The translations under genes and the position numbers were made by a program. A DNA stretch of 64,000 nt from Moheibacter sediminis (GTDB taxonomy: Bacteria > Bacteroidota > Bacteroidia > Flavobacteriales > Weeksellaceae). Below the pieces are notes generated by a model, which was not told the origin of the DNA, did no database searches, and saw only the letters and a program-made list of their open reading frames with translations. Below, piece by piece: positions 1 to 64,000 of the stretch. How positions within the stretch are numbered: position 1 is the first letter of the stretch; the number at the start of each line of letters is the position of its first letter. Location: contig NZ_FWXS01000002.1 in assembly GCF_900176425.1 (NCBI RefSeq), positions 310,001 to 374,000 on the forward strand. Reading direction: 5' to 3'.

Positions 1-829
1 TCGGAAAACCGCTTTGGTGCGAAAGAATAATTCTTGGCGTTAGTTTTTTATGCCAATTATTTGATTTTACATGTGGGTCAATCCAATACTTATGTAAAGG
101 CTCATCCAATCCGATTAAACCTTCGTCAATCAATTTCAAAACAGTCATGGCAAAAATAGGTTTGGTTAATGAAGCTACTTTGAAAATCGTATTGTAAGGC
201 GCCGTATTTTGTTTATCCAAAGTTCCGTATACATCAACTTTTGTCAATTTTCCGTTTTCTATAATGCCGATTCCCATCGCAGGAACATTGCTTTCCTGAA
301 TGATTTTATCAAATTTATTTAATGTTTGATTTTCTGCTTTTACTTCCTGATGATCGTAACTCAGGATATCGGTCAATTTCCAGATATTATTTTCTTTGGT
401 CCAAACCGAAGTAAACTTTGCTGTTCCGCCGTAAACATCTTCTTTTCCTTTTTCTCGGATGTAAAAATGATGAATTCCGGATTGGATTGCTCCGTACAAA
501 ACGCCATCATTGTAAAGTGCAAAAACTTCAAGTGTTTCCGGCTGTAATTTCCTGACGGGTTTTTGAATTGAATTTCCGCAAATGTTGTTTTTGGTTCTTT
601 CCAGAAAAACTTTTCTATCCTGAAATCCTCCGACGTCGTGGTAAAATTTCAAATCAGCGGAAACTCTACTTTCCATGTATTTGATGTCGCATTGATTAAA
701 TCCTCTTTCAAAAAATAAACTGTCTTCTTTTTTCAATTCAAGAAACAGGGGAGAATCAGTTGCGATTTGTGCGTTTAAATTGAGGGTTAAACTTATGAAA
801 ACTAAGCTCAATAAAATTCGTTTTGTCAT
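1..829 (-). CDS. NTF2-like (DUF4440-type) plus serine beta-lactamase family protein, 3' end cut by window edge
   Basis: The reading frame is open from ATG at 829 to the left edge (276 codons), so the C-terminus is missing. Residues 1-21 form a signal peptide ending in NLNAQ, implying export. About residues 30-155 (FFERGFNQCD, KFYHDVGGF, VWTKENNIWKLTDILSYDH) read like an SnoaL/DUF4440 NTF2-like domain. From about residue 170 the sequence becomes a class C beta-lactamase/penicillin-binding-protein fold: VPAMGIGIIENG, then KVASLTKPIF with the catalytic Ser-x-x-Lys at S220-K223, then LDEPLHKYW and ILSHQSGFP. Such proteins hydrolyse esters or D-amino peptides more often than antibiotics, and the substrate here is unknown. 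The second catalytic motif (YxN) lies outside the window. Family call is firm; function is inference. Confidence 0.8.
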   Translation of the reverse strand, partial: MTKRILLSLVFISLTLNLNAQIATDSPLFLELKKEDSLFFERGFNQCDIKYMESRVSADLKFYHDVGGFQDRKVFLERTKNNICGNSIQKPVRKLQPETLEVFALYNDGVLYGAIQSGIHHFYIREKGKEDVYGGTAKFTSVWTKENNIWKLTDILSYDHQEVKAENQTLNKFDKIIQESNVPAMGIGIIENGKLTKVDVYGTLDKQNTAPYNTIFKVASLTKPIFAMTVLKLIDEGLIGLDEPLHKYWIDPHVKSNNWHKKLTPRIILSHQSGFP

Positions 830-917
830 TTCAGTAATTTTCCGACAAATATTATCCTTGCAAAAATTTTAACCTAAAAATTTGCCTGACAATGACCCGC
901 CAATTGCCCGACAGGGT

Positions 918-1478
918 TTATATAATACTGAAATTCAGTTTGAAATATAATTTTTTCTTTCTGTCGATTTCAGCTGTGTTTCTTAGAATAATAAACACAT
1001 TTATAATTACCAAAATGACCATTACTATCATTGTAAAAGGATTTCCAAGCGAAAACCAATTCTTGATCAATGCACATAGCATGAATAAAATAACCGAACT
1101 TATTATCCATAAAAGCTGAACTGTAACCAATTGTTTTGTAAGCGGATTAAATTGTTTCAATACGAACATTAAAATCAACGGAACGATGATATTTGCCGGT
1201 GGAAAAACTGTGAATGGGAGAGAGGAGAGATTGATAATTTTTAGTAACGAATAATTGATTTCAGGAGTTTCAACTTCGGCAATAAGAGAAGTTTCTTCCT
1301 GATTCAACAATTCTTTTTCTTCGACTCCTAAAGCTTTTGCTAAGATTTTCAGCGTTTGACCTTTGGGTTCTGTTCCGGCTTCGATGCGCTGAATTGTCCT
1401 TACAGAAATACCCGACAGCTCAGTTAATTCTTCCTGAGTAAGATTTAATTTTTCTCTGTAAGATTTTAATTTGGACAT
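918..1478 (-). CDS. XRE-type helix-turn-helix protein with membrane-spanning C-terminus
   Basis: 186 residues. Residues 8-60 form a Cro/C1-type HTH: LNLTQEELTELSGISVRTIQRIEAG, then a third helix with LAKALGVEEKELL. After an acidic linker (60-78) there are three hydrophobic segments at about 82-107, 120-138 and 147-166; the first two resemble DUF4870 (NIIVPLILMFVLKQFNPL, TVQLLWIISSVILF). It is therefore probably a membrane-tethered DNA-binding protein. It lies 38 bp downstream of the DUF4256 gene on the same strand and may be cotranscribed with it. Target genes and signal are not evident. HTH call is strong; the DUF4870 relationship is by eye. Confidence 0.8.
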   Translation of the reverse strand: MSKLKSYREKLNLTQEELTELSGISVRTIQRIEAGTEPKGQTLKILAKALGVEEKELLNQEETSLIAEVETPEINYSLLKIINLSSLPFTVFPPANIIVPLILMFVLKQFNPLTKQLVTVQLLWIISSVILFMLCALIKNWFSLGNPFTMIVMVILVIINVFIILRNTAEIDRKKKLYFKLNFSII

Positions 1479-1516
1479 CCCTGTGGCTGTGAAAATTTCT
1501 TCAAAATTAAAAATAT

Positions 1517-2080
1517 TTAAACAATTAGTTTACCACGAAAACCTCTTGCCGCATAATAAGAATCTGCGCCATTATGATACATAAATGTCCTGCCATAGCG
1601 TTTGTCACAAAAGATAGCACCACCTTTTTTTCTGATGTCTTCCGGTGTTTTTATCCAGCTCGATGTTTTCAAGTCAAAATCACCTAATTCCTGCAAAGTT
1701 CTGTATTCCTCTTCTGTTAAAATTTCAATGCCCATTTCATTGGCAGCATCAACGGCTGAATTTGCAGGTTTATGCGCCTTTCTCGCATCCAAAGCAGCAC
1801 GGTCGTAGCAATAACTTCTGCGTCCTTTTGGACTTTCTGGAGCACAATCGTAAAAGTTAATTTCTCCCGATTTTTTATCAAATCCAACAACATCAGGTTC
1901 TCCTTCGGTTAATTCCATTTCATCTAAAACGTAAATCTTTTCAGGATTTGATTCCAGTCGCTTCTGAACATCATCCCATTTCAAATCTTTATGACGATTC
2001 ATGTTTTTCTCAAAACGGTTTTTGAGTTTTCCCAATAATTCTTTCTGTTCTTTTGCCGATAAAGATTTTAATTTGCTCAT
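1517..2080 (-). CDS. DUF4256 family protein
   Basis: 187 residues, full length for the family. Recognisable blocks are the N-terminal LLGKLKNRFEKNMNRH, the acidic EMELTEGEPDVVGFDKKSG, the Cys/Arg-rich FYDCAPESPKGRRSYCYDR, and the C-terminal YGRTFMYHNGADSYYAARG. No signal peptide or membrane segment is seen, so it is cytosolic. Biochemical function is unknown. It begins MSKLKS like its downstream HTH neighbour, but the two proteins are otherwise unrelated. Confidence 0.85.
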   Translation of the reverse strand: MSKLKSLSAKEQKELLGKLKNRFEKNMNRHKDLKWDDVQKRLESNPEKIYVLDEMELTEGEPDVVGFDKKSGEINFYDCAPESPKGRRSYCYDRAALDARKAHKPANSAVDAANEMGIEILTEEEYRTLQELGDFDLKTSSWIKTPEDIRKKGGAIFCDKRYGRTFMYHNGADSYYAARGFRGKLIV

Positions 2081-2143
2081 GATGTCATTTTCTTGAGAGT
2101 AAAATTAAATGTTTTTATTCAATATTATAATTTAATCCAAAAC

Positions 2144-2173
2144 AAAAAAGAGGTACAAAAATGCACCTCTTTT
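2144..2173 (-). terminator. Intrinsic terminator of the yceI-type gene
   Basis: Nine-base-pair inverted repeat (AAAAGAGGT at 2146-2154 with ACCTCTTTT at 2165-2173). On the minus strand it is followed by a run of six T (2149-2144). It lies between the stop of the YceI gene and the start of the DUF4256 gene, so it separates those two units. Confidence 0.8.
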
Positions 2174-2264
2174 AATTATATTTCAGATTTTAAATCAGTT
2201 TCCTTAATTTCCTAATAATGTTTTTTGAAATTTAAACACTATAAAAAAACTAATCTAAATATCA

Positions 2265-2942
2265 TTATTTCTTAGCTTTCACATTCAGTTCGATGTCAAC
2301 TTCCTGAGAAATCCCCCAGTCTTTCACGTCACCTTCAGCTCCGTAAGTCAATCCCCAATCTTGTCTGTTGATTGTGAAATTTGACGACAAAACAACTTCC
2401 ATTTCTGATACAGTTATTTTTGCAGGGAAAGTTACATTCACAGTTTTATCTTTCAAAGTCAAATTACCGCTAACCATAAAATTCGCATCTGCAATGTTAC
2501 TTTTATCTTTACTTGTATCAAATGCCGCAACTTTTGTAATTTCAAATTTCGCAGTAGGATATTTGTCAACTTCAAAGAAATCAGCATTTTTCAAATGCGC
2601 ATCCAAATCCGCTGAAGTTTTTCCACCACTCTTTGCTGCATCTACAGCTGCAGGATCGGTGGTTAAAGAATTTATGTCAATAACGAAAGAACCGCCGGTT
2701 ACAGTACCATTTTCCGCAGAGATAGTTCCCGTACTTTTCACAGTTCCAAATCTCGGATCCAAACCTCCTTTGTGGTAAGCTTTCCATTTCAGAGAACTGT
2801 TTTCTTGGTCAAGTGTATAAGTTACCCCTGTTTCTGCAGCTACTTCTTGTTCGGCCTGGGTTATTGATTGGTCACTGTTTGAGTCTTTACAAGAGATCAT
2901 AAAACTGCCGGCTGCAAAAGCCAAAATCATTACTTTTTTCAT
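2265..2942 (-). CDS. YceI family lipoprotein
   Basis: 225 residues. Residues 1-18 are a lipoprotein signal ending in a lipobox (FMISC, Cys18), so the mature protein is lipid-anchored. From about residue 40 it follows the YceI lipocalin-like beta-barrel: YTLDQENSSLKWKAYHKGG, GTISAENGTVTGGSFVIDINSL, HLKNADFFEVDKYPTAKFEIT, GNLTLKDKTVNVTFPAKI and the C-terminal FTINRQDWGLTYG. YceI proteins bind isoprenoid-like lipids and are often stress-induced. It is divergently oriented to an HxlR-type regulator, with a palindrome-rich spacer, which suggests the regulator controls it. Confidence 0.93.
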   Translation of the reverse strand: MKKVMILAFAAGSFMISCKDSNSDQSITQAEQEVAAETGVTYTLDQENSSLKWKAYHKGGLDPRFGTVKSTGTISAENGTVTGGSFVIDINSLTTDPAAVDAAKSGGKTSADLDAHLKNADFFEVDKYPTAKFEITKVAAFDTSKDKSNIADANFMVSGNLTLKDKTVNVTFPAKITVSEMEVVLSSNFTINRQDWGLTYGAEGDVKDWGISQEVDIELNVKAKK

Positions 2943-2974
2943 TTTTATAAAAATTATATTTCTAATTATGGGTA

Positions 2975-3001
2975 CAAATCTAAAGTCTATTGAGTTTACA
3001 A
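2975..3001 (-). promoter_or_regulatory. Putative promoter of the yceI-type gene
   Basis: On the minus strand TAGATTTG (2982-2975) matches the Bacteroidota -7 consensus TAnnTTTG. A TTG lies 16 bp upstream (3001-2999), slightly shorter than the usual 17-23 bp spacing. Transcription would start about 27 bp before the ATG at 2942. Confidence 0.5.
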
Positions 3002-3021
3002 TAGCTATTGATTTCCTTTTA

Positions 3022-3045
3022 GAAACTAGTTTCCTTGAGGAAACT
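3022..3045. promoter_or_regulatory. Overlapping palindromes, candidate HxlR operator
   Basis: Two perfect inverted repeats overlap: GAAACTAGTTTC at 3022-3033 and AGTTTCCT-tg-AGGAAACT at 3028-3045. A related half-site (ATTTCC, 3011-3016) precedes them. The array sits in the 156-bp spacer between the divergent yceI and hxlR genes, just upstream of both putative -7 boxes. Winged-helix dimers of this family bind such palindromes; assignment to the adjacent regulator is inference. Confidence 0.55.
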
Positions 3046-3072
3046 AACCATATATTTTATAACTTTAAGGAG

Positions 3073-3080
3073 TAATTTTG
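3073..3080 (+). promoter_or_regulatory. -7 promoter box of the hxlR-type gene
   Basis: TAATTTTG fits TAnnTTTG and ends 18 bp before the ATG at 3099. No TTG is found at the expected -33 distance, so the upstream half is weak or the promoter depends on an activator. Confidence 0.45.
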
Positions 3081-3098
3081 TCCTGAAAATTAATTCAA

Positions 3099-3458
3099 AT
3101 GAAAAAAGAAGCCGTTCTCAACAATTCACCCGAGTGCAGAAGCCGTATCATCGCCATTACAGATGCCATGCAGGTACTTTCCGGCAAGTGGAAGTTTCAT
3201 ATTCTCGGTACATTGATAAGGGGAGAAAGAATGCGGTTCATGGATTTATTGCGTGAAGTAGAAGGCATCGGCGCAAAAATGCTTTCCAAAGAATTGCAGG
3301 ACATGGAGATGAACCATCTCATCAGCCGTACCGTTCTCAATACCAAACCTGTAACAGTCGAATATGAAATCACAGATTTCGGTAAAACCCTTGAACCCAT
3401 CATCGAGGAAATTGCCAATTGGGGTATTGCGTACAGGAAAGCAATTAGTGAGAATTAG
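3099..3458 (+). CDS. HxlR family winged-helix transcriptional regulator
   Basis: 119 residues, the usual size. The HxlR signature is clear: an N-terminal Cys (PECRSRI, Cys13), then LSGKWKFHILGTLIRGERMRFMDLLREVEGIGAKMLSKELQDMEMNHLISR, and the wing VEYEITDFGKTLEPIIEEIANWG. These dimeric DNA-binding proteins often sense redox or small electrophiles, sometimes through the N-terminal Cys. Divergent placement against the YceI lipoprotein gene, with palindromes between, makes that gene the likely target. An in-frame upstream start is possible, but ATG 3099 fits both the family N-terminus and the -7 box. Confidence 0.92.
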   Translation: MKKEAVLNNSPECRSRIIAITDAMQVLSGKWKFHILGTLIRGERMRFMDLLREVEGIGAKMLSKELQDMEMNHLISRTVLNTKPVTVEYEITDFGKTLEPIIEEIANWGIAYRKAISEN

Positions 3459-3459
3459 A

Positions 3460-3957
3460 TTATTTTAGCTCTTCCAGCAATTCATCCAGTTGGTCCAGGC
3501 ACATTTCAAATCCTTCTTTGAATCCCATATCGATAATCGCTTTTAAATCTTCTTCACTTTTGAATTCGAGTGTGATAGAAGCTGTTGTGATTCCTGCCTC
3601 CTCATTAAATATATTGACCCAAGTTGTTTTCGGAAGATCATTTCTTTCGTTTCCATCCTCATCACAAAAAACTTCCTCGCCACGGAAACTTACACTATCA
3701 GCAACGCCTGAATAATTGAAATTACACCAATGTTTTTCACCTTCCGGACTTACCATCGCATACAACCATTTGCCGCCTTCTCTGAAATCCATCGTTTTCG
3801 TTTCAACACGATAAGGCTTTGGAGCCCACCATTTATCCAAAAATTCAGCTTTTGTCCAGGCCCCCCATACTTTGTCCAAGCTTGCAGCAAATTCTCTCTT
3901 TATGTTAATTGCATGATTTTCCCCCACAGAAAACTCATATAATAATTTCGGTTTCAT
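3460..3957 (-). CDS. SRPBCC domain protein of the AHSA1 (activator of Hsp90 ATPase 1-like) family
   Basis: 165 residues. The START-like hydrophobic-pocket fold is recognisable from the N-terminal INIKREFAASLDKVWGAWTKAEFLDKWWAPKPY, the following FREGGKWLYAMVSPEGEKHWC, and the C-terminal helix GFKEGFEMCLDQLDELLEEL. Bacterial members bind small hydrophobic ligands; the ligand here is unknown, and the Hsp90 name is a family label only. It converges on the hxlR gene with a 1-bp gap and no visible terminator between them. Confidence 0.9.
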   Translation of the reverse strand: MKPKLLYEFSVGENHAINIKREFAASLDKVWGAWTKAEFLDKWWAPKPYRVETKTMDFREGGKWLYAMVSPEGEKHWCNFNYSGVADSVSFRGEEVFCDEDGNERNDLPKTTWVNIFNEEAGITTASITLEFKSEEDLKAIIDMGFKEGFEMCLDQLDELLEELK

Positions 3958-4088
3958 AATTTTAATTTTTAGATTAATGTAAATTTAATTACAAATACAA
4001 TGCAAAATTTTAATTGGGCAATCGTTTTATAACCAATCTTTATAAATCTAAGTTTCCATTTCAAATTCATAATGATTAACTTTACACT

Positions 4089-4490
4089 ATGAATTCCCAT
4101 AAAATCATATTGTTTGACGGCGTTTGTAATCTGTGTAATTCAAGCATCCAGAAAGTAATAGAAAACGATGATAAAAACATCTTTCAATTTGCTTCGCTTC
4201 AATCGGATTTCGGACAAGAATTTCTGAAGAAAAATAATTTTAATCATGAAGAATTTAATTCTATGATTTTAATTGATGGGGATAAATTTTACACGCAATC
4301 AGATGCAGCATTGAGAATAGGGAAGGAGCTGAAAGGAATTTATAAAATTTCAAAATATCTGCTTTGGACTCCAAAATTTATCCGAAATTTAATTTATAAA
4401 TTCATTTCTAAAAATCGCTACAATTGGTTTGGTAAAAAAGAATCCTGTTGGCTTCCAACCCCTGAACTCAAACAAAAATTCATTTCTTAA
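4089..4490 (+). CDS. DCC (DUF393) family thiol-disulfide oxidoreductase-like protein
   Basis: 133 residues, full length. The defining N-terminal motif LFDGVCNLCN gives Cys13 and Cys16 of a thioredoxin-like CxxC active site. It is followed by the family helices (FQFASLQSDFGQEFL, ILIDGDKFYTQSDAALRIGKEL) and the C-terminal RYNWFGKKESCWLPTPELK. No signal peptide, so cytosolic. It opens a same-strand cluster with short gaps (8, 8 and 2 bp) to the TraB-like, M14 and membrane-protein genes. The physiological substrate is unknown. Confidence 0.9.
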   Translation: MNSHKIILFDGVCNLCNSSIQKVIENDDKNIFQFASLQSDFGQEFLKKNNFNHEEFNSMILIDGDKFYTQSDAALRIGKELKGIYKISKYLLWTPKFIRNLIYKFISKNRYNWFGKKESCWLPTPELKQKFIS

Positions 4491-4498
4491 ATTTAAAT

Positions 4499-5365
4499 AT
4501 GAAAAACATTTTCACGTTAACGTTTTTAATTTTATCTCAAATTATTTTTGCCCAAATCAATGAAAAATCCCTTCTTTGGGAAATCAGCGGAAACGGACTC
4601 AAGCAAAATTCCTACATATTCGGAACGATGCACATAATGTGTGCAGGCGATGTGGAAATGACTTCTAGAATCCAAAATGCTTTTAACAAAACCCAAAGTG
4701 TTTTACTAGAATTAGACATGGATGATCCTTCGCTGATGATGAAAATGATGCAGGCTTCTCTTTCTCAGGATGGGAAAACGGTTTCAGAAAAATTAGGAAA
4801 AGAATTGTCGGCAAAAGTAGATACGATTCTCAGAAAAAATTCTCCCATGACTTTGCAGATGGTCAATAACTTAAATCTTCCTACACTTTCGATGCAGATT
4901 GGAATGTTTGGATTGGATTGTGAAATGGATTTAGGTTACGATATGTTATTTGTGCAGGAAGCCAAAGCAAATAATAAAGAAATTCATGGATTAGAATCAG
5001 TTGAATTACAGATTCAGACATTGCTTTCGCAATCTGATGAGGAATCCAAAAAAGCAATAGAATACATTGTCAATAATTTTGGTGAAGTCAAATCTGAAAT
5101 GAAAAAATTGATTACTACATACAAATCTGAAGATGTGCAGGATTTGTATGATATGACCAAAGCGACTTTTGAAGATCCGAAATATCCGCAGGGAAATCTG
5201 GATGATTTTTTAGATAATAGAAATGTTGCCTGGATTCCTATTATCGAAAAATCAATCAAAGAAAAACCAATTTTCATTGCGGTGGGAGCGGCTCATTTGG
5301 CGGGAGAAAAAGGCGTGATTAATTTGCTTCGAAAAGAAGGATACAAAGTAACTGCAGTGAAATAA
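4499..5365 (+). CDS. TraB/GumN family secreted protein
   Basis: 288 residues with a signal peptide (1-18, ending IIFAQ). The two conserved histidine motifs of the family are present: YIFGTMHIMC near the N-terminus, and the C-terminal VGAAHLAGEKGVINLLRKEGYKV. The central alpha-helical part (GLDCEMDLGYDMLFVQEAKANNKEIHGLESVELQI) matches the TraB/PrgY/GumN family, thought to be related to Tiki-type metalloproteases. A periplasmic or lipid-face hydrolase role is possible but unproven. It is second in the cluster beginning at 4089. Confidence 0.88.
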   Translation: MKNIFTLTFLILSQIIFAQINEKSLLWEISGNGLKQNSYIFGTMHIMCAGDVEMTSRIQNAFNKTQSVLLELDMDDPSLMMKMMQASLSQDGKTVSEKLGKELSAKVDTILRKNSPMTLQMVNNLNLPTLSMQIGMFGLDCEMDLGYDMLFVQEAKANNKEIHGLESVELQIQTLLSQSDEESKKAIEYIVNNFGEVKSEMKKLITTYKSEDVQDLYDMTKATFEDPKYPQGNLDDFLDNRNVAWIPIIEKSIKEKPIFIAVGAAHLAGEKGVINLLRKEGYKVTAVK

Positions 5366-5373
5366 TTTCTAAA

Positions 5374-7107
5374 ATGAATTCAAATTATTTACTCATAATA
5401 ATTTTTTGCGCATCATTTTTAAAAGCACAAAATATGAAAACCCGATACGAAATTTCCAATGCAAAAGAAACTTCAACCTATTTTGAAACAATCGATTTCT
5501 GGGAAAATTTAGATAAATTTTCATCCAAAATAAAAATGGAAGAGAGGGGAATGACCGATGCGGGATTTCCGCTTCATTTGGTTATTATAGGCAATTTAGA
5601 AAATGAAAGTTTTGACTCCGCTCGGAAAAATAACAAACGCGTCATCCTTATCAACAACGGAATTCATCCGGGAGAACCTGATGGAATTGATGCAAGCATG
5701 ATGCTGGCGCGAGACATTACAGAAAATAAAATCAAATTGCCGGACAACATCGTTTTGGCCATCATTCCTGTTTATAATATTGGCGGGATGTTGAACAGAA
5801 GCGCGAATTTTCGTGTGGATCAAAACGGACCGGATGAGTTTGGTTCAAGAGCCAATGGACAAAATTTAGATTTGAATCGGGATTTTATCAAATCTGATTC
5901 TAAAAATGCGCGTTCATTTGCGGAAATTTTTCATGAAGTAAATCCGGATGTTTTGGTAGATAATCATGTGAGCAATGGCGCAGATTATCAGCATGTAATG
6001 ACTTTTTTGACGGCTCAATATTGTAGATTGGGAGGAGAAATGGGTGAATATCTGAACAAAGTCTTCGAACCTGCTATTTACAAATCCATGCAATCAAAAG
6101 GATATGATTTAATTCCTTATGTAAATGTTTGGGGTGGCGAAACGCCTGATAACGGTTGGATTGATTCTATGGATTCTCCCCGCTTCAGCAGCGGTTACGG
6201 AACACTTTGGAACACGTTTAGTTTCGTGCCGGAGACGCACATGCTCAAACCTTATCATCAAAGAGTTGATTCGACTTATGAACTGATGCTTTCTCTCATC
6301 GAATTCACTTCAAAAAACAGTGAAAAAATTAAAGAATTAAGAGAAGAGACCAACAAGAAAAACATTCATTCAAAAGAATTTCCAATTTCCTGGATGCTGG
6401 ACAAATCAAAATATCAGGAATATTTGCTGAAAGGTTACGAAGCGGGACATAAAACGAGCGAAGTTTCGGGTTTGCCACGTTTGTATTATGATCAATCCAA
6501 ACCTTTTGAAAAAATGATTCCGTTGTATAATTATTACGAACCTGAAACATTTATCCAAAAACCAAAAGCTTACATCATTCCGCAAGCTTGGTCGGAAGTG
6601 ATTGAATTGCTTCAATTAAATCAGGTGAAAATGAATCAATTGGAAAATGATACTGACATTGAAGTCGAAGTTTATACTATCGAAAGTTACGAGTCAAGCA
6701 AACACGCTTACGAATCGCATCATATCAATTCAAATGTGAAAATTTCAAAGTCAACTAAAAATAAAACATTTAGAAAAGGAGATTGGTACATTCCGATGAA
6801 CCAGACGGCGAATCGATTTTTGATTGAAACTTTGGAACCACAGGCACAGGATTCTTATTTTGCCTGGAATTTTTTCGATGGGATTCTCTCGCAAAAAGAA
6901 GGATTTTCCGCCTATGTTTTTGAAGATATTGCAGCAGATTTTTTAAAATCAAATCCTGAAGTAAGAAAAAAATTAGAAGACCAAAGAAAATCTGATCCGG
7001 AATTTGCAAAAGATGCGGATGCTCAATTGGAATTCGTTTTCAAAAATTCGCCGTGGTTTGAACCGGCATACAGACAGTATCCGGTTTATCGGGTTTTGGA
7101 GAAATAA
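5374..7107 (+). CDS. M14 family zinc carboxypeptidase, secreted
   Basis: 577 residues with a signal peptide (1-19). The zinc site of M14 peptidases is visible: NNGIHPGEPDG gives H98 and E101, NLDLNRDF supplies Arg169, and DVLVDNHVSNGADYQH provides H198. FVPETHMLKP may hold the catalytic Glu. The C-terminal 200 residues (YEPETFIQKPKAYIIPQAW onward) form an extra domain seen in Bacteroidota members. It should trim peptides or peptide cross-links in the periplasm or outside the cell. Third gene of the 4089-7622 cluster. Confidence 0.9.
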   Translation: MNSNYLLIIIFCASFLKAQNMKTRYEISNAKETSTYFETIDFWENLDKFSSKIKMEERGMTDAGFPLHLVIIGNLENESFDSARKNNKRVILINNGIHPGEPDGIDASMMLARDITENKIKLPDNIVLAIIPVYNIGGMLNRSANFRVDQNGPDEFGSRANGQNLDLNRDFIKSDSKNARSFAEIFHEVNPDVLVDNHVSNGADYQHVMTFLTAQYCRLGGEMGEYLNKVFEPAIYKSMQSKGYDLIPYVNVWGGETPDNGWIDSMDSPRFSSGYGTLWNTFSFVPETHMLKPYHQRVDSTYELMLSLIEFTSKNSEKIKELREETNKKNIHSKEFPISWMLDKSKYQEYLLKGYEAGHKTSEVSGLPRLYYDQSKPFEKMIPLYNYYEPETFIQKPKAYIIPQAWSEVIELLQLNQVKMNQLENDTDIEVEVYTIESYESSKHAYESHHINSNVKISKSTKNKTFRKGDWYIPMNQTANRFLIETLEPQAQDSYFAWNFFDGILSQKEGFSAYVFEDIAADFLKSNPEVRKKLEDQRKSDPEFAKDADAQLEFVFKNSPWFEPAYRQYPVYRVLEK

Positions 7108-7109
7108 TT

Positions 7110-7622
7110 ATGAAAAAATTCTTTAAATCTCTACTGTTTAGTTTTATTGTGTTTATTCTTATATTAATCTATGCTGTAATTCATAACCAATTCACATATG
7201 CAATTTCTCCTGAAATTTTCACTGAACTATTTTTTATTCGATTTGGATTTGTAGAATATGGAACTGATACCCCTAGATTATCAGCTTCTATAATAGGAAT
7301 ATGGGCGATATTATTCATTGCTTTTCTAATTTCCACACTTTATTTTGTAGCAACTTTACTACTAAAACCAAAGTTTAAAATAGTTATCAGAGCGATTCAA
7401 ATTCATTTAATAACAACTATTGTCATCGGATTAACTGGACTTTTGTTTGGATATGTTTTTTGGGATAATTCAGTTTTCCCAAATCATATTCCAATTGATG
7501 TAATTAATTATAAAAACTATTCTGCTGGTATGCATATGCATGGATTTTCACATACCGGCGGTTTTATTGGAATTATTTTTAGTTTCATTTATTTGTACAA
7601 GAATAGAAATTCTAATTCTTAG
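7110..7622 (+). CDS. Four-helix membrane protein of unknown function
   Basis: 170 residues, four predicted membrane segments at about 7-25, 62-88, 96-118 and 148-165. The third loop carries a His-rich stretch SAGMHMHGFSHTGG, which could bind metal. I do not recognise a named family, though similar short membrane proteins are common in flavobacteria. It starts 2 bp after the M14 gene, so it is very likely translated from the same mRNA. Its 3' end overlaps the convergent methyltransferase gene by 11 bp. Confidence 0.7.
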   Translation: MKKFFKSLLFSFIVFILILIYAVIHNQFTYAISPEIFTELFFIRFGFVEYGTDTPRLSASIIGIWAILFIAFLISTLYFVATLLLKPKFKIVIRAIQIHLITTIVIGLTGLLFGYVFWDNSVFPNHIPIDVINYKNYSAGMHMHGFSHTGGFIGIIFSFIYLYKNRNSNS

Positions 7623-8760
7623 CCGCTTTTTTGCTTCCTTCGTAAATATCATATCTGAGGAAATCACATTCGAGTTTTCCATTGAATATTTTGAGCTTTT
7701 TAGAAGGTTTCAGTCCTACGTATTTTTTGGCTGACAAATCGGAAGTGATGAACCAAGCTAAAGTATTTGGGTAGTTATTTTTCAAAGTATCGCCGATGGA
7801 TTTGTAAAGGACTTCATTGTCGCTTTCAATTCTTTCGTTGTAAGGCGGATTAAACAAAACCAAAACCGGAAACAAATCTTTTTCAGACTTGAAAAAATCT
7901 TGGTATTTCACTTCGATAAAATCTTCCAAATCCGCATTGGTAATGTTTCTTTCAGCAATTCCCAACATCGTTGAATTGATGTCGTAACCTATAATTTTAC
8001 CGTTGAATTCACGTACTTTGTTCAATCGCATTTCTTTGATTTTATCAAAAAGATCTTTGTCATAATCTTTCCAATTTTTGAAAGCAAAATGTCTGCGGTG
8101 GATTTGAGGCGGAATGTTTGCAGCAATCAAAGCCGCTTCTGTCAAAATCGTTCCTGAACCGCACATAGGATCGAGGAAATTTCCTTTTCCGTCCCACCCG
8201 GCAAGCTTCAATAATCCAGCTGCTAAAACTTCGTTGATGGGTGCGGGACCTGATTCCACTTTATATCCTCTTCGGTGAAGAGATTCTCCGCTGCTGTCCA
8301 GCGAAAGCGTTACTTTGTCGTGGCTGATGTGCAGATTAAACCAAATGTCCGGATTGTCTTTGTCAACACTCGGTCGTTTGCCCAATTTCTCCTGAAAACG
8401 ATCGACCAAAGCATCTTTAACTTTCAATGCTGCATAATGCGAATGCGTAAAATAATCAGAATGAACAGTCGAATCGATGATAAAAGTTTGGTCAATGTCT
8501 ATGTAATTTTCCCAATGGAAATTTCTAAACTTATCATACAATTGATGTTCAGTTTTGGCTGAAAATGAAAAGATTGGCTTGATGATTCTTAAGGCTGTTA
8601 GTAAGCTGTAATTGGCTTTGTACAAAAAGCCTTGATCGCCGTAAAATTCAACCAATCTATTTTTGATTTCCACATCTGCGGCACCAAGAGATTTAAGTTC
8701 ATTTGCTAAAACTTCTTCGAATCCGAAAAAGGTTTTGGCTTGCATTCTGAAATTTTCCAA
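7612..8760 (-). CDS. THUMP-domain class I SAM-dependent RNA methyltransferase (RlmL N-terminal-like)
   Basis: 382 residues. The N-terminal half (to about 160) holds a ferredoxin-like/THUMP RNA-binding module. The C-terminal half is a Rossmann methyltransferase with the SAM motif FLDPMCGSGTILTEAALIAANIPP and the catalytic NPPY at residues 304-307. This arrangement matches the guanine-N2 methyltransferases of 23S rRNA (m2G2445 activity of RlmL), but lacks the second RlmK domain, as is usual in Bacteroidota. The first codon at 8760 is TTG; an ATG at 8745 (MQAKTFFGF) is the alternative. From memory of homologues the ENFxM segment is part of the protein, so I keep the longer form. Confidence 0.88.
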   Translation of the reverse strand: MENFRMQAKTFFGFEEVLANELKSLGAADVEIKNRLVEFYGDQGFLYKANYSLLTALRIIKPIFSFSAKTEHQLYDKFRNFHWENYIDIDQTFIIDSTVHSDYFTHSHYAALKVKDALVDRFQEKLGKRPSVDKDNPDIWFNLHISHDKVTLSLDSSGESLHRRGYKVESGPAPINEVLAAGLLKLAGWDGKGNFLDPMCGSGTILTEAALIAANIPPQIHRRHFAFKNWKDYDKDLFDKIKEMRLNKVREFNGKIIGYDINSTMLGIAERNITNADLEDFIEVKYQDFFKSEKDLFPVLVLFNPPYNERIESDNEVLYKSIGDTLKNNYPNTLAWFITSDLSAKKYVGLKPSKKLKIFNGKLECDFLRYDIYEGSKKAAKN

Positions 8761-8774
8761 TGAGAATTTTTTTG

Positions 8775-8782
8775 CAAAAGTA
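8775..8782 (-). promoter_or_regulatory. -7 promoter box of the THUMP methyltransferase gene
   Basis: On the minus strand TACTTTTG fits TAnnTTTG and lies 14 bp before the TTG start at 8760 or 29 bp before the ATG at 8745. No TTG at the -33 distance. Confidence 0.45.
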
Positions 8783-8793
8783 GGCTTTATTTT

Positions 8794-11700
8794 TTACCTG
8801 TTTCTAATTGTGATGTGTCCTGAAATTGATTTTCCTTCTTCAATGGTGATGATGTACCAGTAACTTCCTGATGGAAGTGGATTTCCTAAATACTTACCAT
8901 CCCATCTGAAATTTGTTTGCATTTTTCTATCCATGAACATTTTACCGTATCGGTCAAATATTTTGATGGTTGCATCCGGATACATTTCCAATGCACGGAT
9001 TTCCCAATAATCGTTGTATCCATCCCCATTTGGCGTGATTAGATTTGGAATTCCCAATACACCAAATAATTTAGCTTCGGAAATACAGCCGTATTTTGTC
9101 TTTACGAGCATGCTGTGGACACCTGAAGGAACGTTGTCTAATATAAAATAGTCGTGCCACGTCAATCCATTATTGTAACTATATTGGTAAGGAGCCTCGC
9201 CGCCTGCCGGGAAAACGGAAACAGTATTCCCATCTACTTTGATGTCCATGATAGTTGCTGAATGGTCAAAAATAACTTCGACTTTACGAATCGCTGGACA
9301 GGCATTTACGTTGCTTGTCACTTCTAAAGTGTGCATTCCTTCATTTTGGAACTCTACCATAGCAGAATTTCCCACTACATTTCCTTCAGCATCTCTCCAG
9401 GTATATGTCACAAAATTTTCTTCGAATTGATAAATTCTTTCCTCATCTTCACAAAATGCAATGTAAGGCGGCATTTCAAATTCAGGCACGCGCAATACTT
9501 CTACTTCAAATTCTGCGGTTCCACCGCATGAACCATCACTGCTTGTCGCTCTTGCATAAATTGACTGAGGATTCGAAGTATTCATAAATTCAGTAGGATT
9601 CTGGATAGCTCCGGTGCCCACTTGTGCATTTTCAATGCTGGTATGGTAGGTGATTGTGAAATTTGTGCCACCCAAAGCATTGGTAATATCCGGATTCATA
9701 GTGGTTAAATCGAACGTAGATTTTTCATCATTTATTCTGGTCGGATCGTCACATTGTTGAAATAAATTTTGAATTTCCTCATGTAAAATTAATGTAGTAA
9801 GTGTCACTTCAGATATAGAATAACACCCATCTGCTGTTTCTACTCTCACAAAAATTACTTGATCTGGAGATGTATTGTTATAATTTAAAGGAAGCGGATT
9901 TTCATCATTTTCAGCTTCAAGATGAGTTAAATGATAAGAAAAATCTAACCCGGTAACATTGGCTACAATTTCATCGTTGATGTCAGGAAGGTTGTAAGTA
10001 GTATATTCTGAGAAACTACAATTTTCAAAAATTTGATTTGAAACAACAGGATTTAAATTGTATTCTAAAATGAATGAACCTACCTGCACACAACCCTGAT
10101 TGTCAATCATTCTTACCCAGATTGTTTGTGGACTTTGAATGTTAGGATAATTTGTTGGTGTATTTATGATTGCGTTTCCTTGTCTGGCTCCCGCTTCAGA
10201 AAGATGATATGATATTGTATAATCGGTAGGATTTGCGCCATTTAAAACAAAATTATTTTGAGTTGTCAAATCTGTTATGATTCCTGTTTCATTGGGTCCG
10301 TCTATACAAGAAATCATATCAGGAATTGTATATGCTAAATTTTGAGGAGGCGTAATCTGAATTGTAAAATCATCTATAATGAAACATCCCGTTCCATCAT
10401 CTAATCTTGCATAGATAGTTTGAGTGGGAGAGGTGTTTGGGTAACTGTTTGGAGTTGTGATAAATGGTGTGCCGTTTTGTGCAGCAGTCATGGATTCATA
10501 ATAGCGGATATTTACAAAATTTTGTCCACCGATGATTTGCTGTCCGGCGATATCCAAATCAAACAGAACTTCACCATCGTCATTTGCATCGCATAAAACC
10601 AATGGTTGTGGTTCGTTAAAAACTGGGGTGAATCTAAGTCTTATCTGCTGCTGGTCCGTGTTATTATTTTCATTAAACTCGATGACTATTCCATTACCTG
10701 TGCCATCATCATCTACTTTGGCTATCAAATCAAAATTAACGGGTATTGTATCTGGAATCGTAATTGTAATTGTGCCTCCTGTTTCTGTTCCACCAATGGC
10801 TATATCGCTTACAGTTGCAGAAGTTCCGACAAGCGTTGTGTCTGCATAAAAGGCAATGGGTGTTCCGGCTGGTAAAATATCTGTAGCAATTAAATTGGAA
10901 ACTGTGTAATCAATGGAAATGTCTCTATCATCACAATCACCTATGGCATGCTGTATCTCGATGGTAGCATCAGCAACTTCACTATTCAAGACTACTACAA
11001 TATTGTTGAGAATTACGGCATCGCTAAAAGTTGAAAAACTGCCACCGGTTTGTAATTCAATCAGTAAAGAATTGTCTCCAATATTTGTGAGATCATTTAT
11101 ATTAAAATAATCCATATCCATATTATAGAGTTCATCACTTCCTGTAAAACTATTAGTGCCATTGAAGACATTATCGGCAGGATTTAAAGGCGGGTTACTT
11201 ACAAGAGTACCGTTTATTCTTAATTCTTCATCTTGACTGTTCCCTACATCACCTTCCCATGACAAAAAAGCTATCTTGTTCCCTACCAAGTGTAAAACAT
11301 TTAAATTGTTTAATTGTATAGCCACATTAGGATCATTTCTGTCAAGTCTTGTAAATCCATCATAGATGTTTACTAAGTTATTACTTAAAGTTGCATCCTC
11401 ATAAACAATTAAAATTGACCAACCACCAAAATTACCACCTGTTGAGCAATAAGGAGGTATCACAGCGCTTAAATCAAAATCGGAAACTGTATAAATTCCA
11501 TTCCCTGTAGCTCGAACTAATGCAGTCACATCTGAAAAAGCACCAAAAGTAGGACGAGCAGGAGAACTTCCCATTGTAACCGTAAAAGTTCTATCTACAG
11601 ATACTGTATTACCGTTTAACTTTATGTCTAAATCTGCTTGAGTCAGTGAACCAGAACCTGCCCAGTAAAGATATGCAGCTTCAATATTTTGACCAGCTGA

Positions 11701-11898
11701 TAAATTTAAAGTCGCACTTGTCTGAGTTAAAAAATCACAATAAGCACCTCCTCCGCCATTTGGGAATTCATTCATTGTGTTACCTATCATGGTAAAATCA
11801 TATTTACCAAGAAAGCTAAATCTATAGTCTATCGCTTGAGATTTTGCAACTATCACCAAAAGCATTAGTAATGTTGAAAGGCTGATTTTTTTTATCAT
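8794..11898 (-). CDS. Large secreted multidomain protein with type B T9SS sorting domain
   Basis: 1034 residues with a signal peptide (1-22). The last 85 residues carry the gliding-motility-associated/type B sorting domain: GIPNLITPNGDGYNDYW, KIFDRYGKMFMDR, PSGSYWYIITI. The protein is therefore exported through the type IX system and placed on, or released from, the surface. Residues about 300-420 resemble a CARDB adhesion module (AFYADTTLVGTS, VIEFNENNNTD). The middle consists of about 90-residue repeats ending in variants of P-Q-x-I-[FWY]-[VA]-R, spaced by acidic residues. It is paralogous in its C-terminal third to the adjacent gene at 11943-15116. Role in adhesion or matrix is inference. 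Confidence 0.9.
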   Translation of the reverse strand: MIKKISLSTLLMLLVIVAKSQAIDYRFSFLGKYDFTMIGNTMNEFPNGGGGAYCDFLTQTSATLNLSAGQNIEAAYLYWAGSGSLTQADLDIKLNGNTVSVDRTFTVTMGSSPARPTFGAFSDVTALVRATGNGIYTVSDFDLSAVIPPYCSTGGNFGGWSILIVYEDATLSNNLVNIYDGFTRLDRNDPNVAIQLNNLNVLHLVGNKIAFLSWEGDVGNSQDEELRINGTLVSNPPLNPADNVFNGTNSFTGSDELYNMDMDYFNINDLTNIGDNSLLIELQTGGSFSTFSDAVILNNIVVVLNSEVADATIEIQHAIGDCDDRDISIDYTVSNLIATDILPAGTPIAFYADTTLVGTSATVSDIAIGGTETGGTITITIPDTIPVNFDLIAKVDDDGTGNGIVIEFNENNNTDQQQIRLRFTPVFNEPQPLVLCDANDDGEVLFDLDIAGQQIIGGQNFVNIRYYESMTAAQNGTPFITTPNSYPNTSPTQTIYARLDDGTGCFIIDDFTIQITPPQNLAYTIPDMISCIDGPNETGIITDLTTQNNFVLNGANPTDYTISYHLSEAGARQGNAIINTPTNYPNIQSPQTIWVRMIDNQGCVQVGSFILEYNLNPVVSNQIFENCSFSEYTTYNLPDINDEIVANVTGLDFSYHLTHLEAENDENPLPLNYNNTSPDQVIFVRVETADGCYSISEVTLTTLILHEEIQNLFQQCDDPTRINDEKSTFDLTTMNPDITNALGGTNFTITYHTSIENAQVGTGAIQNPTEFMNTSNPQSIYARATSSDGSCGGTAEFEVEVLRVPEFEMPPYIAFCEDEERIYQFEENFVTYTWRDAEGNVVGNSAMVEFQNEGMHTLEVTSNVNACPAIRKVEVIFDHSATIMDIKVDGNTVSVFPAGGEAPYQYSYNNGLTWHDYFILDNVPSGVHSMLVKTKYGCISEAKLFGVLGIPNLITPNGDGYNDYWEIRALEMYPDATIKIFDRYGKMFMDRKMQTNFRWDGKYLGNPLPSGSYWYIITIEEGKSISGHITIRNR

Positions 11899-11942
11899 GT
11901 ATTATTTAAGAGAAAACGCTGTAAATGTAAATTAAATTTTGA

Positions 11943-14900
11943 TTAATTTTTAATTGTTATGTGACCAGAAAGAGATTTGTCTTTATCAACAATTATGATG
12001 TACCAGTAACTACCAGATGGAAGCGGTCGTCCCATGTATTTTCCATCCCATTCAAATTGTCCCTGCATATTTCTGTCAATGAAAATTTTACCATATCGGT
12101 CAAATATTTTGATATGAGCATCAGGATAAGCTTCCAATCCTCTAACCGTCATGTAATCATTGTAACCATCTCCATTTGGAGTAATTACATTTGGGATTCC
12201 TAATACGCCAAATAATTTTCCTTCTGAGATGCATCCATTTGCTGAACGAACCAGCATATAGAATATTCCCGACTCAATGTTTGGAAACGTATTATAAGGA
12301 CTCCATGTCAGACCATTGTTGTAACTATATTCAAACGGACCGTTTCCTATAACATTTACTCTTACAAAATTACCGTCAACTTCAATTTCCGATACGATAG
12401 GAGATGGTTCTACAATAACATTAATCTCGCGAGCTGCCGGACAATCAAATCCATTGGAAGTAACTTCCAGGGTATAAATTCCTCCCTGCTCGAATGTAAC
12501 AGAATTTTGGTTACTTACTATATCTCCATTTGGATTTATCCATGTGTAGGAATCAAACTGCTCTTCAAATTCAAAAAACTTTGTTTCATTGACACAGAAT
12601 GTTATGCTAGGAGTTAATTCAAATTCAGGAACAGGATTTACTCTCAGCAAAAATTCAGCTGTTCCGATGCAAGCATTTTCACCATCAAAAACACGTGCGT
12701 AAATGGTTTGTGTGTTGGTTGTGTTTTCAAATTGGGTTGTGTTTGAAATTTCATCTGAATTTTCCTGAGCGCGCTCAAGAGTTGTATAATATTTGACTGT
12801 ATAATTCAAACCTCCAAATTGATTTTGAATTTCTTCATCCATTTCTGTCAAATCAAATTCAGCAATTCCATCATTTTCCGATAGTGGATCATCACAGATT
12901 TCTAAAATATCGTTTAAAGTTTCGTGCAAAAGGTGAGTGGTGATAAGATTTATTTCAGAAATGTTGAAACAACCATTTTCATTTTCAACTCTTACGTAAA
13001 TGATTTCATCAGGATTGGAATTCGTATAGTTTTCGTTAATGGGTTGCACGGCATCAAACGCATTATTATAAGAAAGGTAATAAGTGAATTCTAGTCCGTC
13101 TGGATTGTAATTAATTTCATTGTTTACATCAGGCAGATGATATTCAAAAAGACCATCTATACTGCAGTTTTCCCATGTTAGGTCATGAGCATCCGGTGCA
13201 GAATTAAATCCTAAAGTTAAAACTACATATTCTTTACAAGTTTGATTGCCGTTTTCAATTGAAACATAAATTTCAGTAAGGTCGCCTGTATATTCATAAT
13301 TTTCCGGATCAAAAATTTCTTCAGTTCCGCTTGTCATATCTCCAAATGAGGGGAAATATTGAAGTGTTACGTTAATTCCTTCTGTGACTACCAATTCATT
13401 TTGTGTTAAATCTATAATTTCGTAATTATCGTTCAAATTATCACAAATCAAAGGCATCGTCCAGTTTTGAATTTCCGGAAATTCATTTACAATTAGTGTC
13501 AGTTCCTCTGTCGCTGAACATGTTGAATTAGCATTAGCGTAAAAAGTTTTTACATAAATAATTTGAGGATTTTGTGTGTTTTCAAAACTTTCTGGTGAGG
13601 TAATTTGCTGTGTAAGTGCCGGATCGGTGTAATATTCAAATTCCAAGTCCGTCAAACTTGAAGTCACCATCAAATCGTTATAAGTAGTCAAATCAAATTC
13701 AACAACTCCATCTCCGTTTTCATCACAAACTGAATAATTTTGAGCTTGCATAACTGGTAATAGTGAAGTTTGTAATGTTAGTGAAGCTACTCTATAGCAG
13801 CCCAATCCACTTTCAACTCTTACATAAACAGTGATCTCCCCATTTACGGGAAAGTTTTGAGGCGATGCTATGAAATCATCTGCATCAGCTGTTTCAGCTC
13901 CGGCTTCAGTATTATAATGAGTATATGTTACATCTAAGCTGGTGGATATTTCTGAATTAAAATCTTCCAAGTTGAAATTGTAAGAACCATCAACAGTACA
14001 CATTAAAGGTTCTGTATAATTATTTACTTCAGGAGAAATTCTAAAAAGCACATTTACAGTATCTTCTTGTTCACAACCATCTTCAAGCGCTACGGTTACT
14101 TTATAGTTTCCTGATTCTGTAATTGTTAGAGATTCGCCACTTTCGCCGGGAATTAATTCATCTTCTAAATACCATTTTATGATAGCATCGGGATTATGTA
14201 CATCAACATACAATGTATATTCCGGATCATCGCAAACTACTTGCACATCTTCCAATTCAATTCCGCCTTCATCCATAAGCGTTGATCCTAAACTGAAAGA
14301 GCCTGCTTCGAGGAATACGGCTGAATCGTAATTACTATCCCCAATATCACTTACCAATAATCGAATATGATAAGTTTGTCCTGCTATTACCTCTGAGTAA
14401 GCTGTTAATGGGACTGTTCTTCCACCATATCGTATATCTTGAAACGCTGGCCACGGAGAAGTTCCTCCAACATAAAACTCTTCATATCCACACCACTCAT
14501 CATTCACATTATTGATAGTAACCGGTAATCCATTTGGTAATAATGCAATATTCTTTCCAGATAATCCGGGATCATTCACAATTCCTGGCCCACTTATTAT
14601 GAAGCCAAATACGTCATTATAATTACCGAAAGGGCCGGGACAAGCGTAATCAGGATATTCTTCAGATGCAAAAATATAATTGAATGAAATTTCATTTGCC
14701 TGTGGAATAAAATCAAATTCAAAAACTGTTGCATCATGACTTTGATAACCAGAGTCAGACAATATGCGAGCATCATTATCTCCAGCCCAGCTTCCAGAAG
14801 AAACAACTGGACCATCATTCGGACCTTCTGCTTCTTTAGCTTTCCCAGAGGTTAAAACAATACCACTCTCAAAAGGAAAATTGGAATTACCTTTTTCGAA

Positions 14901-15116
14901 ATAGCCCCAACTACGGTTTTGCGCACTCGCATTTGTGTTATGTTTGATGCTAAAATTTTCAATTGCCGAACATTCTCCTCCATCGATAAGAACTTCGAGC
15001 GTAAGTTGTTCCGCGGTCAAAGCAGATTCAGGTGCAGAAGCAGGATTCACAATTATACTTTGTGCAAATATAAATGATGAAACCATTGCCAGAAGCAATA
15101 GTAAAAAATGTCTCAT
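11943..15116 (-). CDS. Large secreted protein with choice-of-anchor L domain and type B T9SS sorting domain
   Basis: 1057 residues with a signal peptide (1-18). About residues 50-275 form a choice-of-anchor L domain: GIVLTSGKAKEAEGPNDG, FEFDFIPQANEISFNYIFASEEYPDY, NDVFGFIISGPG. An Ig/PKD-like segment follows (NPDAIIKWYLEDELIPGESG), then repeated modules with P-Q-x-I-Y-V-R-like ends as in the neighbour. The C-terminal 85 residues are the type B sorting domain (GIPNVITPNGDGYNDYM, KIFDRYGKIFIDR, PSGSYWYIIIV). It lies 44 bp upstream of its paralogue, so the two may be cotranscribed. Probable surface adhesin; exact partner unknown. Confidence 0.92.
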   Translation of the reverse strand: MRHFLLLLLAMVSSFIFAQSIIVNPASAPESALTAEQLTLEVLIDGGECSAIENFSIKHNTNASAQNRSWGYFEKGNSNFPFESGIVLTSGKAKEAEGPNDGPVVSSGSWAGDNDARILSDSGYQSHDATVFEFDFIPQANEISFNYIFASEEYPDYACPGPFGNYNDVFGFIISGPGIVNDPGLSGKNIALLPNGLPVTINNVNDEWCGYEEFYVGGTSPWPAFQDIRYGGRTVPLTAYSEVIAGQTYHIRLLVSDIGDSNYDSAVFLEAGSFSLGSTLMDEGGIELEDVQVVCDDPEYTLYVDVHNPDAIIKWYLEDELIPGESGESLTITESGNYKVTVALEDGCEQEDTVNVLFRISPEVNNYTEPLMCTVDGSYNFNLEDFNSEISTSLDVTYTHYNTEAGAETADADDFIASPQNFPVNGEITVYVRVESGLGCYRVASLTLQTSLLPVMQAQNYSVCDENGDGVVEFDLTTYNDLMVTSSLTDLEFEYYTDPALTQQITSPESFENTQNPQIIYVKTFYANANSTCSATEELTLIVNEFPEIQNWTMPLICDNLNDNYEIIDLTQNELVVTEGINVTLQYFPSFGDMTSGTEEIFDPENYEYTGDLTEIYVSIENGNQTCKEYVVLTLGFNSAPDAHDLTWENCSIDGLFEYHLPDVNNEINYNPDGLEFTYYLSYNNAFDAVQPINENYTNSNPDEIIYVRVENENGCFNISEINLITTHLLHETLNDILEICDDPLSENDGIAEFDLTEMDEEIQNQFGGLNYTVKYYTTLERAQENSDEISNTTQFENTTNTQTIYARVFDGENACIGTAEFLLRVNPVPEFELTPSITFCVNETKFFEFEEQFDSYTWINPNGDIVSNQNSVTFEQGGIYTLEVTSNGFDCPAAREINVIVEPSPIVSEIEVDGNFVRVNVIGNGPFEYSYNNGLTWSPYNTFPNIESGIFYMLVRSANGCISEGKLFGVLGIPNVITPNGDGYNDYMTVRGLEAYPDAHIKIFDRYGKIFIDRNMQGQFEWDGKYMGRPLPSGSYWYIIIVDKDKSLSGHITIKN

Positions 15117-15137
15117 GTGTTAATTAATTGTGTTGAA

Positions 15138-15145
15138 CGAATTTA
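15138..15145 (-). promoter_or_regulatory. Possible -7 box of the choice-of-anchor L gene
   Basis: On the minus strand TAAATTCG matches TAnnTTTG with one change and lies 21 bp before the ATG at 15116. No clear -33 partner. Confidence 0.3.
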
Positions 15146-15186
15146 ATGATAATTAATGAATTAACTATAATTTAACGAAAGAGTTC

Positions 15187-15194
15187 TACATTTG
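15187..15194 (+). promoter_or_regulatory. -7 promoter box abutting the ZIP transporter start
   Basis: TACATTTG matches TAnnTTTG. Only four bases (CGTC) separate it from the ATG at 15199, so transcription would start at or within a base or two of the start codon: a leaderless mRNA. Confidence 0.6.
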
Positions 15195-15198
15195 CGTC

Positions 15199-15885
15199 AT
15201 GATTGACATTTTGCTGCTTATTTTATCCGTAGTAATCGGTAGTATTTTAGGTTATTTTTTTTCATCCAATAAAATTTTGTCTAAGTTTTTACTGACTTTC
15301 AGTGGAGCTTATTTTTTGGGAATCACTGTCTTAGAAATTTTTCCTGGTGTTTATGAAGGACATAGTCATACAATCGGGTTATTTGTTTTAGCAGGATTGT
15401 TATTTCAAATTATTGTAGAATCTTTGAGTAAAGGAGCAGAGCATGGTCATGTTCATTTTCAAAAAAATCAGCAAATTCCCGTAAGTATATTCATTGGTCT
15501 TTTTCTTCATTCTTTTTTTGAGGGAATGCCTGTCGGACACCAGCATTCGGATAGTCTTTTGTGGGCAATTGTCATTCATAACATTCCTATTACAATGGTT
15601 TTGTTTGGAGCAATTTCCAATATGACGGATTCATTGAGAAACAAAATTTTATTCTTGTCGTTATTTGCAATCGCAGGACCACTTGGCGTTTTGTTTGGAG
15701 ATACAATTTTAGCTCAGTATCATAAAGAAGTAACTGCATTTGTCGGAGGGATTTTCCTTCACATCGCAACCGTTATTTTATTCGAAAGTACAGACAGCCA
15801 TAAATTCAAAACCCAGAAAATAGTAACACTACTTCTGGGTTTTGCTATTGCTTATCTGACTATCAGTTTAAGTCACAGTCATTGA
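15199..15885 (+). CDS. ZIP family divalent metal transporter
   Basis: 228 residues with about eight hydrophobic segments. The metal-conducting helix IV/V signatures of ZIP proteins are visible: FLHSFFEGMPVGHQH (H-x3-E-G) and VIHNIPITMVLFGAI (H-N-x-P). A His-rich loop (GAEHGHVHF) and the C-terminal SHSH add further metal ligands. It should import Zn or a similar cation across the inner membrane. It stands alone between the convergent dsbD gene and the divergent adhesin gene, with a leaderless-type promoter. Confidence 0.9.
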   Translation: MIDILLLILSVVIGSILGYFFSSNKILSKFLLTFSGAYFLGITVLEIFPGVYEGHSHTIGLFVLAGLLFQIIVESLSKGAEHGHVHFQKNQQIPVSIFIGLFLHSFFEGMPVGHQHSDSLLWAIVIHNIPITMVLFGAISNMTDSLRNKILFLSLFAIAGPLGVLFGDTILAQYHKEVTAFVGGIFLHIATVILFESTDSHKFKTQKIVTLLLGFAIAYLTISLSHSH

Positions 15886-15912
15886 TTTTAGACTATACTC
15901 GAATTGAAAATG

Positions 15913-17988
15913 CTATTTCTTATTGGCATTATAACCATCGATGCCTTGTTTCATCCATTTATAATATTCTTCAACATCATAAATCGCACCCAAGGGTTTG
16001 TTATATTCATTTAAATTTTCATCTACAATGATGTAATAAGGCTGTGCATTATTGTTGTATTGTTCAATTTCAAATGCAGTCCATTTGTTCCCGACAGTTT
16101 TCAAATTACGCCCTAAAGCTTTGGAAAAAATTTGTTGGTCTTTTGGTAATTCCGTTCTTTCATCTACATAAAGAGAGACCAAAACGACTTCATCCAAGAG
16201 TAACTGTTTGATTTTCTGATCAGACCAAACACGTTCTTCTACCTTACGGCAATTCGCACAGGCATGACCAGTAAAGTCAATCATAATTGGTTTATTGATT
16301 TTTTTGGAATGTTCAATGGCGTCAGCCATATCCAAAAATGCAGGAATCTGATGAGGACCGTATTTTTGCCCTTGGATTAATCCCGTGGAAGTCGAAGAAG
16401 AACTGCTAATAGTTCCACCTGAAAATCCTACTCCATTTGGCGACTCTGAATATTGAATAGGAGGTGTCAATCCACTAAGTAATTTTACAGGCGCACCCCA
16501 CATTCCCGGAATCATATAAATCACAATAGAGGCAAATAAAGTTGCAAAAAATAATCTTGGTACTCCTATCCGGTCTTGTGGAGAGTCCATTTTCATTCTA
16601 AATCCTCCAATGAGATATATCACTAGTAGACTTCCTATTGCAATCCATATAGCTAAAAAAGCTTCTCTTTCTAAAATATGTGCTTGCCAAACTAAATCAG
16701 CATTTGATAAAAATTTAAAAGCAAATGCTAACTCAATAAATCCTATACAAACTTTCACTACATTCATCCATCCTCCTGATCTTGGCAGCGAGTTTAACCA
16801 ACTTGGAAATATGGCAAATAATACAAAAGGCAGAGCTAATGCAATAGAAAAGCCTAAAGACCCAATTATTAAAGCTAAATAACTATCCGAATCTTTAGCT
16901 TGTGCAGCTAAACCTCCAATGATAGGTACAGTACAAGAAAAAGAAATCAGAACAAGTGTAAATGCCATAAAGAAAATCCCTACATAGCCTCCTTTGTCTG
17001 CCTGTTTATCAGTGAAGTTAGCCCAGCTAGAAGGAAGTGTAATTTCAAAGGCACCGAAAAATGATATTGCAAATAGTATAAATATTGCAAATAACATAAT
17101 ATTTAACCATGGATTTGTAGCAAATTCATTTAGTGCAGAGCCCCCAAATATCAACGTAATTAATGAAGCAAATCCCACAAAAATTACAACAATAGACAAT
17201 CCGTAGATTAATGCTTTAAAAATTCCTTGGCTTCTATTACCACTCTGTTTTGTAAATAAACTTACTGTTAATGGAATCATTGGAAAAATACAAGGCATTA
17301 ACAAAGCTAGAAATCCACCAATTATTCCTTTTAAAAAAATACCCCAAAGTCCGCCTTCTTCTTCAGAATCAGATTGAATATTTGATGAAACAGTAGTAGT
17401 TTTTGTCGAATCTTGTGATTCCATAATATTTGCTGCAATAACTTCTGTAGAATCTTGCGTTGAAATTTCAGTTGAATCAACCGATGTAACGTCTTCTTTA
17501 TTAGTACTTTCATCAGAATTTTCTTCTTTTGTTTTTGGAATTATTTTTACCGAATAATCCAACCAATCAGGCGGCAAACATTTTTCAGCATCACAAACCT
17601 GAGTTTCCGCGCTGAATTTAATTTCAACCGGTTTCTCAGATTTTAATTTTACTTTTTGTTTGAAAGTAACTTTGCTCTCATAATATTTCTCCTGTTGTTC
17701 AAACAGTTCACTGTATTTGTCTAATAATTTTCCCGATTCGGTAGTTTTTCCAATTAACTCATAATTAGAATTCTTTTCAAATGTGATAGTTGCTGGAATT
17801 CCCGTTCCATCCGTAGGGTGTTGCTGTGAATACATGTGCCAGCCACTCTCTATTTTGGCATGAAGCGAAATTTCGTATTCATTGTTACCTAAATCTTTGG
17901 TTTCCGTGCTCCATTTCACAGGAGTCAAAACCTGCGCATTGACCAGAAAGGGCAACAGCAGTAAAAAAAATAAAGTCCTCTTTAGCAT
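15913..17988 (-). CDS. dsbD: DsbD-type thiol:disulfide interchange protein
   Basis: 691 residues, three-part DsbD architecture. A signal peptide (1-18) is followed by the periplasmic alpha domain with a Cys pair (TQVCDAEKCLPPDW). The Ser/Thr/Glu-rich linker (about 155-210) leads to eight membrane segments with the two conserved Cys (LMPCIFPMIPL and FSCTVPIIGG). The C-terminal thioredoxin-like gamma domain has the active site HACANCRK (C577, C580). It passes electrons from cytoplasmic thioredoxin to the periplasm. The start overlaps the tilS stop by 7 bp, so the two are coupled. Confidence 0.93.
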   Translation of the reverse strand: MLKRTLFFLLLLPFLVNAQVLTPVKWSTETKDLGNNEYEISLHAKIESGWHMYSQQHPTDGTGIPATITFEKNSNYELIGKTTESGKLLDKYSELFEQQEKYYESKVTFKQKVKLKSEKPVEIKFSAETQVCDAEKCLPPDWLDYSVKIIPKTKEENSDESTNKEDVTSVDSTEISTQDSTEVIAANIMESQDSTKTTTVSSNIQSDSEEEGGLWGIFLKGIIGGFLALLMPCIFPMIPLTVSLFTKQSGNRSQGIFKALIYGLSIVVIFVGFASLITLIFGGSALNEFATNPWLNIMLFAIFILFAISFFGAFEITLPSSWANFTDKQADKGGYVGIFFMAFTLVLISFSCTVPIIGGLAAQAKDSDSYLALIIGSLGFSIALALPFVLFAIFPSWLNSLPRSGGWMNVVKVCIGFIELAFAFKFLSNADLVWQAHILEREAFLAIWIAIGSLLVIYLIGGFRMKMDSPQDRIGVPRLFFATLFASIVIYMIPGMWGAPVKLLSGLTPPIQYSESPNGVGFSGGTISSSSSTSTGLIQGQKYGPHQIPAFLDMADAIEHSKKINKPIMIDFTGHACANCRKVEERVWSDQKIKQLLLDEVVLVSLYVDERTELPKDQQIFSKALGRNLKTVGNKWTAFEIEQYNNNAQPYYIIVDENLNEYNKPLGAIYDVEEYYKWMKQGIDGYNANKK

Positions 17989-19289
17989 AAGTAAATATTT
18001 AAGAATTTGTGTGTGTTCTCTGTTATTTTAAATCGGTCATCGATTCGAATCCCTGTTACATAAACGATTCGGTCTTCATCATCGACTAACAACCAACTGT
18101 CTTCTTTGTCAATTTTGGAGAATTTTTCGTCTTTGAAAAATTTGCTCAACTTTTTTGAACCCCTCATTCCAAATGGAAAAAAAACATCTCCGGTTTTTGC
18201 CTTTCTCAATCGAAGCGGAAAAGAAATTTTCTCGACATCCAGCGTTTCTGAAGCCGAAAAATCTCTTACTTCTGATTTTGAAAGTCTCAAATTTAGCGGT
18301 TTTTGTATTAACTTTCCATCTTCCACTATAAATTCCTCTGATTCCTTTATTTTTGTTTGTCGGGAAAGAATTAATTCTCCACGATTTTTGATCAATCTAT
18401 ATTCATTTGAGTTGATTTCACTTCCTTCATTTGCATCCATTAACCTCTCAATTTCAAGCGGATGCATAAATCCAAATTTTGAAAACAAATGAAACAAAGA
18501 AGAATTAAACGGCTGCAATTCTTTCAATTTTTGAATGGAAACTGAATAATTATTTTTCGCAGAAATGAACAATTCATCTGATAAATTTTCGAATTGATTT
18601 TGAATGATTGTCTTTTCGTCTTTTAAAATTTGAATGGATTTGGAAAAATTAGCTAAAAATTCAGGATGAATTTCATTCAAAACAGGAACTATTTGATTGC
18701 GAATTTTATTTCTAATGTAATCATCGGTTGCATTACTTACATCTTCCCGCCACCGAATTTGATTCAATCCTGCATATTCTAAAATGGATTTTTTGGAAAT
18801 ATTGTAAAGCGGGCGAATGATTTCATTTTGCTGGAATTGAATGCCGGTCAAACCATTTATGCCAGAACCACGCGAAAGATTGATCAAAAAAGTTTCCAAC
18901 GAATCGTTCAAATGATGGGCTGTTACTAATAGATTAAATTGATTTTCCTGCATCAATTTTTTAAACCAAGCATAACGCAAATCACGCGCTGCCATTTGTG
19001 TGGAATGATTTCCCGACTGTTTATATTCTTTTACATTAAATGTCTTAGAATGAAATTTAATTTGATTTTGGATACAATAATTTCTGACGAATTCTTCATC
19101 TAAATCAGAATCATTTCCTCTGAGTTGAAAATTGCAGTGAGCTACAGAAAAATTCAGTTTTAATTTCAGAAATAAATCGCATAAAACCATGCTGTCAATA
19201 CCACCGCTTACTGCTATCAAAAATTTAGATTGAGAAATCTTACTCAATCTATTGATGTTATTTTTAAATTCTGAGAGTAAAAATTCCAT
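17982..19289 (-). CDS. tilS: tRNA(Ile)-lysidine synthetase
   Basis: 435 residues, full length. The N-terminal PP-loop ATPase motif is at residues 28-33 (SGGIDS), with RGNDSDLDEEFVR and the VTAHHLNDSLETFLINLSRG block. The C-terminal substrate-binding domain ends with RKAKTGDVFFPFGMRGSKKL and DRIVYVTGIRIDDRF. The enzyme adds lysine to C34 of the AUA-decoding tRNA-Ile and is essential. A -7 box lies 10 bp before the ATG. It is first in a two-gene unit with dsbD. Confidence 0.96.
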   Translation of the reverse strand: MEFLLSEFKNNINRLSKISQSKFLIAVSGGIDSMVLCDLFLKLKLNFSVAHCNFQLRGNDSDLDEEFVRNYCIQNQIKFHSKTFNVKEYKQSGNHSTQMAARDLRYAWFKKLMQENQFNLLVTAHHLNDSLETFLINLSRGSGINGLTGIQFQQNEIIRPLYNISKKSILEYAGLNQIRWREDVSNATDDYIRNKIRNQIVPVLNEIHPEFLANFSKSIQILKDEKTIIQNQFENLSDELFISAKNNYSVSIQKLKELQPFNSSLFHLFSKFGFMHPLEIERLMDANEGSEINSNEYRLIKNRGELILSRQTKIKESEEFIVEDGKLIQKPLNLRLSKSEVRDFSASETLDVEKISFPLRLRKAKTGDVFFPFGMRGSKKLSKFFKDEKFSKIDKEDSWLLVDDEDRIVYVTGIRIDDRFKITENTHKFLNIYLC

Positions 19290-19299
19290 AAAAGAGTCC

Positions 19300-19307
19300 C
19301 AAATTTA
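19300..19307 (-). promoter_or_regulatory. -7 promoter box of tilS-dsbD
   Basis: On the minus strand TAAATTTG matches TAnnTTTG, with 10 bp to the ATG at 19289, giving a 5' leader of only a few bases. No TTG at the -33 distance. Confidence 0.5.
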
Positions 19308-19314
19308 AGAAAAT

Positions 19315-19349
19315 AAAAAAGTGTAAACGAAAAATTCATTTACACTTTT
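19315..19349 (-). terminator. Intrinsic terminator of the FKBP-like lipoprotein gene
   Basis: Perfect 11-bp stem (AAAAGTGTAAA at 19317-19327 with TTTACACTTTT at 19339-19349), followed on the minus strand by six T (19320-19315). It separates the lipoprotein gene from tilS. Confidence 0.8.
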
Positions 19350-19371
19350 AAATATATTATCAGAGAATATT

Positions 19372-20103
19372 TTAAGGAATTCTTTCGATTACTTTGTGCA
19401 ATTCGAAATTAACTACAAAACTACAATCTCTACAGCTATAGTTTCTGGATCCACTTAAATAATCGATATCTCTTCCATATGCCAATCTTGAAGGAACTAC
19501 AATCGCTCCTTGAAAATTATACAAATCAGATCCGTTAGTATTAGTGGAATTAAAATGTTTCAAACCTTCCGTAAAACCTTCCATCACATAATGTCTAAGA
19601 TTGATACCATTATCAATTTGTGTAGCATTTAAATGAACATAATAAAAAATAGGATCCCAAGCTGGTGTACCTGAAGGATTAAGAGTTGAGAAAAATACTG
19701 ATATAGGTCTATAAGGTTTCCCTCCTTCTGGTAGGTCTTTATAACTTGCTTTAAATGCTTTTGTTTCATGCGATATCAAAATACTGTCTTTTGTATTGTC
19801 ATCAGCAATCGGTCCTTCAGCAATAACGCCTGGTCTTTTCACAATCCAAACACCGGAAGGTAACTTTGTTCCTTGAGAATGAAGCGTAGGGTAGTCATTG
19901 TCCGTAGAATCTATATCACTAAATTCTTTAATTAAACCTTTTTCAGAATCAAAATAGTGATTTTTAAGATACTCTATTATGGCATCATCATCGACTTGAT
20001 TTTGTTCTTCTACGGGAAGTTCATCAATTCCATCGTCATCATTTTTACAAGCTGTGAAGAATATTCCCAGAGCAAGAATGGTCAAACCCCATTTTTTCAT
20101 CAT
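19372..20103 (-). CDS. FKBP-type peptidyl-prolyl isomerase-like lipoprotein
   Basis: 243 residues. Lipobox FFTAC places the lipidated Cys at position 19, followed by an acidic tether (KNDDDGIDEL). The C-terminal half resembles an FKBP domain, most clearly in VMEGFTEGLKHF and GAIVVPSRLAYGRD, which parallel the FKBP blocks around the active-site strand and the IPSxLAYG loop. The N-terminal half (EYLKNHYFDSEKGLIKEFSD) is the helical lead-in seen in GldI/FKBP lipoproteins of flavobacteria. Several core FKBP aromatic residues are not obvious and a C-R-D-C motif is inserted near the end, so catalytic activity is uncertain. Confidence 0.65.
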   Translation of the reverse strand: MMKKWGLTILALGIFFTACKNDDDGIDELPVEEQNQVDDDAIIEYLKNHYFDSEKGLIKEFSDIDSTDNDYPTLHSQGTKLPSGVWIVKRPGVIAEGPIADDNTKDSILISHETKAFKASYKDLPEGGKPYRPISVFFSTLNPSGTPAWDPIFYYVHLNATQIDNGINLRHYVMEGFTEGLKHFNSTNTNGSDLYNFQGAIVVPSRLAYGRDIDYLSGSRNYSCRDCSFVVNFELHKVIERIP

Positions 20104-20163
20104 AATTTTTGTTATTTAATTTGCGAATTTACAAAAATATAGTTCCTTAGCAGAAATTTAACA

Positions 20164-20547
20164 ATGCGTTTAGATAAATTACTTTGGAGCGTACGATATT
20201 TCAAAACCCGCAGCCAGGCAACTGAAGCCTGCAAAAAGAACCGGATAAAAGTAAATGGTGCCGTAGCAAAGGCTTCGCGTGAAATTGTAGCATCAGATAC
20301 AATTGAGGTCAGAAGAGACCAGATCGATTACCAATTTCAGGTTTTACAAGTCCCTAAAAGCCGTATAGGACCTAAATTGGTAACGCTTCATATTGTTGAC
20401 AAAACACCTAAAGAAGAATTGGAAAAATTAGAACTCAGAAAACTTTCACAAGATTATTACCGTGAAAGAGGAGAGGGCAGACCCACGAAAAAAGACCGCA
20501 GGGATTTGGATGAATTTACCTCTGAGGAAGATCAACAAGATGAATGA
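20164..20547 (+). CDS. S4 domain RNA-binding protein, Hsp15-like
   Basis: 127 residues. The S4 alpha-L fold occupies residues 1-60: MRLDKLLWSVRYFKTRSQATEACKKN then RIKVNGAVAKASREIVASDTIEV. The C-terminus is a charged tail (RERGEGRPTKKDRRDLDEF) like that of Hsp15, which rescues stalled 50S subunits carrying nascent chains. The 3' end overlaps the convergent aroK gene by 32 bp. Family call is firm; the Hsp15-equivalent role is inference. Confidence 0.9.
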   Translation: MRLDKLLWSVRYFKTRSQATEACKKNRIKVNGAVAKASREIVASDTIEVRRDQIDYQFQVLQVPKSRIGPKLVTLHIVDKTPKEELEKLELRKLSQDYYRERGEGRPTKKDRRDLDEFTSEEDQQDE

Positions 20548-21040
20548 TTTCTTCCGAAATTTCACTTACTGATTTAAATTGAATATCAATTTTAAAATTT
20601 GACTCTTCATAAAAATTCCTTCTTTCAAACAAATGTTTCGCAATAAATTCAAGCAGGTCTTCATCAGCAAGATGTGCAATCATCGGTCTGCTTAATTTTT
20701 CATTAATTAATCTTTCCGATAAGAATTTGGGATTTGCCCGTAAATAAATAGAAATTGTCTCTTCATTAATCAAATTCATATTGTCATAATAAACAGGCGT
20801 TCCACCGCCCACAGCCAAAATGAAATCAGATTTGGTGTTTAAAATATCCATCAAAACTTCTCTTTCAATCTTTCTAAATCGAATTTCGCCCAATTCTTTA
20901 AATAATTCAGAAATGGTTTTTTTGGTATGATTTTCAATTAATTTATCTAAATCTAAAAAATCAGTCTTTAATTTTTCAGCTAATTCTTTTCCAATCGTGG
21001 TTTTTCCACTTCCCATATACCCAATCAAAGAAACTTTCAT
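20516..21040 (-). CDS. aroK: Shikimate kinase
   Basis: 174 residues from ATG 21040, chosen because MKVSLIGYMGSGKTT is the standard N-terminus; a longer in-frame reading to 21067 is not family-like. The P-loop is at residues 7-14 (GYMGSGKT). Shikimate-binding and lid residues are in FLDLDKLIE, GEIRFRKIEREVL, AVGGGTPVY and EKLSRPMI. It phosphorylates shikimate in the fifth step of aromatic amino acid synthesis. Its tail overlaps the S4 gene on the opposite strand. Confidence 0.95.
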   Translation of the reverse strand: MKVSLIGYMGSGKTTIGKELAEKLKTDFLDLDKLIENHTKKTISELFKELGEIRFRKIEREVLMDILNTKSDFILAVGGGTPVYYDNMNLINEETISIYLRANPKFLSERLINEKLSRPMIAHLADEDLLEFIAKHLFERRNFYEESNFKIDIQFKSVSEISEEIIHLVDLPQR

Positions 21041-21133
21041 GAATTTAATCTTTTTGCAAAAGTGCAAAAAATCTTAAAATCAGTACATTAAAAAAGGAAT
21101 GAAAAAAACTTCCAAAAAAAATCAGAAATGGTT

Positions 21134-21162
21134 TTGCATATAAAATGTTATTTATATATTTG
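21134..21162 (+). promoter_or_regulatory. Promoter of the tRNA-Lys pair
   Basis: TTG at 21134-21136 and TATATTTG at 21155-21162 are separated by 18 bp, an exact match to the Bacteroidota sigma-A pattern. It lies 35 bp before the first tRNA. Confidence 0.75.
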
Positions 21163-21197
21163 CACCCCGTTAACGTTACAATAACGCAATGCGGAAT

Positions 21198-21270
21198 GAC
21201 TCGGTAGCTCAGTTGGTAGAGCACAACACTTTTAATGTTGGGGTCCTGGGTTCGAGCCCCAGCCGGGTCA
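21198..21270 (+). tRNA. tRNA-Lys (anticodon TTT)
   Basis: 73 nt. Acceptor arms GACTCGG/CCGGGTC pair with one G-U. The D-arm is GCTC-AGTTGGTA-GAGC. The anticodon stem CAACA/TGTTG encloses CTTTTAA, giving anticodon TTT. The T-arm is CTGGG-TTCGAGC-CCCAG. Discriminator base is A and CCA is not encoded. Identical to the copy at 21352-21424. Confidence 0.97.
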
Positions 21271-21275
21271 CTAAG

Positions 21276-21304
21276 AAACGAAACTATTGTTTCGTTTTTT
21301 TTTT
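21276..21304 (+). terminator. Intrinsic terminator after the first tRNA-Lys
   Basis: Nine-bp stem AAACGAAAC (21276-21284)/GTTTCGTTT (21289-21297), loop TATT, followed by a T run to 21304. The two tRNAs therefore may be transcribed or terminated separately. Confidence 0.85.
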
Positions 21305-21351
21305 CAAAATTTATCAGTTTTTAATTGATATCAAAAGGGTATTTTTATAAA

Positions 21352-21424
21352 GACTCGGTAGCTCAGTTGGTAGAGCACAACACTTTTAATGTTGGGGTCC
21401 TGGGTTCGAGCCCCAGCCGGGTCA
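21352..21424 (+). tRNA. tRNA-Lys (anticodon TTT), second identical copy
   Basis: Base-for-base identical to 21198-21270, 81 bp downstream. Flanking sequences differ, including distinct terminators, so the duplication is limited to the tRNA itself or has been kept identical by gene conversion. Confidence 0.97.
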
Positions 21425-21430
21425 CTAAAG

Positions 21431-21463
21431 CCAAATGAATTAATTTTCATTTGGTTTTTTTTT
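21431..21463 (+). terminator. Intrinsic terminator after the second tRNA-Lys
   Basis: Nine-bp stem CCAAATGAA (21431-21439)/TTCATTTGG (21446-21454) with a T run at 21455-21463. Confidence 0.85.
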
Positions 21464-21551
21464 ATTTTTTGCTTCATAAATTCTAGTGATTTATTCTTCG
21501 GTATTTTTTTTGTTATTAATGAATTCAAATTCATTAAACTAACTAAAATTC

Positions 21552-22562
21552 ATGCTCAAATTCACTCCAAAAGGTATTTATTGCGTTCCCGGTAAATTCT
21601 ACATAGACCCTTGGCGGCCTGTAGATTTAGCATTGATTACGCACGGACACGCTGACCATGCCCGTTGGGGAATGAGAAAATATTTATGTCATCACTTTAC
21701 AGTTCCGATTTTGAAAAGCAGAATCGGAAAAGACATTCAAGTTCAAGGAATTGGATACAATGAAAATCTGCTGATTAATGATGTGAAAGTCTCTTTTCAT
21801 GCGGCAGGACACATCATTGGTTCAGCGCAGATTCGTTTGGAACACAAAGGAAAAGTAGTTGTGATTTCCGGTGATTATAAAGTTCAGGATGATAATCTTT
21901 CTACACCTTATGAAGTAGTTAAATGCCATGAATTTATAACAGAAAGCACTTTTGGACTTCCGATTTACAATTGGTTGAGTGTAGAAAAACAAAATGAACA
22001 ACTTCAAAACTGGGTTTTGAACAATCAATCCAATGGAAAAACTTCAGTTTTTGTGGGTTATTCTTTAGGAAAAGCACAGCGAATCATGAAAGCCATTGAA
22101 GGAATTTCACCTATAAATGTGCATTATTCCATCGGTAAATTAAATGAAGCTTATGAAAGCGTTGGAATTAAATTGCCTGAATATTCGACCATGGATCTGC
22201 GTGAAGATGCAAAATATTTAAACAAAGGAATTGTAATTGTACCTCCATCTTTGCTTGATTCCAATGTAATACGAAAAATTCCTAACCGCGCAACTGCGAT
22301 TTGTTCTGGTTGGATGCAGGTTCGCGGGGCTAGAAGATGGCGCAGTGCTGATGCCGGATTTGCTATCAGCGACCACGCAGATTGGAGCGGATTGCTCGAA
22401 GCAATTAAAGCTACAGAAGCCGAGAAAGTTTATGTAACGCACGGACAAACAGCGGTTTTTAGCAAATATTTGAATGAAATGGGAATTTATGCGGAAGAAT
22501 TAAAAACCGAATTCGGTTCTGATGATGAGGAAGTTGAATCTATAAATTCTCTAGAAATATGA
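21552..22562 (+). CDS. Ligase-associated DNA exonuclease, metallo-beta-lactamase fold
   Basis: 336 residues. The metal-binding motif is LITHGHADHARWG (H31, H33, D35, H36). Further conserved blocks are FHAAGHIIGSAQIRLE, VVISGDYKVQDDNL and the C-terminal AISDHADWSGLLEAI, VYVTHG. This matches the MBL/beta-CASP-like exonuclease that is always found beside the bacterial ATP-dependent ligase of this cluster. It heads a four-gene operon: the stop overlaps the ligase start by 4 bp. Expected role is 5' end trimming of damaged DNA; the Pseudomonas homologue is a manganese-dependent nuclease. Confidence 0.93.
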   Translation: MLKFTPKGIYCVPGKFYIDPWRPVDLALITHGHADHARWGMRKYLCHHFTVPILKSRIGKDIQVQGIGYNENLLINDVKVSFHAAGHIIGSAQIRLEHKGKVVVISGDYKVQDDNLSTPYEVVKCHEFITESTFGLPIYNWLSVEKQNEQLQNWVLNNQSNGKTSVFVGYSLGKAQRIMKAIEGISPINVHYSIGKLNEAYESVGIKLPEYSTMDLREDAKYLNKGIVIVPPSLLDSNVIRKIPNRATAICSGWMQVRGARRWRSADAGFAISDHADWSGLLEAIKATEAEKVYVTHGQTAVFSKYLNEMGIYAEELKTEFGSDDEEVESINSLEI

Positions 22563-24139
22563 AAGAATTTGCAACACTCATCAACGCACTCGACAGCACC
22601 AATAAAACTACTTTAAAACTGGAAGCCATCAATCAATTTTTAATCGATGCAAGTAACGATGACAAACTTTGGTTTCTGGCATTATTTACCGGAAAACGTC
22701 CCAAAAGAAACGTCAACACAGGCTTCATGAAACAGTGGGCGATGGAATTGGCGAAAATTCCCGAATGGTTGTTTTTGGAATCCTATTCGTCAGTTGGCGA
22801 TTTGGGCGAAACGATTTCTTTGATTTTACCACAACCTGAAATTTCAATCGAAAAAAGTTTGTCCGAATGGATGAATTTAATTATGGATTTAAAGGATAAA
22901 TCTGATGTAGAAAAGAAAGAATTTGTCCTAAATGCTTGGAACAATCTACCTCACAACGAACGGTTTATTTTCAATAAATTATTAGGCGGAAGTTTCCGTG
23001 TCGGTGTTTCGTCAAAAGGTTTAATCAACGCTTTAGCAAAACATTACGACATGGATGCAAGCTCCGTTACACACAGCATTATGGGAGAATGGAACATTAC
23101 TGAAGCGAATTTTGATGATTTGATTCAAGGAAAATATGCCGACACACAATTATCGAAACCTTATCCATTTTGTCTGGCGTATGCATTGGAAAAAGAACCT
23201 GAAGATTTAGGAGAAATTAATGACTGGCAGGCTGAATATAAATGGGACGGAATCCGCGGACAGTTCATCAAACGGGGCGGCGAAGTTTTCATTTGGTCAC
23301 GTGGAGAAGAATTGGTGACTGATCAATTTCCCGAAATCAAACAACAATTAATGAATTGGAAAGGGAATTTTGTAATCGACGGAGAAATTTTAGCTTACAA
23401 AGAAAATCAGGTTTTGAATTTTTCTGAATTACAAAAAAGATTGAATCGAAAAAATTTAACCAAAAAAATGATGGAAGAAATTCCGGTTGTGGTTTTTGCA
23501 TATGATTTGATGGAATGGGAAAATGAAGACTGGCGAAGTAAATCTATGAAGGAACGACGATCAAAACTTGAAGAATTATTCAATTTAAATCTTTCTAAAA
23601 ATATCTTTTTGTCTCAAATCATTTCAGAAAATAACTGGGACAAATTAAAGGAAATCAGAGAAAATTCACGCTCGGTCAACAACGAAGGATTGATGTTGAA
23701 AAACAAAAAATCACCTTATCATACCGGAAGAAAAAAAGGAGATTGGTGGAAATGGAAAATCGATCCGCTGACCATTGACGCGGTTTTGATCTACGCACAA
23801 AAAGGAAGCGGACGAAGAAGCGGTTTTTATACAGACTACACTTTTGCAGTCAAAAAAGAGGACAAATTGGTTACGATTGCCAAAGCTTATTCAGGATTGA
23901 CGGACAAGGAAATTCAGGAAGTGAGCCGTTTTGTCAACAAAAATGCAATTGAAAAATTTGGTCCGGTACGAACAGTAAAACCTGAATTGGTTTTTGAAAT
24001 TGCTTTTGAAGGGATCGGTTTCAGCAACCGCCACAAATCCGGTGTTGCTTTGCGTTTTCCGAGAATTGTGCGGTGGCGAAAAGATAAAACTGTGGCTGAC
24101 ATTGACGATATAGAAGAAATTAAATTAATGATTCATTGA
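22559..24139 (+). CDS. ATP-dependent DNA ligase of the ligase-associated repair cluster
   Basis: 526 residues. Domain order is the typical LigB/LigC-type: N-terminal DNA-binding helices (1-200), nucleotidyltransferase with the lysine of motif I (EYKWDGIRGQ, K228), motif III (VIDGEILAY), motif IV/V (NNEGLMLKNKKSPY, WWKWKID), then an OB domain ending GVALRFPRIVRWRKDK. It seals nicks using ATP rather than NAD. Translational coupling to the exonuclease (4-bp overlap) and helicase (1-bp gap) indicates one repair complex or pathway. A separate NAD-dependent LigA is expected elsewhere in the genome. Confidence 0.95.
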   Translation: MKEFATLINALDSTNKTTLKLEAINQFLIDASNDDKLWFLALFTGKRPKRNVNTGFMKQWAMELAKIPEWLFLESYSSVGDLGETISLILPQPEISIEKSLSEWMNLIMDLKDKSDVEKKEFVLNAWNNLPHNERFIFNKLLGGSFRVGVSSKGLINALAKHYDMDASSVTHSIMGEWNITEANFDDLIQGKYADTQLSKPYPFCLAYALEKEPEDLGEINDWQAEYKWDGIRGQFIKRGGEVFIWSRGEELVTDQFPEIKQQLMNWKGNFVIDGEILAYKENQVLNFSELQKRLNRKNLTKKMMEEIPVVVFAYDLMEWENEDWRSKSMKERRSKLEELFNLNLSKNIFLSQIISENNWDKLKEIRENSRSVNNEGLMLKNKKSPYHTGRKKGDWWKWKIDPLTIDAVLIYAQKGSGRRSGFYTDYTFAVKKEDKLVTIAKAYSGLTDKEIQEVSRFVNKNAIEKFGPVRTVKPELVFEIAFEGIGFSNRHKSGVALRFPRIVRWRKDKTVADIDDIEEIKLMIH

Positions 24140-24140
24140 T

Positions 24141-26603
24141 TTGAAAGAGAAATTCCAAAATACAGACGGTTACACGATCATTGCCGATTGGATGGAATCA
24201 AAGGGAAATCAACCTTTTGAATTTCAATCCAAAACATGGGAGAAATTGAACAATGGGTATAGCGGAATGGTGATTGCGCCGACTGGTTTTGGGAAAACTT
24301 TTTCTGTTTTTTTAGGAGTTCTGATTGATTTTATGAATCATCCTGAAAAATATGAAAAAGGCTTAAAATTGGTTTGGATAACTCCGCTTCGTTCACTGGC
24401 CAAAGATTTGGGTCGGGCGATGCAAGAAGCGATTGATGAAATTGGCTTGGATTGGACGGTAGAAGTTCGAAATGGAGATACAGAGATTAAAGACAAACAG
24501 CGGCAAACGCGCCAAATGCCTGATGTGCTTTTGGTCACACCGGAAAGCCTTCATTTGCTTTTAGCACAAAAAGGAAGAGAGCGTTTTTTCAAATCGTTGC
24601 ATTGTGCAGCGGTTGATGAATGGCACGAATTATTAGGTTCCAAACGCGGCGTGATGGTGGAACTGGCTTTGGCATATTTGAAAAGCCAGCACCCTAAAAT
24701 CAAGGTTTGGGGAATTACCGCAACCATCGGTAATCTTGAGGAAGCCATGAATGTTTTGCTTCCAAATTTTAAAAAGAAAGTGAAAATTCTAGCCAAAGAA
24801 AAAAAGAAAATAGAAATCATTCCGGTTTATCCTGAGGAAGTAGAAGTACTTCCCTGGGCTGGACATCTTGGCGGAAAGTTGGTCAATCAGGTCGTTCCCA
24901 TCATTTTAAATAGCCAAACGACTATTGTTTTTACGAACACGCGAAGCCAAAGCGAAGCTTGGTATCAATTGTTATTGGAAGCTTATCCTGATTTTGCAGG
25001 GCAGATTGCCTTGCACCACAGTTCCATCGACGGAAATATCAGACAGTGGATTGAAGATGCGTTGAGCGAAGGAAAACTCAAAGCGGTTGTCTCTACTTCA
25101 TCTCTTGATTTAGGAGTGGATTTCAAACCGGTAGATACAGTTATTCAAATTGGCTCTGCGAAAGGTGTTGCTCGCTTTATGCAGCGGGCGGGAAGGAGCG
25201 GACATTCGCCATTTGAAGTTTCTAAAATTTATTTCGTTCCGACGCATTCTTTGGAATTAATTGAAGTTGCTGCCTTAAAAGAAGCTGTGAAAACCCAAAC
25301 CATCGAAAACCGCGAACCGATGGTACAGACTTTTGATGTTTTGGTTCAGTTTCTGGTTACATTAGCATTGGGCGGCGGTTTTAAAGAAGATGAACTTTTT
25401 GATGTAATTCGAAATTCTCATGCATTTAGTTTTATGAGCATAGAAGAGTGGGAGTGGTGCATTTTTTTCATTACATCAGGCGGAAAAATTGGTGCAAATT
25501 ATGATGAATTCCATAAAGTAATCAAATCTGAAGAAGGATTATTAATTGTAAAAAGCAGAAAAATTGCAATGCTTCATCGAATGAATCTCGGTGTGATTGT
25601 AAGCGATGCCATGTTGCGTGTGAAATTCATTTCAGGTGGTTACATCGGAATGATTGAAGAATATTTCGTTTCAAAATTAAAACCCGGAAATAAATTTATT
25701 TTGGCCGGACGCGTTTTGGAATTCCTAAGAATCAAAGAAATGACCGCTTATGTAAAATTATCTTCAGGAAGGGCAATCACACCGAGCTGGTTGGGAGGAA
25801 GGCTTCCGTTGAGTTCAAATCTGAGTCATTTTTTACGGCAAAAATTAGCCCAATCCACGCATCCGAATTCAAAGGAAAAAGAATTGCAGTTCCTGCATCC
25901 ATTAGTTTCCCGACAAAATGAACATTCGCACATCCCGGCTGAAGATGAATTTTTAGTAGAATTGATCAAAACCCGCGAAGGCTATCATTTATTTATGTAT
26001 CCGTTCGAAGGGCGTTTGGTGCATGAAGTGATGTCTGCACTCATCGCTTACCGCATCAGTAAATTGTATCCGATCAGTTTTTCGATGGCGATGAATGATT
26101 ATGGATTTGAATTATTTTCAGATTCTGAAATTAAATTAAACAAAGAAGAATTGCATCAAATTTTAAATATCGAAAATCTCACACAAGATTTGTTAAGCAG
26201 TATAAATGCCACAGAAATGGCACGCAGGAAATTTCGTGATATTGCCGTGATTTCGGGATTGGTTATTCAGACTTTGCCCGGAGCACAGCGGACCAATAAA
26301 TCATTGCAATCTTCGGCGGGGATTATATTTAAGGTTTTGGAAGAGCACGACCCTGAAAATCTTTTGTTGAAACAGGCTTACAGTGAAGTTTTTAATCAGC
26401 AGTTGGAAGAATATCGTTTGCGTACAGCATTTGAAAGAATCAGCAAAAGCAAAATCATTTATAAATTTGCAACTGCGTTTACGCCCCTTAGTTTTCCTAT
26501 AAAAGTCGATAGTTTGCGTCAATCTTTGTCAAGTGAGGATTTATCAGCACGCATTCGAAAATTGCAAGAAAGAAGCATCAATTCAACCAAAAGAAAAAAA
26601 TGA
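24141..26603 (+). CDS. Ligase-associated DEXH-box helicase (Lhr core type)
   Basis: 820 residues. The start is TTG at 24141, one base after the ligase stop; no ATG lies between the preceding in-frame stop and residue 18, and the Q-motif region (FEFQSKTWEKL) needs this start. SF2 motifs: Walker A APTGFGKT (46-53), TPLRSLAKDL, TPESLHLLL, DEWH (158-161), TATIG, VVSTSSLDLGVDF, and motif VI QRAGRSGH. The C-terminal half has the winged-helix and Lhr-core domains (LGGRLPLSSNLSHFL, FPFEGRLVHEVMSALIAYR-like). It is a 3'-5' DNA translocase. Stop overlaps the PdeM start by 4 bp. Confidence 0.94.
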   Translation: MKEKFQNTDGYTIIADWMESKGNQPFEFQSKTWEKLNNGYSGMVIAPTGFGKTFSVFLGVLIDFMNHPEKYEKGLKLVWITPLRSLAKDLGRAMQEAIDEIGLDWTVEVRNGDTEIKDKQRQTRQMPDVLLVTPESLHLLLAQKGRERFFKSLHCAAVDEWHELLGSKRGVMVELALAYLKSQHPKIKVWGITATIGNLEEAMNVLLPNFKKKVKILAKEKKKIEIIPVYPEEVEVLPWAGHLGGKLVNQVVPIILNSQTTIVFTNTRSQSEAWYQLLLEAYPDFAGQIALHHSSIDGNIRQWIEDALSEGKLKAVVSTSSLDLGVDFKPVDTVIQIGSAKGVARFMQRAGRSGHSPFEVSKIYFVPTHSLELIEVAALKEAVKTQTIENREPMVQTFDVLVQFLVTLALGGGFKEDELFDVIRNSHAFSFMSIEEWEWCIFFITSGGKIGANYDEFHKVIKSEEGLLIVKSRKIAMLHRMNLGVIVSDAMLRVKFISGGYIGMIEEYFVSKLKPGNKFILAGRVLEFLRIKEMTAYVKLSSGRAITPSWLGGRLPLSSNLSHFLRQKLAQSTHPNSKEKELQFLHPLVSRQNEHSHIPAEDEFLVELIKTREGYHLFMYPFEGRLVHEVMSALIAYRISKLYPISFSMAMNDYGFELFSDSEIKLNKEELHQILNIENLTQDLLSSINATEMARRKFRDIAVISGLVIQTLPGAQRTNKSLQSSAGIIFKVLEEHDPENLLLKQAYSEVFNQQLEEYRLRTAFERISKSKIIYKFATAFTPLSFPIKVDSLRQSLSSEDLSARIRKLQERSINSTKRKK

Positions 26604-27241
26604 ATTTAGTAGAAAAATCTATATTTTTTGCAAATGAAAATTTGACTTTAACTAATCAAAGAGTTGTGTATTGGGCAAGTAAAAACATATTGATTTTGTC
26701 TGATTTACATTTGGGAAAGGCAGCACATTTTCGGAAAAATGGAATTCCGGTTCCCGTTCAAATCAGTTTAGAAGATTTAAATCGGTTAAACCTTTTGATC
26801 AATTATTTTCAACCTAAGCAAGTTTTGATAGTAGGGGATTTGATTCATGCAGGCGCTAATAATGAATTGGATTTTTTCAAAGAATTAATTCAAAATCACC
26901 ATCAAACCAAATTCATTTTAATTAAAGGTAATCATGACAGAATTTCAGAAAATAAATTAAATTCTTTAGGCATTTACCATATTTTTAAAGAATTAGTAAT
27001 AGATAATTTGCATTTCATTCATCAGCCCGAAAGTAGTAAATACCAAACCATCAGCGGACATGTTCATCCTGGGATAAACGTTGAATTTGCGACAAAAAGA
27101 ATGCGTTTTCCATGTTATGTCGTGACAGAAAATCAACTGATTTTACCCGCTTTTAGCGCTTTCACAGGATTAGACGCTTCATCTATTTTAGAAAATCAAA
27201 TTTGTTATGCTTTTCATGAAGAAGGAATTTTTGAAATTTAA
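26600..27241 (+). CDS. pdeM: Ligase-associated DNA endonuclease/phosphoesterase PdeM
   Basis: 213 residues. Calcineurin-like metallophosphoesterase motifs are complete: LSDLHLGKAAHFR (D35, H37), VGDLIHAG (D80), KGNHDR (N111, H112, D113), SGHVHPG (H154, H156). It is the small fourth member of the ligase-helicase-exonuclease cluster, and its start overlaps the helicase stop. The family hydrolyses phosphodiesters with Mn and is thought to process 3' ends or damaged DNA. All four genes together make this a complete cluster. Confidence 0.93.
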   Translation: MNLVEKSIFFANENLTLTNQRVVYWASKNILILSDLHLGKAAHFRKNGIPVPVQISLEDLNRLNLLINYFQPKQVLIVGDLIHAGANNELDFFKELIQNHHQTKFILIKGNHDRISENKLNSLGIYHIFKELVIDNLHFIHQPESSKYQTISGHVHPGINVEFATKRMRFPCYVVTENQLILPAFSAFTGLDASSILENQICYAFHEEGIFEI

Positions 27242-27388
27242 TTAATATTATAAATTGAATTTTTAAATTATTTGAACTCTTAGTTTCATTCATCCTTAAA
27301 CTTGAAGAAATTAAATTTAACTATTTGTTACAAAGTCTTTACTATGCCACAAAATCATTAGCTTTACAGCGATTAAATCAAAAATTAA

Positions 27389-27922
27389 ATGAATAATTCA
27401 TTTGCCCAAAAAATTGATGAGAACATCGCACGTGTAGCAGATTTTCCACAACAGGGAATTCAATATAAAGACATTACTACATTGTTTCAAAATCCGGAAT
27501 TATGCGGAGAAATCACTGATACTTTTGCCGAATTCAGCCGAGGAAAAGTGGATGTGGTTTGCGGTATCGAAAGCCGTGGGTTTCTCTTTGGGATTATGAT
27601 TGCACAAAAACTAAATGTGCCTTTTGTACTGATTAGAAAACAAGGAAAACTTCCTCCTCCGACGATTTCTCAATCGTATGATTTGGAATATGGAAGCGCT
27701 ACAATAGAAGTTCAGCCGCAATATATCCACAAAGGAATGCGTGCGCTCATTCATGATGACGTATTGGCAACGGGCGGAACTGCCGAAGCTTCTGCCGCTT
27801 TAATCGAAAAATGCGGTGGAATCGTTACACAATTTAGCTTCATAGCAGAATTATCTTTCCTAAATGGAAGAGAAAAATTGAATAAATTTACGAGTGAAAT
27901 TCAGGGACTAGTCAGTTATTAA
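27389..27922 (+). CDS. apt: Adenine phosphoribosyltransferase
   Basis: 177 residues, full length. The type I phosphoribosyltransferase PRPP loop is IHDDVLATGGTA (about 122-132). The hood and flexible loop are in FPQQGIQYKDITTLF, CGIESRGFLFG and LIRKQGKLPPPT. It converts adenine and PRPP to AMP for purine salvage. It stands alone; the 147-bp upstream spacer shows no confident promoter match. Confidence 0.96.
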   Translation: MNNSFAQKIDENIARVADFPQQGIQYKDITTLFQNPELCGEITDTFAEFSRGKVDVVCGIESRGFLFGIMIAQKLNVPFVLIRKQGKLPPPTISQSYDLEYGSATIEVQPQYIHKGMRALIHDDVLATGGTAEASAALIEKCGGIVTQFSFIAELSFLNGREKLNKFTSEIQGLVSY

Positions 27923-27930
27923 TAAAAATA

Positions 27931-27969
27931 AATTTCCCTTGCCCGAAATTTATTCAAACAAGGGAAATT
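27931..27969. terminator. Stable hairpin between convergent apt and yciE-type genes
   Basis: Perfect 11-bp inverted repeat AATTTCCCTTG (27931-27941)/CAAGGGAAATT (27959-27969) with a 17-nt loop. It lies between two convergent stops, so it likely ends transcripts from both sides, though neither side has a good T run. Confidence 0.55.
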
Positions 27970-27990
27970 CAAAAGACTAAATAAAATAAT

Positions 27991-28524
27991 TTATCTGGCT
28001 TTTAAATTTATTTCAGAAGTTGCAAGTTTAGATAAGTCTTTGTCACAAGCTTTTTCTTCTTTCAAAATAGCTTCCAACAAATCTTTTGCTTCTTTTTCTT
28101 TGAGCAATTTCGCATATGCAACAAGTGTTCCATAAGAAGCAATTTCATAGTGTTCAACTTTCTGAGCAGCGGCAATAATAGCAGCATCTCTTACAGCTCC
28201 GGGTTCTGTTTCCTCCAAAATCCCATCGGCTTCTTTGAGCAAACCATCCATCGCATCACATTTCACAGCAACCACTTTTTCACCAAGTGCTTTGAATGTA
28301 GATTCAACTTTTTTCACATGACCTTTTGTTTCCGTCAAATGACTTTGAATGGCTTTTTTGAGTTTGGAAGAAGTAGCATTGTTTTTCATCTTCGGAAGAC
28401 TTTTTACTAACTCTTTTTCTGCCCAGTAGATGTCTTTAAGCCCATCTACCATGAAATCTTTAAGTTGTTCTGCAGCATCCTTTTTCGGAGCTACTTTTCC
28501 TTTTGTAGTTTGTTTTGATGCCAT
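27991..28524 (-). CDS. YciE/YciF (DUF892) ferritin-like protein
   Basis: 177 residues. After a Lys/Ala-rich N-terminus (residues 1-18) comes a four-helix bundle with ferritin-like metal-ligand spacing: LKDIYWAEKELVKSLPKM, HLTETKGHVKKVESTF, AQKVEHYEIASYGTLVAYAKLL and LEAILKEEKACDKDLSKLA. Glu and His residues on each helix fit a di-iron centre. Homologues are general-stress proteins in enterobacteria and other groups. Precise reaction unknown; ferroxidase activity is inferred from fold. Confidence 0.9.
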   Translation of the reverse strand: MASKQTTKGKVAPKKDAAEQLKDFMVDGLKDIYWAEKELVKSLPKMKNNATSSKLKKAIQSHLTETKGHVKKVESTFKALGEKVVAVKCDAMDGLLKEADGILEETEPGAVRDAAIIAAAQKVEHYEIASYGTLVAYAKLLKEKEAKDLLEAILKEEKACDKDLSKLATSEINLKAR

Positions 28525-28620
28525 ATTTTAATAGTTTTAAATTTCTAACTATATGACACTTAACCATTTTTCATGCCAGAATAATTTATCTGAAAATGAT
28601 CCGGATGTATATTCTTTTAA

Positions 28621-29742
28621 TTAAATATTCTTTTTAAAAGTCTTTCTTCTTTTATGTAAAACGGGATTGTAATCTGTCCAAAGTGCCTGTACGCTTTGGT
28701 TATCTTCTAATTCGGGATTGGTTTCCAGCCATTTGATATTGTGTTTTTTGAAAGTGTTAAACATTTCCAGAAATATAATAGCTGTCACGCCTTTTCGTTG
28801 GTATTTCGGATGAACGCCAATAAGCACGAATTCGACGATATCATTTTTCTTTTGTGCTTTTAGTAAATGGTACCAACCCAGTGGAAATAAACTTCCTTTT
28901 GCTTTCTGAAGAGCCTTTGCGTAAGAAGGCATCGTAATTGCAAATGCGCACAATTCACCCTCGCCGTCTTCTATAAATGTAATGAATTCAGGATTTAAAA
29001 TAGTCGAATACTTCTTGGCATAAAATGCTTTTTGTTCTTCTGATATAGGCACAAAAGTTTCTAAATCTTTGTAAGACTCTTCCAGCAAATCAAAAACCGG
29101 TTTGATATAAGGCTGCATATCTTTCGGGCTTTTAAACTGAAGTATTTTCAATTTATAACGCTCAGTTACCAGCTTGGCAAAATCGTAGATTTTTTGTTGA
29201 AGCGTTTCGGGAGCGGTCAGGTAATTTTCCACCCATTCCTTTTCTTTTTCAAATCCTAATTGCTCAAGATGGTTTGGATAATATTCATAATTATAAATCC
29301 CGATGGCAGTTGCAATTTTATCAAAACCAAAAGTGAGCATCCCGGCTTTTTCGAGATTGGAAGCACCCATCGGACCTTCCATGTATTTAAGGTTATTGGC
29401 CTTCGCAATTTCTTCCACTTTTGCAAAAAGTGATTTGGTGACTTCGATATCATCGATCACATCGAAAAATCCGAACCGGATTTTAGGAATTTTCAATTCT
29501 TTTGTTTCAATTCTGTTGATGAAAACTGCAATTCGCCCGGCAATTTTTTCATTTTTATATGCAAGGAAATAACGGGCTTCGGCTTGTTTAAGTGCCGGAT
29601 TTTTTTCAGAATCAAGTGCATTTAATTCCTCATTGATTAATGGGGGAACAAAATAAGGGTTGTTTTTATAAAGTTCAAACTGGAATTTTACAAATTCTTT
29701 TAACTCGTTTCTTGTGTAGATTTCTTTTATTTCGATGCTCAT
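28621..29742 (-). CDS. GNAT family N-acetyltransferase-like protein
   Basis: 373 residues from ATG 29742 (MSIEIKEIYTRNELKEF). A longer TTG start at 29754 is rejected because that TTG is part of the -7 promoter box. The C-terminal half contains the acetyl-CoA motif A (VEFVLIGVHPKYQRKGVTAIIFLEMFNTF) of GNAT enzymes. The N-terminal half (FKFQFELYKNNPYFVPPLINEE-like opening, AGRIAVFINR) is a degenerate second GNAT unit. Such proteins are widespread in Bacteroidota without known substrate. Start choice is well supported; substrate unknown. Confidence 0.82.
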   Translation of the reverse strand: MSIEIKEIYTRNELKEFVKFQFELYKNNPYFVPPLINEELNALDSEKNPALKQAEARYFLAYKNEKIAGRIAVFINRIETKELKIPKIRFGFFDVIDDIEVTKSLFAKVEEIAKANNLKYMEGPMGASNLEKAGMLTFGFDKIATAIGIYNYEYYPNHLEQLGFEKEKEWVENYLTAPETLQQKIYDFAKLVTERYKLKILQFKSPKDMQPYIKPVFDLLEESYKDLETFVPISEEQKAFYAKKYSTILNPEFITFIEDGEGELCAFAITMPSYAKALQKAKGSLFPLGWYHLLKAQKKNDIVEFVLIGVHPKYQRKGVTAIIFLEMFNTFKKHNIKWLETNPELEDNQSVQALWTDYNPVLHKRRKTFKKNI

Positions 29743-29751
29743 AATGGTCGG

Positions 29752-29759
29752 CAAAGATA
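29752..29759 (-). promoter_or_regulatory. -7 promoter box of the GNAT gene
   Basis: On the minus strand TATCTTTG matches TAnnTTTG exactly, 9 bp before ATG 29742. Predicted 5' leader is about 0-4 bases. Confidence 0.6.
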
Positions 29760-29765
29760 GGGAAA

Positions 29766-31220
29766 CTATGGATTTAGATTAAATCCCTTATCTAAATATA
29801 ATTCAGTCCCGAATTGTTCCATCGTTTTAGAAGTTTTAAATAATTCCTGATTGGTAAATATAGGAATTGGAGAAGTCTTCGGAGCTCCGGTAATCAAAGT
29901 GATTGCTTGATTTAATAATGGCTCTTCCAAACTTCCTAATTGCGGTAAATTTTCTAAATAACTGATTTCATTGATTTCATGATCGGGAACAATTCCTTGT
30001 GTGGGTGAGGCTTGATTTTGAGAATTTCTGTATTCAAAAACAATGGGCTGCATTGCCCATTTGTGAGCGTTGCTGATGCCGTCAGTCGAAGTATAGTAGG
30101 ATGAAGGCGAGTCATAAAGCGTGATGGAACCCACCGTTTTACCATAAGTCTGCATGCCAATTGTGACTACGTTGATGTAAGGTTTCAGACAGCTGATGAG
30201 CATTTCACTTGCGGAAGCTGAACCTCTGGTCGTCAATACATACACTTCACTCAAATTTAAATTTGTAAGATTAAATGTTCCGGTTTGCTGTAAATCATCA
30301 TTGAACAATTTGGCAGTATTTTCAAATTTATAGGTTGAATTATTGTTAGACCTTTTTTGATTGTATGTCAATCTTGTAAAATCCTGTTGGTTAAATTGCC
30401 CTGTAACCATGCTCCCGAAATAAGCTGCAGTCTGTACAGAGCCTCCACCATTGTAACGCAAATCAATTACCAAATCTGTAATTCCCTGAGATTTTAATTG
30501 TGTGATGGCTTGATTGAGTTCATCATTGTAATTTGCACGAAAATTATTGTACATCAGGTATCCGATTTTATGTCCGTCCGATTCTATAACCGTTGAAATG
30601 TAAACCGGATTTTCATTGATTTGTGTTTTTGTAATTGAAATTTGTTCCTCTGAATTAAATAATTCTCCACTTTGCAAATAACCCATTCCGAATGTTGCGG
30701 ACATTTCTCGTAAAAGCTGGGTGTAATTGGAATCTGTCAATTGTGTTCCGTTAATTCTTGTAAAAATATCACCTCGCTGAAATCCTGCATTAGCAGCCGG
30801 AGAATCAGGCAAAACATATTGAACGTAGCCAAACAAAGTACTCGAATTCGGCGTCAAACGAACAAGCCCGTAATCCATTCCGTAAGAAAAATTAATTCCG
30901 GCAAATGAATTATCCAATACTTCATAATCATCTACAATCCAAGAAAATCGGTCAGTATTGCCATAATCAAAAAGCAGACTATAAAACAATTCATCGGTTT
31001 GTTGAGAATTGAGAAAATTGGTATAATCCGCATCATTAGAAAAACGATTGTCTGCTAAATTTGGAGATTGTTCCTGCCAATAATACCAGGTATTCATTGC
31101 TTTCCACACGAAATCATTGACCGAGGTTGAAGGTCCCGGGGTATCATCGTCATCTTTGCAGCTTATGAAATTGATTGAAAATAAGATAGCTAAAAAAAAG
31201 TAAAGAAATTTGGTTTTCAT
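29766..31220 (-). CDS. S41 family C-terminal-processing-type peptidase, lipoprotein
   Basis: 484 residues. Lipobox NFISC puts the lipid anchor at Cys21, followed by an acidic KDDDD tether. A PDZ-like region covers about 115-200 (GYVQYVLPDSPAANAGFQRGDIF). The protease core has ITDLVIDLRYNGGGSVQTAAY and the catalytic block TRGSASASEM (Ser within 334-338) with the base Lys361 in QTYGKTVG. Members cleave exported proteins near C-termini. No operon partner is close enough to suggest a substrate. Confidence 0.93.
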   Translation of the reverse strand: MKTKFLYFFLAILFSINFISCKDDDDTPGPSTSVNDFVWKAMNTWYYWQEQSPNLADNRFSNDADYTNFLNSQQTDELFYSLLFDYGNTDRFSWIVDDYEVLDNSFAGINFSYGMDYGLVRLTPNSSTLFGYVQYVLPDSPAANAGFQRGDIFTRINGTQLTDSNYTQLLREMSATFGMGYLQSGELFNSEEQISITKTQINENPVYISTVIESDGHKIGYLMYNNFRANYNDELNQAITQLKSQGITDLVIDLRYNGGGSVQTAAYFGSMVTGQFNQQDFTRLTYNQKRSNNNSTYKFENTAKLFNDDLQQTGTFNLTNLNLSEVYVLTTRGSASASEMLISCLKPYINVVTIGMQTYGKTVGSITLYDSPSSYYTSTDGISNAHKWAMQPIVFEYRNSQNQASPTQGIVPDHEINEISYLENLPQLGSLEEPLLNQAITLITGAPKTSPIPIFTNQELFKTSKTMEQFGTELYLDKGFNLNP

Positions 31221-31280
31221 GTTTAGAAAATTAAATCTATATTTAAAGGTATGGAAAAATTTATAAATTATTTCAAATTA

Positions 31281-31359
31281 TGTCATTCTGACAAAGGAAG
31301 AATCCATTCCGAAACTTCGTTTCTTGTATTAATCTCAAATATCTTACCTCGGAATGACA
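31281..31359. repeat. REP/MITE-like intergenic element with inverted ends
   Basis: The ends TGTCATTCTGA (31281-31291) and TCGGAATGACA (31349-31359) are inverted repeats matching at 10 of 11 positions. The interior carries GAAGAATC and TTCG-type segments. From memory, short elements with TGTCATTCTGA/TTCCGA ends are dispersed in many Bacteroidota genomes. It occupies the leader of the downstream small lipoprotein gene; only one copy is in this window, so repetition is not shown here. Confidence 0.55.
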
Positions 31360-31376
31360 ATCGTTACCAATTCAAA

Positions 31377-31766
31377 ATGCATATAAATTTTTTATTAATA
31401 GTTATTTCAGGATTGATTTTCTCTTGTCAAAAATCATCAATTCCAATAAAACCTGAAATTTTGACAGCCACGTATGAAATCAGAGCTCATTCTGAATTTG
31501 AAAGAGGTTTTGAACTTTTTTTGGTAATTGATAAAATTCCTGAAAATCCGATTATTAAAAGAATAGTCTTTCAGAATAAGCTTTTTGAGAATGTTCATTT
31601 TACTAAAATGACGGAAAATGAAATCTTTATCGAACAATATTTTCCAATTCAATCCAAAATGATTCAAGATTTTTCTCCACCCAAGACTGACACCCGTTCC
31701 GATGGAATAGTTTTTGAAGTAGATGGAAAAGAGTATTTTTACAAAGTAACCTTTAAATTAAAATAG
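31377..31766 (+). CDS. Small lipoprotein of unknown function
   Basis: 129 residues from ATG 31377, chosen because it opens directly into a lipoprotein signal (MHINFLLIVISGLIFSC, Cys17). The frame stays open upstream to 31251, but that part runs through the repeat at 31281-31359 and does not look like protein. The mature part is a small beta-rich domain (TATYEIRAHSEFERGFELFLVIDKI, DGIVFEVDGKEYFYKVTFKLK). I recognise no family. It is 6 bp before the metalloprotease gene and probably cotranscribed with it. Confidence 0.65.
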   Translation: MHINFLLIVISGLIFSCQKSSIPIKPEILTATYEIRAHSEFERGFELFLVIDKIPENPIIKRIVFQNKLFENVHFTKMTENEIFIEQYFPIQSKMIQDFSPPKTDTRSDGIVFEVDGKEYFYKVTFKLK

Positions 31767-31772
31767 AAAATT

Positions 31773-32468
31773 ATGGTATTTGATCCACTTTATTTGGTAG
31801 TAATTGGTGTTCCGATGCTTGTGAGCATGTACATCAGCTATCAACTGAAAAACAAATTCAAACATTATTCAAAAGTTTATCTTGCAAATGGAATGAGCGG
31901 TAAAGAAATCGCTGAGAAGATGCTTGCAGATAACGGAATCTATGATGTGAAAGTAATTTCAACTCCAGGTCAACTGACCGATCATTATAATCCTGCTAAC
32001 AAAACCGTTAATCTCTCTGAAGTGGTTTACCACGAAAGGAATGCGGCTGCGGCTGCGGTTGCAGCACACGAGGTTGGTCATGCAGTTCAGCATGCGAAAG
32101 GATATTCCTGGTTGGAAATGCGTTCCAAAATGGTGCCTGCAGTAAACATTTCAAGTAATCTATTGCAATGGGTTTTGATGGGAGGAATTGTTTTATTTTT
32201 CTCAGCGGGAATTCCCTACGTGTTGTATATTGGTATTGCGCTTTTTGCGGTAACGACCGCTTTTGCATTTGTAACTTTACCGGTTGAATATGATGCAAGT
32301 AACCGCGCTTTAGCTTGGTTGAAAGAACGAAATATGGTTTTGCCAAATGAATATGCAGGTGCACAAGATGCTTTGAAATGGGCAGCAAGAACTTATGTTG
32401 TAGCAGCGATTGCTTCTTTGGCTCAATTGCTTTATTTCATCATGATAGCAATGCGCGGAAGAGACTAA
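31773..32468 (+). CDS. YugP-type neutral zinc metallopeptidase, membrane protein
   Basis: 231 residues. An N-terminal membrane anchor (5-22) is followed by VYLANGMSGKEIAEKML and the zinc motif AAHEVGHAVQHAKGY (H99, E100, H103). Two further membrane segments (about 130-175) and a final one near the C-terminus complete the Zn-peptidase-2 pattern. VTLPVEYDASNRAL is the conserved block holding the third ligand region. The substrate is unknown in the family. Confidence 0.92.
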   Translation: MVFDPLYLVVIGVPMLVSMYISYQLKNKFKHYSKVYLANGMSGKEIAEKMLADNGIYDVKVISTPGQLTDHYNPANKTVNLSEVVYHERNAAAAAVAAHEVGHAVQHAKGYSWLEMRSKMVPAVNISSNLLQWVLMGGIVLFFSAGIPYVLYIGIALFAVTTAFAFVTLPVEYDASNRALAWLKERNMVLPNEYAGAQDALKWAARTYVVAAIASLAQLLYFIMIAMRGRD

Positions 32469-32492
32469 ATTTTCCAGTAGAAATAAAAATAT

Positions 32493-32527
32493 AACCTCGA
32501 AGATTCTAAAAACTTTCGAGGTTTTTT
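32493..32527 (+). terminator. Intrinsic terminator of the metallopeptidase gene
   Basis: Nine-bp stem AACCTCGAA (32493-32501)/TTCGAGGTT (32515-32523), followed by T to 32527. Confidence 0.85.
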
Positions 32528-32543
32528 ATTGGATTAATTCAAA

Positions 32544-32570
32544 CAAAAAAAATCCCGCCTAAACGGGATT
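32544..32570 (-). terminator. Intrinsic terminator of hmgA
   Basis: Minus-strand stem AATCCCG/CGGGATT (32570-32564 with 32557-32551), 6-nt loop, then seven T (32550-32544). Together with the plus-strand terminator just upstream it insulates two convergent units. Confidence 0.85.
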
Positions 32571-32609
32571 ATATTAACAATTTAAATCTAATAATATGTA
32601 ATGAAACTC

Positions 32610-33764
32610 TTATTCTAACCAGCTGGTTTTGTAAGAATCATCTTCCATATCCAATGCTTCTTGTGTGAGTTTCAGTGGATGAAACGGATCGACCATTACA
32701 GCTAATTCTTCAGTTTCAGTTTTTCCAATGCTTCGTTCCATTGCTCCCGGATGCGGCCCGTGTGGAATCCCACCCGGATGCAAAGTGAAGTAACCTTGCT
32801 CGATGTGGTTTCTACTCATGAAATCTCCATCCACGTAGTATAAAATTTCTTCCGAATCAATGTTGCTGTGGTTGTATGGCGCCGGAACCGATTTCGGATG
32901 GTAATCGTACAATCTCGGCACGAAGGAACAAACCACAAAGTTATTTGCTTCAAAATGCTGATGCACCGGAGGCGGCTGGTGAATGCGTCCTGTAATCGGT
33001 TCGAAATCGTGAATGGATGTCGCATATGGATAAAAATATCCGTCCCAACCCACTACATCAAAAGGATGCGTGGCATAAGTAATCGGATGAATCATTCCAG
33101 CTTTTTTGACTTTGATAAGGAATTCTCCTTTTTCGTCAATCGGTTCACGGAATTCAGGCATTTTGATGTCGCGTTCGCAAAATGGCGAGTGCTCCAAAAG
33201 CTGCCCGTATTTATTTCTGTAACGTTTTGGCGTTTCGATAGGAGAAAAGGATTCCACAAAAAACAAACGATTGTCTTCTGTGTCAAATTCAATCTGGTAA
33301 ATCGTTCCTCTCGGGATAATCAAATAATCTCCGTACTCAAATTTAATGTCGCCCAAAAATGTTTTTAAAGTTCCGCTTCCTTTATGAATGAAAATCAATT
33401 CATCGCACTGACCATTTTTGTAAAAATAATCAGTCATTGACTTTTTAGGCGAAGCAACGCCCATAATCAAATCATTATTGAAAAATAAATTTTTCTTGGA
33501 TTCCAAGAAATCATCCGTCGGCTTGGCTTCAAAGCCCTTGATACATCTTGGTGTGATGTTTTTTTCGATGGCAGCTTTTGGACTTACATCAATCGGTTCG
33601 CCAATGCTGATGATTTGCGTTGGGCGGTGAAGATGATAAAGTAATGATGAAATTCCACTAAAACCTTCCGTTCCAAATAATTGCTCATAACGGTACCTTC
33701 CATTTTCATCTTGAAAAACGGTATGTCTCTTGTTGGGAATCTCGCCTAATTTATGGTAGATCAT
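32610..33764 (-). CDS. hmgA: Homogentisate 1,2-dioxygenase
   Basis: 384 residues, the usual length of the Bacteroidota form. The Fe(II) ligands fit the spacing of the human enzyme (His335, Glu341, His371) exactly: H299 and E305 in YNHSNIDSEEILYY, and H335 in HPGGIPHGPHPG. The bicupin core also shows PRGTIYQIEF and PPPVHQHFEANNFVVCSFVPRLYDYHP. It opens the ring of homogentisate to maleylacetoacetate in tyrosine and phenylalanine breakdown. No other pathway gene is adjacent. Confidence 0.96.
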   Translation of the reverse strand: MIYHKLGEIPNKRHTVFQDENGRYRYEQLFGTEGFSGISSLLYHLHRPTQIISIGEPIDVSPKAAIEKNITPRCIKGFEAKPTDDFLESKKNLFFNNDLIMGVASPKKSMTDYFYKNGQCDELIFIHKGSGTLKTFLGDIKFEYGDYLIIPRGTIYQIEFDTEDNRLFFVESFSPIETPKRYRNKYGQLLEHSPFCERDIKMPEFREPIDEKGEFLIKVKKAGMIHPITYATHPFDVVGWDGYFYPYATSIHDFEPITGRIHQPPPVHQHFEANNFVVCSFVPRLYDYHPKSVPAPYNHSNIDSEEILYYVDGDFMSRNHIEQGYFTLHPGGIPHGPHPGAMERSIGKTETEELAVMVDPFHPLKLTQEALDMEDDSYKTSWLE

Positions 33765-33832
33765 TTTGAGTTTGTTTTGTCTGCATAAAATTAAGAAATC
33801 TAAATGTAAATTCCTCTTAACATTTTATGAAA

Positions 33833-34234
33833 TTAATTATCGTTGTCAAAACTATTATTATGAGACTCAAAATTTTCAAGTTGTTGTCTATATTCTTCTA
33901 GGAAGGCTGGTTGAGCCAAAGCTCCAATTAAGAAAAGTATAGAGATAAATAAACCTATTCCATTTAAAACGGTACCGATAATTGCCAAAACTCTGGCTGT
34001 TTTTGTATTTTGGAAACTTGTTGCGCTATATATCCCTTGTGAGGAATTGTATGTTTGTAAGGATTTGGAACTCAATATCCAGGCAGTAATACCTAAAATA
34101 ATTCCGGGTATGATTGTAAAAAGACCGCAACAACAGCCTAAAATAACAAATAAGATAGAACCAATCGCCAATATAAGTGCCAATGGGTCATTTGGTAATT
34201 TGTTCTGTGATTCAAATTGATTAAAATCGTTCAT
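33833..34234 (-). CDS. CCC-motif membrane protein (DUF4190-like)
   Basis: 133 residues. Two pairs of membrane helices flank a soluble loop. The first pair holds the eponymous triple cysteine (ILGCCCGLFTIIPGIILGITAWIL); the second is RVLAIIGTVLNGIGLFISILFLI. Tails are Asn/Gln/Glu-rich. The start overlaps the DUF2752 stop by 4 bp, so they are translationally coupled, a pairing I recall as common in flavobacteria. Function unknown. Confidence 0.85.
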   Translation of the reverse strand: MNDFNQFESQNKLPNDPLALILAIGSILFVILGCCCGLFTIIPGIILGITAWILSSKSLQTYNSSQGIYSATSFQNTKTARVLAIIGTVLNGIGLFISILFLIGALAQPAFLEEYRQQLENFESHNNSFDNDN

Positions 34235-34521
34235 AATTGTGGAAATTTAATTAAATAATTTATGATAATAATTAAGATTGTTAATATAAAACTTATTTTA
34301 AGAAGTCTGAGCGTTTTTAAATTTCCTTTGTAGGAATGTATAGCCAAAACACCCAAGGTAAAAAATAAAGGAATCAAACCGGGATACATTTTTATAGATT
34401 CGATAAAATCTCCATTGATAAGCAATTCAAAACTCCTTTGAATTCCACATCCGGGACATTCTACTCCGGTTTTTTCTTTGATTTGACAAGATAATTTTGG
34501 AAGTGTAATTAATACCAGCAT
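34231..34521 (-). CDS. DUF2752 family membrane protein
   Basis: 96 residues. The family motif CPGCGIQRSFELLINGDF is clear (a C-P-x-C-G-x-T/Q-R zinc-like knuckle), followed by two membrane segments (about 48-65 and 75-92). It starts directly after the TPR stop with no gap and overlaps the CCC gene, so the three form one unit. Function unknown. Confidence 0.88.
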   Translation of the reverse strand: MLVLITLPKLSCQIKEKTGVECPGCGIQRSFELLINGDFIESIKMYPGLIPLFFTLGVLAIHSYKGNLKTLRLLKISFILTILIIIINYLIKFPQL

Positions 34522-35022
34522 TTAAAAAAGTTTTTCCCAAAAGCTCATTTTGGATTTTACGCGGTTGATTTCACTTTCCAGTAACGTGAAAAATTCTTTA
34601 TTGAAACAGACTTTTTGTGCGTACTGGTAGTAATTTATTGCCATTTTATATTGCTGTCTGTGTTCGGCAATTTTTCCTTTTTGGTAATTTAAAGTGGATT
34701 TGTCTGCGCCATTGGTATTTAATCCTTCTTCGATAACTTTTTCGGCTTCTTCGAAATGACCAAATTCAATCAGTAAATAACCATAATTCACATAAGCGAC
34801 AGGATAGGTTCCTTTGCAGAATTTGATGGCTAAACTATAGTGTTGCTTTGCTCGGTCAAAATCTTTGATTTTGGTTTCGTAAATCCAGCCGAGATGATTG
34901 TGCGCACGTCCGTAACCTGGATCGATGGAAAGAATTTCTTCCAATAAATCTTTTGCACCTGACATATCGCGCTCGTCAATGGCTTTGCTTACTTCCAAAA
35001 AAAGATTCTCTACATCCTGCAT
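34522..35022 (-). CDS. TPR-repeat protein
   Basis: 166 residues from ATG 35022 (MQDVENLFLEVSKAIDERD). A TTG start at 35043 is rejected because it sits inside the -7 box at 35041-35048. Three or four tetratricopeptide units are visible: SGAKDLLEEILSIDPGYGRAHNHLGWIYE, FDRAKQHYSLAIKFC, YPVAYVNYGYLLIEFGHFEEAEKVIEEGL and STLNYQKGKIAEHRQQYKMAINYYQYA (each partial). It is a cytosolic protein-interaction scaffold of unknown partner and heads the TPR-DUF2752-CCC unit. Confidence 0.85.
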   Translation of the reverse strand: MQDVENLFLEVSKAIDERDMSGAKDLLEEILSIDPGYGRAHNHLGWIYETKIKDFDRAKQHYSLAIKFCKGTYPVAYVNYGYLLIEFGHFEEAEKVIEEGLNTNGADKSTLNYQKGKIAEHRQQYKMAINYYQYAQKVCFNKEFFTLLESEINRVKSKMSFWEKLF

Positions 35023-35040
35023 TTTATCAAAATCTGAAAA

Positions 35041-35048
35041 CAAATTTA
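35041..35048 (-). promoter_or_regulatory. -7 promoter box of the TPR-DUF2752-CCC unit
   Basis: On the minus strand TAAATTTG matches TAnnTTTG exactly, in the gap after the T9SS gene stop (35050) and 18 bp before ATG 35022. It makes the TPR unit independent of the gene upstream. Confidence 0.55.
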
Positions 35049-35049
35049 A

Positions 35050-35907
35050 TTATTTGTTTTTAATCAGCTTAATTGTTTCTGATTTATTGTTTTTGTAATT
35101 GATTTTTAAGAAATAAACGGCATTGTTGAGTGAACTTAATTTAGAATTCAATTCGTCTAAGTTTTTGTTTGTAGAAATTAATTTTCCTTGTAAATCAAAT
35201 AATTGAAGTTCTTTAATTTCTTTTGAATTTTGAATTTGGATTTTATCAGAGAATGGATTGGGAAAAATTTGAGATTTATTATTTGCCATTTCAATAATAT
35301 TTAAAATGGGATTAAAATCTTCTAGAGAATAATAATGTTCTAAAGTAATGAGCGTAAATAAGCCATGTGAACCACCAATCCCTTCATATATTATTAAATC
35401 ATCATCCTGGTGATTTGTTTGAAACGTTTTTACATTTTCTAACCCGTAATGATTTTCATAATTTATTGATGTAACAATTGTTGGGTGTTGAAATCCAAAA
35501 TTTGGAGAAAAACCTTGCGTAGGAATTGTATCTCCAACTTCTATATCAAAATTGTACAAAAGGAATTCGACTTCATAATCACGATAATAGATGTATATAT
35601 TTTTTTCTTCTAAATTTTCATGTAAATAAATACTTGAATCATACCATTCTCCCCATTCTCCATAATCAGGTCCAAATTCGTGACCTATTCGTGTCCTTAT
35701 TTCTAAATTTATATATTCTTTTTCGTTGTGATTTATTGTTTGGTCGTTTAGTCTAATTTCATTTTGATAACGATAGTAACCACCTCCACCATCACTTATT
35801 GATTCGGAAGTTGTCCAGAGATTATTATTGTCTAACAAAGGACGATATTCCTGCCCAAAAAGAATTGAGCCGGAAAGTAAGATAAAAAGAGTGTAGAGTT
35901 TTTTCAT
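35050..35907 (-). CDS. Secreted protein with type A T9SS sorting domain
   Basis: 285 residues. Signal peptide 1-18 (ending ILFGQ). The last 75 residues are a type A sorting domain: IFPNPFSDKIQIQNS, LQLFDLQGKLIS, NAVYFLKINYKNNKS, ETIKLIKNK. The mature N-terminal 200 residues (SISDGGGGYYRYQNEIRL, GEWYDSSIYLHENLEEK, FEIEVGDTIPTQG-like) are beta-rich and resemble hypothetical flavobacterial secreted proteins with no known activity. It is exported by the type IX system. Promoter candidate upstream is weak (TAACTTTA). Confidence 0.88.
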   Translation of the reverse strand: MKKLYTLFILLSGSILFGQEYRPLLDNNNLWTTSESISDGGGGYYRYQNEIRLNDQTINHNEKEYINLEIRTRIGHEFGPDYGEWGEWYDSSIYLHENLEEKNIYIYYRDYEVEFLLYNFDIEVGDTIPTQGFSPNFGFQHPTIVTSINYENHYGLENVKTFQTNHQDDDLIIYEGIGGSHGLFTLITLEHYYSLEDFNPILNIIEMANNKSQIFPNPFSDKIQIQNSKEIKELQLFDLQGKLISTNKNLDELNSKLSSLNNAVYFLKINYKNNKSETIKLIKNK

Positions 35908-35938
35908 AAGGGTTTAGAATTAATTAACTCCGATAAAG

Positions 35939-37147
35939 TTAACTAATTCTCTCCAAATAAGCCATATAAAATCCGTCAAAGCCGGTTTGTGATGGAAGCA
36001 ATTGTTTTTCTCTTACCAATTTAAATTCAGGGTGATTTTCTAAAAATATTTCGACTTGATTTTGATTTTCACTTGGCAAAATTGAGCAGGTAGCATATAC
36101 CATTGCACCGCTAACTTTGACAATTTTGCAATACTCGTCCAAGATTTTAGCCTGTTCCTTTTTTACACTATCGATGAATTCCTGAGAAAGTTTCCATTTT
36201 GCATCAGGATTTCTGCTAAGTACTCCCAGTCCGCTGCAAGGTGCATCGATGAGCAGTCTATCAGCAGTATTTTCCATTTTTTTGACAACTTTGGATGAAT
36301 CAATTACTTTGGTTTGGATGTTTTGTGCGCCGTTTCTTTTGGCTCTTTTTTTCAATTCCAGCAATTTCCATTCGTGGATGTCCAACCCATAAATCTGACC
36401 TTTGTTCTCCGTCAAAGCAGCCAGGTGCAAAGCTTTTCCACCGGCACCCGCACAAGCATCAACCACCCGCATTCCTGGCTGTACATTCAAGTAAGGAGAA
36501 ATCAGCTGTGAACCTGCATCCTGCACTTCAAACCATCCGTTTTGAAAAGCTTCCGTTTTGAAGATGTTTGCCTTTTGCGCCAATTCCAAAGCGTCCGGAT
36601 ATTTAGATAAAATCTCTGATTCGATGCCTTCTTCTTTCAATTTTCTTTGCAAAGTTTTACGGTCGGTTTTCAACGTATTGGTACGGATTACAGCAGGCGA
36701 AGGAACATTCATCACATCGATTTCCGTTTCCCATTGTTTGCCCAATTCTTTCATTCCCAATTGGTTTAACCAATCTGGAATAGAAGCTTTTACAGCGAAA
36801 TTTCTATCAGTTGCCGCATGGTTTTTTTTCAGGACTTCTCTTTGGTCTATTTTTTTGAATTCGTCCCAATAAGGCAGTTTTTCATCATTGAGTGAAAACC
36901 AGGTGCCTACAAATTCCCAAAGGTTATCAGGAGAAACTTCTTTGCCCATCGATGCTTCGATCATGCGTTTCCAGCGAACGGTGTCATAAACAGTTTCGGC
37001 GATGAAAGCACGGTCACGGCTACCCCATTTTTTGTTGGATTTCAACATTTTTTCCAATTCGCGGTCTGCATATTTGTGGTTAAAAAATATGTTGTTCAAA
37101 GTTTCGGTAATCCCGATAAACAAATTCTTGTAAGCTAAAATCTTCAT
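35939..37147 (-). CDS. RsmB/NOP family SAM-dependent RNA cytosine methyltransferase
   Basis: 402 residues from ATG 37147 (MKILAYKNLFIG); a TTG start at 37162 is rejected because it lies at the -7 box. The N-terminal NusB-like RNA-binding helices are followed by the catalytic domain: SAM motif VVDACAGAGGKALHLAAL, GLDIHEWKLLELKKRAKR, the LLIDAPCSGLGVLSRNPD motif with the nucleophile Cys, and YATCSILPSENQNQVE with the second Cys. It makes m5C in rRNA, probably 16S. It lies alone, with an intergenic repeat upstream. Confidence 0.93.
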   Translation of the reverse strand: MKILAYKNLFIGITETLNNIFFNHKYADRELEKMLKSNKKWGSRDRAFIAETVYDTVRWKRMIEASMGKEVSPDNLWEFVGTWFSLNDEKLPYWDEFKKIDQREVLKKNHAATDRNFAVKASIPDWLNQLGMKELGKQWETEIDVMNVPSPAVIRTNTLKTDRKTLQRKLKEEGIESEILSKYPDALELAQKANIFKTEAFQNGWFEVQDAGSQLISPYLNVQPGMRVVDACAGAGGKALHLAALTENKGQIYGLDIHEWKLLELKKRAKRNGAQNIQTKVIDSSKVVKKMENTADRLLIDAPCSGLGVLSRNPDAKWKLSQEFIDSVKKEQAKILDEYCKIVKVSGAMVYATCSILPSENQNQVEIFLENHPEFKLVREKQLLPSQTGFDGFYMAYLERIS

Positions 37148-37151
37148 GGCG

Positions 37152-37159
37152 CAAAAGTA
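37152..37159 (-). promoter_or_regulatory. -7 promoter box abutting the RsmB-like start
   Basis: On the minus strand TACTTTTG matches TAnnTTTG, with four bases (CGCC) before the ATG at 37147. Same layout as the ZIP gene (TACATTTG-CGTC-ATG). Leaderless transcription is expected. Confidence 0.6.
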
Positions 37160-37206
37160 CAAAATCTGTAAGACAAATTCTCTTTTGAAATATTAACGGT
37201 AAATAA

Positions 37207-37290
37207 TAGCCCCGATAGCAGCGACATCCTTTTTTGGCGGTCTGAAAGACAAGACAAAAAAGATACAGCGGATAGCGGGATTGGCTCCTA
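37207..37290. repeat. Structured intergenic element, probable dispersed flavobacterial repeat or RNA motif
   Basis: 84-bp element with nested complementarity: AGCC (37208-37211)/GGCT (37283-37286), CCG/CGG, CTTTTTTG (37229-37236)/CAAAAAAG (37255-37262), and a tip GTCT/AGAC (37240-37250). GATAGC occurs in both halves. I remember near-identical blocks (GCCCCGATAGnAGCGGCATCC ... GATACAGCGGATAGCGGGA) recurring between genes in many flavobacteria, which suggests a dispersed element; only one copy is in this window. An Rfam scan, including the Flavo-1 family, would decide. Confidence 0.6.
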
Positions 37291-37330
37291 AAATTTAATT
37301 GAATAAATTAGAAAGTGATAAATTTATGGA

Positions 37331-38305
37331 ATGAAAGTATTTGCAACGAGAAAAGTCCCGAAAATCACCCGAGAATTATTAGAACAAAATCAAATAGAAT
37401 TAGACGAATGGCATGAAAATCATTCGATTACGAAACACGAATTGATGGAATTGATTCCGGGTTATGATGGGATTTTTGTAATGAGTACGCAATTTGACCG
37501 CGAAATCATTGAATTTTCAAGTAAAAATATCAAAGCGCTTTCTTTGCTTTCCGTCGGATTTGAGAATGTAGATGTGAAAGCGGCGACCGAATTTGGAATT
37601 CCGGTGAGCAATACACCTGATGTTTTGAGTGAATCGACAGCTGATATTGCTTTTTTGTTGATGCAAAATGTAGCCCGAAAAGCTTTTTTCAATTATAAAA
37701 GGGTTTTAGACGGAAATTGGAAACGGGAATTCAATGACCATTTGGGATTTGATTTGAGCGGAAAAACTTTGGGGGTTTTTGGTTTGGGTAGAATTGGTTT
37801 TGTGACAGCGAAGCGCAGCAAAGCCGCATTTGACATGAACATCATTTACCACAACCGTTCTCGAAATGAAGAAGTTGAAAATGAATTAAATGCAAAATAT
37901 GTTTCATTTGATGAATTGTTGGCACAAAGTGATGTGATTTCGATTCATTCCGCTTTGACACCCGAAACGGAGATGATTTTTAACAAAGACGCATTTCAGA
38001 AAATGAAAAATTCAGCAGTCATCATCAATACTTCGCGCGGAAAAGTTATCGATGAAAAAGCTTTGTATGAAGCTTTGAAATCAGGTAAAATTTGGGGAGC
38101 AGGCTTGGATGTGACCGATCCGGAGCCGATGTCTGCTGATAATCCTCTGCTTGCTTTGGAAAATGTTGCTGTTCTTCCACATATCGGTTCTGCAACTAAA
38201 GAAACAAGGACTGCGATGGGTAAATTGGCGGTGGAAAATATGATTTTGGCGTTGAATGGAAAAAGAATGAAAACTCCTGTAAATCCTGAAGTTTATGAAG
38301 ATTAA
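37331..38305 (+). CDS. D-2-hydroxyacid dehydrogenase (glyoxylate/hydroxypyruvate reductase type)
   Basis: 324 residues, full length. The NAD(P)-binding Rossmann motif is [19 protein letters not shown]. Catalytic residues are the Arg in [14 protein letters not shown], the Glu in [15 protein letters not shown] and the His in [14 protein letters not shown]. The substrate loop STQFDREII and [13 protein letters not shown] fit glyoxylate/hydroxypyruvate/glycerate reductases (GhrB/GyaR). Exact substrate cannot be fixed. It precedes pyrD by 38 bp, but pyrD has its own -7 box. Confidence 0.9.
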
Positions 38306-38316
38306 ATTCAAATTCA

Positions 38317-38324
38317 TACTTTTG
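38317..38324 (+). promoter_or_regulatory. -7 promoter box of pyrD
   Basis: TACTTTTG matches TAnnTTTG, 19 bp before the ATG at 38344. No -33 TTG at the usual distance. Confidence 0.5.
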
Positions 38325-38343
38325 CCAGAGTTTTCGATTAACA

Positions 38344-39363
38344 ATGTACAAATCCGTCATTCGTCCCATATTATTCAAATTTGATCCTGAAGCAATTCAT
38401 CATTTTACGTTTTCATTTCTAAAAGTCATTCACAAAGTTCCATTTGTACCGCAGATTTTCAGAAGTTTATTTGTAATTGAAGATAAAAAACTGGAACGTG
38501 AAGTTTTTGGATTAAAATTTAAAAATCCAGTGGGGTTGGCGGCAGGATTTGACAAAGACGCAAAATTGTACAAAGAACTATCCAATCTCGGATTTGGATT
38601 CATCGAAATCGGAACAGTAACACCCAAATCACAATCGGGAAATGATAAAAAACGAATGTTTCGTTTGAAACAAGATGAAGCTTTAATCAACCGAATGGGT
38701 TTCAACAATGAAGGTGCATGGGAAGCAGCGAAGCGATTGCGAAAAAATAAAAAGATTTTAATCGGTGGAAATATCGGAAAAAATAAAGTGACTCCGAACG
38801 AAGATGCAATCCACGATTATGAAATTTGTTTTGATGCTTTGTACAGCGTAGTTGATTATTTTGTGGTCAATGTGAGCAGCCCGAACACACCAAATTTGAG
38901 GGAATTACAAGACAAAGAACCACTCATGAATTTACTTCAAACTTTACAAAATAGAAATTTATCCAAACCCAAAGCACGTCCGATTTTGCTTAAAATTGCG
39001 CCGGATTTGACCAATGAACAATTATTGGATATCATCGATATTGTAAAAACGACACAGATTGCAGGCGTAATTGCAACCAATACAACAATTTCAAGAGAAA
39101 ATTTAAACTCTGAAAACAAAAAAGAAACAGGTGGATTGAGTGGAAAACCTTTGACGAAACGTTCTACCGAAGTAATTAGATTTTTATCTGAAAAAAGCGG
39201 GAAAGCATTTCCAATTATTGGAGTAGGAGGGATTCATTCTCCGGAAGATGCCATTGAAAAATTAAATGCAGGTGCATCTTTGATTCAAATTTATACCGGA
39301 TTTATCTACGAAGGTCCAGGATTTGTAAAAAAGATAAATAAAAGCATCTTAAAAAATTCTTGA
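38344..39363 (+). CDS. pyrD: Dihydroorotate dehydrogenase, quinone-dependent (class 2)
   Basis: 339 residues. Class 2 features: an N-terminal membrane-associating helix pair ([23 protein letters not shown] region), then FMN-barrel motifs [42 protein letters not shown], the catalytic-Ser loop [37 protein letters not shown] and [16 protein letters not shown]. It oxidises dihydroorotate to orotate using quinone at the inner membrane in pyrimidine synthesis. Confidence 0.96.
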
Positions 39364-39420
39364 GAATTATTTTTTTGAAAAACTAAATTAATTTATAGAT
39401 TGTAAAGAGGTCATTTCTTA

Positions 39421-39460
39421 TATAAAAAAAGAGAAGCCTTTTGAGCTTCTCTTTTTTATA
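39421..39460. terminator. Bidirectional terminator between pyrD and tonB
   Basis: Inverted repeat GAGAAGC (39431-39437)/GCTTCTC (39445-39451), extended by A and T runs on either side (39424-39430, 39452-39457). It works for pyrD on the plus strand and for the exb-tonB unit on the minus strand. Confidence 0.88.
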
Positions 39461-39478
39461 TTAAAAGAAAATTTAAAC

Positions 39479-40375
39479 TTATTGAACTACGTATTTAACT
39501 GGTAATTGGAAAACCAAGTTTACTGGAGATCCATCTTCCAATTTTGCAGGTTGAATAGTTTTTCCACTACTAGAAAGTCTTGTTGCAATTCTTTCTAACG
39601 CAGTTTTAGATTCTCTTCCCAATTCAGCGCTACCACCTGACATAGGTTTTACCTGAATGATTTTACCTGATTTGTCAATTACGAACTGAAGTTTTGCTAC
39701 TGCTTGGCTTTCCCCTCTATCATTTAAGGTTTCAGCAAAGTCAGATAATTGGTCTCCTAACTGCTCATTCAATTTCTGAGCAAGACACTTTTGCAATTCT
39801 TCTTTCTTTCCTTTGAACTTTTCACAGCCCGGAAAAATCGCCATTTCAGAAACCTCACGAGCTGTAAAGTTACCTGTTGGAGCAGGTTTGTCCTTTGGTT
39901 TCCCATCACCGGTAGGTCCTGGAGGTGGCGTTGTAGGCATTTGAATACTTGTAGGTTTGTCACCTTCTACATTTTTGTCACCCAAGTTTTTATCTTTCAT
40001 ATCTTCCTGGGGAGGGATAGTTTCTTGTTTAGGTGGATTGGGAGCAGGCTCCGGCATAACCACTCTAATTTCTGCCACTTCTACTTCAGGTGGAGGTGGT
40101 GGAGGTGGTACGTCTTCAATGATTTCCTCAGGAATATCTGGGATTTCTACATCCGTCAACTCAATTTCTACCACACGTTCTTTTTCATCTGAGCGATTGA
40201 TAGCATAGTTATAACCAACAATACCACCAACCAACAACAATACAATCAATGAACCAATCAAAAGGGATTTAGTTAAGTTGAAACGCTCAGAAGTTCTTAG
40301 GTCATATGCACCATATTCTTTATTTCTATTTTCGAATACGATGTCGTCTAATGTTTTAAAATGTTTGTCTGACAT
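39479..40375 (-). CDS. tonB: TonB family energy transducer
   Basis: 298 residues. A cytosolic N-terminus (about 1-33, DIVFENRNKEYGAYDLR) precedes one membrane helix (34-56). A Pro/Glu-rich periplasmic spacer follows (a run of seven Pro, EVEVAEIRVVMPEPAPNPPK). The C-terminal TonB domain begins about residue 185 (AIFPGCEKFKGKKEELQKCLAQKL) with VAKLQFVIDKSGKIIQVKP and ends VNLVFQLPVKYVVQ. It transmits proton-motive force from ExbB/ExbD to outer-membrane receptors. Last gene of the exbB-exbD-exbD-tonB unit. Confidence 0.93.
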   Translation of the reverse strand: MSDKHFKTLDDIVFENRNKEYGAYDLRTSERFNLTKSLLIGSLIVLLLVGGIVGYNYAINRSDEKERVVEIELTDVEIPDIPEEIIEDVPPPPPPPEVEVAEIRVVMPEPAPNPPKQETIPPQEDMKDKNLGDKNVEGDKPTSIQMPTTPPPGPTGDGKPKDKPAPTGNFTAREVSEMAIFPGCEKFKGKKEELQKCLAQKLNEQLGDQLSDFAETLNDRGESQAVAKLQFVIDKSGKIIQVKPMSGGSAELGRESKTALERIATRLSSSGKTIQPAKLEDGSPVNLVFQLPVKYVVQ

Positions 40376-40389
40376 AATTTCTCTTCTTT

Positions 40390-40935
40390 TTAAGGGTTAC
40401 TACTAGAGGTTCCACTTTTTTGCTCATATAAATCCAATTCCCAAGTAGGGATATCTACAATACCATATTTGGTTGATTCGGTAATTTCCATCTCATCCAG
40501 GGTATTGACTACATTCTCGTAGGTAGCATCATCGGTCGGTTTGATGATTATAGTAAACAATTCTTTATCAGGCGCATTGCTTTTTGCTGTTTTGATAATT
40601 TCTCTCAAACCCTCACGAGAATAGTTCGTTTCACTTATTTTATCCAAAGTCAATAAAGTCTTATCCAACTGATGCCAATACACCTTATCATCTTTTCCTA
40701 AAATTAAAGTCAATGTATTCTCATTTTTAACCTCAGGTGGTTTGTTTTTTTCTATATTCTTTGGAGGCATATTCAGTCCCATTACATTAGGCTTACTAAA
40801 TGTAGTAGTAAACATAAAGAAAGTAATCAATAAGAAACCTAAATCTGCCAATGGGGTCATATCGACCTTGGTGGAAGCTTTCTTCGCGCGAACCTTGCCA
40901 CCGTCATTACTCTGTTTTTCTTCTATCTGTGCCAC
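40390..40935 (-). CDS. exbD: ExbD/TolR family biopolymer transport protein (second copy)
   Basis: 181 residues. One N-terminal membrane helix with the proton-path Asp just before it (STKVDMTPLADLGFLLITFFMFTT). The periplasmic part carries the ExbD fold ending ATYENVVNTLDEMEITESTKYGIVDI. It follows the first exbD by 7 bp and differs from it in the periplasmic domain. Probably forms a stator with ExbB. Confidence 0.92.
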   Translation of the reverse strand: MAQIEEKQSNDGGKVRAKKASTKVDMTPLADLGFLLITFFMFTTTFSKPNVMGLNMPPKNIEKNKPPEVKNENTLTLILGKDDKVYWHQLDKTLLTLDKISETNYSREGLREIIKTAKSNAPDKELFTIIIKPTDDATYENVVNTLDEMEITESTKYGIVDIPTWELDLYEQKSGTSSSNP

Positions 40936-40942
40936 GGCTTAT

Positions 40943-41539
40943 TTATTGAGGTTTAACTTCTGAACTTGTGATCAACTGGAATTTATTTATATCCCTTTCT
41001 TGTAATTGTTTAATCAGCTCTTTAAATTTAGGATACTGTGCTTTCACATCCCCTTTAATTGCTAATTGAACTTTCGGATCAACTTCTATAGTAGATGTAA
41101 TCCAGTCTACTAATTGAAGATCTACACTATCTAAAGGAATTCCGGGGATAGTTTTTTCTCTTTGCGAATCAGAGAGATTTAAATATGAATTTAAAGCTCG
41201 GATAGGCACAGGTACTTCAGACAATCCCATGAATACTCTTTTTTCACTGTCTGAAAAAGAAAGTCCATGTTTGGAAGCCATTTTGTCAAGCACAGCTATC
41301 TTATTTCTATCATCAATAATACTAAAGTAATATTTACCGTCATTATTAATGGTCACTCTCATCAAGTCTCCGTCCTGGAGTTTAGTTTCAGCAACAGAGC
41401 TCGGTGTTTTTACAGAAACGATGTCCGGTTTTTTGAACTGAGTGGTAAGGATGAAGAATGTAAGCAACAACCAAGCCATATCGCTCATCGCCGTCATATC
41501 CATATGGATACCCTGTCTTTTTGGTTTAACTCTTGCCAT
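40943..41539 (-). CDS. exbD: ExbD/TolR family biopolymer transport protein (first copy)
   Basis: 198 residues. The membrane helix and Asp block are KRQGIHMDMTAMSDMAWLLLTFFIL. The periplasmic domain is longer than in the second copy, with an insert around VFMGLSEVPVPIRALNSYLNLSD, then VQLAIKGDVKAQYPKFKELIKQLQE. The two ExbDs share the membrane end but diverge outside, so a heteromeric stator or two alternative partners is possible. Confidence 0.92.
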   Translation of the reverse strand: MARVKPKRQGIHMDMTAMSDMAWLLLTFFILTTQFKKPDIVSVKTPSSVAETKLQDGDLMRVTINNDGKYYFSIIDDRNKIAVLDKMASKHGLSFSDSEKRVFMGLSEVPVPIRALNSYLNLSDSQREKTIPGIPLDSVDLQLVDWITSTIEVDPKVQLAIKGDVKAQYPKFKELIKQLQERDINKFQLITSSEVKPQ

Positions 41540-41617
41540 TTTTCAATTTTTAAATTTAATTATTCGTTACTCGTTGCGGCTAATCAAAAACTAACCGCGT
41601 TAAATTTGAAAAATGAA

Positions 41618-42436
41618 TTAATGGTGCGATGCAAAAGATTGCTGAATGCTCATTCCAACTTCATCGATTTTGAAAGTCAAATCATCAATCTTACTTGTTA
41701 TCATGTTATAAACGATAATTGCAATCGCTGATGCACCAATTCCCATACCTGTGTTGATAAGTGCTTCTGCAATACCTACAGATAAAGCCGCAGCATCAGG
41801 AGTTCCTCCACCTTCACCCAACGCGAAGAATGCCTTGATCATCCCGATTACAGTACCCATCAATGCAATAAGCGTACCTACTGAAGCAATTGTTGAAATA
41901 ATAACTGTATTTTTCTCTAATGCAGGCATTTCCAAGGTCATTGCTTCTTCTAATGTTTTGTTTAATTCGATTAATTTTTGCTCTTTATTCATTGAGTTAT
42001 CATTAGACAAAGCTTTGTATGTTGTCAAACCTTCTTTCACAACATTTCCAACAGAACCTTTTTGCTCATCACAAAGTTCTAAGGCTTCATTGATTTGGTT
42101 TCTACTTACCAAGTCTCTGATAGTATCAACGAATTTTGAAATATTTCCTTTTCCTGCAGCTTTGTTAAGTGCAAAAAATCTGTCGATACCAAATACAATA
42201 ACCATCAAGAAGAAAGAAATAAGGAATGGTATAATCACACCTCCTTTGTAAATAATACCCATAAAGTTTTCAGGATCTCCATCGGTCGTACCACCTTTAA
42301 AATTGCTGGTGCTTCCAAATAATCCATAAAAAATTCCCATTGAGATAAGAATTAAAATGATAATCGTAATAGGAGCATTAAGACCTCCTTTTTTAGTAGA
42401 TTTACTTTGAACAGTTTCTTTTGTTTCCATTTCCAT
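41618..42436 (-). CDS. exbB: ExbB/TolQ/MotA family proton channel
   Basis: 272 residues with three membrane segments (about 22-42, 60-82, 182-215) and a cytosolic loop. The ExbB signature near the C-terminal helices is NTVIISTIASVGTLIALMGTVIGMIKAFFAL and GIAEALINTGMGIGASAIAIIVYNMI. It conducts protons to drive ExbD and TonB. It heads the unit; a weak -7-like box (TAGATTCG, 42482-42475) lies 38 bp upstream. Confidence 0.94.
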   Translation of the reverse strand: MEMETKETVQSKSTKKGGLNAPITIIILILISMGIFYGLFGSTSNFKGGTTDGDPENFMGIIYKGGVIIPFLISFFLMVIVFGIDRFFALNKAAGKGNISKFVDTIRDLVSRNQINEALELCDEQKGSVGNVVKEGLTTYKALSNDNSMNKEQKLIELNKTLEEAMTLEMPALEKNTVIISTIASVGTLIALMGTVIGMIKAFFALGEGGGTPDAAALSVGIAEALINTGMGIGASAIAIIVYNMITSKIDDLTFKIDEVGMSIQQSFASHH

Positions 42437-42755
42437 TTTTAATTTTAATTACTTTGATTTTGTTAACAAGATTGCGAATCTATAATTTTTAATTAATATT
42501 TTGAATTTTTCTTTAAAAAAATTTCTCAATTAATGTTTATTTAACACTAATTGAGTAACCTAAATACAGACTATTAAATTCAAAATTATATCGACGCTAA
42601 ATGTATAAATGCTTTGTAAATTTATCAACAAAAATCAAACCAAATTTATTAACAGCGTTTTACACATTCAAAATAATCCAAAACTAAAGCAATCGATTGC
42701 AGTATTTTGTTCATTTTAATAAATTGTATATTTGAAATGTTAAAATATAAATCAA
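42437..42755. promoter_or_regulatory. Divergent regulatory spacer between exbB and the cobalamin adenosyltransferase gene
   Basis: 319 bp, very AT-rich, with no reading frame that looks coding. The exbB side holds a weak -7 box (42475-42482). The opposite end has the strong promoter at 42707-42734. A Fur-type box would make sense here, but I see no convincing 19-bp palindrome. Confidence 0.5.
42707..42734 (+). promoter_or_regulatory. Promoter of the adenosyltransferase-thiN unit
   Basis: TTG (42707-42709) and TATATTTG (42727-42734) are spaced by 17 bp, an exact match to the Bacteroidota sigma-A pattern. The ATG at 42756 is 21 bp downstream. Confidence 0.75.
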
Positions 42756-43322
42756 ATGAAAGTTTATACCAAAACAGGGGATAAGGGTACAACTTCACTT
42801 TACGGAGGCGTAAAAGTTTCTAAAAATCATGTGAGAATTGACGCTTATGGAACTGTAGATGAATTAAATTCAGCCATCGGACTCATCAGAAGTACAGAAA
42901 TCCTTCCTATATATATAGAACAATTAATTAAAATTCAGAAAGATTTATTTCATGTCGGCGCTGAATTGGCCACACCACAAGAAAAAATGTACCTGGCCAA
43001 CGGGAAATCTCGATTGCCTAAATTGGTTTCAGAAATCGATATTGAACAATTGGAAAATTGGATAGACGAAATGGAGGAGGAGCTGCCGCCATTGATGCAC
43101 TTTATATTACCCGGTGGATATTTAGCTGCCTCTCATGCGCATTTGTCGCGTTGCATTTGCCGGAGAGCCGAAAGAATTACCGTTGCTTTGAATGATTTGG
43201 AAGAAATCAGAGGATTTGTACTCAAATATTTAAATAGATTGTCAGATTATTTGTTTGTTTTGGCTCGAAAGATTTCGCAGGATGCAGCTCATGAGGAAAT
43301 AAAATGGCTTCCGAATGAATAG
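42756..43322 (+). CDS. Cob(I)alamin adenosyltransferase, PduO/MMAB type
   Basis: 188 residues. The ATP-binding N-terminus is MKVYTKTGDKGTTSLYGG, followed by RIDAYGTVDELNSAIGLI. The helical bundle ends with the conserved FILPGGYLAASHAHLSRCICRRAERI and LNRLSDYLFVLAR. It transfers the adenosyl group of ATP to reduced cobalamin, giving coenzyme B12. No cobalamin biosynthesis genes are near, so it probably serves salvage of imported B12. It overlaps thiN by 8 bp. Confidence 0.94.
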   Translation: MKVYTKTGDKGTTSLYGGVKVSKNHVRIDAYGTVDELNSAIGLIRSTEILPIYIEQLIKIQKDLFHVGAELATPQEKMYLANGKSRLPKLVSEIDIEQLENWIDEMEEELPPLMHFILPGGYLAASHAHLSRCICRRAERITVALNDLEEIRGFVLKYLNRLSDYLFVLARKISQDAAHEEIKWLPNE

Positions 43323-43923
43323 AGTAGCATTATTCCTAAATGGTCAGGCGCCTAAAATCTTTCCGGATTTAAATCAATTTGAAGTTATTTTCTGTACAGA
43401 CGGTGCTTATCGGTATTTACAGGAAAAAGGGATAAAACCTGATGTAGTCAGTGGTGATTTTGATTCTTTATCACCAAATGAAATTTTAACTGAAATAGAA
43501 ATAGTAGAAACACCGGATCAGAATTTCACAGATTTTGAAAAAGCTTTACAAATCATTCAAAACCGAAATTTCCATGACGTATATATATATGGAAGCAGCG
43601 GCATGGAACACGATCATTTTTTAGGAAATCTTTCAACCGGTTTGAAATACAAGGACAAATTGAATTTGGTTTTCTTTGATGATTACAGTTATTATTTTTT
43701 TTCAGAAAAAGAAACAGTTCTCGAAGATTATAAAGGAAGAATTATTTCATTGTATCCTTTTCCAGTTGCAAAAAATATTTTCACCGAGGGTTTGCTTTAT
43801 GGATTAAACAATGAAGACTTAGATTTATCACAGAGAATAGGCATCAGAAATCAAGCGGTTAAAAATAAAGTTTCAATAAAATATGACGAGGGAGAATTGT
43901 TGATTTTCATAAAGAAAGATTAG
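43315..43923 (+). CDS. thiN: Thiamine diphosphokinase
   Basis: 202 residues. Diagnostic motifs of thiamine pyrophosphokinase are present: IFCTDGAYRYL, VSGDFDSLSPNEI, TPDQNFTDFEKALQII and YGSSGMEHDHFLGNL. The C-terminal beta-roll has LLYGLNNEDLDLSQRIGIRNQ. It makes thiamine diphosphate from thiamine and ATP. Overlap with the adenosyltransferase gene indicates coupled translation of two cofactor-maturation enzymes. Confidence 0.92.
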   Translation: MNRVALFLNGQAPKIFPDLNQFEVIFCTDGAYRYLQEKGIKPDVVSGDFDSLSPNEILTEIEIVETPDQNFTDFEKALQIIQNRNFHDVYIYGSSGMEHDHFLGNLSTGLKYKDKLNLVFFDDYSYYFFSEKETVLEDYKGRIISLYPFPVAKNIFTEGLLYGLNNEDLDLSQRIGIRNQAVKNKVSIKYDEGELLIFIKKD

Positions 43924-44040
43924 TCTTTAAAAACACTCTATTTAACATAATATAAATTATAGGAAAAATATCCATCAAATTTATTAAATCTGAATTTGCC
44001 TATAATTAACTATCTTCGTGACATACACACAAAACTAACT

Positions 44041-45273
44041 ATGGATTTACGAAAATCATTTAAACAATTAATTTCAAAACTATTAAATAAAGAAGAATTT
44101 GAAATTGACGATAATTCTGAAGCATTAATTGCTGAAGAAAAATCCGGTTCATTAGGAAAATCAATTACTTATAGTTTATTGGCTGTTGGATTGGTAATTG
44201 CATTTTTATATGCTTTGCAAAGCATTTTGATACCGATTTTATTTTCATTGATATTGTCGGTTACATTATTTCCGGTTTGTAATTTTCTTGAAAAATGGGG
44301 ATTCAACCGACTCATGGCTTCACTCACAACATTGGTTTTGGCGATTATTTTATTTTTAGGAATAAGTTATTTATTTGTTTCTCAAACCATTAACATCGGA
44401 CGTGACGCAAGTGAAATTGTTGGTAAAATTGAAACCGTTTTAAAAGAAGGTGAAAAATACGCCAATGACAAACTCAATCTTTCTCGAACTGATATTATCT
44501 CCAAAGCTAAAGAAGAACTAAATAAAGCCGCGCCTGATATTGGAGGTTTTGTCACCAGATTTTTTGGTTCGATTGGAAGTTTTCTTTCGATGGGAATTTT
44601 GGTTCCATTGATCATTTTCTTTTTCCTTTATTACCGCGATTTTTTTAAAGAATTCTTTGTAAGAGCTTGTTACAGCGCACCACGGGAAAAAGTTGAAGCC
44701 ACATTGACCAAAATGTATGAAGCTTTGAACAATTATCTTGGCGGAATGCTCATGGTAATGGGATTGATAGCAGTTTTAAACACTATTGGTTTGATGATTT
44801 TAGGCATCGAATACGCTTGGTTTTTCGGAATTCTCGCTTCTTTATTGATGCTCCTTCCCTACATTGGAATCGCCATCGGGTCTATAATTCCTGCTTTATT
44901 TGCGCTCGCAACCAAAGACAGTTATTGGTACGCAGTTGGCGTTGTCGCTTGGTTTCAGTTCATTCAAACACTCGAAGGAAACATCATTACGCCCAACATT
45001 GTGGGAAATAAAGTCAGCTTAAATCCACTCGTTTCCATATTGTCATTATTTTTGTTCAGCATGCTTTTTGGTTTTGCAGGATTAATTTTAGCTTTGCCGC
45101 TGATGGCTATCATCAAAGTCTTATTTGATGCGGTCTCTGAACTAAAACCTTATGGATTTTTGCTAAGCGAACCAGAGAAAAAATATTTGTGGACAGAAAG
45201 ACAAAAAAGATTGAAACCAGCTAAGGTCGCCAAAGAAAATTTAGAAGAAAAAATTGATAGAATCGAAGAATAA
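44041..45273 (+). CDS. AI-2E family transporter (PerM/YdbR-like)
   Basis: 410 residues from ATG 44041 (MDLRKSFKQLI). The frame is open to TTG 43996, but that start gives an atypical N-terminus; a near-consensus -7 box (TATCTTCG, 44011-44018) also favours the later ATG. About eight membrane segments: one pair at 50-100, an amphipathic region DAPDIGGFVTRFF-like, then the conserved PLIIFFFLYYRDFF, YLGGMLMVMGLIAVLN, LLMLLPYIGIAIGSIIPAL, FIQTLEGNIITPNIVGNKVSLNP and LILALPLMAIIKV. Acts as an exporter or proton/Na antiporter; the substrate is unknown. Confidence 0.9.
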   Translation: MDLRKSFKQLISKLLNKEEFEIDDNSEALIAEEKSGSLGKSITYSLLAVGLVIAFLYALQSILIPILFSLILSVTLFPVCNFLEKWGFNRLMASLTTLVLAIILFLGISYLFVSQTINIGRDASEIVGKIETVLKEGEKYANDKLNLSRTDIISKAKEELNKAAPDIGGFVTRFFGSIGSFLSMGILVPLIIFFFLYYRDFFKEFFVRACYSAPREKVEATLTKMYEALNNYLGGMLMVMGLIAVLNTIGLMILGIEYAWFFGILASLLMLLPYIGIAIGSIIPALFALATKDSYWYAVGVVAWFQFIQTLEGNIITPNIVGNKVSLNPLVSILSLFLFSMLFGFAGLILALPLMAIIKVLFDAVSELKPYGFLLSEPEKKYLWTERQKRLKPAKVAKENLEEKIDRIEE

Positions 45274-45284
45274 AACAAACAATT

Positions 45285-46745
45285 ATGAATGAAATATTGA
45301 GTTTAGAACCTCAAAATATCTGGAAAAATTTCTCCAAACTAAATGAAGTTCCGCGTCCGTCTAAAAAAGAAGAAAAAGTCATACAGTTTATGGTGGATTT
45401 CGGGAAAAATTTAAACTTGGAAACAATCGTTGACAAAGTCGGAAACGTCATCATCAAAAAATCTGCTTCTGCCGGAATGGAAAACCGTAAAACAGTGGTT
45501 TTGCAATCGCATTTGGACATGGTTCATCAAAAAAACAACGATGTGAATTTTGATTTCGAAACACAAGGAATCCAAATGTACATTGATACGGATGGCTTTG
45601 TGAAAGCGAAAGGAACAACTTTGGGCGCAGATAATGGAATTGGCGTTGCGACGATTATGGCAGTTTTAGAATCTACCCAAATTGAGCACCCTGCGATTGA
45701 AGCTTTGTTCACAATCGACGAAGAAACCGGAATGACAGGTGCAATTGAATTGGATGAAACCGTTATTCAAGGAGAAATTCTTTTAAACCTTGATACAGAG
45801 GAAGATGATGAATTGACAATGGGTTGCGCAGGTGGTTTGGATGTAACCGCCACAAAAAAATATTCAATTGAAACTTTGAACGGAGATTTCAGTTCTGTAA
45901 AAGTAGATGTTAAAGGTTTAAAAGGTGGTCATTCAGGTGGAGACATTCATTTGGGATTGGGAAATTCAAACAAAATATTGGCAAGATTTTTAAATGAATC
46001 CCTTCAGTTCAAAGCGCAGATTGCAAGCATGAACAGCGGAAGTCTGCGCAATGCAATTCCACGTGAAGGTCATTTTATCATTTCTGCTTCGACTTCGGAA
46101 GTTGAAAATTTGAAATCTGCTTTTGAAACTTTGAAAAATGATATTCATACTGAATTTCAATCAGTTGAGCCTAATTTGAAAATTGAAATTTCCAATACGG
46201 AATTTAATTCTTATGTGGCTTCATTTGACGAAACTAAAAAATTCACTTTTGCTTTACTTTCCGCTTACAATGGTGTTTACAGAATGAGTCCGGAAATTGA
46301 AGGGTTGACTGAAACTTCTAACAATGTTGCAAATGTGGTAGTTGGAAACGGAGAAATGAAAATATTGTGTTTGACACGCTCTGCGTTGGATTCCAATAAA
46401 AAATTATTGTCTGAGACACTTAAATCTACTTTCGAGTTGGCTGATTTTACAGTCACATTTTCAGGTGGTTATCCCGGATGGAGACCCAATACAAATTCTG
46501 AAATCGTGAAATTAATGGAGAAAATTTATACCGAAAAATTCAACGAATCTCCAAAAATCAGTGCAACACACGGCGGTTTGGAATGTGGAATCATTGGCGG
46601 ACATTACCCAAATTTAGATATGATTTCATTCGGTCCAAATATCTACGGAGCGCACTCTCCTGACGAACGTGTGGAAATCAAATCCGTACAAAAATTTTGG
46701 AATTATTTCTTAGAAGTTTTGAAACAAACGCCTGAAAAGAATTGA
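45285..46745 (+). CDS. pepD: Aminoacyl-histidine dipeptidase (M20 family)
   Basis: 486 residues, full length. Metal ligands and catalytic Glu of the PepD subgroup: VVLQSHLDMVHQK, TLGADNGIGVATIMA, FTIDEETGMTGAIEL (catalytic Glu), LLNLDTEEDDELTMGCAGG. The lid domain is KGLKGGHSGGDIHLGLGN. The C-terminal ligand region is SATHGGLECGIIGG and GAHSPDERVEI. It hydrolyses X-His dipeptides in the cytosol. It begins 11 bp after the AI-2E gene, likely cotranscribed. Confidence 0.95.
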   Translation: MNEILSLEPQNIWKNFSKLNEVPRPSKKEEKVIQFMVDFGKNLNLETIVDKVGNVIIKKSASAGMENRKTVVLQSHLDMVHQKNNDVNFDFETQGIQMYIDTDGFVKAKGTTLGADNGIGVATIMAVLESTQIEHPAIEALFTIDEETGMTGAIELDETVIQGEILLNLDTEEDDELTMGCAGGLDVTATKKYSIETLNGDFSSVKVDVKGLKGGHSGGDIHLGLGNSNKILARFLNESLQFKAQIASMNSGSLRNAIPREGHFIISASTSEVENLKSAFETLKNDIHTEFQSVEPNLKIEISNTEFNSYVASFDETKKFTFALLSAYNGVYRMSPEIEGLTETSNNVANVVVGNGEMKILCLTRSALDSNKKLLSETLKSTFELADFTVTFSGGYPGWRPNTNSEIVKLMEKIYTEKFNESPKISATHGGLECGIIGGHYPNLDMISFGPNIYGAHSPDERVEIKSVQKFWNYFLEVLKQTPEKN

Positions 46746-46746
46746 T

Positions 46747-48039
46747 TTATAAACTTGAAATAAGTTGTGAAAGTCTTTCAGTCAAAGATTTTCTGGAATA
46801 TTGATGGATTTTGGAAGATGGATTTTTAAAAAAATTCGTCTTCCATTTTTTATATTCTTCCGAAATAAAAGATTTCACTTCTGAGTTTTGTTGATGTGTG
46901 AAATAGCTTCCAGACTCGGTTTTAGTTAAAATTTTCTCTACATCTGCTCCACCCGGTCCAATGGCTAAAATCGGATTTCCAGTTGCCATGTATTCAAATA
47001 TTTTTCCAGGAATAATTCCTTTAGATTTCTCGTCAGGAAAATTCGTTAGTAATAATAAAGTTGAATTTTTTATTAATTCAATTGATTCTTTATGAGATAC
47101 ATATCCTTTTTTAATTAAATAATCACTTAAATTATTATTAATAATAGAATTCTCAACTTCCTGACTTAAATTCCCTATAAATTCTAATTCAAAATCCGTA
47201 GAAAATTCAGAATTTTCTTGGATTAATTCATCTAGAGCTTGCCAAACAACTAATGGGTTTCTAGCAAATTCCAAACCACCACTATAAGAAATTTTGAATT
47301 TTGAATTTTGAATTTTGAATGAATTATTAAAATCAGGCTCTTCAAATCCATTCGTGATGACTTCCACCCTCCCCGCTCCGAGATTTTTATAATTTTCCGC
47401 ATCGGTAAAACTCGTTGCAATTACAGCATCAGCATTTTTTAAAACTTTTCGTTCCAAAATTTCATGCGATTTCTGCGCAAAAGAAGTCAGTTTTAATTCG
47501 GAGTGGTAACTGATTTGCGTCCACGGATCTCGAAAATCTGCCAGCCACTTCAACTCAGGGTAAAATTCTTTTAGTTTGTAACCAATCAAATGCAAACTAT
47601 GCGGTGGCCCCGTCGTGATGATGGTTTCAATTTGGTTTTCTTTCAAATATTTTCTAAGAAACCGAACCGAAGGTTCAACCCAATATTGACGTGCGTCAGG
47701 AATGAAAAAATTCCCACGTACAAAAACCGCCAGCCTCGTCAGAAAAGATTGTTTTTCAGCTTTCTCAAATTGTCCGGCTTTATATTGTTTTGATTTTGAA
47801 TTGAGCTTTTCTGCGATTTGATAAGGTTCCCAAATTTTGGTTTTTAGAATCTTTAAATCAGGAGAAACTTCATTCAATAATGATTCATCAATGATCGGAT
47901 AAGATGGATTTTCCGGTGTGTAAATAATCGGTTCAATGCCAAATTCAGGTAAATATTTTGCAAATTTCAACCAACGCTGTACACCGGGACCACCTGCCGG
48001 TGGCCAATAGTAAGTGATGATTAAAACTTTTTTTTTCAT
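46747..48039 (-). CDS. Family 4-type glycosyltransferase
   Basis: 430 residues from ATG 48039 (MKKKVLIITYYWPPAGGPGVQR). A longer reading to 48075 runs into non-coding repeat sequence and is rejected. GT-B fold: N-terminal donor-fold block, IETIITTGPPHSLHLIGYKL, WLADFRDPWTQISYH, ADAVIATSFTDAENYKNLG, then the C-terminal GIIPGKIFEYMATGNPILAIGPGG nucleotide-sugar site. The segment NNSFKIQNSKFKIS, around residues 248-260, is encoded by a heptamer repeat and looks like an insertion. Likely a cell-surface glycan or LPS enzyme. Last gene of the DUF6263-DUF4834-YfhO-GT operon. Confidence 0.88.
   Translation of the reverse strand: MKKKVLIITYYWPPAGGPGVQRWLKFAKYLPEFGIEPIIYTPENPSYPIIDESLLNEVSPDLKILKTKIWEPYQIAEKLNSKSKQYKAGQFEKAEKQSFLTRLAVFVRGNFFIPDARQYWVEPSVRFLRKYLKENQIETIITTGPPHSLHLIGYKLKEFYPELKWLADFRDPWTQISYHSELKLTSFAQKSHEILERKVLKNADAVIATSFTDAENYKNLGAGRVEVITNGFEEPDFNNSFKIQNSKFKISYSGGLEFARNPLVVWQALDELIQENSEFSTDFELEFIGNLSQEVENSIINNNLSDYLIKKGYVSHKESIELIKNSTLLLLTNFPDEKSKGIIPGKIFEYMATGNPILAIGPGGADVEKILTKTESGSYFTHQQNSEVKSFISEEYKKWKTNFFKNPSSKIHQYSRKSLTERLSQLISSL
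47291..47318. repeat. Four tandem copies of ATTTTGA inside the glycosyltransferase gene
   Basis: ATTTTGA is repeated exactly four times (28 bp) in the coding region, giving FKIQNSKFKI on the minus strand. A seven-base unit is not a multiple of three, so gain or loss of one copy would shift the reading frame. Confidence 0.85.
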
Positions 48040-48048
48040 AAAATTGTG

Positions 48049-48106
48049 CTTTGTGTAATTCTTTGTGGTACACAAAGTTCACAAAGATTTTTCACTAAGT
48101 TCACTA
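48049..48106. repeat. CTTTGTG/CACAAAG-rich direct and inverted repeats
   Basis: CTTTGTG occurs at 48049-48055 and 48061-48067, and its complement CACAAAG at 48071-48077 and 48080-48086. GTTCAC recurs at 48077-48082 and 48099-48104. The segment spans the stop codon of the YfhO gene and the spacer before the glycosyltransferase gene. I recall similar CTTTGTG strings between genes in other Bacteroidota. Confidence 0.5.
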
Positions 48107-50706
48107 TTTCTATTTTTCCAACAATAAAATCCTCCACCTAAAACCAAAAGAACAAACAAAACATTGAAAGCCATCGTAACCATATTCCCTGTTTTTACCG
48201 TGTGTGGATTGAATTCCATCACGATTTGTTTGTCACCTTTTTCTAACTGAACTGCACGTAAGAAATAATTCGCTTTCAACATTTCTCTTTCTTTTCCATC
48301 GACTTTTATTGTCCAACCGTATGGATAATAAATTTCTGAGAAAACAGCAATTTTCGGCGAAGAAACATTGGCTTCGTATATCAATTTATTAGGTTGGTAA
48401 TTCATTAATTTAATGGAAGATGAATTATCTGATGTAAATGATTTGTTTAATTTATTATTTAAAACAACTGTTCTTCTCAAATCAACGTCTTTCAACGCTA
48501 AAATTTCCTCATTTGCATTGTTCACATACTCCACTTCCGAAACTAACCAAGCATTTCCAAAAGCATCTGGATTTGCTTGAATCATTGGGGTTCTCGCGTT
48601 TCCGTGAACGATGTATTTTGTATTTAATAAATTTAAGATCTTCTGCGTATCCACTTGCTGATTGATGCCTAATTTCTGAGTTTTTTCAGAACCTGAAAAA
48701 TACAAATCAATTACATCTTGAAAATTATGAAGTTTTGCTCCGTGGTAACCACCGATTGAATTTACAAAATAAGATGTCGTGGCATCATTGAATGTGCTGA
48801 AAACATTGTCAAACACACGGTATTGCGTTTTGTCCGCTTTGCGCAAACTGTCTAAACTTTTGTTGAATGGGACTTTTTGTGCAACGCCCATCAAATGTTG
48901 ATTTTCCCTTGCTCCTTCCAATAATCTTGGTGAAAGTTCAGTCGGAAAAGGATTATCCACAAATAATTTAGAAACAAAATTATCTTCATTTAAATAACGT
49001 TTGTTGATTTGCCAACCATCAATTAATGCTAAAAACCCGATTCCTAAAACGATTATCAAACTGTTTTTCAGGTATTTGAATTGATAAGCTAACAACAAAG
49101 CCAAAGTCAGAATTACAAAAATCAAAGTTCTCAATGTATCCGCTCTGAACATATCGATTCTGTCTTGAATCAATGCTTTGTTCACGTTGTTCAATAAAGT
49201 ATCCCAAACACCATAACCATCCGGATATCCTTGTTTGACTGCTCCCATAATATCTTGCTTGGTATATAAATCATATTCGGTTGAAAAGCTGAATAAATTT
49301 CCTCCAAATAAATAGAAAATGATTAATAAACCTACAACTCCCCCTCCGGCATACATCAGGATTTTCTTTTTGAATTCATCTGTCAAACTTTCATCTTTGA
49401 AGAAAACATACAAAGTCAGAATCGCTAATAAAGGCATGGTGAATTCTGCCATGACGAGCATTGACGAAACCGCTCTGAATTTATCGTAGAAAGGAAAATA
49501 ATCCACAAACAAATTCGTCAAAAATGAGAAGTTTTTACCCCAAGCCAACATGATGCTTAAAACAGTTGCACCAAGTAACCACCATTTGTAATTTGACCAT
49601 TTATTTCGAACTAAAAACAATCCTAAAAAGAATAAAAATATAACAATCGCTCCCTGATAAGCAGGTCCTGAAGTTCCCGGCTGGTCGCCCCAGTAAGTCG
49701 AAACCGGACTTGAAGCCAAATAGTCAAATGCTTGTGCATTGAATTCATTGTTCATGTCCAAAAGATGTTGTTGCTTTTGGATTTCAGCAATATAATTCTT
49801 TAGATTTTCTTCTTGAGGCTGGCTTCCACCACCCATAAAATTTGGAATGAAAAGATTGAAAGTTTCCAGTTTTCCATAACTCCAATGTGTTATGTAATCG
49901 TGGTCTAATCCTGAATCTTTTTCAGTTAACAAAGTCATGTCTGACTTTCCTCGGATGGTTTCTTTGCTGTATTCGTAAGTCGTCATCAATCTAGTGGAAT
50001 TCAATCCGACACCGATGATACTTGCACCAATTAACAATCCGGTTGCGATGGTAAAAGGTTTGATTTCTTTTAATTTGATGGCATCAATTAATTCAACCAC
50101 AAAAAATACCATCATCACCAGGAAAAGATAAAACGTCATTTGCGGATGATTGGCAGATAACTCCAACCCCATACACAAAGCCGTGAGTAAAAATCCGGCA
50201 ATGTATTTCCGCTGATAAAGCAAAATAATTCCCGCTACCAATGGCGCAAAATAAGCAATTGCATGCACTTTTGCGTTATGTCCGGCAGCGATAATGATGT
50301 AGAAATAAGCACCTAATGCAAAGAAAATTGCTCCGGTCAAAGCATATTTCCAATTGTTTTTGAAGACTACCATTCCAAGAGTGAAAAATCCTGCGAACAA
50401 CAAGAAAATGTAATCGGCAGGACGTGGTAAAAACCTGAGCGTCTGGTCTATTTTTTTGATAAAATCATAATCGTATTTCGCGCCGGTTTGGTACGTGGGC
50501 ATTCCGCCAAACATGGCGTTGGACCAATAGGTATTTTCTCCGGTTTTTTCTTGAAATTTTTGCATTTCTTCCGCACTTCCTTTATAATTCACAATATCGG
50601 GCTGGATAATCGAATTGTCGGAAAGTACCGGCGAACAATAAGCAACCGCAATTATTGCAAATAAAATGATTGCTACGGCACTGAAAATGAGATTATTTTT
50701 TTTCAT
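48079..50706 (-). CDS. YfhO family membrane protein
   Basis: 875 residues. An N-terminal membrane helix (8-25) precedes a periplasmic loop with NYKGSAEEMQKFQEKTGENTYW-type sequence, then about eleven membrane helices (e.g. FLLFAGFFTLGMVVF, AHNAKVHAIAYFAPLVAGIILLY, WWLLGATVLSIML). A large extracytoplasmic domain (about 590-845, VGDKQIVMEFNPHTVKTG-like end) and a final helix follow. YfhO proteins belong to the GT-C-like superfamily and can modify teichoic acids or lipid-linked sugars in other bacteria. DUF4834, DUF6263 and a glycosyltransferase are in the same operon, so a surface-glycan role is likely. Confidence 0.9.
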   Translation of the reverse strand: MKKNNLIFSAVAIILFAIIAVAYCSPVLSDNSIIQPDIVNYKGSAEEMQKFQEKTGENTYWSNAMFGGMPTYQTGAKYDYDFIKKIDQTLRFLPRPADYIFLLFAGFFTLGMVVFKNNWKYALTGAIFFALGAYFYIIIAAGHNAKVHAIAYFAPLVAGIILLYQRKYIAGFLLTALCMGLELSANHPQMTFYLFLVMMVFFVVELIDAIKLKEIKPFTIATGLLIGASIIGVGLNSTRLMTTYEYSKETIRGKSDMTLLTEKDSGLDHDYITHWSYGKLETFNLFIPNFMGGGSQPQEENLKNYIAEIQKQQHLLDMNNEFNAQAFDYLASSPVSTYWGDQPGTSGPAYQGAIVIFLFFLGLFLVRNKWSNYKWWLLGATVLSIMLAWGKNFSFLTNLFVDYFPFYDKFRAVSSMLVMAEFTMPLLAILTLYVFFKDESLTDEFKKKILMYAGGGVVGLLIIFYLFGGNLFSFSTEYDLYTKQDIMGAVKQGYPDGYGVWDTLLNNVNKALIQDRIDMFRADTLRTLIFVILTLALLLAYQFKYLKNSLIIVLGIGFLALIDGWQINKRYLNEDNFVSKLFVDNPFPTELSPRLLEGARENQHLMGVAQKVPFNKSLDSLRKADKTQYRVFDNVFSTFNDATTSYFVNSIGGYHGAKLHNFQDVIDLYFSGSEKTQKLGINQQVDTQKILNLLNTKYIVHGNARTPMIQANPDAFGNAWLVSEVEYVNNANEEILALKDVDLRRTVVLNNKLNKSFTSDNSSSIKLMNYQPNKLIYEANVSSPKIAVFSEIYYPYGWTIKVDGKEREMLKANYFLRAVQLEKGDKQIVMEFNPHTVKTGNMVTMAFNVLFVLLVLGGGFYCWKNRNSELSEKSL

Positions 50707-50929
50707 CTTTTTCTTCTATGACTTCATAATCTACCGATTCGGCTTCGATAGTAAATTTCGGCTTTTCCAAACTTTCTGAATTAGAATAAGTCTGGCTTCT
50801 GTTTTGGTTTTGATTTGGATTGGAAAAAGGATTTTGCTGCGGGCGTTTCGGTGTGAAAAAAATACGCACAACCATCCTTATAACCAAATAAGCAACCAAT
50901 GAATAAAATACGAATTTGAGCAGTGACAT
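50693..50929 (-). CDS. DUF4834 family small membrane protein
   Basis: 78 residues. One N-terminal membrane helix (LLKFVFYSLVAYLVIRMVVRIFF), an Asn/Gln-rich linker (NPFSNPNQNQNRSQ) and the conserved C-terminus ESVDYEVIEEKDEKK. The 3' end overlaps the YfhO start by 14 bp, so they are coupled. Function unknown; the DUF4834-YfhO pair is typical of flavobacteria. Confidence 0.87.
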   Translation of the reverse strand: MSLLKFVFYSLVAYLVIRMVVRIFFTPKRPQQNPFSNPNQNQNRSQTYSNSESLEKPKFTIEAESVDYEVIEEKDEKK

Positions 50930-50932
50930 AAT

Positions 50933-51988
50933 TTAATTTACAGATGTTTTTGTAGTGGAAGTCTGTGTCATCGTTTTTTTCTGACCTTGTCCTTCCATAG
51001 TTTGTTTTACGGTTTCGCTTTTGGTTAAATCTACTTTTTTAATCCAACCTGAACCTAAATCTAAATCAATTGAACCCTTGAGTGTTGCATTATTTGACAT
51101 TGACATTGTAACACCTTGTTGCGTTTCCTTTCCGTTTACATTTTGAACTCCATCTACAGTAATTGTTGCGATGTTTCCATCTATTGATTTAAATGTTCTT
51201 GTAACTTTATTGGTTCCTTTGATCGGGCCTTCACTGATATTTTGAGAATCTTCCCAATTTTCTCCTATCTTCATGGATTTATCTGGAAAAATGTTTAATG
51301 TTTCTTCAAATTGCATTTTGATGAATTCTGAATTTAAAGTTCCTTTCAAAAGTTCACCAATCATTTTTTGTTCTTCAGCTGTAAAATCATTTTTTAGCTT
51401 TGATTGAACCGATGAAGAAACCTTATCCAATCCTTTAACATTTAGCACTTTACCTTTATTGTCGACTTCCATTTGAAAAGTCTCCCCTGTAATTGCCTTA
51501 TAAATTTTCCAGCTTTGTGCAATGTCTTTATCAGCCGGTTGAGTTGAACCTGTGTTGTAAAACATTTTTTCTCCTTCGGGAGAAGTAAATTCCTCACTAA
51601 ATGCTTTGAAAGTAGCTTTCAATTTGAATTTATTATCGACAACATCTTCTACAAAATAAGAAACATCAGTTGTACGTGAGCTTGTCATCTTCTGAGATTG
51701 CGTACCGTCACTTAAACTTTGGTTCGTATTGATTTTCAAAGAAAAAGGATAAGTTTCTCCTTTCTTCAAATTGTATCTAAAAGTATAAGTTCCATCTTCT
51801 GCTTTTTGCAAAGCAGCTTCTTCGTTAGGGATTTCTTTTACATTTTCAGTAGAAAAGACAACAGTATCTCCTGCTTCATTTACAACTAATTTTTCTCCGT
51901 TTTCATTTGTTCCTACAACTTTTTCATTTTCTTTTTTACAACTTGCAATCAATGCAAAAGCAGCAAGAATTATCAGTGATTTCTTCAT
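50933..51988 (-). CDS. DUF6263 family lipoprotein
   Basis: 351 residues. Lipobox ALIASC (Cys17) and a Lys/Glu tether. The mature protein contains the DUF6263 pattern: YTFRYNLKKGETYPFSLKINTNQ, SYFVEDVVDNKFKLKATF, EGEKMFYNT, GETFQMEVDNKGKVLNVKG, FPDKSMKIGENWED and LDLGSGWIKKVDLTKSE. Function unknown; probably outer-membrane-anchored. It is first in the operon, 3 bp before DUF4834. Confidence 0.87.
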   Translation of the reverse strand: MKKSLIILAAFALIASCKKENEKVVGTNENGEKLVVNEAGDTVVFSTENVKEIPNEEAALQKAEDGTYTFRYNLKKGETYPFSLKINTNQSLSDGTQSQKMTSSRTTDVSYFVEDVVDNKFKLKATFKAFSEEFTSPEGEKMFYNTGSTQPADKDIAQSWKIYKAITGETFQMEVDNKGKVLNVKGLDKVSSSVQSKLKNDFTAEEQKMIGELLKGTLNSEFIKMQFEETLNIFPDKSMKIGENWEDSQNISEGPIKGTNKVTRTFKSIDGNIATITVDGVQNVNGKETQQGVTMSMSNNATLKGSIDLDLGSGWIKKVDLTKSETVKQTMEGQGQKKTMTQTSTTKTSVN

Positions 51989-52150
51989 TCAATTTCAAAT
52001 TTGGGGCAAGTTAATTATAAAATCAGATATACCTTTAATCACAAAGAATTTTAATCGAATTTTAGGATTTTATTTGGTACGAAATATTAAAAAAACTGTT
52101 TCTTTTTTGTCGAAACGATAAATTTACCAATGGAAATATAAAGAATTTGT

Positions 52151-52158
52151 TACTTTTG
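52151..52158 (+). promoter_or_regulatory. -7 promoter box of the amino acid permease gene
   Basis: TACTTTTG matches TAnnTTTG, 35 bp before ATG 52194. The -33 region has no TTG at the normal distance. Confidence 0.5.
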
Positions 52159-52193
52159 TTCATCTTGATAACACAAATCGAAAAACAAAACAC

Positions 52194-53912
52194 ATGAGTA
52201 TTTTTACAAGAAAACCTTTGTCCACGCTATTGGCAGAAGCCAGCGACAGCGGAGAACACACTCTCAAAAAGACATTGGGAACCTGGGGATTGATTTCACT
52301 GGGAATCGGAGCCATCATTGGTGCTGGACTTTTTTCCATCACGGGAATGGCCGCCGCTGACTATGCCGGACCATCAATCGTTATTTCCTTTATCATTGCA
52401 GCTTTGGGCTGTGCGCTGGCAGGATTATGTTATGCTGAATTTGCATCGATGATACCAGTTGCGGGAAGTGCCTACACCTATTCTTATGCAACAATGGGCG
52501 AATTTGTCGCTTGGATCATCGGATGGGATTTGGTTTTGGAATACGCTGTTGGAGCCGCTACAGTTGCTTCGAGCTGGTCGGGTTATCTCGATAAATTTTT
52601 ACAATCCGTTGGAATTAATTTCCCTCCTGAATTATTGATGACACCTTTTGATTCAATGACTTTGGCAAACGGAGACGTGGTAACGGGTTTAATTAATTTA
52701 CCCGCTGTTTTCATCGTAACCATTATGTCTTTGGTTTTGATCAGAGGAACGCAGGAATCATCCTTTGTAAATGCAATTATTGTAGTTATGAAAGTGGTAA
52801 TCGTACTAATATTTATCGTAGTAGGATTTCAATACATCCGTCCTGAAAACCATGTCCCATTCATTCCTGAAAATACCGGAAAATTTGGAGAGTTCGGTTT
52901 CTCCGGAATCATTCGGGCCGCCGCCGTCGTGTTTTTTGCCTATATTGGTTTTGATGCTGTGAGTACTGCAGCTCAGGAAACTAAAAATCCTAAAAAGTCT
53001 ATGCCTTTAGGAATTTTAGGGTCATTATTGATCTGTACAGTTTTATATATATTGTTTGCATTTGTAATGACGGGAGTTGCTAATTATGAGGCTTATGGTG
53101 CAGATCCAACCAATAAATTGGCACCTGTTGCCATTGCGATCAGCAATATGGGAGATTTAGGACCGGACGGTGTTGTTCATGCTGCTTACCCTTGGTTAAA
53201 TACTTCTATTGTGGTAGCGATTTTATTGGGATATGCTTCTGTAATCCTGGTTTTATTGTTAGGGCAAAGCCGTGTGTTCTATTCGATGAGTAAAGATGGA
53301 TTGGTTCCGAAAATATTTTCTTCAATTCATCCTAAATTCCAGACACCACATAAATCGAATTTATTCTTTTTGTTATTCGTAAGTATTTTTGCGGCATTTG
53401 TTCCAGGACGTGTTGTGGGAGAAATGACGAGTATCGGAACTTTATTTGCATTCATTTTAGTTTGTGCCGGCGTTTTGGTCTTGAGAAAATCTATGCCTGA
53501 TGCACCAAGAGCTTTCAGAGTTCCATTGGTTCCATTAATTCCGATTTTAGGGATTTTGGTTTGTTTCTTTATGATGGCTTTTTTGCCATTGGACACCTGG
53601 ATGCGTTTGATTTTATGGATGATTGTTGGTTTGGATGTTTATTTATTTTACGGATTGAAAAACAGTCATTTAACTAGTCATCAACCCGGAATTATAAACA
53701 ATGCCAATAAATTTGTAGGAATTAGCGGTTTGGTTCTTTCTATTGCTTTGATTATCGTTGCTGTAGCACATCATCAGGTTTCTGAAGTCAATCCTTCAAC
53801 AGGACAAATTAATGACGCAGGTTTGTATTATTTCTCAATGGCATTTGGAATTATCCACTTGTTGCTTTACATCTTTAAAACAATGAAAGGTTACGGAACT
53901 AAAACCGTTTAA
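52194..53912 (+). CDS. Amino acid permease (APC superfamily, cationic amino acid transporter-like)
   Basis: 572 residues, about 14 hydrophobic segments. The APC substrate motif GLISLGIGAIIGAGLFSITGMAA lies in the first helix. ALAGLCYAEFASMIPVAGSAYTYSYATMGEF and FFAYIGFDAVSTAAQETKNPKKSMPLGI are hallmarks of the CAT subfamily (SLC7A-like), which usually moves Arg, Lys or other amino acids. The length beyond 12 helices also fits CAT proteins. Substrate not determinable from sequence. Confidence 0.92.
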   Translation: MSIFTRKPLSTLLAEASDSGEHTLKKTLGTWGLISLGIGAIIGAGLFSITGMAAADYAGPSIVISFIIAALGCALAGLCYAEFASMIPVAGSAYTYSYATMGEFVAWIIGWDLVLEYAVGAATVASSWSGYLDKFLQSVGINFPPELLMTPFDSMTLANGDVVTGLINLPAVFIVTIMSLVLIRGTQESSFVNAIIVVMKVVIVLIFIVVGFQYIRPENHVPFIPENTGKFGEFGFSGIIRAAAVVFFAYIGFDAVSTAAQETKNPKKSMPLGILGSLLICTVLYILFAFVMTGVANYEAYGADPTNKLAPVAIAISNMGDLGPDGVVHAAYPWLNTSIVVAILLGYASVILVLLLGQSRVFYSMSKDGLVPKIFSSIHPKFQTPHKSNLFFLLFVSIFAAFVPGRVVGEMTSIGTLFAFILVCAGVLVLRKSMPDAPRAFRVPLVPLIPILGILVCFFMMAFLPLDTWMRLILWMIVGLDVYLFYGLKNSHLTSHQPGIINNANKFVGISGLVLSIALIIVAVAHHQVSEVNPSTGQINDAGLYYFSMAFGIIHLLLYIFKTMKGYGTKTV

Positions 53913-53930
53913 TCTTTAAATTAAGCATAC

Positions 53931-53960
53931 AAAAAAGGCAGTCAAATCGACTGCCTTTTT
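53931..53960. terminator. Bidirectional terminator between permease and Dcp-like genes
   Basis: Twelve-bp stem AAAAAGGCAGTC (53932-53943)/GACTGCCTTTTT (53949-53960) with a 5-nt loop, giving a T run on both strands between convergent stops. Confidence 0.92.
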
Positions 53961-53985
53961 CATTTTATAATCAATTCAAATTGAA

Positions 53986-56127
53986 TTAATTCTTCAAATT
54001 ATTTTGATTTACAGTTAAACCTCTTTTTTTCAAAAGCGGTTCGATGCTTGGTTCTGAGCCACGGAATTTTTTGTAAAGTTCCATCGCATCTTCCGTATTT
54101 CCTTTTTCAAGAATATTTTTTCTAAATGACTGCGCTTTTTCTTGGTTAAATAAAGAAGTCGATTTAAATACAGAATAAGCATCCGTATCTAAAACACCTG
54201 ACCAGATGTAGCTGTAATAACCTGCGGAGTATCCACCCGCAAAAATATGTTGGAAATAAGTACTTTTATAACGTGGAATAATGGATGAAATTAATCCTAA
54301 TTTCTGCATAGATTCTTTCTCGAAATCAGTAACGGATTTTGTGATATTTCCTGCTTGTGTGTGGTAATCTAAATCTAAAAGTGAAGCAGCTAAATATTCC
54401 GTCGTCGCAAATCCCTGGTCAAAAGTTCCGCTTTTTTCCAATTTCTGAATCAAAGCATCCGGAATTATTTCTCCTGTTTTGTAATGTTTTGCATACATTT
54501 TCAAAACTTCAGGATCGGCTGCCCAGTTTTCCATAACCTGAGATGGGAGTTCCACAAAATCTCTTGAAACATTAGTTCCGGAAAGACTTTCGTAAGTTAC
54601 GTTAGATAAAAGCCCGTGCAATGCATGTCCAAACTCATGGAAAAATGTAATGGTTTCATCATACGTCAACAAAGCCGGCGCATCTGCAGTAGGTTGTGTA
54701 AAATTACATACAATTGTAACTACCGGAAGAATTCTTTTGCCATTTTCCATTTTTTGCTCGCGGAATGAGCTCATCCACGCTCCTCCTCTCTTCGATTCTC
54801 TCGGGTGCATATCCATGTAAAGAATTCCAACTTCTTTTCCGTCAGCTTCGGTTACTTTCCAAGTTGTAACGTCTTTGTGGTAAATCGGAAGATTCGTCAA
54901 TTGTTCGAATTTCAATCCATATAATTTCTCGGTAACCATAAAAACACCATCACGTACATTGTCGATTGCGAAGTATGGTTTGATTTCAGATTCTTCCAAA
55001 TCAAATTTCTGTTTGCGCAATTTTTCGGTGTAATATCTCCAATCATAAGGTTGAACAGCATCGTTGATTCCGTCAGCTTTCATCAAAGCTGCAATTTCAG
55101 CTTCTTCTTTTTTAGCATTTTCCAACGCTGGCTTCCACAATTGATTCAACAAATCAAAAGCTTTTTCAGGTGTTTTTGCCATCGATTCTTCCAAAACATA
55201 AGCCGCATGGTTTGTATAACCCAAAAGTTTTGCTTTTTCGTTACGGAGATTGGCTTGTTTGATGGCCAATTCTTTGTTGTCGAATTCATTTCCGTTGTTG
55301 CCACGGTTTTGGTAAGCGGTCCAGATTTCTTTTCTCAAATCACGATTGTCAGCAAATTGGAGGAATGGCATCACGCTAGCATTCTGCAAAGTAAAAATCC
55401 ATTTTCCTTCTTTTCCTTTTTCTTTGGCTGTATTTGCAGCAGATTCAACCAAAGACTCTGGCAATCCTGTTAAATTTTCTTTTTTGTCAACGACCAACTC
55501 ATAATTATTGATTTCAGACAAAAGATTGTCTCCGAATTTTACGGATAAAACCGATAATTCTTCATTTAATTTTCTCAATTTATTTTTCCCTTCCGCATTT
55601 AAATTAGCTCCGCTTCTTACAAATTTCTTGTATTTTTCTTCGAGTAATTTTTTTTGTTCCGGGTTTAAATTGAATTTGTCCTGATTTTCATAAACTGATT
55701 TTACACGTTGAAATAATTTTTCGTTTAAGTAAATATCATCGTTGTGTTTTGATAACAATGGTGCATTTTTCTGTGCCAAAGCCTGAAGAGTATCATTTGT
55801 GTTTGAGGAAGTTAAATTGAAAAATACAGTTAAAGTTTTCTTCAACAACTTACCTGAATTTTCCATTGCAATGATGGTATTTTCAAAAGTCGGTTCAGCC
55901 GTTTCATTTGCAATCTTATTGATTTCTTCTGTCTGAGCTTTGAATCCTTCTATGAAAGCAGGTTCAAAATGTTCATTTTTGATTTTATCAAAAGGAGGCA
56001 CCTGATAAGGCGTTTCGTATTCTGTAAAAAACGGATTTTCTGATTTATCTGTTGAAGCATCTTTTTTACAAGCTGTCATAATCAATCCTGTGGTTAAAAT
56101 AATAAATGAGATTTTTCTTTTTATCAT
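53986..56127 (-). CDS. dcp: M3 family metallopeptidase, Dcp-type dipeptidyl carboxypeptidase, lipoprotein
   Basis: 713 residues. Lipobox MTAC (Cys20) and a charged tether. The helical domains are followed by the zinc site TFFHEFGHALHGLL (H497, E498, H501) with the third ligand E526 in SRDFVELPSQVMENW. Further M3/Dcp motifs: PVVTIVCNFTQPTADAPALLTYDE and HIFAGGYSAGYYSYIWS. It removes C-terminal dipeptides, here probably in the periplasm, since E. coli Dcp has no lipobox. Family call strong; export is read from the lipobox. Confidence 0.94.
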   Translation of the reverse strand: MIKRKISFIILTTGLIMTACKKDASTDKSENPFFTEYETPYQVPPFDKIKNEHFEPAFIEGFKAQTEEINKIANETAEPTFENTIIAMENSGKLLKKTLTVFFNLTSSNTNDTLQALAQKNAPLLSKHNDDIYLNEKLFQRVKSVYENQDKFNLNPEQKKLLEEKYKKFVRSGANLNAEGKNKLRKLNEELSVLSVKFGDNLLSEINNYELVVDKKENLTGLPESLVESAANTAKEKGKEGKWIFTLQNASVMPFLQFADNRDLRKEIWTAYQNRGNNGNEFDNKELAIKQANLRNEKAKLLGYTNHAAYVLEESMAKTPEKAFDLLNQLWKPALENAKKEEAEIAALMKADGINDAVQPYDWRYYTEKLRKQKFDLEESEIKPYFAIDNVRDGVFMVTEKLYGLKFEQLTNLPIYHKDVTTWKVTEADGKEVGILYMDMHPRESKRGGAWMSSFREQKMENGKRILPVVTIVCNFTQPTADAPALLTYDETITFFHEFGHALHGLLSNVTYESLSGTNVSRDFVELPSQVMENWAADPEVLKMYAKHYKTGEIIPDALIQKLEKSGTFDQGFATTEYLAASLLDLDYHTQAGNITKSVTDFEKESMQKLGLISSIIPRYKSTYFQHIFAGGYSAGYYSYIWSGVLDTDAYSVFKSTSLFNQEKAQSFRKNILEKGNTEDAMELYKKFRGSEPSIEPLLKKRGLTVNQNNLKN

Positions 56128-56149
56128 GAGAATGTATTTCTGTGAAAAA

Positions 56150-56157
56150 CAAAGATA
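56150..56157 (-). promoter_or_regulatory. -7 promoter box of the Dcp-like gene
   Basis: On the minus strand TATCTTTG matches TAnnTTTG exactly, 22 bp before ATG 56127. No -33 TTG at 17-23 bp. Confidence 0.5.
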
Positions 56158-56272
56158 TATATTCCTGCAAATTAAGAGAGAACTTGATTGCTTTAAATTA
56201 CTCTAAATCTTTATACATACCAATTTTTAGGACATCTTCCTCAAAAAAGGGTTTCTAATTTTGTTGCCTTCC

Positions 56273-56440
56273 TTATATATTATGGATAAAAAAATATAAG
56301 AAAATCCATAGTGTAGTGAAAACAGCCAACACAGGGAGTACAGATTTTAGTTTTTTCTTGTCTTTTTCAACAATTAAGACATACAAGATATAAACTATAA
56401 ATACTGCCAGAAAAATAATTGGCATTAGGAGATACATCAT
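56273..56440 (-). CDS. 55-residue membrane protein of unknown function
   Basis: Starts ATG-ATG-TAT at 56440 and stops TAA at 56273. The protein begins MMYLLMPIIFLAVFIVYILY, has a charged hinge VEKDKKKLKSV, and ends LWIFLYFFIHNI*. Two membrane helices (about 3-24 and 36-54) and a positive cytosolic loop give the look of a real small membrane protein. A two-box promoter lies 32 bp upstream. No family recognised. Confidence 0.6.
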   Translation of the reverse strand: MMYLLMPIIFLAVFIVYILYVLIVEKDKKKLKSVLPVLAVFTTLWIFLYFFIHNI

Positions 56441-56471
56441 ATTGTTATGTTTAAAGTTATTGCTTATTACT

Positions 56472-56502
56472 CAAATTTAGTTAATAGTGATTGACTATAC
56501 AA
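56472..56502 (-). promoter_or_regulatory. Promoter of the 55-residue gene
   Basis: On the minus strand TTG (56502-56500) and TAAATTTG (56479-56472) are spaced by 20 bp, a full match to the Bacteroidota sigma-A pattern. A second TAAATTTG (56507-56500) lies upstream and shares its TTG with the -33 box. Confidence 0.55.
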
Positions 56503-56565
56503 ATTTATAATTTACAGCACGGAATAATCAAATAGGCGAAAATAACAGAAAGTTTGAAGCTATTG

Positions 56566-57150
56566 TTATAATCTTTGACTCAATACTTTTTCTATTTCTT
56601 GGAAACCCATATTTTTTGATTTTAATAAAATTAAAAAATGATATAATAAATCTGCCGCTTCATTTTTAAATAAATCATCATTATTATCTTTGGCCTCAAT
56701 TATCAATTCGACTGCTTCTTCCCCAACTTTCTGCGCAACTTTATTAATGCCTTTTTGATACAATTCATTGGTGTAAGAGTTTTTGGTGTTTTCATCGATT
56801 CGTTGATTGATGATTTCCTCCAGACGATACAAAAAGCCATTAGAAGTATCGTTGCAAAAACATGATACTGCGCCTGTATGACAAGTCGGACCTTCTTGTT
56901 TAACTTGAATAAGCAGTGCATCGTTGTCACAATCTATATGGATTTTTTTAACCCATAAAAAATTGCCCGAAGTTTCACCCTTTGTCCATAAACGATTTTT
57001 CGTGCGGCTAAAAAAAGTAACTTTTTCTTCTTTTAATGTTTTCAGGTAAGCATCCTCATTCATATAGCCCATCATCAATACCTGAAGACTTTTTTCAGCT
57101 TGTATGATTACCGGAACCAATCCATTTGCTTTGTTAAAATCTATATTCAT
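56566..57150 (-). CDS. hisIE: Bifunctional phosphoribosyl-AMP cyclohydrolase/phosphoribosyl-ATP pyrophosphatase
   Basis: 194 residues, a fusion of HisI (1-about 105) and HisE (about 115-194). The cyclohydrolase zinc site is CDNDALLIQVKQEGPTCHTG, following FFSRTKNRLWTKGETSGN. The HisE helices hold KVGEEAVELIIEAKDNND and EAADLLYHFLILLK. It performs steps 2 and 3 of histidine synthesis. Start overlaps the hisF stop by 4 bp. It ends the operon. Confidence 0.97.
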   Translation of the reverse strand: MNIDFNKANGLVPVIIQAEKSLQVLMMGYMNEDAYLKTLKEEKVTFFSRTKNRLWTKGETSGNFLWVKKIHIDCDNDALLIQVKQEGPTCHTGAVSCFCNDTSNGFLYRLEEIINQRIDENTKNSYTNELYQKGINKVAQKVGEEAVELIIEAKDNNDDLFKNEAADLLYHFLILLKSKNMGFQEIEKVLSQRL

Positions 57151-57902
57151 ATTCTTACCGGGATGTTTTGTTTGTTTAAAAATTCTTTGAGTTCGGGTAT
57201 TGGAATTTGTCCAAAGTGAAAAACACTTGCAGCCAAAGCTCCTGTCGCTTTGCTCTTTTCAAATACCTCTGCAAAATCTTGCTTCTTCCCTGCTCCACCT
57301 GAGGCAATGACGGGAACCGAAACCTTCTCTGAAACCTGTTGAGTAATTTCTAAAGCAAATCCGGATTGCGTTCCATCATTGTTCATCGATGTCAATAAGA
57401 TTTCTCCCGCACCCAGTTCAACTCCTTTTTCAGCCCATTCCAAAGCATTTAATTGGGTATTAACATTTCCTCCATTTCTGAAAACAATCCATTGATTGTC
57501 AACAAATTTTGTGTCGATTGCGAGAACTACGCATTGGCTTCCAAATTCATTTACAATTTCTGCAATGAGCTTAGGATTTTGAATAGCAGAAGAATTGATA
57601 CTGATTTTATCAGCACCGGAATTAATAATCATTTTCGCATCTTCAAGAGAATTAATTCCCCCACCGACGGTAAAGGGAATATTGATTTCCGAAGCAATTT
57701 CACTCACCAATTCACATAAAATTTTTCGTTTCTCTAATGTGGCAGTAATGTCCAAAAAAACCAATTCGTCTGCTCCTTCTTTTACATATCGTTGAGCCAA
57801 TTCAATCGGATCTCCAGCGTCTTTTATTCCTTCAAAATTAATTCCCTTGACGACTCTCCCGTTTTTTATATCTAAACAAGGAATGATTCTTTTCTTTAAC
57901 AT
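57147..57902 (-). CDS. hisF: Imidazole glycerol phosphate synthase, cyclase subunit
   Basis: 251 residues. The TIM barrel opens [20 protein letters not shown], with catalytic Asp residues in CLDI and [13 protein letters not shown], and phosphate loops [12 protein letters not shown] and [14 protein letters not shown]. It works with HisH. Overlaps hisA by 7 bp. Confidence 0.97.
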
Positions 57903-58609
57903 AATTCGATTAATTCTTTGAGATTAATTGTTCCTTCATAAATTGCTTTACCAATGATTGCGCCTTCACACCCTAAGCTTTTTAATACATTCAGATCTTC
58001 TATTGTTGTAATTCCACCGCTTGCGATGAGGAAAATTTGGGTGTCAAATAAAATTTCTTTGTATAATTCTACAGAAGGACCGGAAAGCATTCCATCTTTT
58101 TCAATATCAGTGACAATACAGTATTTTATTTTATTTTTCTCATATTCCTGAATAAAATCAATTACATCCAAATCATTACTTTCAAGCCAGCCATGGGTTG
58201 CGATTTTTCTGTTCTTGCAATCAGCTCCTAAAATTATTTTATCTGTGCTAAATTGATTTATCCATTCTATCATCAATTCAGGATTTTGAACTGCAATGCT
58301 CCCTACCGTTATTTGTTTTGCCCCTGCATTAAAAGCAATTTCCACATCATTCAGAGATTTAATTCCTCCACCGAAATCTATTTGCAAATCAGTTTTGGAA
58401 GCCAAATTTTCTAAAACTTTTTGATTAATGATTTGCTTCGATTTGGCTCCATCCAAATCCACCAGATGCAGATATTTAATTCCAAAATCCTCAAACATTT
58501 TGGCTACTTCGAGTGGATTTTCATTATATATTTTTTGTGTTTTGTAATCACCTTTGGTCAAACGGACGCATTTTCCGTTGATGATATCTATTGCGGGAAT
58601 AATTCTCAT
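57896..58609 (-). CDS. hisA: Phosphoribosylformimino-5-aminoimidazole carboxamide ribotide isomerase
   Basis: 237 residues. [22 protein letters not shown], with the catalytic Asp in PAID and [11 protein letters not shown], phosphate loops [11 protein letters not shown] and [12 protein letters not shown], and [14 protein letters not shown]. It isomerises ProFAR in step 4. Overlaps hisH by 4 bp. Confidence 0.97.
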
Positions 58610-59184
58610 AATTGTAGAAAGTTTTTTAAAATTTGAAGTCCATTGTCTGCTGATTTTTCGGGGTGAAATTGCGTCGCATAAAAATTATCTTTTTGCAAAG
58701 CCGCACTGAACGTCAAAATATAATCTGTAAAAGCAGTAGAATTTTCACAGATTTCGGCATAATAACTGTGAACAAAATAGCAGTCATCTTCCAAGTTTAC
58801 GTTTTGAAATAATTCTCCATTGAGAAAGCTGAAATTATTCCAACCCATATGAGGAACGAGATTTTCAGTCGGAAACTTTTTAACTTTCGTTTTAAAGATT
58901 CCCAATCCTTTGGTATCTCCCTCTTCTGAATGTTCACACAAAAGCTGCATGCCCAAACAAATTCCCAAAACTGGATTTTGGAGAGATTTAATCACTTCAT
59001 CAATTCCTCTTTCTTTCAGATATTTCATGGCTGAAGCAGCTTCACCAACTCCCGGAAAAATCACTTTATCAGCTGATTTCAATAGTTTATCATCATCTGT
59101 TATGATTACTTCATAACCTAATTTTCTTACCGCATTTTCTACAGATTTCACATTTCCGGCATTGTATTTTAAAATGGCTATCAT
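58606..59184 (-). CDS. hisH: Imidazole glycerol phosphate synthase, glutaminase subunit
   Basis: 192 residues. Class I amidotransferase: nucleophile Cys in [18 protein letters not shown], oxyanion region [11 protein letters not shown], and His/Glu in [14 protein letters not shown]. It supplies ammonia to HisF. Overlaps hisB by 4 bp. Confidence 0.97.
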
Positions 59185-60272
59185 ATTATTCCTTTGGTAC
59201 TTGGGATGTTGTAATTTTCGGTTTTAGTGACAGCCATTTTAATGGCTTTTGCAAATGCTTTGAATATAGATTCTATTTTATGGTGCTCATTTTTACCTTC
59301 TGCTTTGATGTTCAAATTGCATTGTGCCTGATCACTAAAAGATTTGAAGAAATGAAAAAACATTTCTGTGGGCACATCCCCGATTTTTTCTCGCTTGAAA
59401 TCTACATCCCAAACAATCCAAGGACGTCCTCCAAAATCAAGTGCTACCTGCGCCAAACAATCATCCATCGGCAATAAAAACCCATAACGTTCGATTGCTT
59501 TTTTACTTCCTAAAGCCTGTAAAAAAGCATCTCCAAGTGCGAGTGCAGCATCTTCAACCGTGTGGTGTTCATCAATTTCCAAATCACCTTTTACTCTGAT
59601 ATTTAAATCCATATTTCCATGTTTAGAGATTTGTTCCAGCATGTGATCGAAAAATGGCAATCCGGTATCAATTGATGAATTTCCGTTTCCGTCTAAATTA
59701 ATTTCTACCGAAATATCTGTTTCCAAGGTTTTTCGTTTTTTAATTCCAATTCTTGGCAAAGCTTTTAAATGTTGATAGATTTCACTCCAATCCAGTGAAG
59801 TAAATGTTGCATCTGCAAGAAGCTCTTTATTGATAAGTATAGATTTAGTCCCAAGATTTTCAGCCAGTTGCATATCAGTTTTCCGATCACCAATTACATA
59901 AGAATTTTCCAAATCATAATCTCCGTAAATGTATTTTCCGAGCATCGAAATTCCGGGTTTTCTGGTTGGTTTGTTTTCATGTTCGAACGATGCATCAATA
60001 TAAATCTCAGAAAAGACAACACCTTCATTTTTTAAAGTTTCCAGAATGAAATTTTGCACCGGATGAAAAGTGTTTTCCGGAAACGAATCGGTTCCCAATC
60101 CATCTTGGTTGGTAACCATCACCAATTCAAAATCTAGTTCTTTGGAGATTTTGGACAGGTTACTAATCACTAGCGGGAGAAATTCCAGTTTTTCAAAACT
60201 GTCAATTTGAAAATCTTCAGGTTCTTTGATGATGGTACCGTCACGGTCTATGAATAATACTTTTTTAGCCAT
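59181..60272 (-). CDS. hisB: Bifunctional histidinol-phosphatase/imidazoleglycerol-phosphate dehydratase
   Basis: 363 residues from ATG 60272 ([13 protein letters not shown]); an alternative TTG two codons upstream adds only MT. The N-terminal HAD phosphatase (1-about 165) has [14 protein letters not shown] with the nucleophile Asp, VTNQDGLGT and [12 protein letters not shown]. The C-terminal dehydratase has [33 protein letters not shown] and [14 protein letters not shown], the metal-binding His repeats. Two steps in one chain, as in many Bacteroidota and enterobacteria. Overlaps hisC by 8 bp. Confidence 0.97.
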
Positions 60273-61302
60273 TGTCAATTACTTTTAACTCGGTTATTAA
60301 TTTTTGATTTTCTTCAGGAGTTCCTACTGTAATCCGTAAACATTTTGGTATTACAGAATTTCTGTTTCGAATTATGATTTGTTTTTCAATTAATTTTTTG
60401 TACAATTCATCTGCATTTTTCACTTCCATCAAAATAAAATTAGCATCCGTCGGATAAACCTTTTTCACTAAATTCAAATGGTTTAATTCATTTATCAGTT
60501 TCGTTCTTTCAAATAAAATTTCATTTAATTTTGAATTAAATTCTTCCTGCTGATTTAAATATTTCAAAGTCATTTCCTGATTGATTGAACTGATGTTGTA
60601 AGGAGATTTCACTTTATTGTAAAAAGCCAGAATTTCCTCATTCATATAAGCAACTCCTAATCGGATTCCCGCCAATCCCCAGGCTTTGCTGAGTGTTTGG
60701 CTCACTATCAGATTAGGATAAATATTTAATTTTTCAATGAAAGAATTTTGCGCTGCAAAATCAATATAAGCTTCATCGATTATTACAATTCCACTAAATT
60801 TTTGCAAAATGAATTCGATATCGTCCGTGTTCAAAAGATTGCCCGTGGGATTATTGGGCGAACAAATGAAAATCAATTTCAGGTTTTCATCTTTTAAACA
60901 ATTCTCTACAGTTTTTCTATCAATCTGAAAATTTTTATTCAAAGGAATCTGAATTAATTCCACTGCATTGATGTCTGCAGAAACCTGATACATACCATAG
61001 GTCGGAGCGAAAGTAAGTGCCGTGTCCTGATAAGGTTCACAAAAAATACGAAATGCCAAATCAATCACTTCATCACTTCCGTTTCCTATAAAAATCTGAT
61101 TGGATTTACATTTTTTTATCTCAGCTAATTTCTGTTTTAATTGGTTTTGATAAGGATCCGGATAACGATTGTAAATCCCGTAGGGGTTTTCATTTGCATC
61201 TAAAAAAATCCCCTCTTTCCCAACATATTCTTCTCTTGCACTTGAATAAGGAGAAAGTTCAAAAATATTTTTTCTGAGCAATCGTTTGATTTTACTATTC
61301 AT
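60265..61302 (-). CDS. hisC: Histidinol-phosphate aminotransferase
   Basis: 345 residues. PLP fold type I: the lysine in [31 protein letters not shown] at the N-terminus, [28 protein letters not shown] and [11 protein letters not shown]. It transaminates imidazole-acetol phosphate. Overlaps hisD by 8 bp. Confidence 0.97.
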
Positions 61303-62584
61303 TATTTATCTTTTTTAATCGAATTGAAACTGCATTTTTATGAGCTAATAATTGTTCTGCTTCTGCCATCACTTCGATAGTTTGTCCAATACTTTGAAGT
61401 CCTTCTTTTGTGATTTTTTGAAATGTAATTTTCTTCACAAAACTATCCAGAGAAACACCACTATGGCTTTTCGCATAACCATTTGTAGGAAGCGTGTGAT
61501 TGGTTCCGCTTGCGTAATCTCCAGCACTTTCGCAAGTATAATTTCCGAGGAAAACAGATCCTGCATTTTGTATTTGAGCAATGTAATTTTCAGCGTTTTC
61601 AATTGCTAAAATCAAATGCTCAGGAGCATATAAATTACTGAATTCAAAACATCTGTCAATTGAATCAAACACAACTACAAAACTATTTTCAATTGCTTTT
61701 TGTGCAATATTTTCTCGGGGTAAAATTTTCAATTGCCCGTTTAATGAATACTTAATTTTTTCAGGCATCGAAATGTCATCGGTTAATAAAATCACCTGAC
61801 TATCAGCTCCATGTTCTGCCTGAGAAAGTAAATCGGAAGCAATAAAATCTGCATCAGCATTTTCATCTGCAATCACTAAAACTTCGCTCGGTCCCGCAGG
61901 TAAGTCGATTGCAATCCCGTTTTTTTGTACCAATTCTTTTGCTTTGGTTACATACTGGTTTCCCGGACCGAATATTTTGTCAACTTTAGGAATGCATTCT
62001 GTTCCGTAAGCCATCGCTGCGATGGCTTGAGCTCCTCCAATTTTATAAATTTCTGTGATTCCTAAATTTGTTGCTGTGTATAAAATTGCAGGATTGATTT
62101 GTCCATTTTCGTCACATGGGGTGCAGAGAATGATTCTTTTACAACCTGCAATCTGGGCCGGAATCCCCAACATCAAAATTGTTGAAAATAGTGGAGCTGA
62201 ACCTCCGGGAATGTATAATCCTACATTTTCTATGGGTACAGATTTTCTCCAGCAACTTACGCCTTTCATCGTTTCAACTGATAATTCTGAATTTATTTGG
62301 GATAAATGAAATTTTTTAATATTTGCCGCTGCTATTGAAATTGCAGTTTTGAGTTCAGAATAAATTTTCCCTGATGCTGATTCAATTTCTGTTTGAGATA
62401 CTATTAAGTTTTCGAGATTTACTTTATCAAATTTCAATGCAAAATTTTTTAAGGCTTTGTCTCCACTTATTTTAACTTCATCAATTATTTGTTTAACTAA
62501 TTCTTCTAAGTTTTCTGAATCTAGAACTGGTCTTTTTACCAAATTATCCCATTCGGACTGAGGTGGATTTTTATATAATTTCAT
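61295..62584 (-). CDS. hisD: Histidinol dehydrogenase
   Basis: 429 residues. Zinc-dependent dehydrogenase motifs: VGLYIPGGSAPLFSTILMLG, KIFGPGNQYVTKAKELV, LPAGPSEVLVIADE, DLLSQAEHGADSQ, ASGTNHTLPTNGYAK. It oxidises histidinol twice to histidine. Preceded by a 17-bp gap after hisG. Confidence 0.97.
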   Translation of the reverse strand: MKLYKNPPQSEWDNLVKRPVLDSENLEELVKQIIDEVKISGDKALKNFALKFDKVNLENLIVSQTEIESASGKIYSELKTAISIAAANIKKFHLSQINSELSVETMKGVSCWRKSVPIENVGLYIPGGSAPLFSTILMLGIPAQIAGCKRIILCTPCDENGQINPAILYTATNLGITEIYKIGGAQAIAAMAYGTECIPKVDKIFGPGNQYVTKAKELVQKNGIAIDLPAGPSEVLVIADENADADFIASDLLSQAEHGADSQVILLTDDISMPEKIKYSLNGQLKILPRENIAQKAIENSFVVVFDSIDRCFEFSNLYAPEHLILAIENAENYIAQIQNAGSVFLGNYTCESAGDYASGTNHTLPTNGYAKSHSGVSLDSFVKKITFQKITKEGLQSIGQTIEVMAEAEQLLAHKNAVSIRLKKINNE

Positions 62585-62601
62585 TTCAATAAATTTTCAG
62601 A

Positions 62602-63459
62602 TTAAACAATCATTTTTTCGATTGGCACAACAAGAATCCCTTGCGCACCAGCCTCTTTTAGCTCGTCAATTACATCCCAAAATTTATCTTCACTGATTAC
62701 AGAATGTAAACTGCTCCAACCTTCTTGAGCCAAAGGAAGAATCGTAGGGCTGTTCATTCCCGGAAGAATTTTTTTAATTTTTTCTAATTTTTCATCCGGA
62801 GCATTGAGAAGTATGTATTTGTTTTCTTTTGCATTTCTGACGGAGCGGATTCGGAATAATAATTTCTCCAGAATTTGTTGTTTATTTACTTCTAAATCCG
62901 GGTTAGCAACCAAAATCGCCTGACTATCCATTACTTTTACGACTTCCTTCAATCCGTTTGAAAGCAAAGTACTTCCACTGCTTACGATATCACAAATTCC
63001 ATCAGAAAGACCAATTCCCGGAGCAATTTCAACACTTCCGGATATGATTTCAATGTTTGTGTGGATGTCATTATTTCGAAAAAAACCTGATAAGATATTT
63101 GGATAAGAAGTGGCAACGCGTTTGTTGTTGAAAAAACTTAGTCCTTGGTAATCAACATCCTTCGAAACAGCTAAACTTAGACGGCAGGCAGAAAATCCTA
63201 GTTTTTCAATTGAATTAATGTTTTTTAGACTTTCTGCAAATACATTTTCGCCTATGATTCCTATGTCAGCTACCTTTTGTTCCACATATTGAGGTATGTC
63301 ATCGTCTCTCAGAAAGAGTATTTCCAATGGAAAATTGGTAGATTCTGTAATTAATTTCCCACCGCCATTTGGGAATTTAATTCCGCATTCTTCTAATAAT
63401 TTGATTGATTTTTCGCTAAGCCTGCCATTTTTTTGAAGGGCAATTTTCAGTTTACTCAT
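62602..63459 (-). CDS. hisG: ATP phosphoribosyltransferase, long form
   Basis: 285 residues, so it includes the C-terminal ACT-like regulatory domain (LEKIKKILPGMNSPTILPL, WDVIDELKEAGAQGILV) that binds histidine for feedback inhibition. N-terminal catalytic part: MSKLKIALQKNGRLSEKS, FLRDDDIPQYVEQKVADIGIIG, and the PRPP-binding DGICDIVSSGSTLLSNGL. First committed enzyme of the pathway and first gene of hisG-D-C-B-H-A-F-IE. Its leader carries the attenuator described at 63502-63621. Confidence 0.97.
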   Translation of the reverse strand: MSKLKIALQKNGRLSEKSIKLLEECGIKFPNGGGKLITESTNFPLEILFLRDDDIPQYVEQKVADIGIIGENVFAESLKNINSIEKLGFSACRLSLAVSKDVDYQGLSFFNNKRVATSYPNILSGFFRNNDIHTNIEIISGSVEIAPGIGLSDGICDIVSSGSTLLSNGLKEVVKVMDSQAILVANPDLEVNKQQILEKLLFRIRSVRNAKENKYILLNAPDEKLEKIKKILPGMNSPTILPLAQEGWSSLHSVISEDKFWDVIDELKEAGAQGILVVPIEKMIV

Positions 63460-63501
63460 TGTTTTTTAATTAAATGTCTGAGTAAATCTGTGAAAAGTCT
63501 T

Positions 63502-63538
63502 AAAAGAAAAATCCCGTTTGATTTACTCAAACGGGATT
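63502..63538 (-). terminator. Attenuator terminator upstream of hisG
   Basis: Perfect 12-bp stem AATCCCGTTTGA/TCAAACGGGATT (63510-63521 with 63527-63538, 5-nt loop). On the minus strand it is followed by TTTTCTTTT. It is placed 30 bp after the leader peptide stop and 42 bp before the hisG ATG, as an attenuator requires. Confidence 0.88.
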
Positions 63539-63567
63539 AGATATTTTGAAGTTACAGCATATCCTTA

Positions 63568-63621
63568 TCAGCTCGCTTGAGGGCAAGTATGAAAATGATG
63601 ATGATGTAATTGAATTGACAT
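63568..63621 (-). CDS. hisL: His operon leader peptide
   Basis: Seventeen codons on the minus strand: MSIQLHHHHFHTCPQAS then TGA. Four consecutive His codons plus a fifth after Phe is far beyond chance in such a short frame. It is followed by a small stem at 63572-63587 (CTTGC/GCGAG on the minus strand) and by the terminator above. Ribosome stalling at the His codons when charged tRNA-His is scarce would favour read-through into hisG. The antiterminator pairing is not obvious by eye. Confidence 0.85.
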   Translation of the reverse strand: MSIQLHHHHFHTCPQAS

Positions 63622-63644
63622 TTTTTTGTGTTTTTTAACCAGCA

Positions 63645-63676
63645 CAAATTTATAGTTTATATTTTAATATGTGCAA
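63645..63676 (-). promoter_or_regulatory. Promoter of the his operon
   Basis: On the minus strand TTG (63676-63674) and TAAATTTG (63652-63645) are spaced by 21 bp, an exact fit to the Bacteroidota sigma-A pattern. The leader peptide ATG is 23 bp downstream of the -7 box. Confidence 0.78.
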
Positions 63677-63742
63677 TTAATTTATAATAAAAAAAAATCG
63701 GACCAAAAAAACTGATTAATCTATTTCAGTCATTTTTTTGAA

Positions 63743-64000
63743 TTATTCTATCTCAATCCCATATCTATAAAGCAATCCTGCCACTCCATGGATAGAAAAT
63801 TTAGCATATTTAATCTTGTTGCTTTCCGGATGGATTGAATAATTCTGAGCTGTTCTGAAATCGGATTTTTCCAAAGAAGTATTCTCAAAAATTGCTTCAG
63901 ATAGATTAGAATTGTCAAAGACAGACTGATTCAAATTACAATTAGAAAAATCAACTTCTTTCAATTCTGAATTTCGAAAAATTGTTTTTGGAATTTGTAA
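63743..64000 (-). CDS. Pentapeptide-repeat protein, N-terminus cut by window edge
   Basis: The frame stays open through the right edge, reading LQIPKTIFRNSELKEVDFSN. The pentapeptide A(D/N)Lxx pattern is visible in VDFSNCNLNQSVFDNSNLSEAIFENTSLEKSDF, followed by the C-terminal cap AQNYSIHPESNKIKYAKFS. A TTG inside the frame at 63964 is not the real start. Proteins like this form right-handed beta-helices; those with the IHPESNKIKKAKFS-type ending resemble the quinolone-resistance Qnr/McbG-like relatives, but function here is open. Confidence 0.8.
   Translation of the reverse strand, partial: LQIPKTIFRNSELKEVDFSNCNLNQSVFDNSNLSEAIFENTSLEKSDFRTAQNYSIHPESNKIKYAKFSIHGVAGLLYRYGIEIE

Follow-up and report, generated by a model that had tools for sequence, protein, structure and literature searches.

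A probable ribosome-mediated attenuator of the histidine operon in Moheibacter sediminis, with an additional arm beyond its terminator

The histidine operon of Moheibacter sediminis is very probably controlled by a ribosome-mediated transcription attenuator that carries an extra arm after its terminator. The element lies in the window analysed here, a 64,000-nt stretch of contig NZ_FWXS01000002.1 (positions 310,001 to 374,000), and its features are all on the minus strand; its parts, their conservation, their covariation and the logic of their folding rest on sequence and computation. A first-pass annotation of this DNA had described a promoter, a 17-codon His-rich reading frame, a small stem at its stop codon and a 12-bp terminator with a T run before hisG, all of which are present where it placed them. 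Its further proposal, that a His leader peptide and attenuator control his, is supported by the conservation, the compensatory changes and the fold logic set out below.

The operon downstream of the leader is complete and runs hisG-D-C-B(bifunctional)-H-A-F-IE, which is also the gene order of E. coli. Its first gene, hisG (62602–63459, ATG at 63459), scores 176.9 bits against TIGR00070 (cut-off 75.75) and its product is 45% identical to E. coli HisG; hisD, hisC, the bifunctional hisB, hisH, hisA, hisF and hisIE occupy 56566–62584, each scoring above an NCBIfam cut-off. The 12-bp terminator hairpin (63510–63538) is formed by segment 3 (63538–63527), a GUAAA loop and segment 4 (63521–63510), with a U-tract evident in the sequence at 63502–63510, and 50 nt separate the terminator stem from the hisG start. 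A scan of 63400–63900 finds one terminator-like place, listed once per strand (2 found, 0.1 expected from shuffles), and the leader RNA from 63645 to 63490 folds better than all 200 of its shuffles (z −3.6). Pairing of segments 3 and 4 (3:4) is kept in 94.5% of cells in an alignment of 54 leaders (A1) and in 91.5% in an alignment of 84 leaders made with MAFFT.

Upstream of the leader is a promoter of the Bacteroidota type (63645–63676), with TTGCAC at 63676–63671 and a −7 box, TAAATTTG, at 63652–63645. In Flavobacterium johnsoniae the −7 element has the form TAHHTTTG and lies 4–5 nt from the start site (PMC6847099), and transcription in the window would start near 63640, about 18 nt upstream of the leader ATG. 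Of 110 leaders, 88 have a TAnnTTTG box in the 60 nt preceding their ATG, compared with 4.6% of shuffled regions, and the median distance between box and ATG is 18 nt. The leader ORF (63568–63621, ATG at 63621, stop codon UGA ending at 63568) encodes the peptide MSIQLHHHHFHTCPQAS in 17 codons, and its control codons CAU CAU CAU CAU UUU CAU occupy 63589–63606. No other short ORF starting with ATG in the 64 kb has four or more His within eight codons. Across the 112 leaders kept for comparison the number of His codons ranges from 3 to 9, bounded from below by preselection for at least three, with totals of 459 CAU and 53 CAC.

The leader is predicted to be translated from a start of the kind found elsewhere in these bacteria. 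None of the 112 leaders has GGAG, GAGG or AGGA before its ATG, and 11 of the 112 hisG genes have one; the 14 nt preceding the leader ATG are 42–76% A, depending on position. Initiation regions in F. johnsoniae are likewise A-rich and less structured (PMC6847099). The predicted start context of the leader is the A-rich, Shine-Dalgarno-less one that is usual for the phylum. The first-pass annotation had noted that Shine-Dalgarno sequences are absent, and this holds for all 112 leaders; its further statement that stalling and ribosome–polymerase coupling must therefore differ from E. coli does not follow, since Shine-Dalgarno sequences concern initiation, and nothing was found that suggests a special stalling mechanism.

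Stalling, termination and a starvation response in vivo would presumably proceed as follows. Once transcription has begun some 18 nt upstream, a ribosome would enter the 17-codon leader without the help of a Shine-Dalgarno sequence. When His-tRNA is ample, it would run on to the stop codon and there cover segment 2 (CUCAAGCG), whereupon segments 3 and 4 would form the terminator and transcription would end before hisG. When His-tRNA is scarce, it would stall on the His codons and leave segment 2 free, and this could pair with segment 3 (CGUUUGAG) while segment 4 was still untranscribed; the resulting 2:3 helix would pre-empt the terminator, and the operon would be transcribed. In the read-through RNA, segment 5 would offer a third partner for segment 3 and the loop. 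As a possible second tier, an antiterminator still holding segment 3 would keep the stretch before hisG open to ribosomes, whereas a segment 3 not so held would form a 3:5 hairpin that borders the initiation region and reduces the translation of hisG.

Conservation of the leader was examined in two samples. The first comprised 111 hisG loci, being the window's own, the best 30 of a family sample and the best 80 among named genomes, a set biased towards close HisG sequences and partly made of near-copies. To count as a leader, an ORF had to be no longer than 40 codons, to contain three or more His within eight codons and to lie no more than 450 nt upstream of hisG. Such an ORF precedes hisG at 100 of the 107 loci at which the hisG start was located (it was not located at 4 of the 111), although in at least two cases (L064 and L098) the ORF is probably a chance match. 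Typical leader peptides of the relatives are MFNQLHHHHFHTCTQAS, MYTTTSHHHSHTCSQAR and MKFTSLHHHHHHSCTQASWS. The leader at one locus (L003), MYTVQFHHHHHH, is similar to MTRVQFKHHHHHHH.

The second sample covered the phylum with 148 genomes, of which 128 have hisG, all of them read; 59 of the 128 carry a His-rich ORF upstream of the gene. In the sampled families of the window's own class (f1–f9) the leader is present in 32 of 33 hisG-bearing genomes, the f9 case being G+C-rich, without a terminator and possibly a chance match. The logic of amino-acid attenuation is thus predicted in a class that initiates without Shine-Dalgarno sequences. Family f14 has the leader in 12 of 12 genomes and f21 in 12 of 18, with different peptides in both, and it is found in 1 of 4 genomes of f19, 1 of 1 of f22 and 1 of 2 of f27. 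No His-rich ORF was found upstream of hisG in the 30 genomes of f15, nor in the 28 of f10–f13, f16–f18, f23, f24, f26, f28, f29 and f33 together, and these leaderless families serve also as a background rate for the leader search. Conservation of the His codons in related genomes, which the first-pass annotation had proposed as a check, is seen among relatives in both samples.

The five leaders of f3 and the twelve of f21 have no terminator scoring at least 30, and must therefore work by another route. These leaders (for example L150, L182 and L144) have many His codons (VNRKNLHTTHLHHGVHHLHQGHHHA and similar) and no clear intrinsic terminator; control of his in these families may be translational or Rho-dependent. 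Altogether 158 leaders were collected, from which 21 without a terminator scoring at least 30 and 25 near-copies were removed to give the 112 analysed. A covariance model running from leader to terminator (R1), which has only 9 base pairs and was kept out of all counts, has matches at E ≤ 0.01, many of them weak, in 50 of 148 genomes of the class; among eight of its loci that were checked, five have hisG, four of these with a His-rich ORF, and three have no hisG.

According to the first-pass annotation the usual antiterminator was not obvious. An antiterminator does exist, formed by CUCAAGCG at the end of the leader ORF (segment 2, 63574–63581, the last leader codons) and CGUUUGAG in the 5′ arm of the terminator (63533–63526). 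Most of the 112 leaders share this arrangement, with final codons CUCARGCG pairing with CGUYUGAG of the terminator 5′ arm. In A1, which holds 54 of the 112 leaders, hand-picked with distant families left out and aligned regardless of structure, 95.1% of 2:3 cells are paired, falling to 24–48% when the partner is slid. The structure-blind MAFFT alignment, made of the 84 leaders of the 112 with at least 38 nt past the terminator, gives 88.6%, and 23–52% when slid. Three leaders (L034, L036 and L039) have two mismatches each in this helix.

Compensatory changes in the stems, which the first-pass annotation had proposed as a check, are found in the 54-, 75- and 84-leader alignments. Those in the 2:3 helix are confined to a single pair, at which G-C is replaced by A-U in 15 of the 54 leaders (5.9 cells in shuffles); one pair with changes on both sides compares with 1.3 in shuffles, and the segment 3 base concerned changes in step with the bases it faces in segments 4 and 5 as well. 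More distant leaders (L112, L121, L154 and L160) have unrelated terminator sequences, and their segment 2 is altered to match, with energies of −20 to −30 kcal/mol. Over all 112 leaders the mean 2:3 pairing energy is −14.7 for a leader's own arms, −11.7 for swapped arms and −8.6 for shuffled ones, the own arms lying within the best tenth of swaps in just 39 leaders. In the window itself, the pairing of segment 2 with segment 3 is equalled by 41 of 2000 shuffled sequences. The leader peptides end in a conserved motif, TC-QA-S/R, which is probably accounted for by the 2:3 RNA pairing and not by a function of the peptide.

The stem at the stop codon (1:2) is formed by segment 1, CUUGC (63583–63587), and GCGAG at 63576–63572. 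It has 5 bp, and in the 54 leaders 85.9% of its cells are paired; one of the five pairs is broken in 10 of these leaders and another in 13. A candidate helper or pause stem located after the leader stop and ahead of the terminator, GGAUAU:AUAUCU in the window, was not adopted, as only 46.3% of its cells pair in the same alignment.

Folding calculations connect these helices with the position of the ribosome. Wherever the ribosome was placed, the complete leader folds at equilibrium into the terminator, which is what a kinetic device should do; such folds cannot reveal an antiterminator, and only a snapshot taken before segment 4 has emerged is informative. The snapshot therefore included segment 3 and the loop with segment 4 untranscribed, and an antiterminator was counted when segment 3 had 6 or more nt paired with upstream sequence. 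The ribosome was given a footprint of 15 nt from the first P-site base, which is a standard value.

In these snapshots the antiterminator that the first-pass annotation had suggested seeking by folding appears when a His codon occupies the A site, in 103 of 112 leaders for the last such codon and in 108 of 112 for the first or a middle one. A ribosome placed on the stop codon allows it in only 7 of 112. Formation at the last His codon together with absence at the stop codon is seen in 96 of the 112 leaders. When the spacer between the His codons and the terminator was shuffled, the figures became 48% at the last His codon and 32% at the stop. In the window, segment 3 has 10 nt paired upstream when the ribosome sits on the last His codon and 5 when it sits on the stop; the number without a ribosome is 11. 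Without a ribosome the antiterminator forms in 50 of the 112 leaders, including the window's, in which 2:3 wins over 1:2. This is a departure from the classical expectation; weak translation of the leader would not reliably lead to termination, and the 1:2 stem looks poor as a protector.

The dependence of the predicted antiterminator on ribosome position in those 96 leaders argues against any reading without attenuation, whether a T-box, a riboswitch, or a chance His-rich ORF beside an ordinary terminator. Nothing was found in favour of this alternative, and the leader has no Rfam match at or above gathering score, leaving the element unmatched; RF00514 has no match at gathering score in the window nor at E ≤ 10 in 63440–63740, and the T-box model has none upstream of his in the Rfam scans of the window. 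We consider it extremely improbable. Sub-threshold Rfam matches (E ≤ 10) were dismissed, these being PyrG_leader (28.9 bits, where 65 are needed), the trpB motif (25.7, where 59 are needed) and 18 others.

The attenuator as described so far follows a known plan; its unexpected part is a conserved fifth arm, which raises the question of why a read-through mRNA needs such a helix. In the window, segment 5, GAUUUACUCAGAC (63476–63488), ends 16 nt upstream of the hisG AUG and pairs with 63532–63520, its partners being the 5′ arm of the terminator, the loop and the first bases of the 3′ arm. The energy of this 3:5 duplex is −18.4 kcal/mol, and none of 2000 shuffles is as low. If pairing at −12 kcal/mol or below is taken as the mark of segment 5, then 70 of the 82 leaders in which terminator and hisG are 40 nt or more apart have it, as does 1 of the 30 with a shorter interval, although two leaders counted by energy (L101 and L154) are doubtful because of their long downstream regions. 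In 66 leaders its distance to the AUG, 17.0 nt (sd 2.9), is steadier than that to the terminator, 21.9 nt (sd 8.4); in this set segment 5 was picked as the best complement, and hence selected, and the 25 of 112 leaders without the segment 3 motif are omitted.

Covariation in the 3:5 helix was assessed in two alignments whose rows were not selected for segment 5, the 84-leader alignment above and A2, which comprises 75 of the 77 leaders with the segment 3 motif and at least 38 nt (L101 and L170 being omitted for length) and includes some leaders without segment 5. In A2, 87.4% of 3:5 cells are paired, and 20–38% when slid; cells changed on both sides number 67 against 24.7 in shuffles (none of 500 as high), and 9 of 13 pairs have changed on both sides, a number reached by 10 of 500 shuffles. 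The corresponding values for the 84 leaders are 84.4% paired, 21–38% when slid, and both-side changes at 10 of 13 pairs in 85 cells, where shuffles average 31 with a maximum of 41. Varied loops (GUAAA, GCAGA, GUACA, GACAA and AACAA) are matched by segment 5. Mean 3:5 pairing energies over the 112 leaders are −12.5 for own arms, −8.9 for swapped and −6.1 for shuffled, the own arms lying within the best tenth of swaps in just 44. Phylogenetically independent pairs on the HisG tree come to 2–6 usable per position among those listed, too few for significance. The region past the terminator folds no better than its shuffles in the window (z +1.3), and in the 84 leaders the mean z is −1.1, with 19 below −2. 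Taken by its sequence record, the 3:5 helix looks selected.

The loop and segment 5 together form an inverted repeat over 13 positions, and might on that account be a DNA site bound by a protein and no RNA element. A DNA palindrome would treat G-U and A-C mismatches alike, whereas in the 3:5 helix G-U cells exceed A-C cells by 105 to 40, a contrast whose significance is overstated as the cells are not independent and A-C outnumbers G-U at 4 of the 13 positions. The same excess is seen in 2:3 (101 to 17) and 3:4 (60 to 14), and in all three helices it points to an RNA transcribed from the minus strand. We regard a DNA site as very unlikely.

Pairing might also occur in trans, the exposed loop of a terminated leader RNA binding segment 5 of the full-length his mRNA and repressing it. 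The complementarity does cover the terminator loop and 5′ arm, and trans-acting products of attenuators are known in Sinorhizobium (PMC7298713). A nearby cis partner in the full-length mRNA should win, however, and leader RNA left over from times of plenty would repress his contrary to need. The comparative data do not separate cis from trans. Pairing in trans seems improbable.

If pairing is in cis, segment 5 can affect only the read-through mRNA, since it is transcribed after the decision on termination. A pseudoknot in which the lower terminator stem persists beside the complete 3:5 helix would be sterically unlikely and was discounted. In the read-through RNA the minimum-energy fold shifts segment 3 to segment 5 in 52 of the 66 leaders that have it. 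This shift depends on further pairs made by segment 4, with which the stretch between terminator and segment 5 pairs in several folds; when segment 4 is left unpaired, 3:5 beats the terminator in just 17 of the 66 (means −14.7 and −16.7). One of the 14 of 66 that keep the terminator is the window, at −17.4 compared with −14.8 for the 3:5 fold.

We consider it quite possible, if somewhat short of an even prospect, that segment 5 provides a translational second tier for hisG. In F. johnsoniae the openness of the zone from −20 to +20 tunes initiation (PMC6847099). The 3:5 helix ends at the upstream edge of this zone and not over it, so that any translational effect may be small. The small number of leaders in which 3:5 alone beats the terminator lowers the odds further, and the fold energies of the window itself call for caution. 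A structural or stabilising role of segment 5 fits nearly as well as the translational one.

Under such a role the element would be a plain attenuator, and the 3:5 helix would form whatever the histidine state, insulating the hisG start or protecting the 5′ end without carrying a regulatory signal. The minimum-energy folds pairing 3 with 5 in those 52 leaders are consistent with this, as is the position of the hairpin: in leaders with fewer than 40 nt after it, the terminator itself lies 9–39 nt before hisG, and the terminators of seven simple trp and ilvD attenuators lie 14–39 nt before their genes, as though the start region were regularly flanked by a hairpin. A mere insulator would have no need to copy the loop sequence, yet loop and segment 5 covary, and the window's own fold favours the terminator. 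We see this role as possible though rather doubtful.

Combining the attenuator with the translational tier gives a three-way switch for his, in which segment 3 is contested by segments 2, 4 and 5 and one stalling signal would set both transcription of the operon and translation of hisG from the messages that read through. This proposal is a tentative one. If true, Flavobacteriales, Bacteroidales and some neighbouring groups would possess a two-tier attenuator that is specific to his and works without Shine-Dalgarno sequences. The his leader would offer a sequence-defined reporter of ribosome stalling and of ribosome–polymerase coupling in these bacteria.

Segment 5 is found in Flavobacteriales and Bacteroidales and at single loci of Cytophagales (L040) and Chitinophagales (L097), a match in Saprospirales (L101) being doubtful. 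On the best HisG tree, a quick one that covers 91 of the 112 leader loci, its presence requires at least 9 state changes, 5 of them forced by well-supported branches, where shuffled states require 24. The window's HisG falls in a clade of eight rows (SH-aLRT 100) with Paenimyroides, Flavobacterium antarcticum, Cryomorpha, Kaistella and a Chryseobacterium, which we take to belong to several families. Only one of six genomes of the window's genus has hisG; the five others (G001–G005) have no match, and three of them are 99% complete. The operon thus seems to have moved between families together with its attenuator.

Other RNA genes and leaders were observed nearby. The window contains tandem tRNA-Lys (UUU) genes of equal score at 21198–21271 and 21352–21425, and a Flavo-1 RNA (RF01705, 64.2 bits) on the plus strand at 37204–37286. 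Elsewhere in the same genome, trpE follows a WWW leader, MRKIILNNNWWWISQLHKS, with a strong terminator 26 nt before the gene (L239, at G000:C14:475097); this is likely a second amino-acid attenuator of the genome, without a fifth segment. Two further trpE loci (L245 in G453 and L247 in G441) have two separate WWW leaders, those of L245 being MITINKIWWWQSKL and MINSKLNNWWWPVLTQYVGQSRYKNI, which suggests tandem trp attenuators.

Attenuation as a kind of control is old, and is textbook for enterobacteria. Amino-acid attenuators have reportedly been extended to some Bacteroidetes/Chlorobi by Vitreschak et al. (2004). Naville and Gautheret knew of demonstrated leader-peptide systems only from Proteobacteria and Actinobacteria, to which they added Firmicutes (PMC2965389), and Korolev et al. 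treated leader genes by distance in Bacteroidetes, naming attenuation of hisG only for gamma-proteobacteria, at least in the accessible text of the paper (PMC4833913). In Flavobacterium psychrophilum there are clues to leader-peptide attenuation of amino-acid operons, in a report whose main text names neither histidine nor the his operon and whose supplements may list a his leader (PMC9723704), and in B. thetaiotaomicron some sORFs are reminiscent of attenuation leader peptides (PMC7366714). No paper dedicated to leader-peptide attenuation of his in Bacteroidetes/Bacteroidota was found in the open-access literature, and no description of a fifth segment was found in the open-access literature searched, most subscription papers lying outside both searches.

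The closest known system is the enterobacterial hisL (RF00514), which likewise has a leader with His codons, an intrinsic terminator before hisG and a competing antiterminator (PMC9413887). The element in the window differs from it in its start without a Shine-Dalgarno sequence, in its sequences and in giving no match to RF00514. The his leader of E. coli K-12 MG1655, MTRVQFKHHHHHHHPD, has its terminator 49 nt before hisG and no segment 5, its best post-terminator pairing being −10.6 compared with −9.5 for shuffles. Predicted His attenuators of Firmicutes (the Bacillus cereus group, Eubacteriales and Erysipelotrichales) share the leader, terminator and antiterminator, and differ in belonging to another phylum and in having no fifth segment in the passages describing them; the main text of that study does not mention 'bacteroid' (PMC9413887). 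Segment 5 is absent from the textbook scheme and makes the predicted element a new variant.

Within the same order, the trp and ilvD leaders resemble that of his in combining a W-rich or I/V-rich leader with a terminator. Twelve trp and eleven ilvD loci were considered, of which two trp loci have no ATG found (L240 and L241) and four have no leader (L242–L244 and L246), one ilvD leader has no terminator (L268), and the ilvD loci other than that one and L263–L265 have no convincing leader. The two trp loci with double leaders (L245 and L247) have a far terminator and post-terminator pairing of −10.8 and −11.5 over 174–186 nt. In the seven simple attenuators (L239, L248–L250 and L263–L265) no segment 5 is found, the corresponding pairing amounting to −0.7 to −3.1 kcal/mol, and this difference makes the his leader, with its additional arm, a natural comparison for them.
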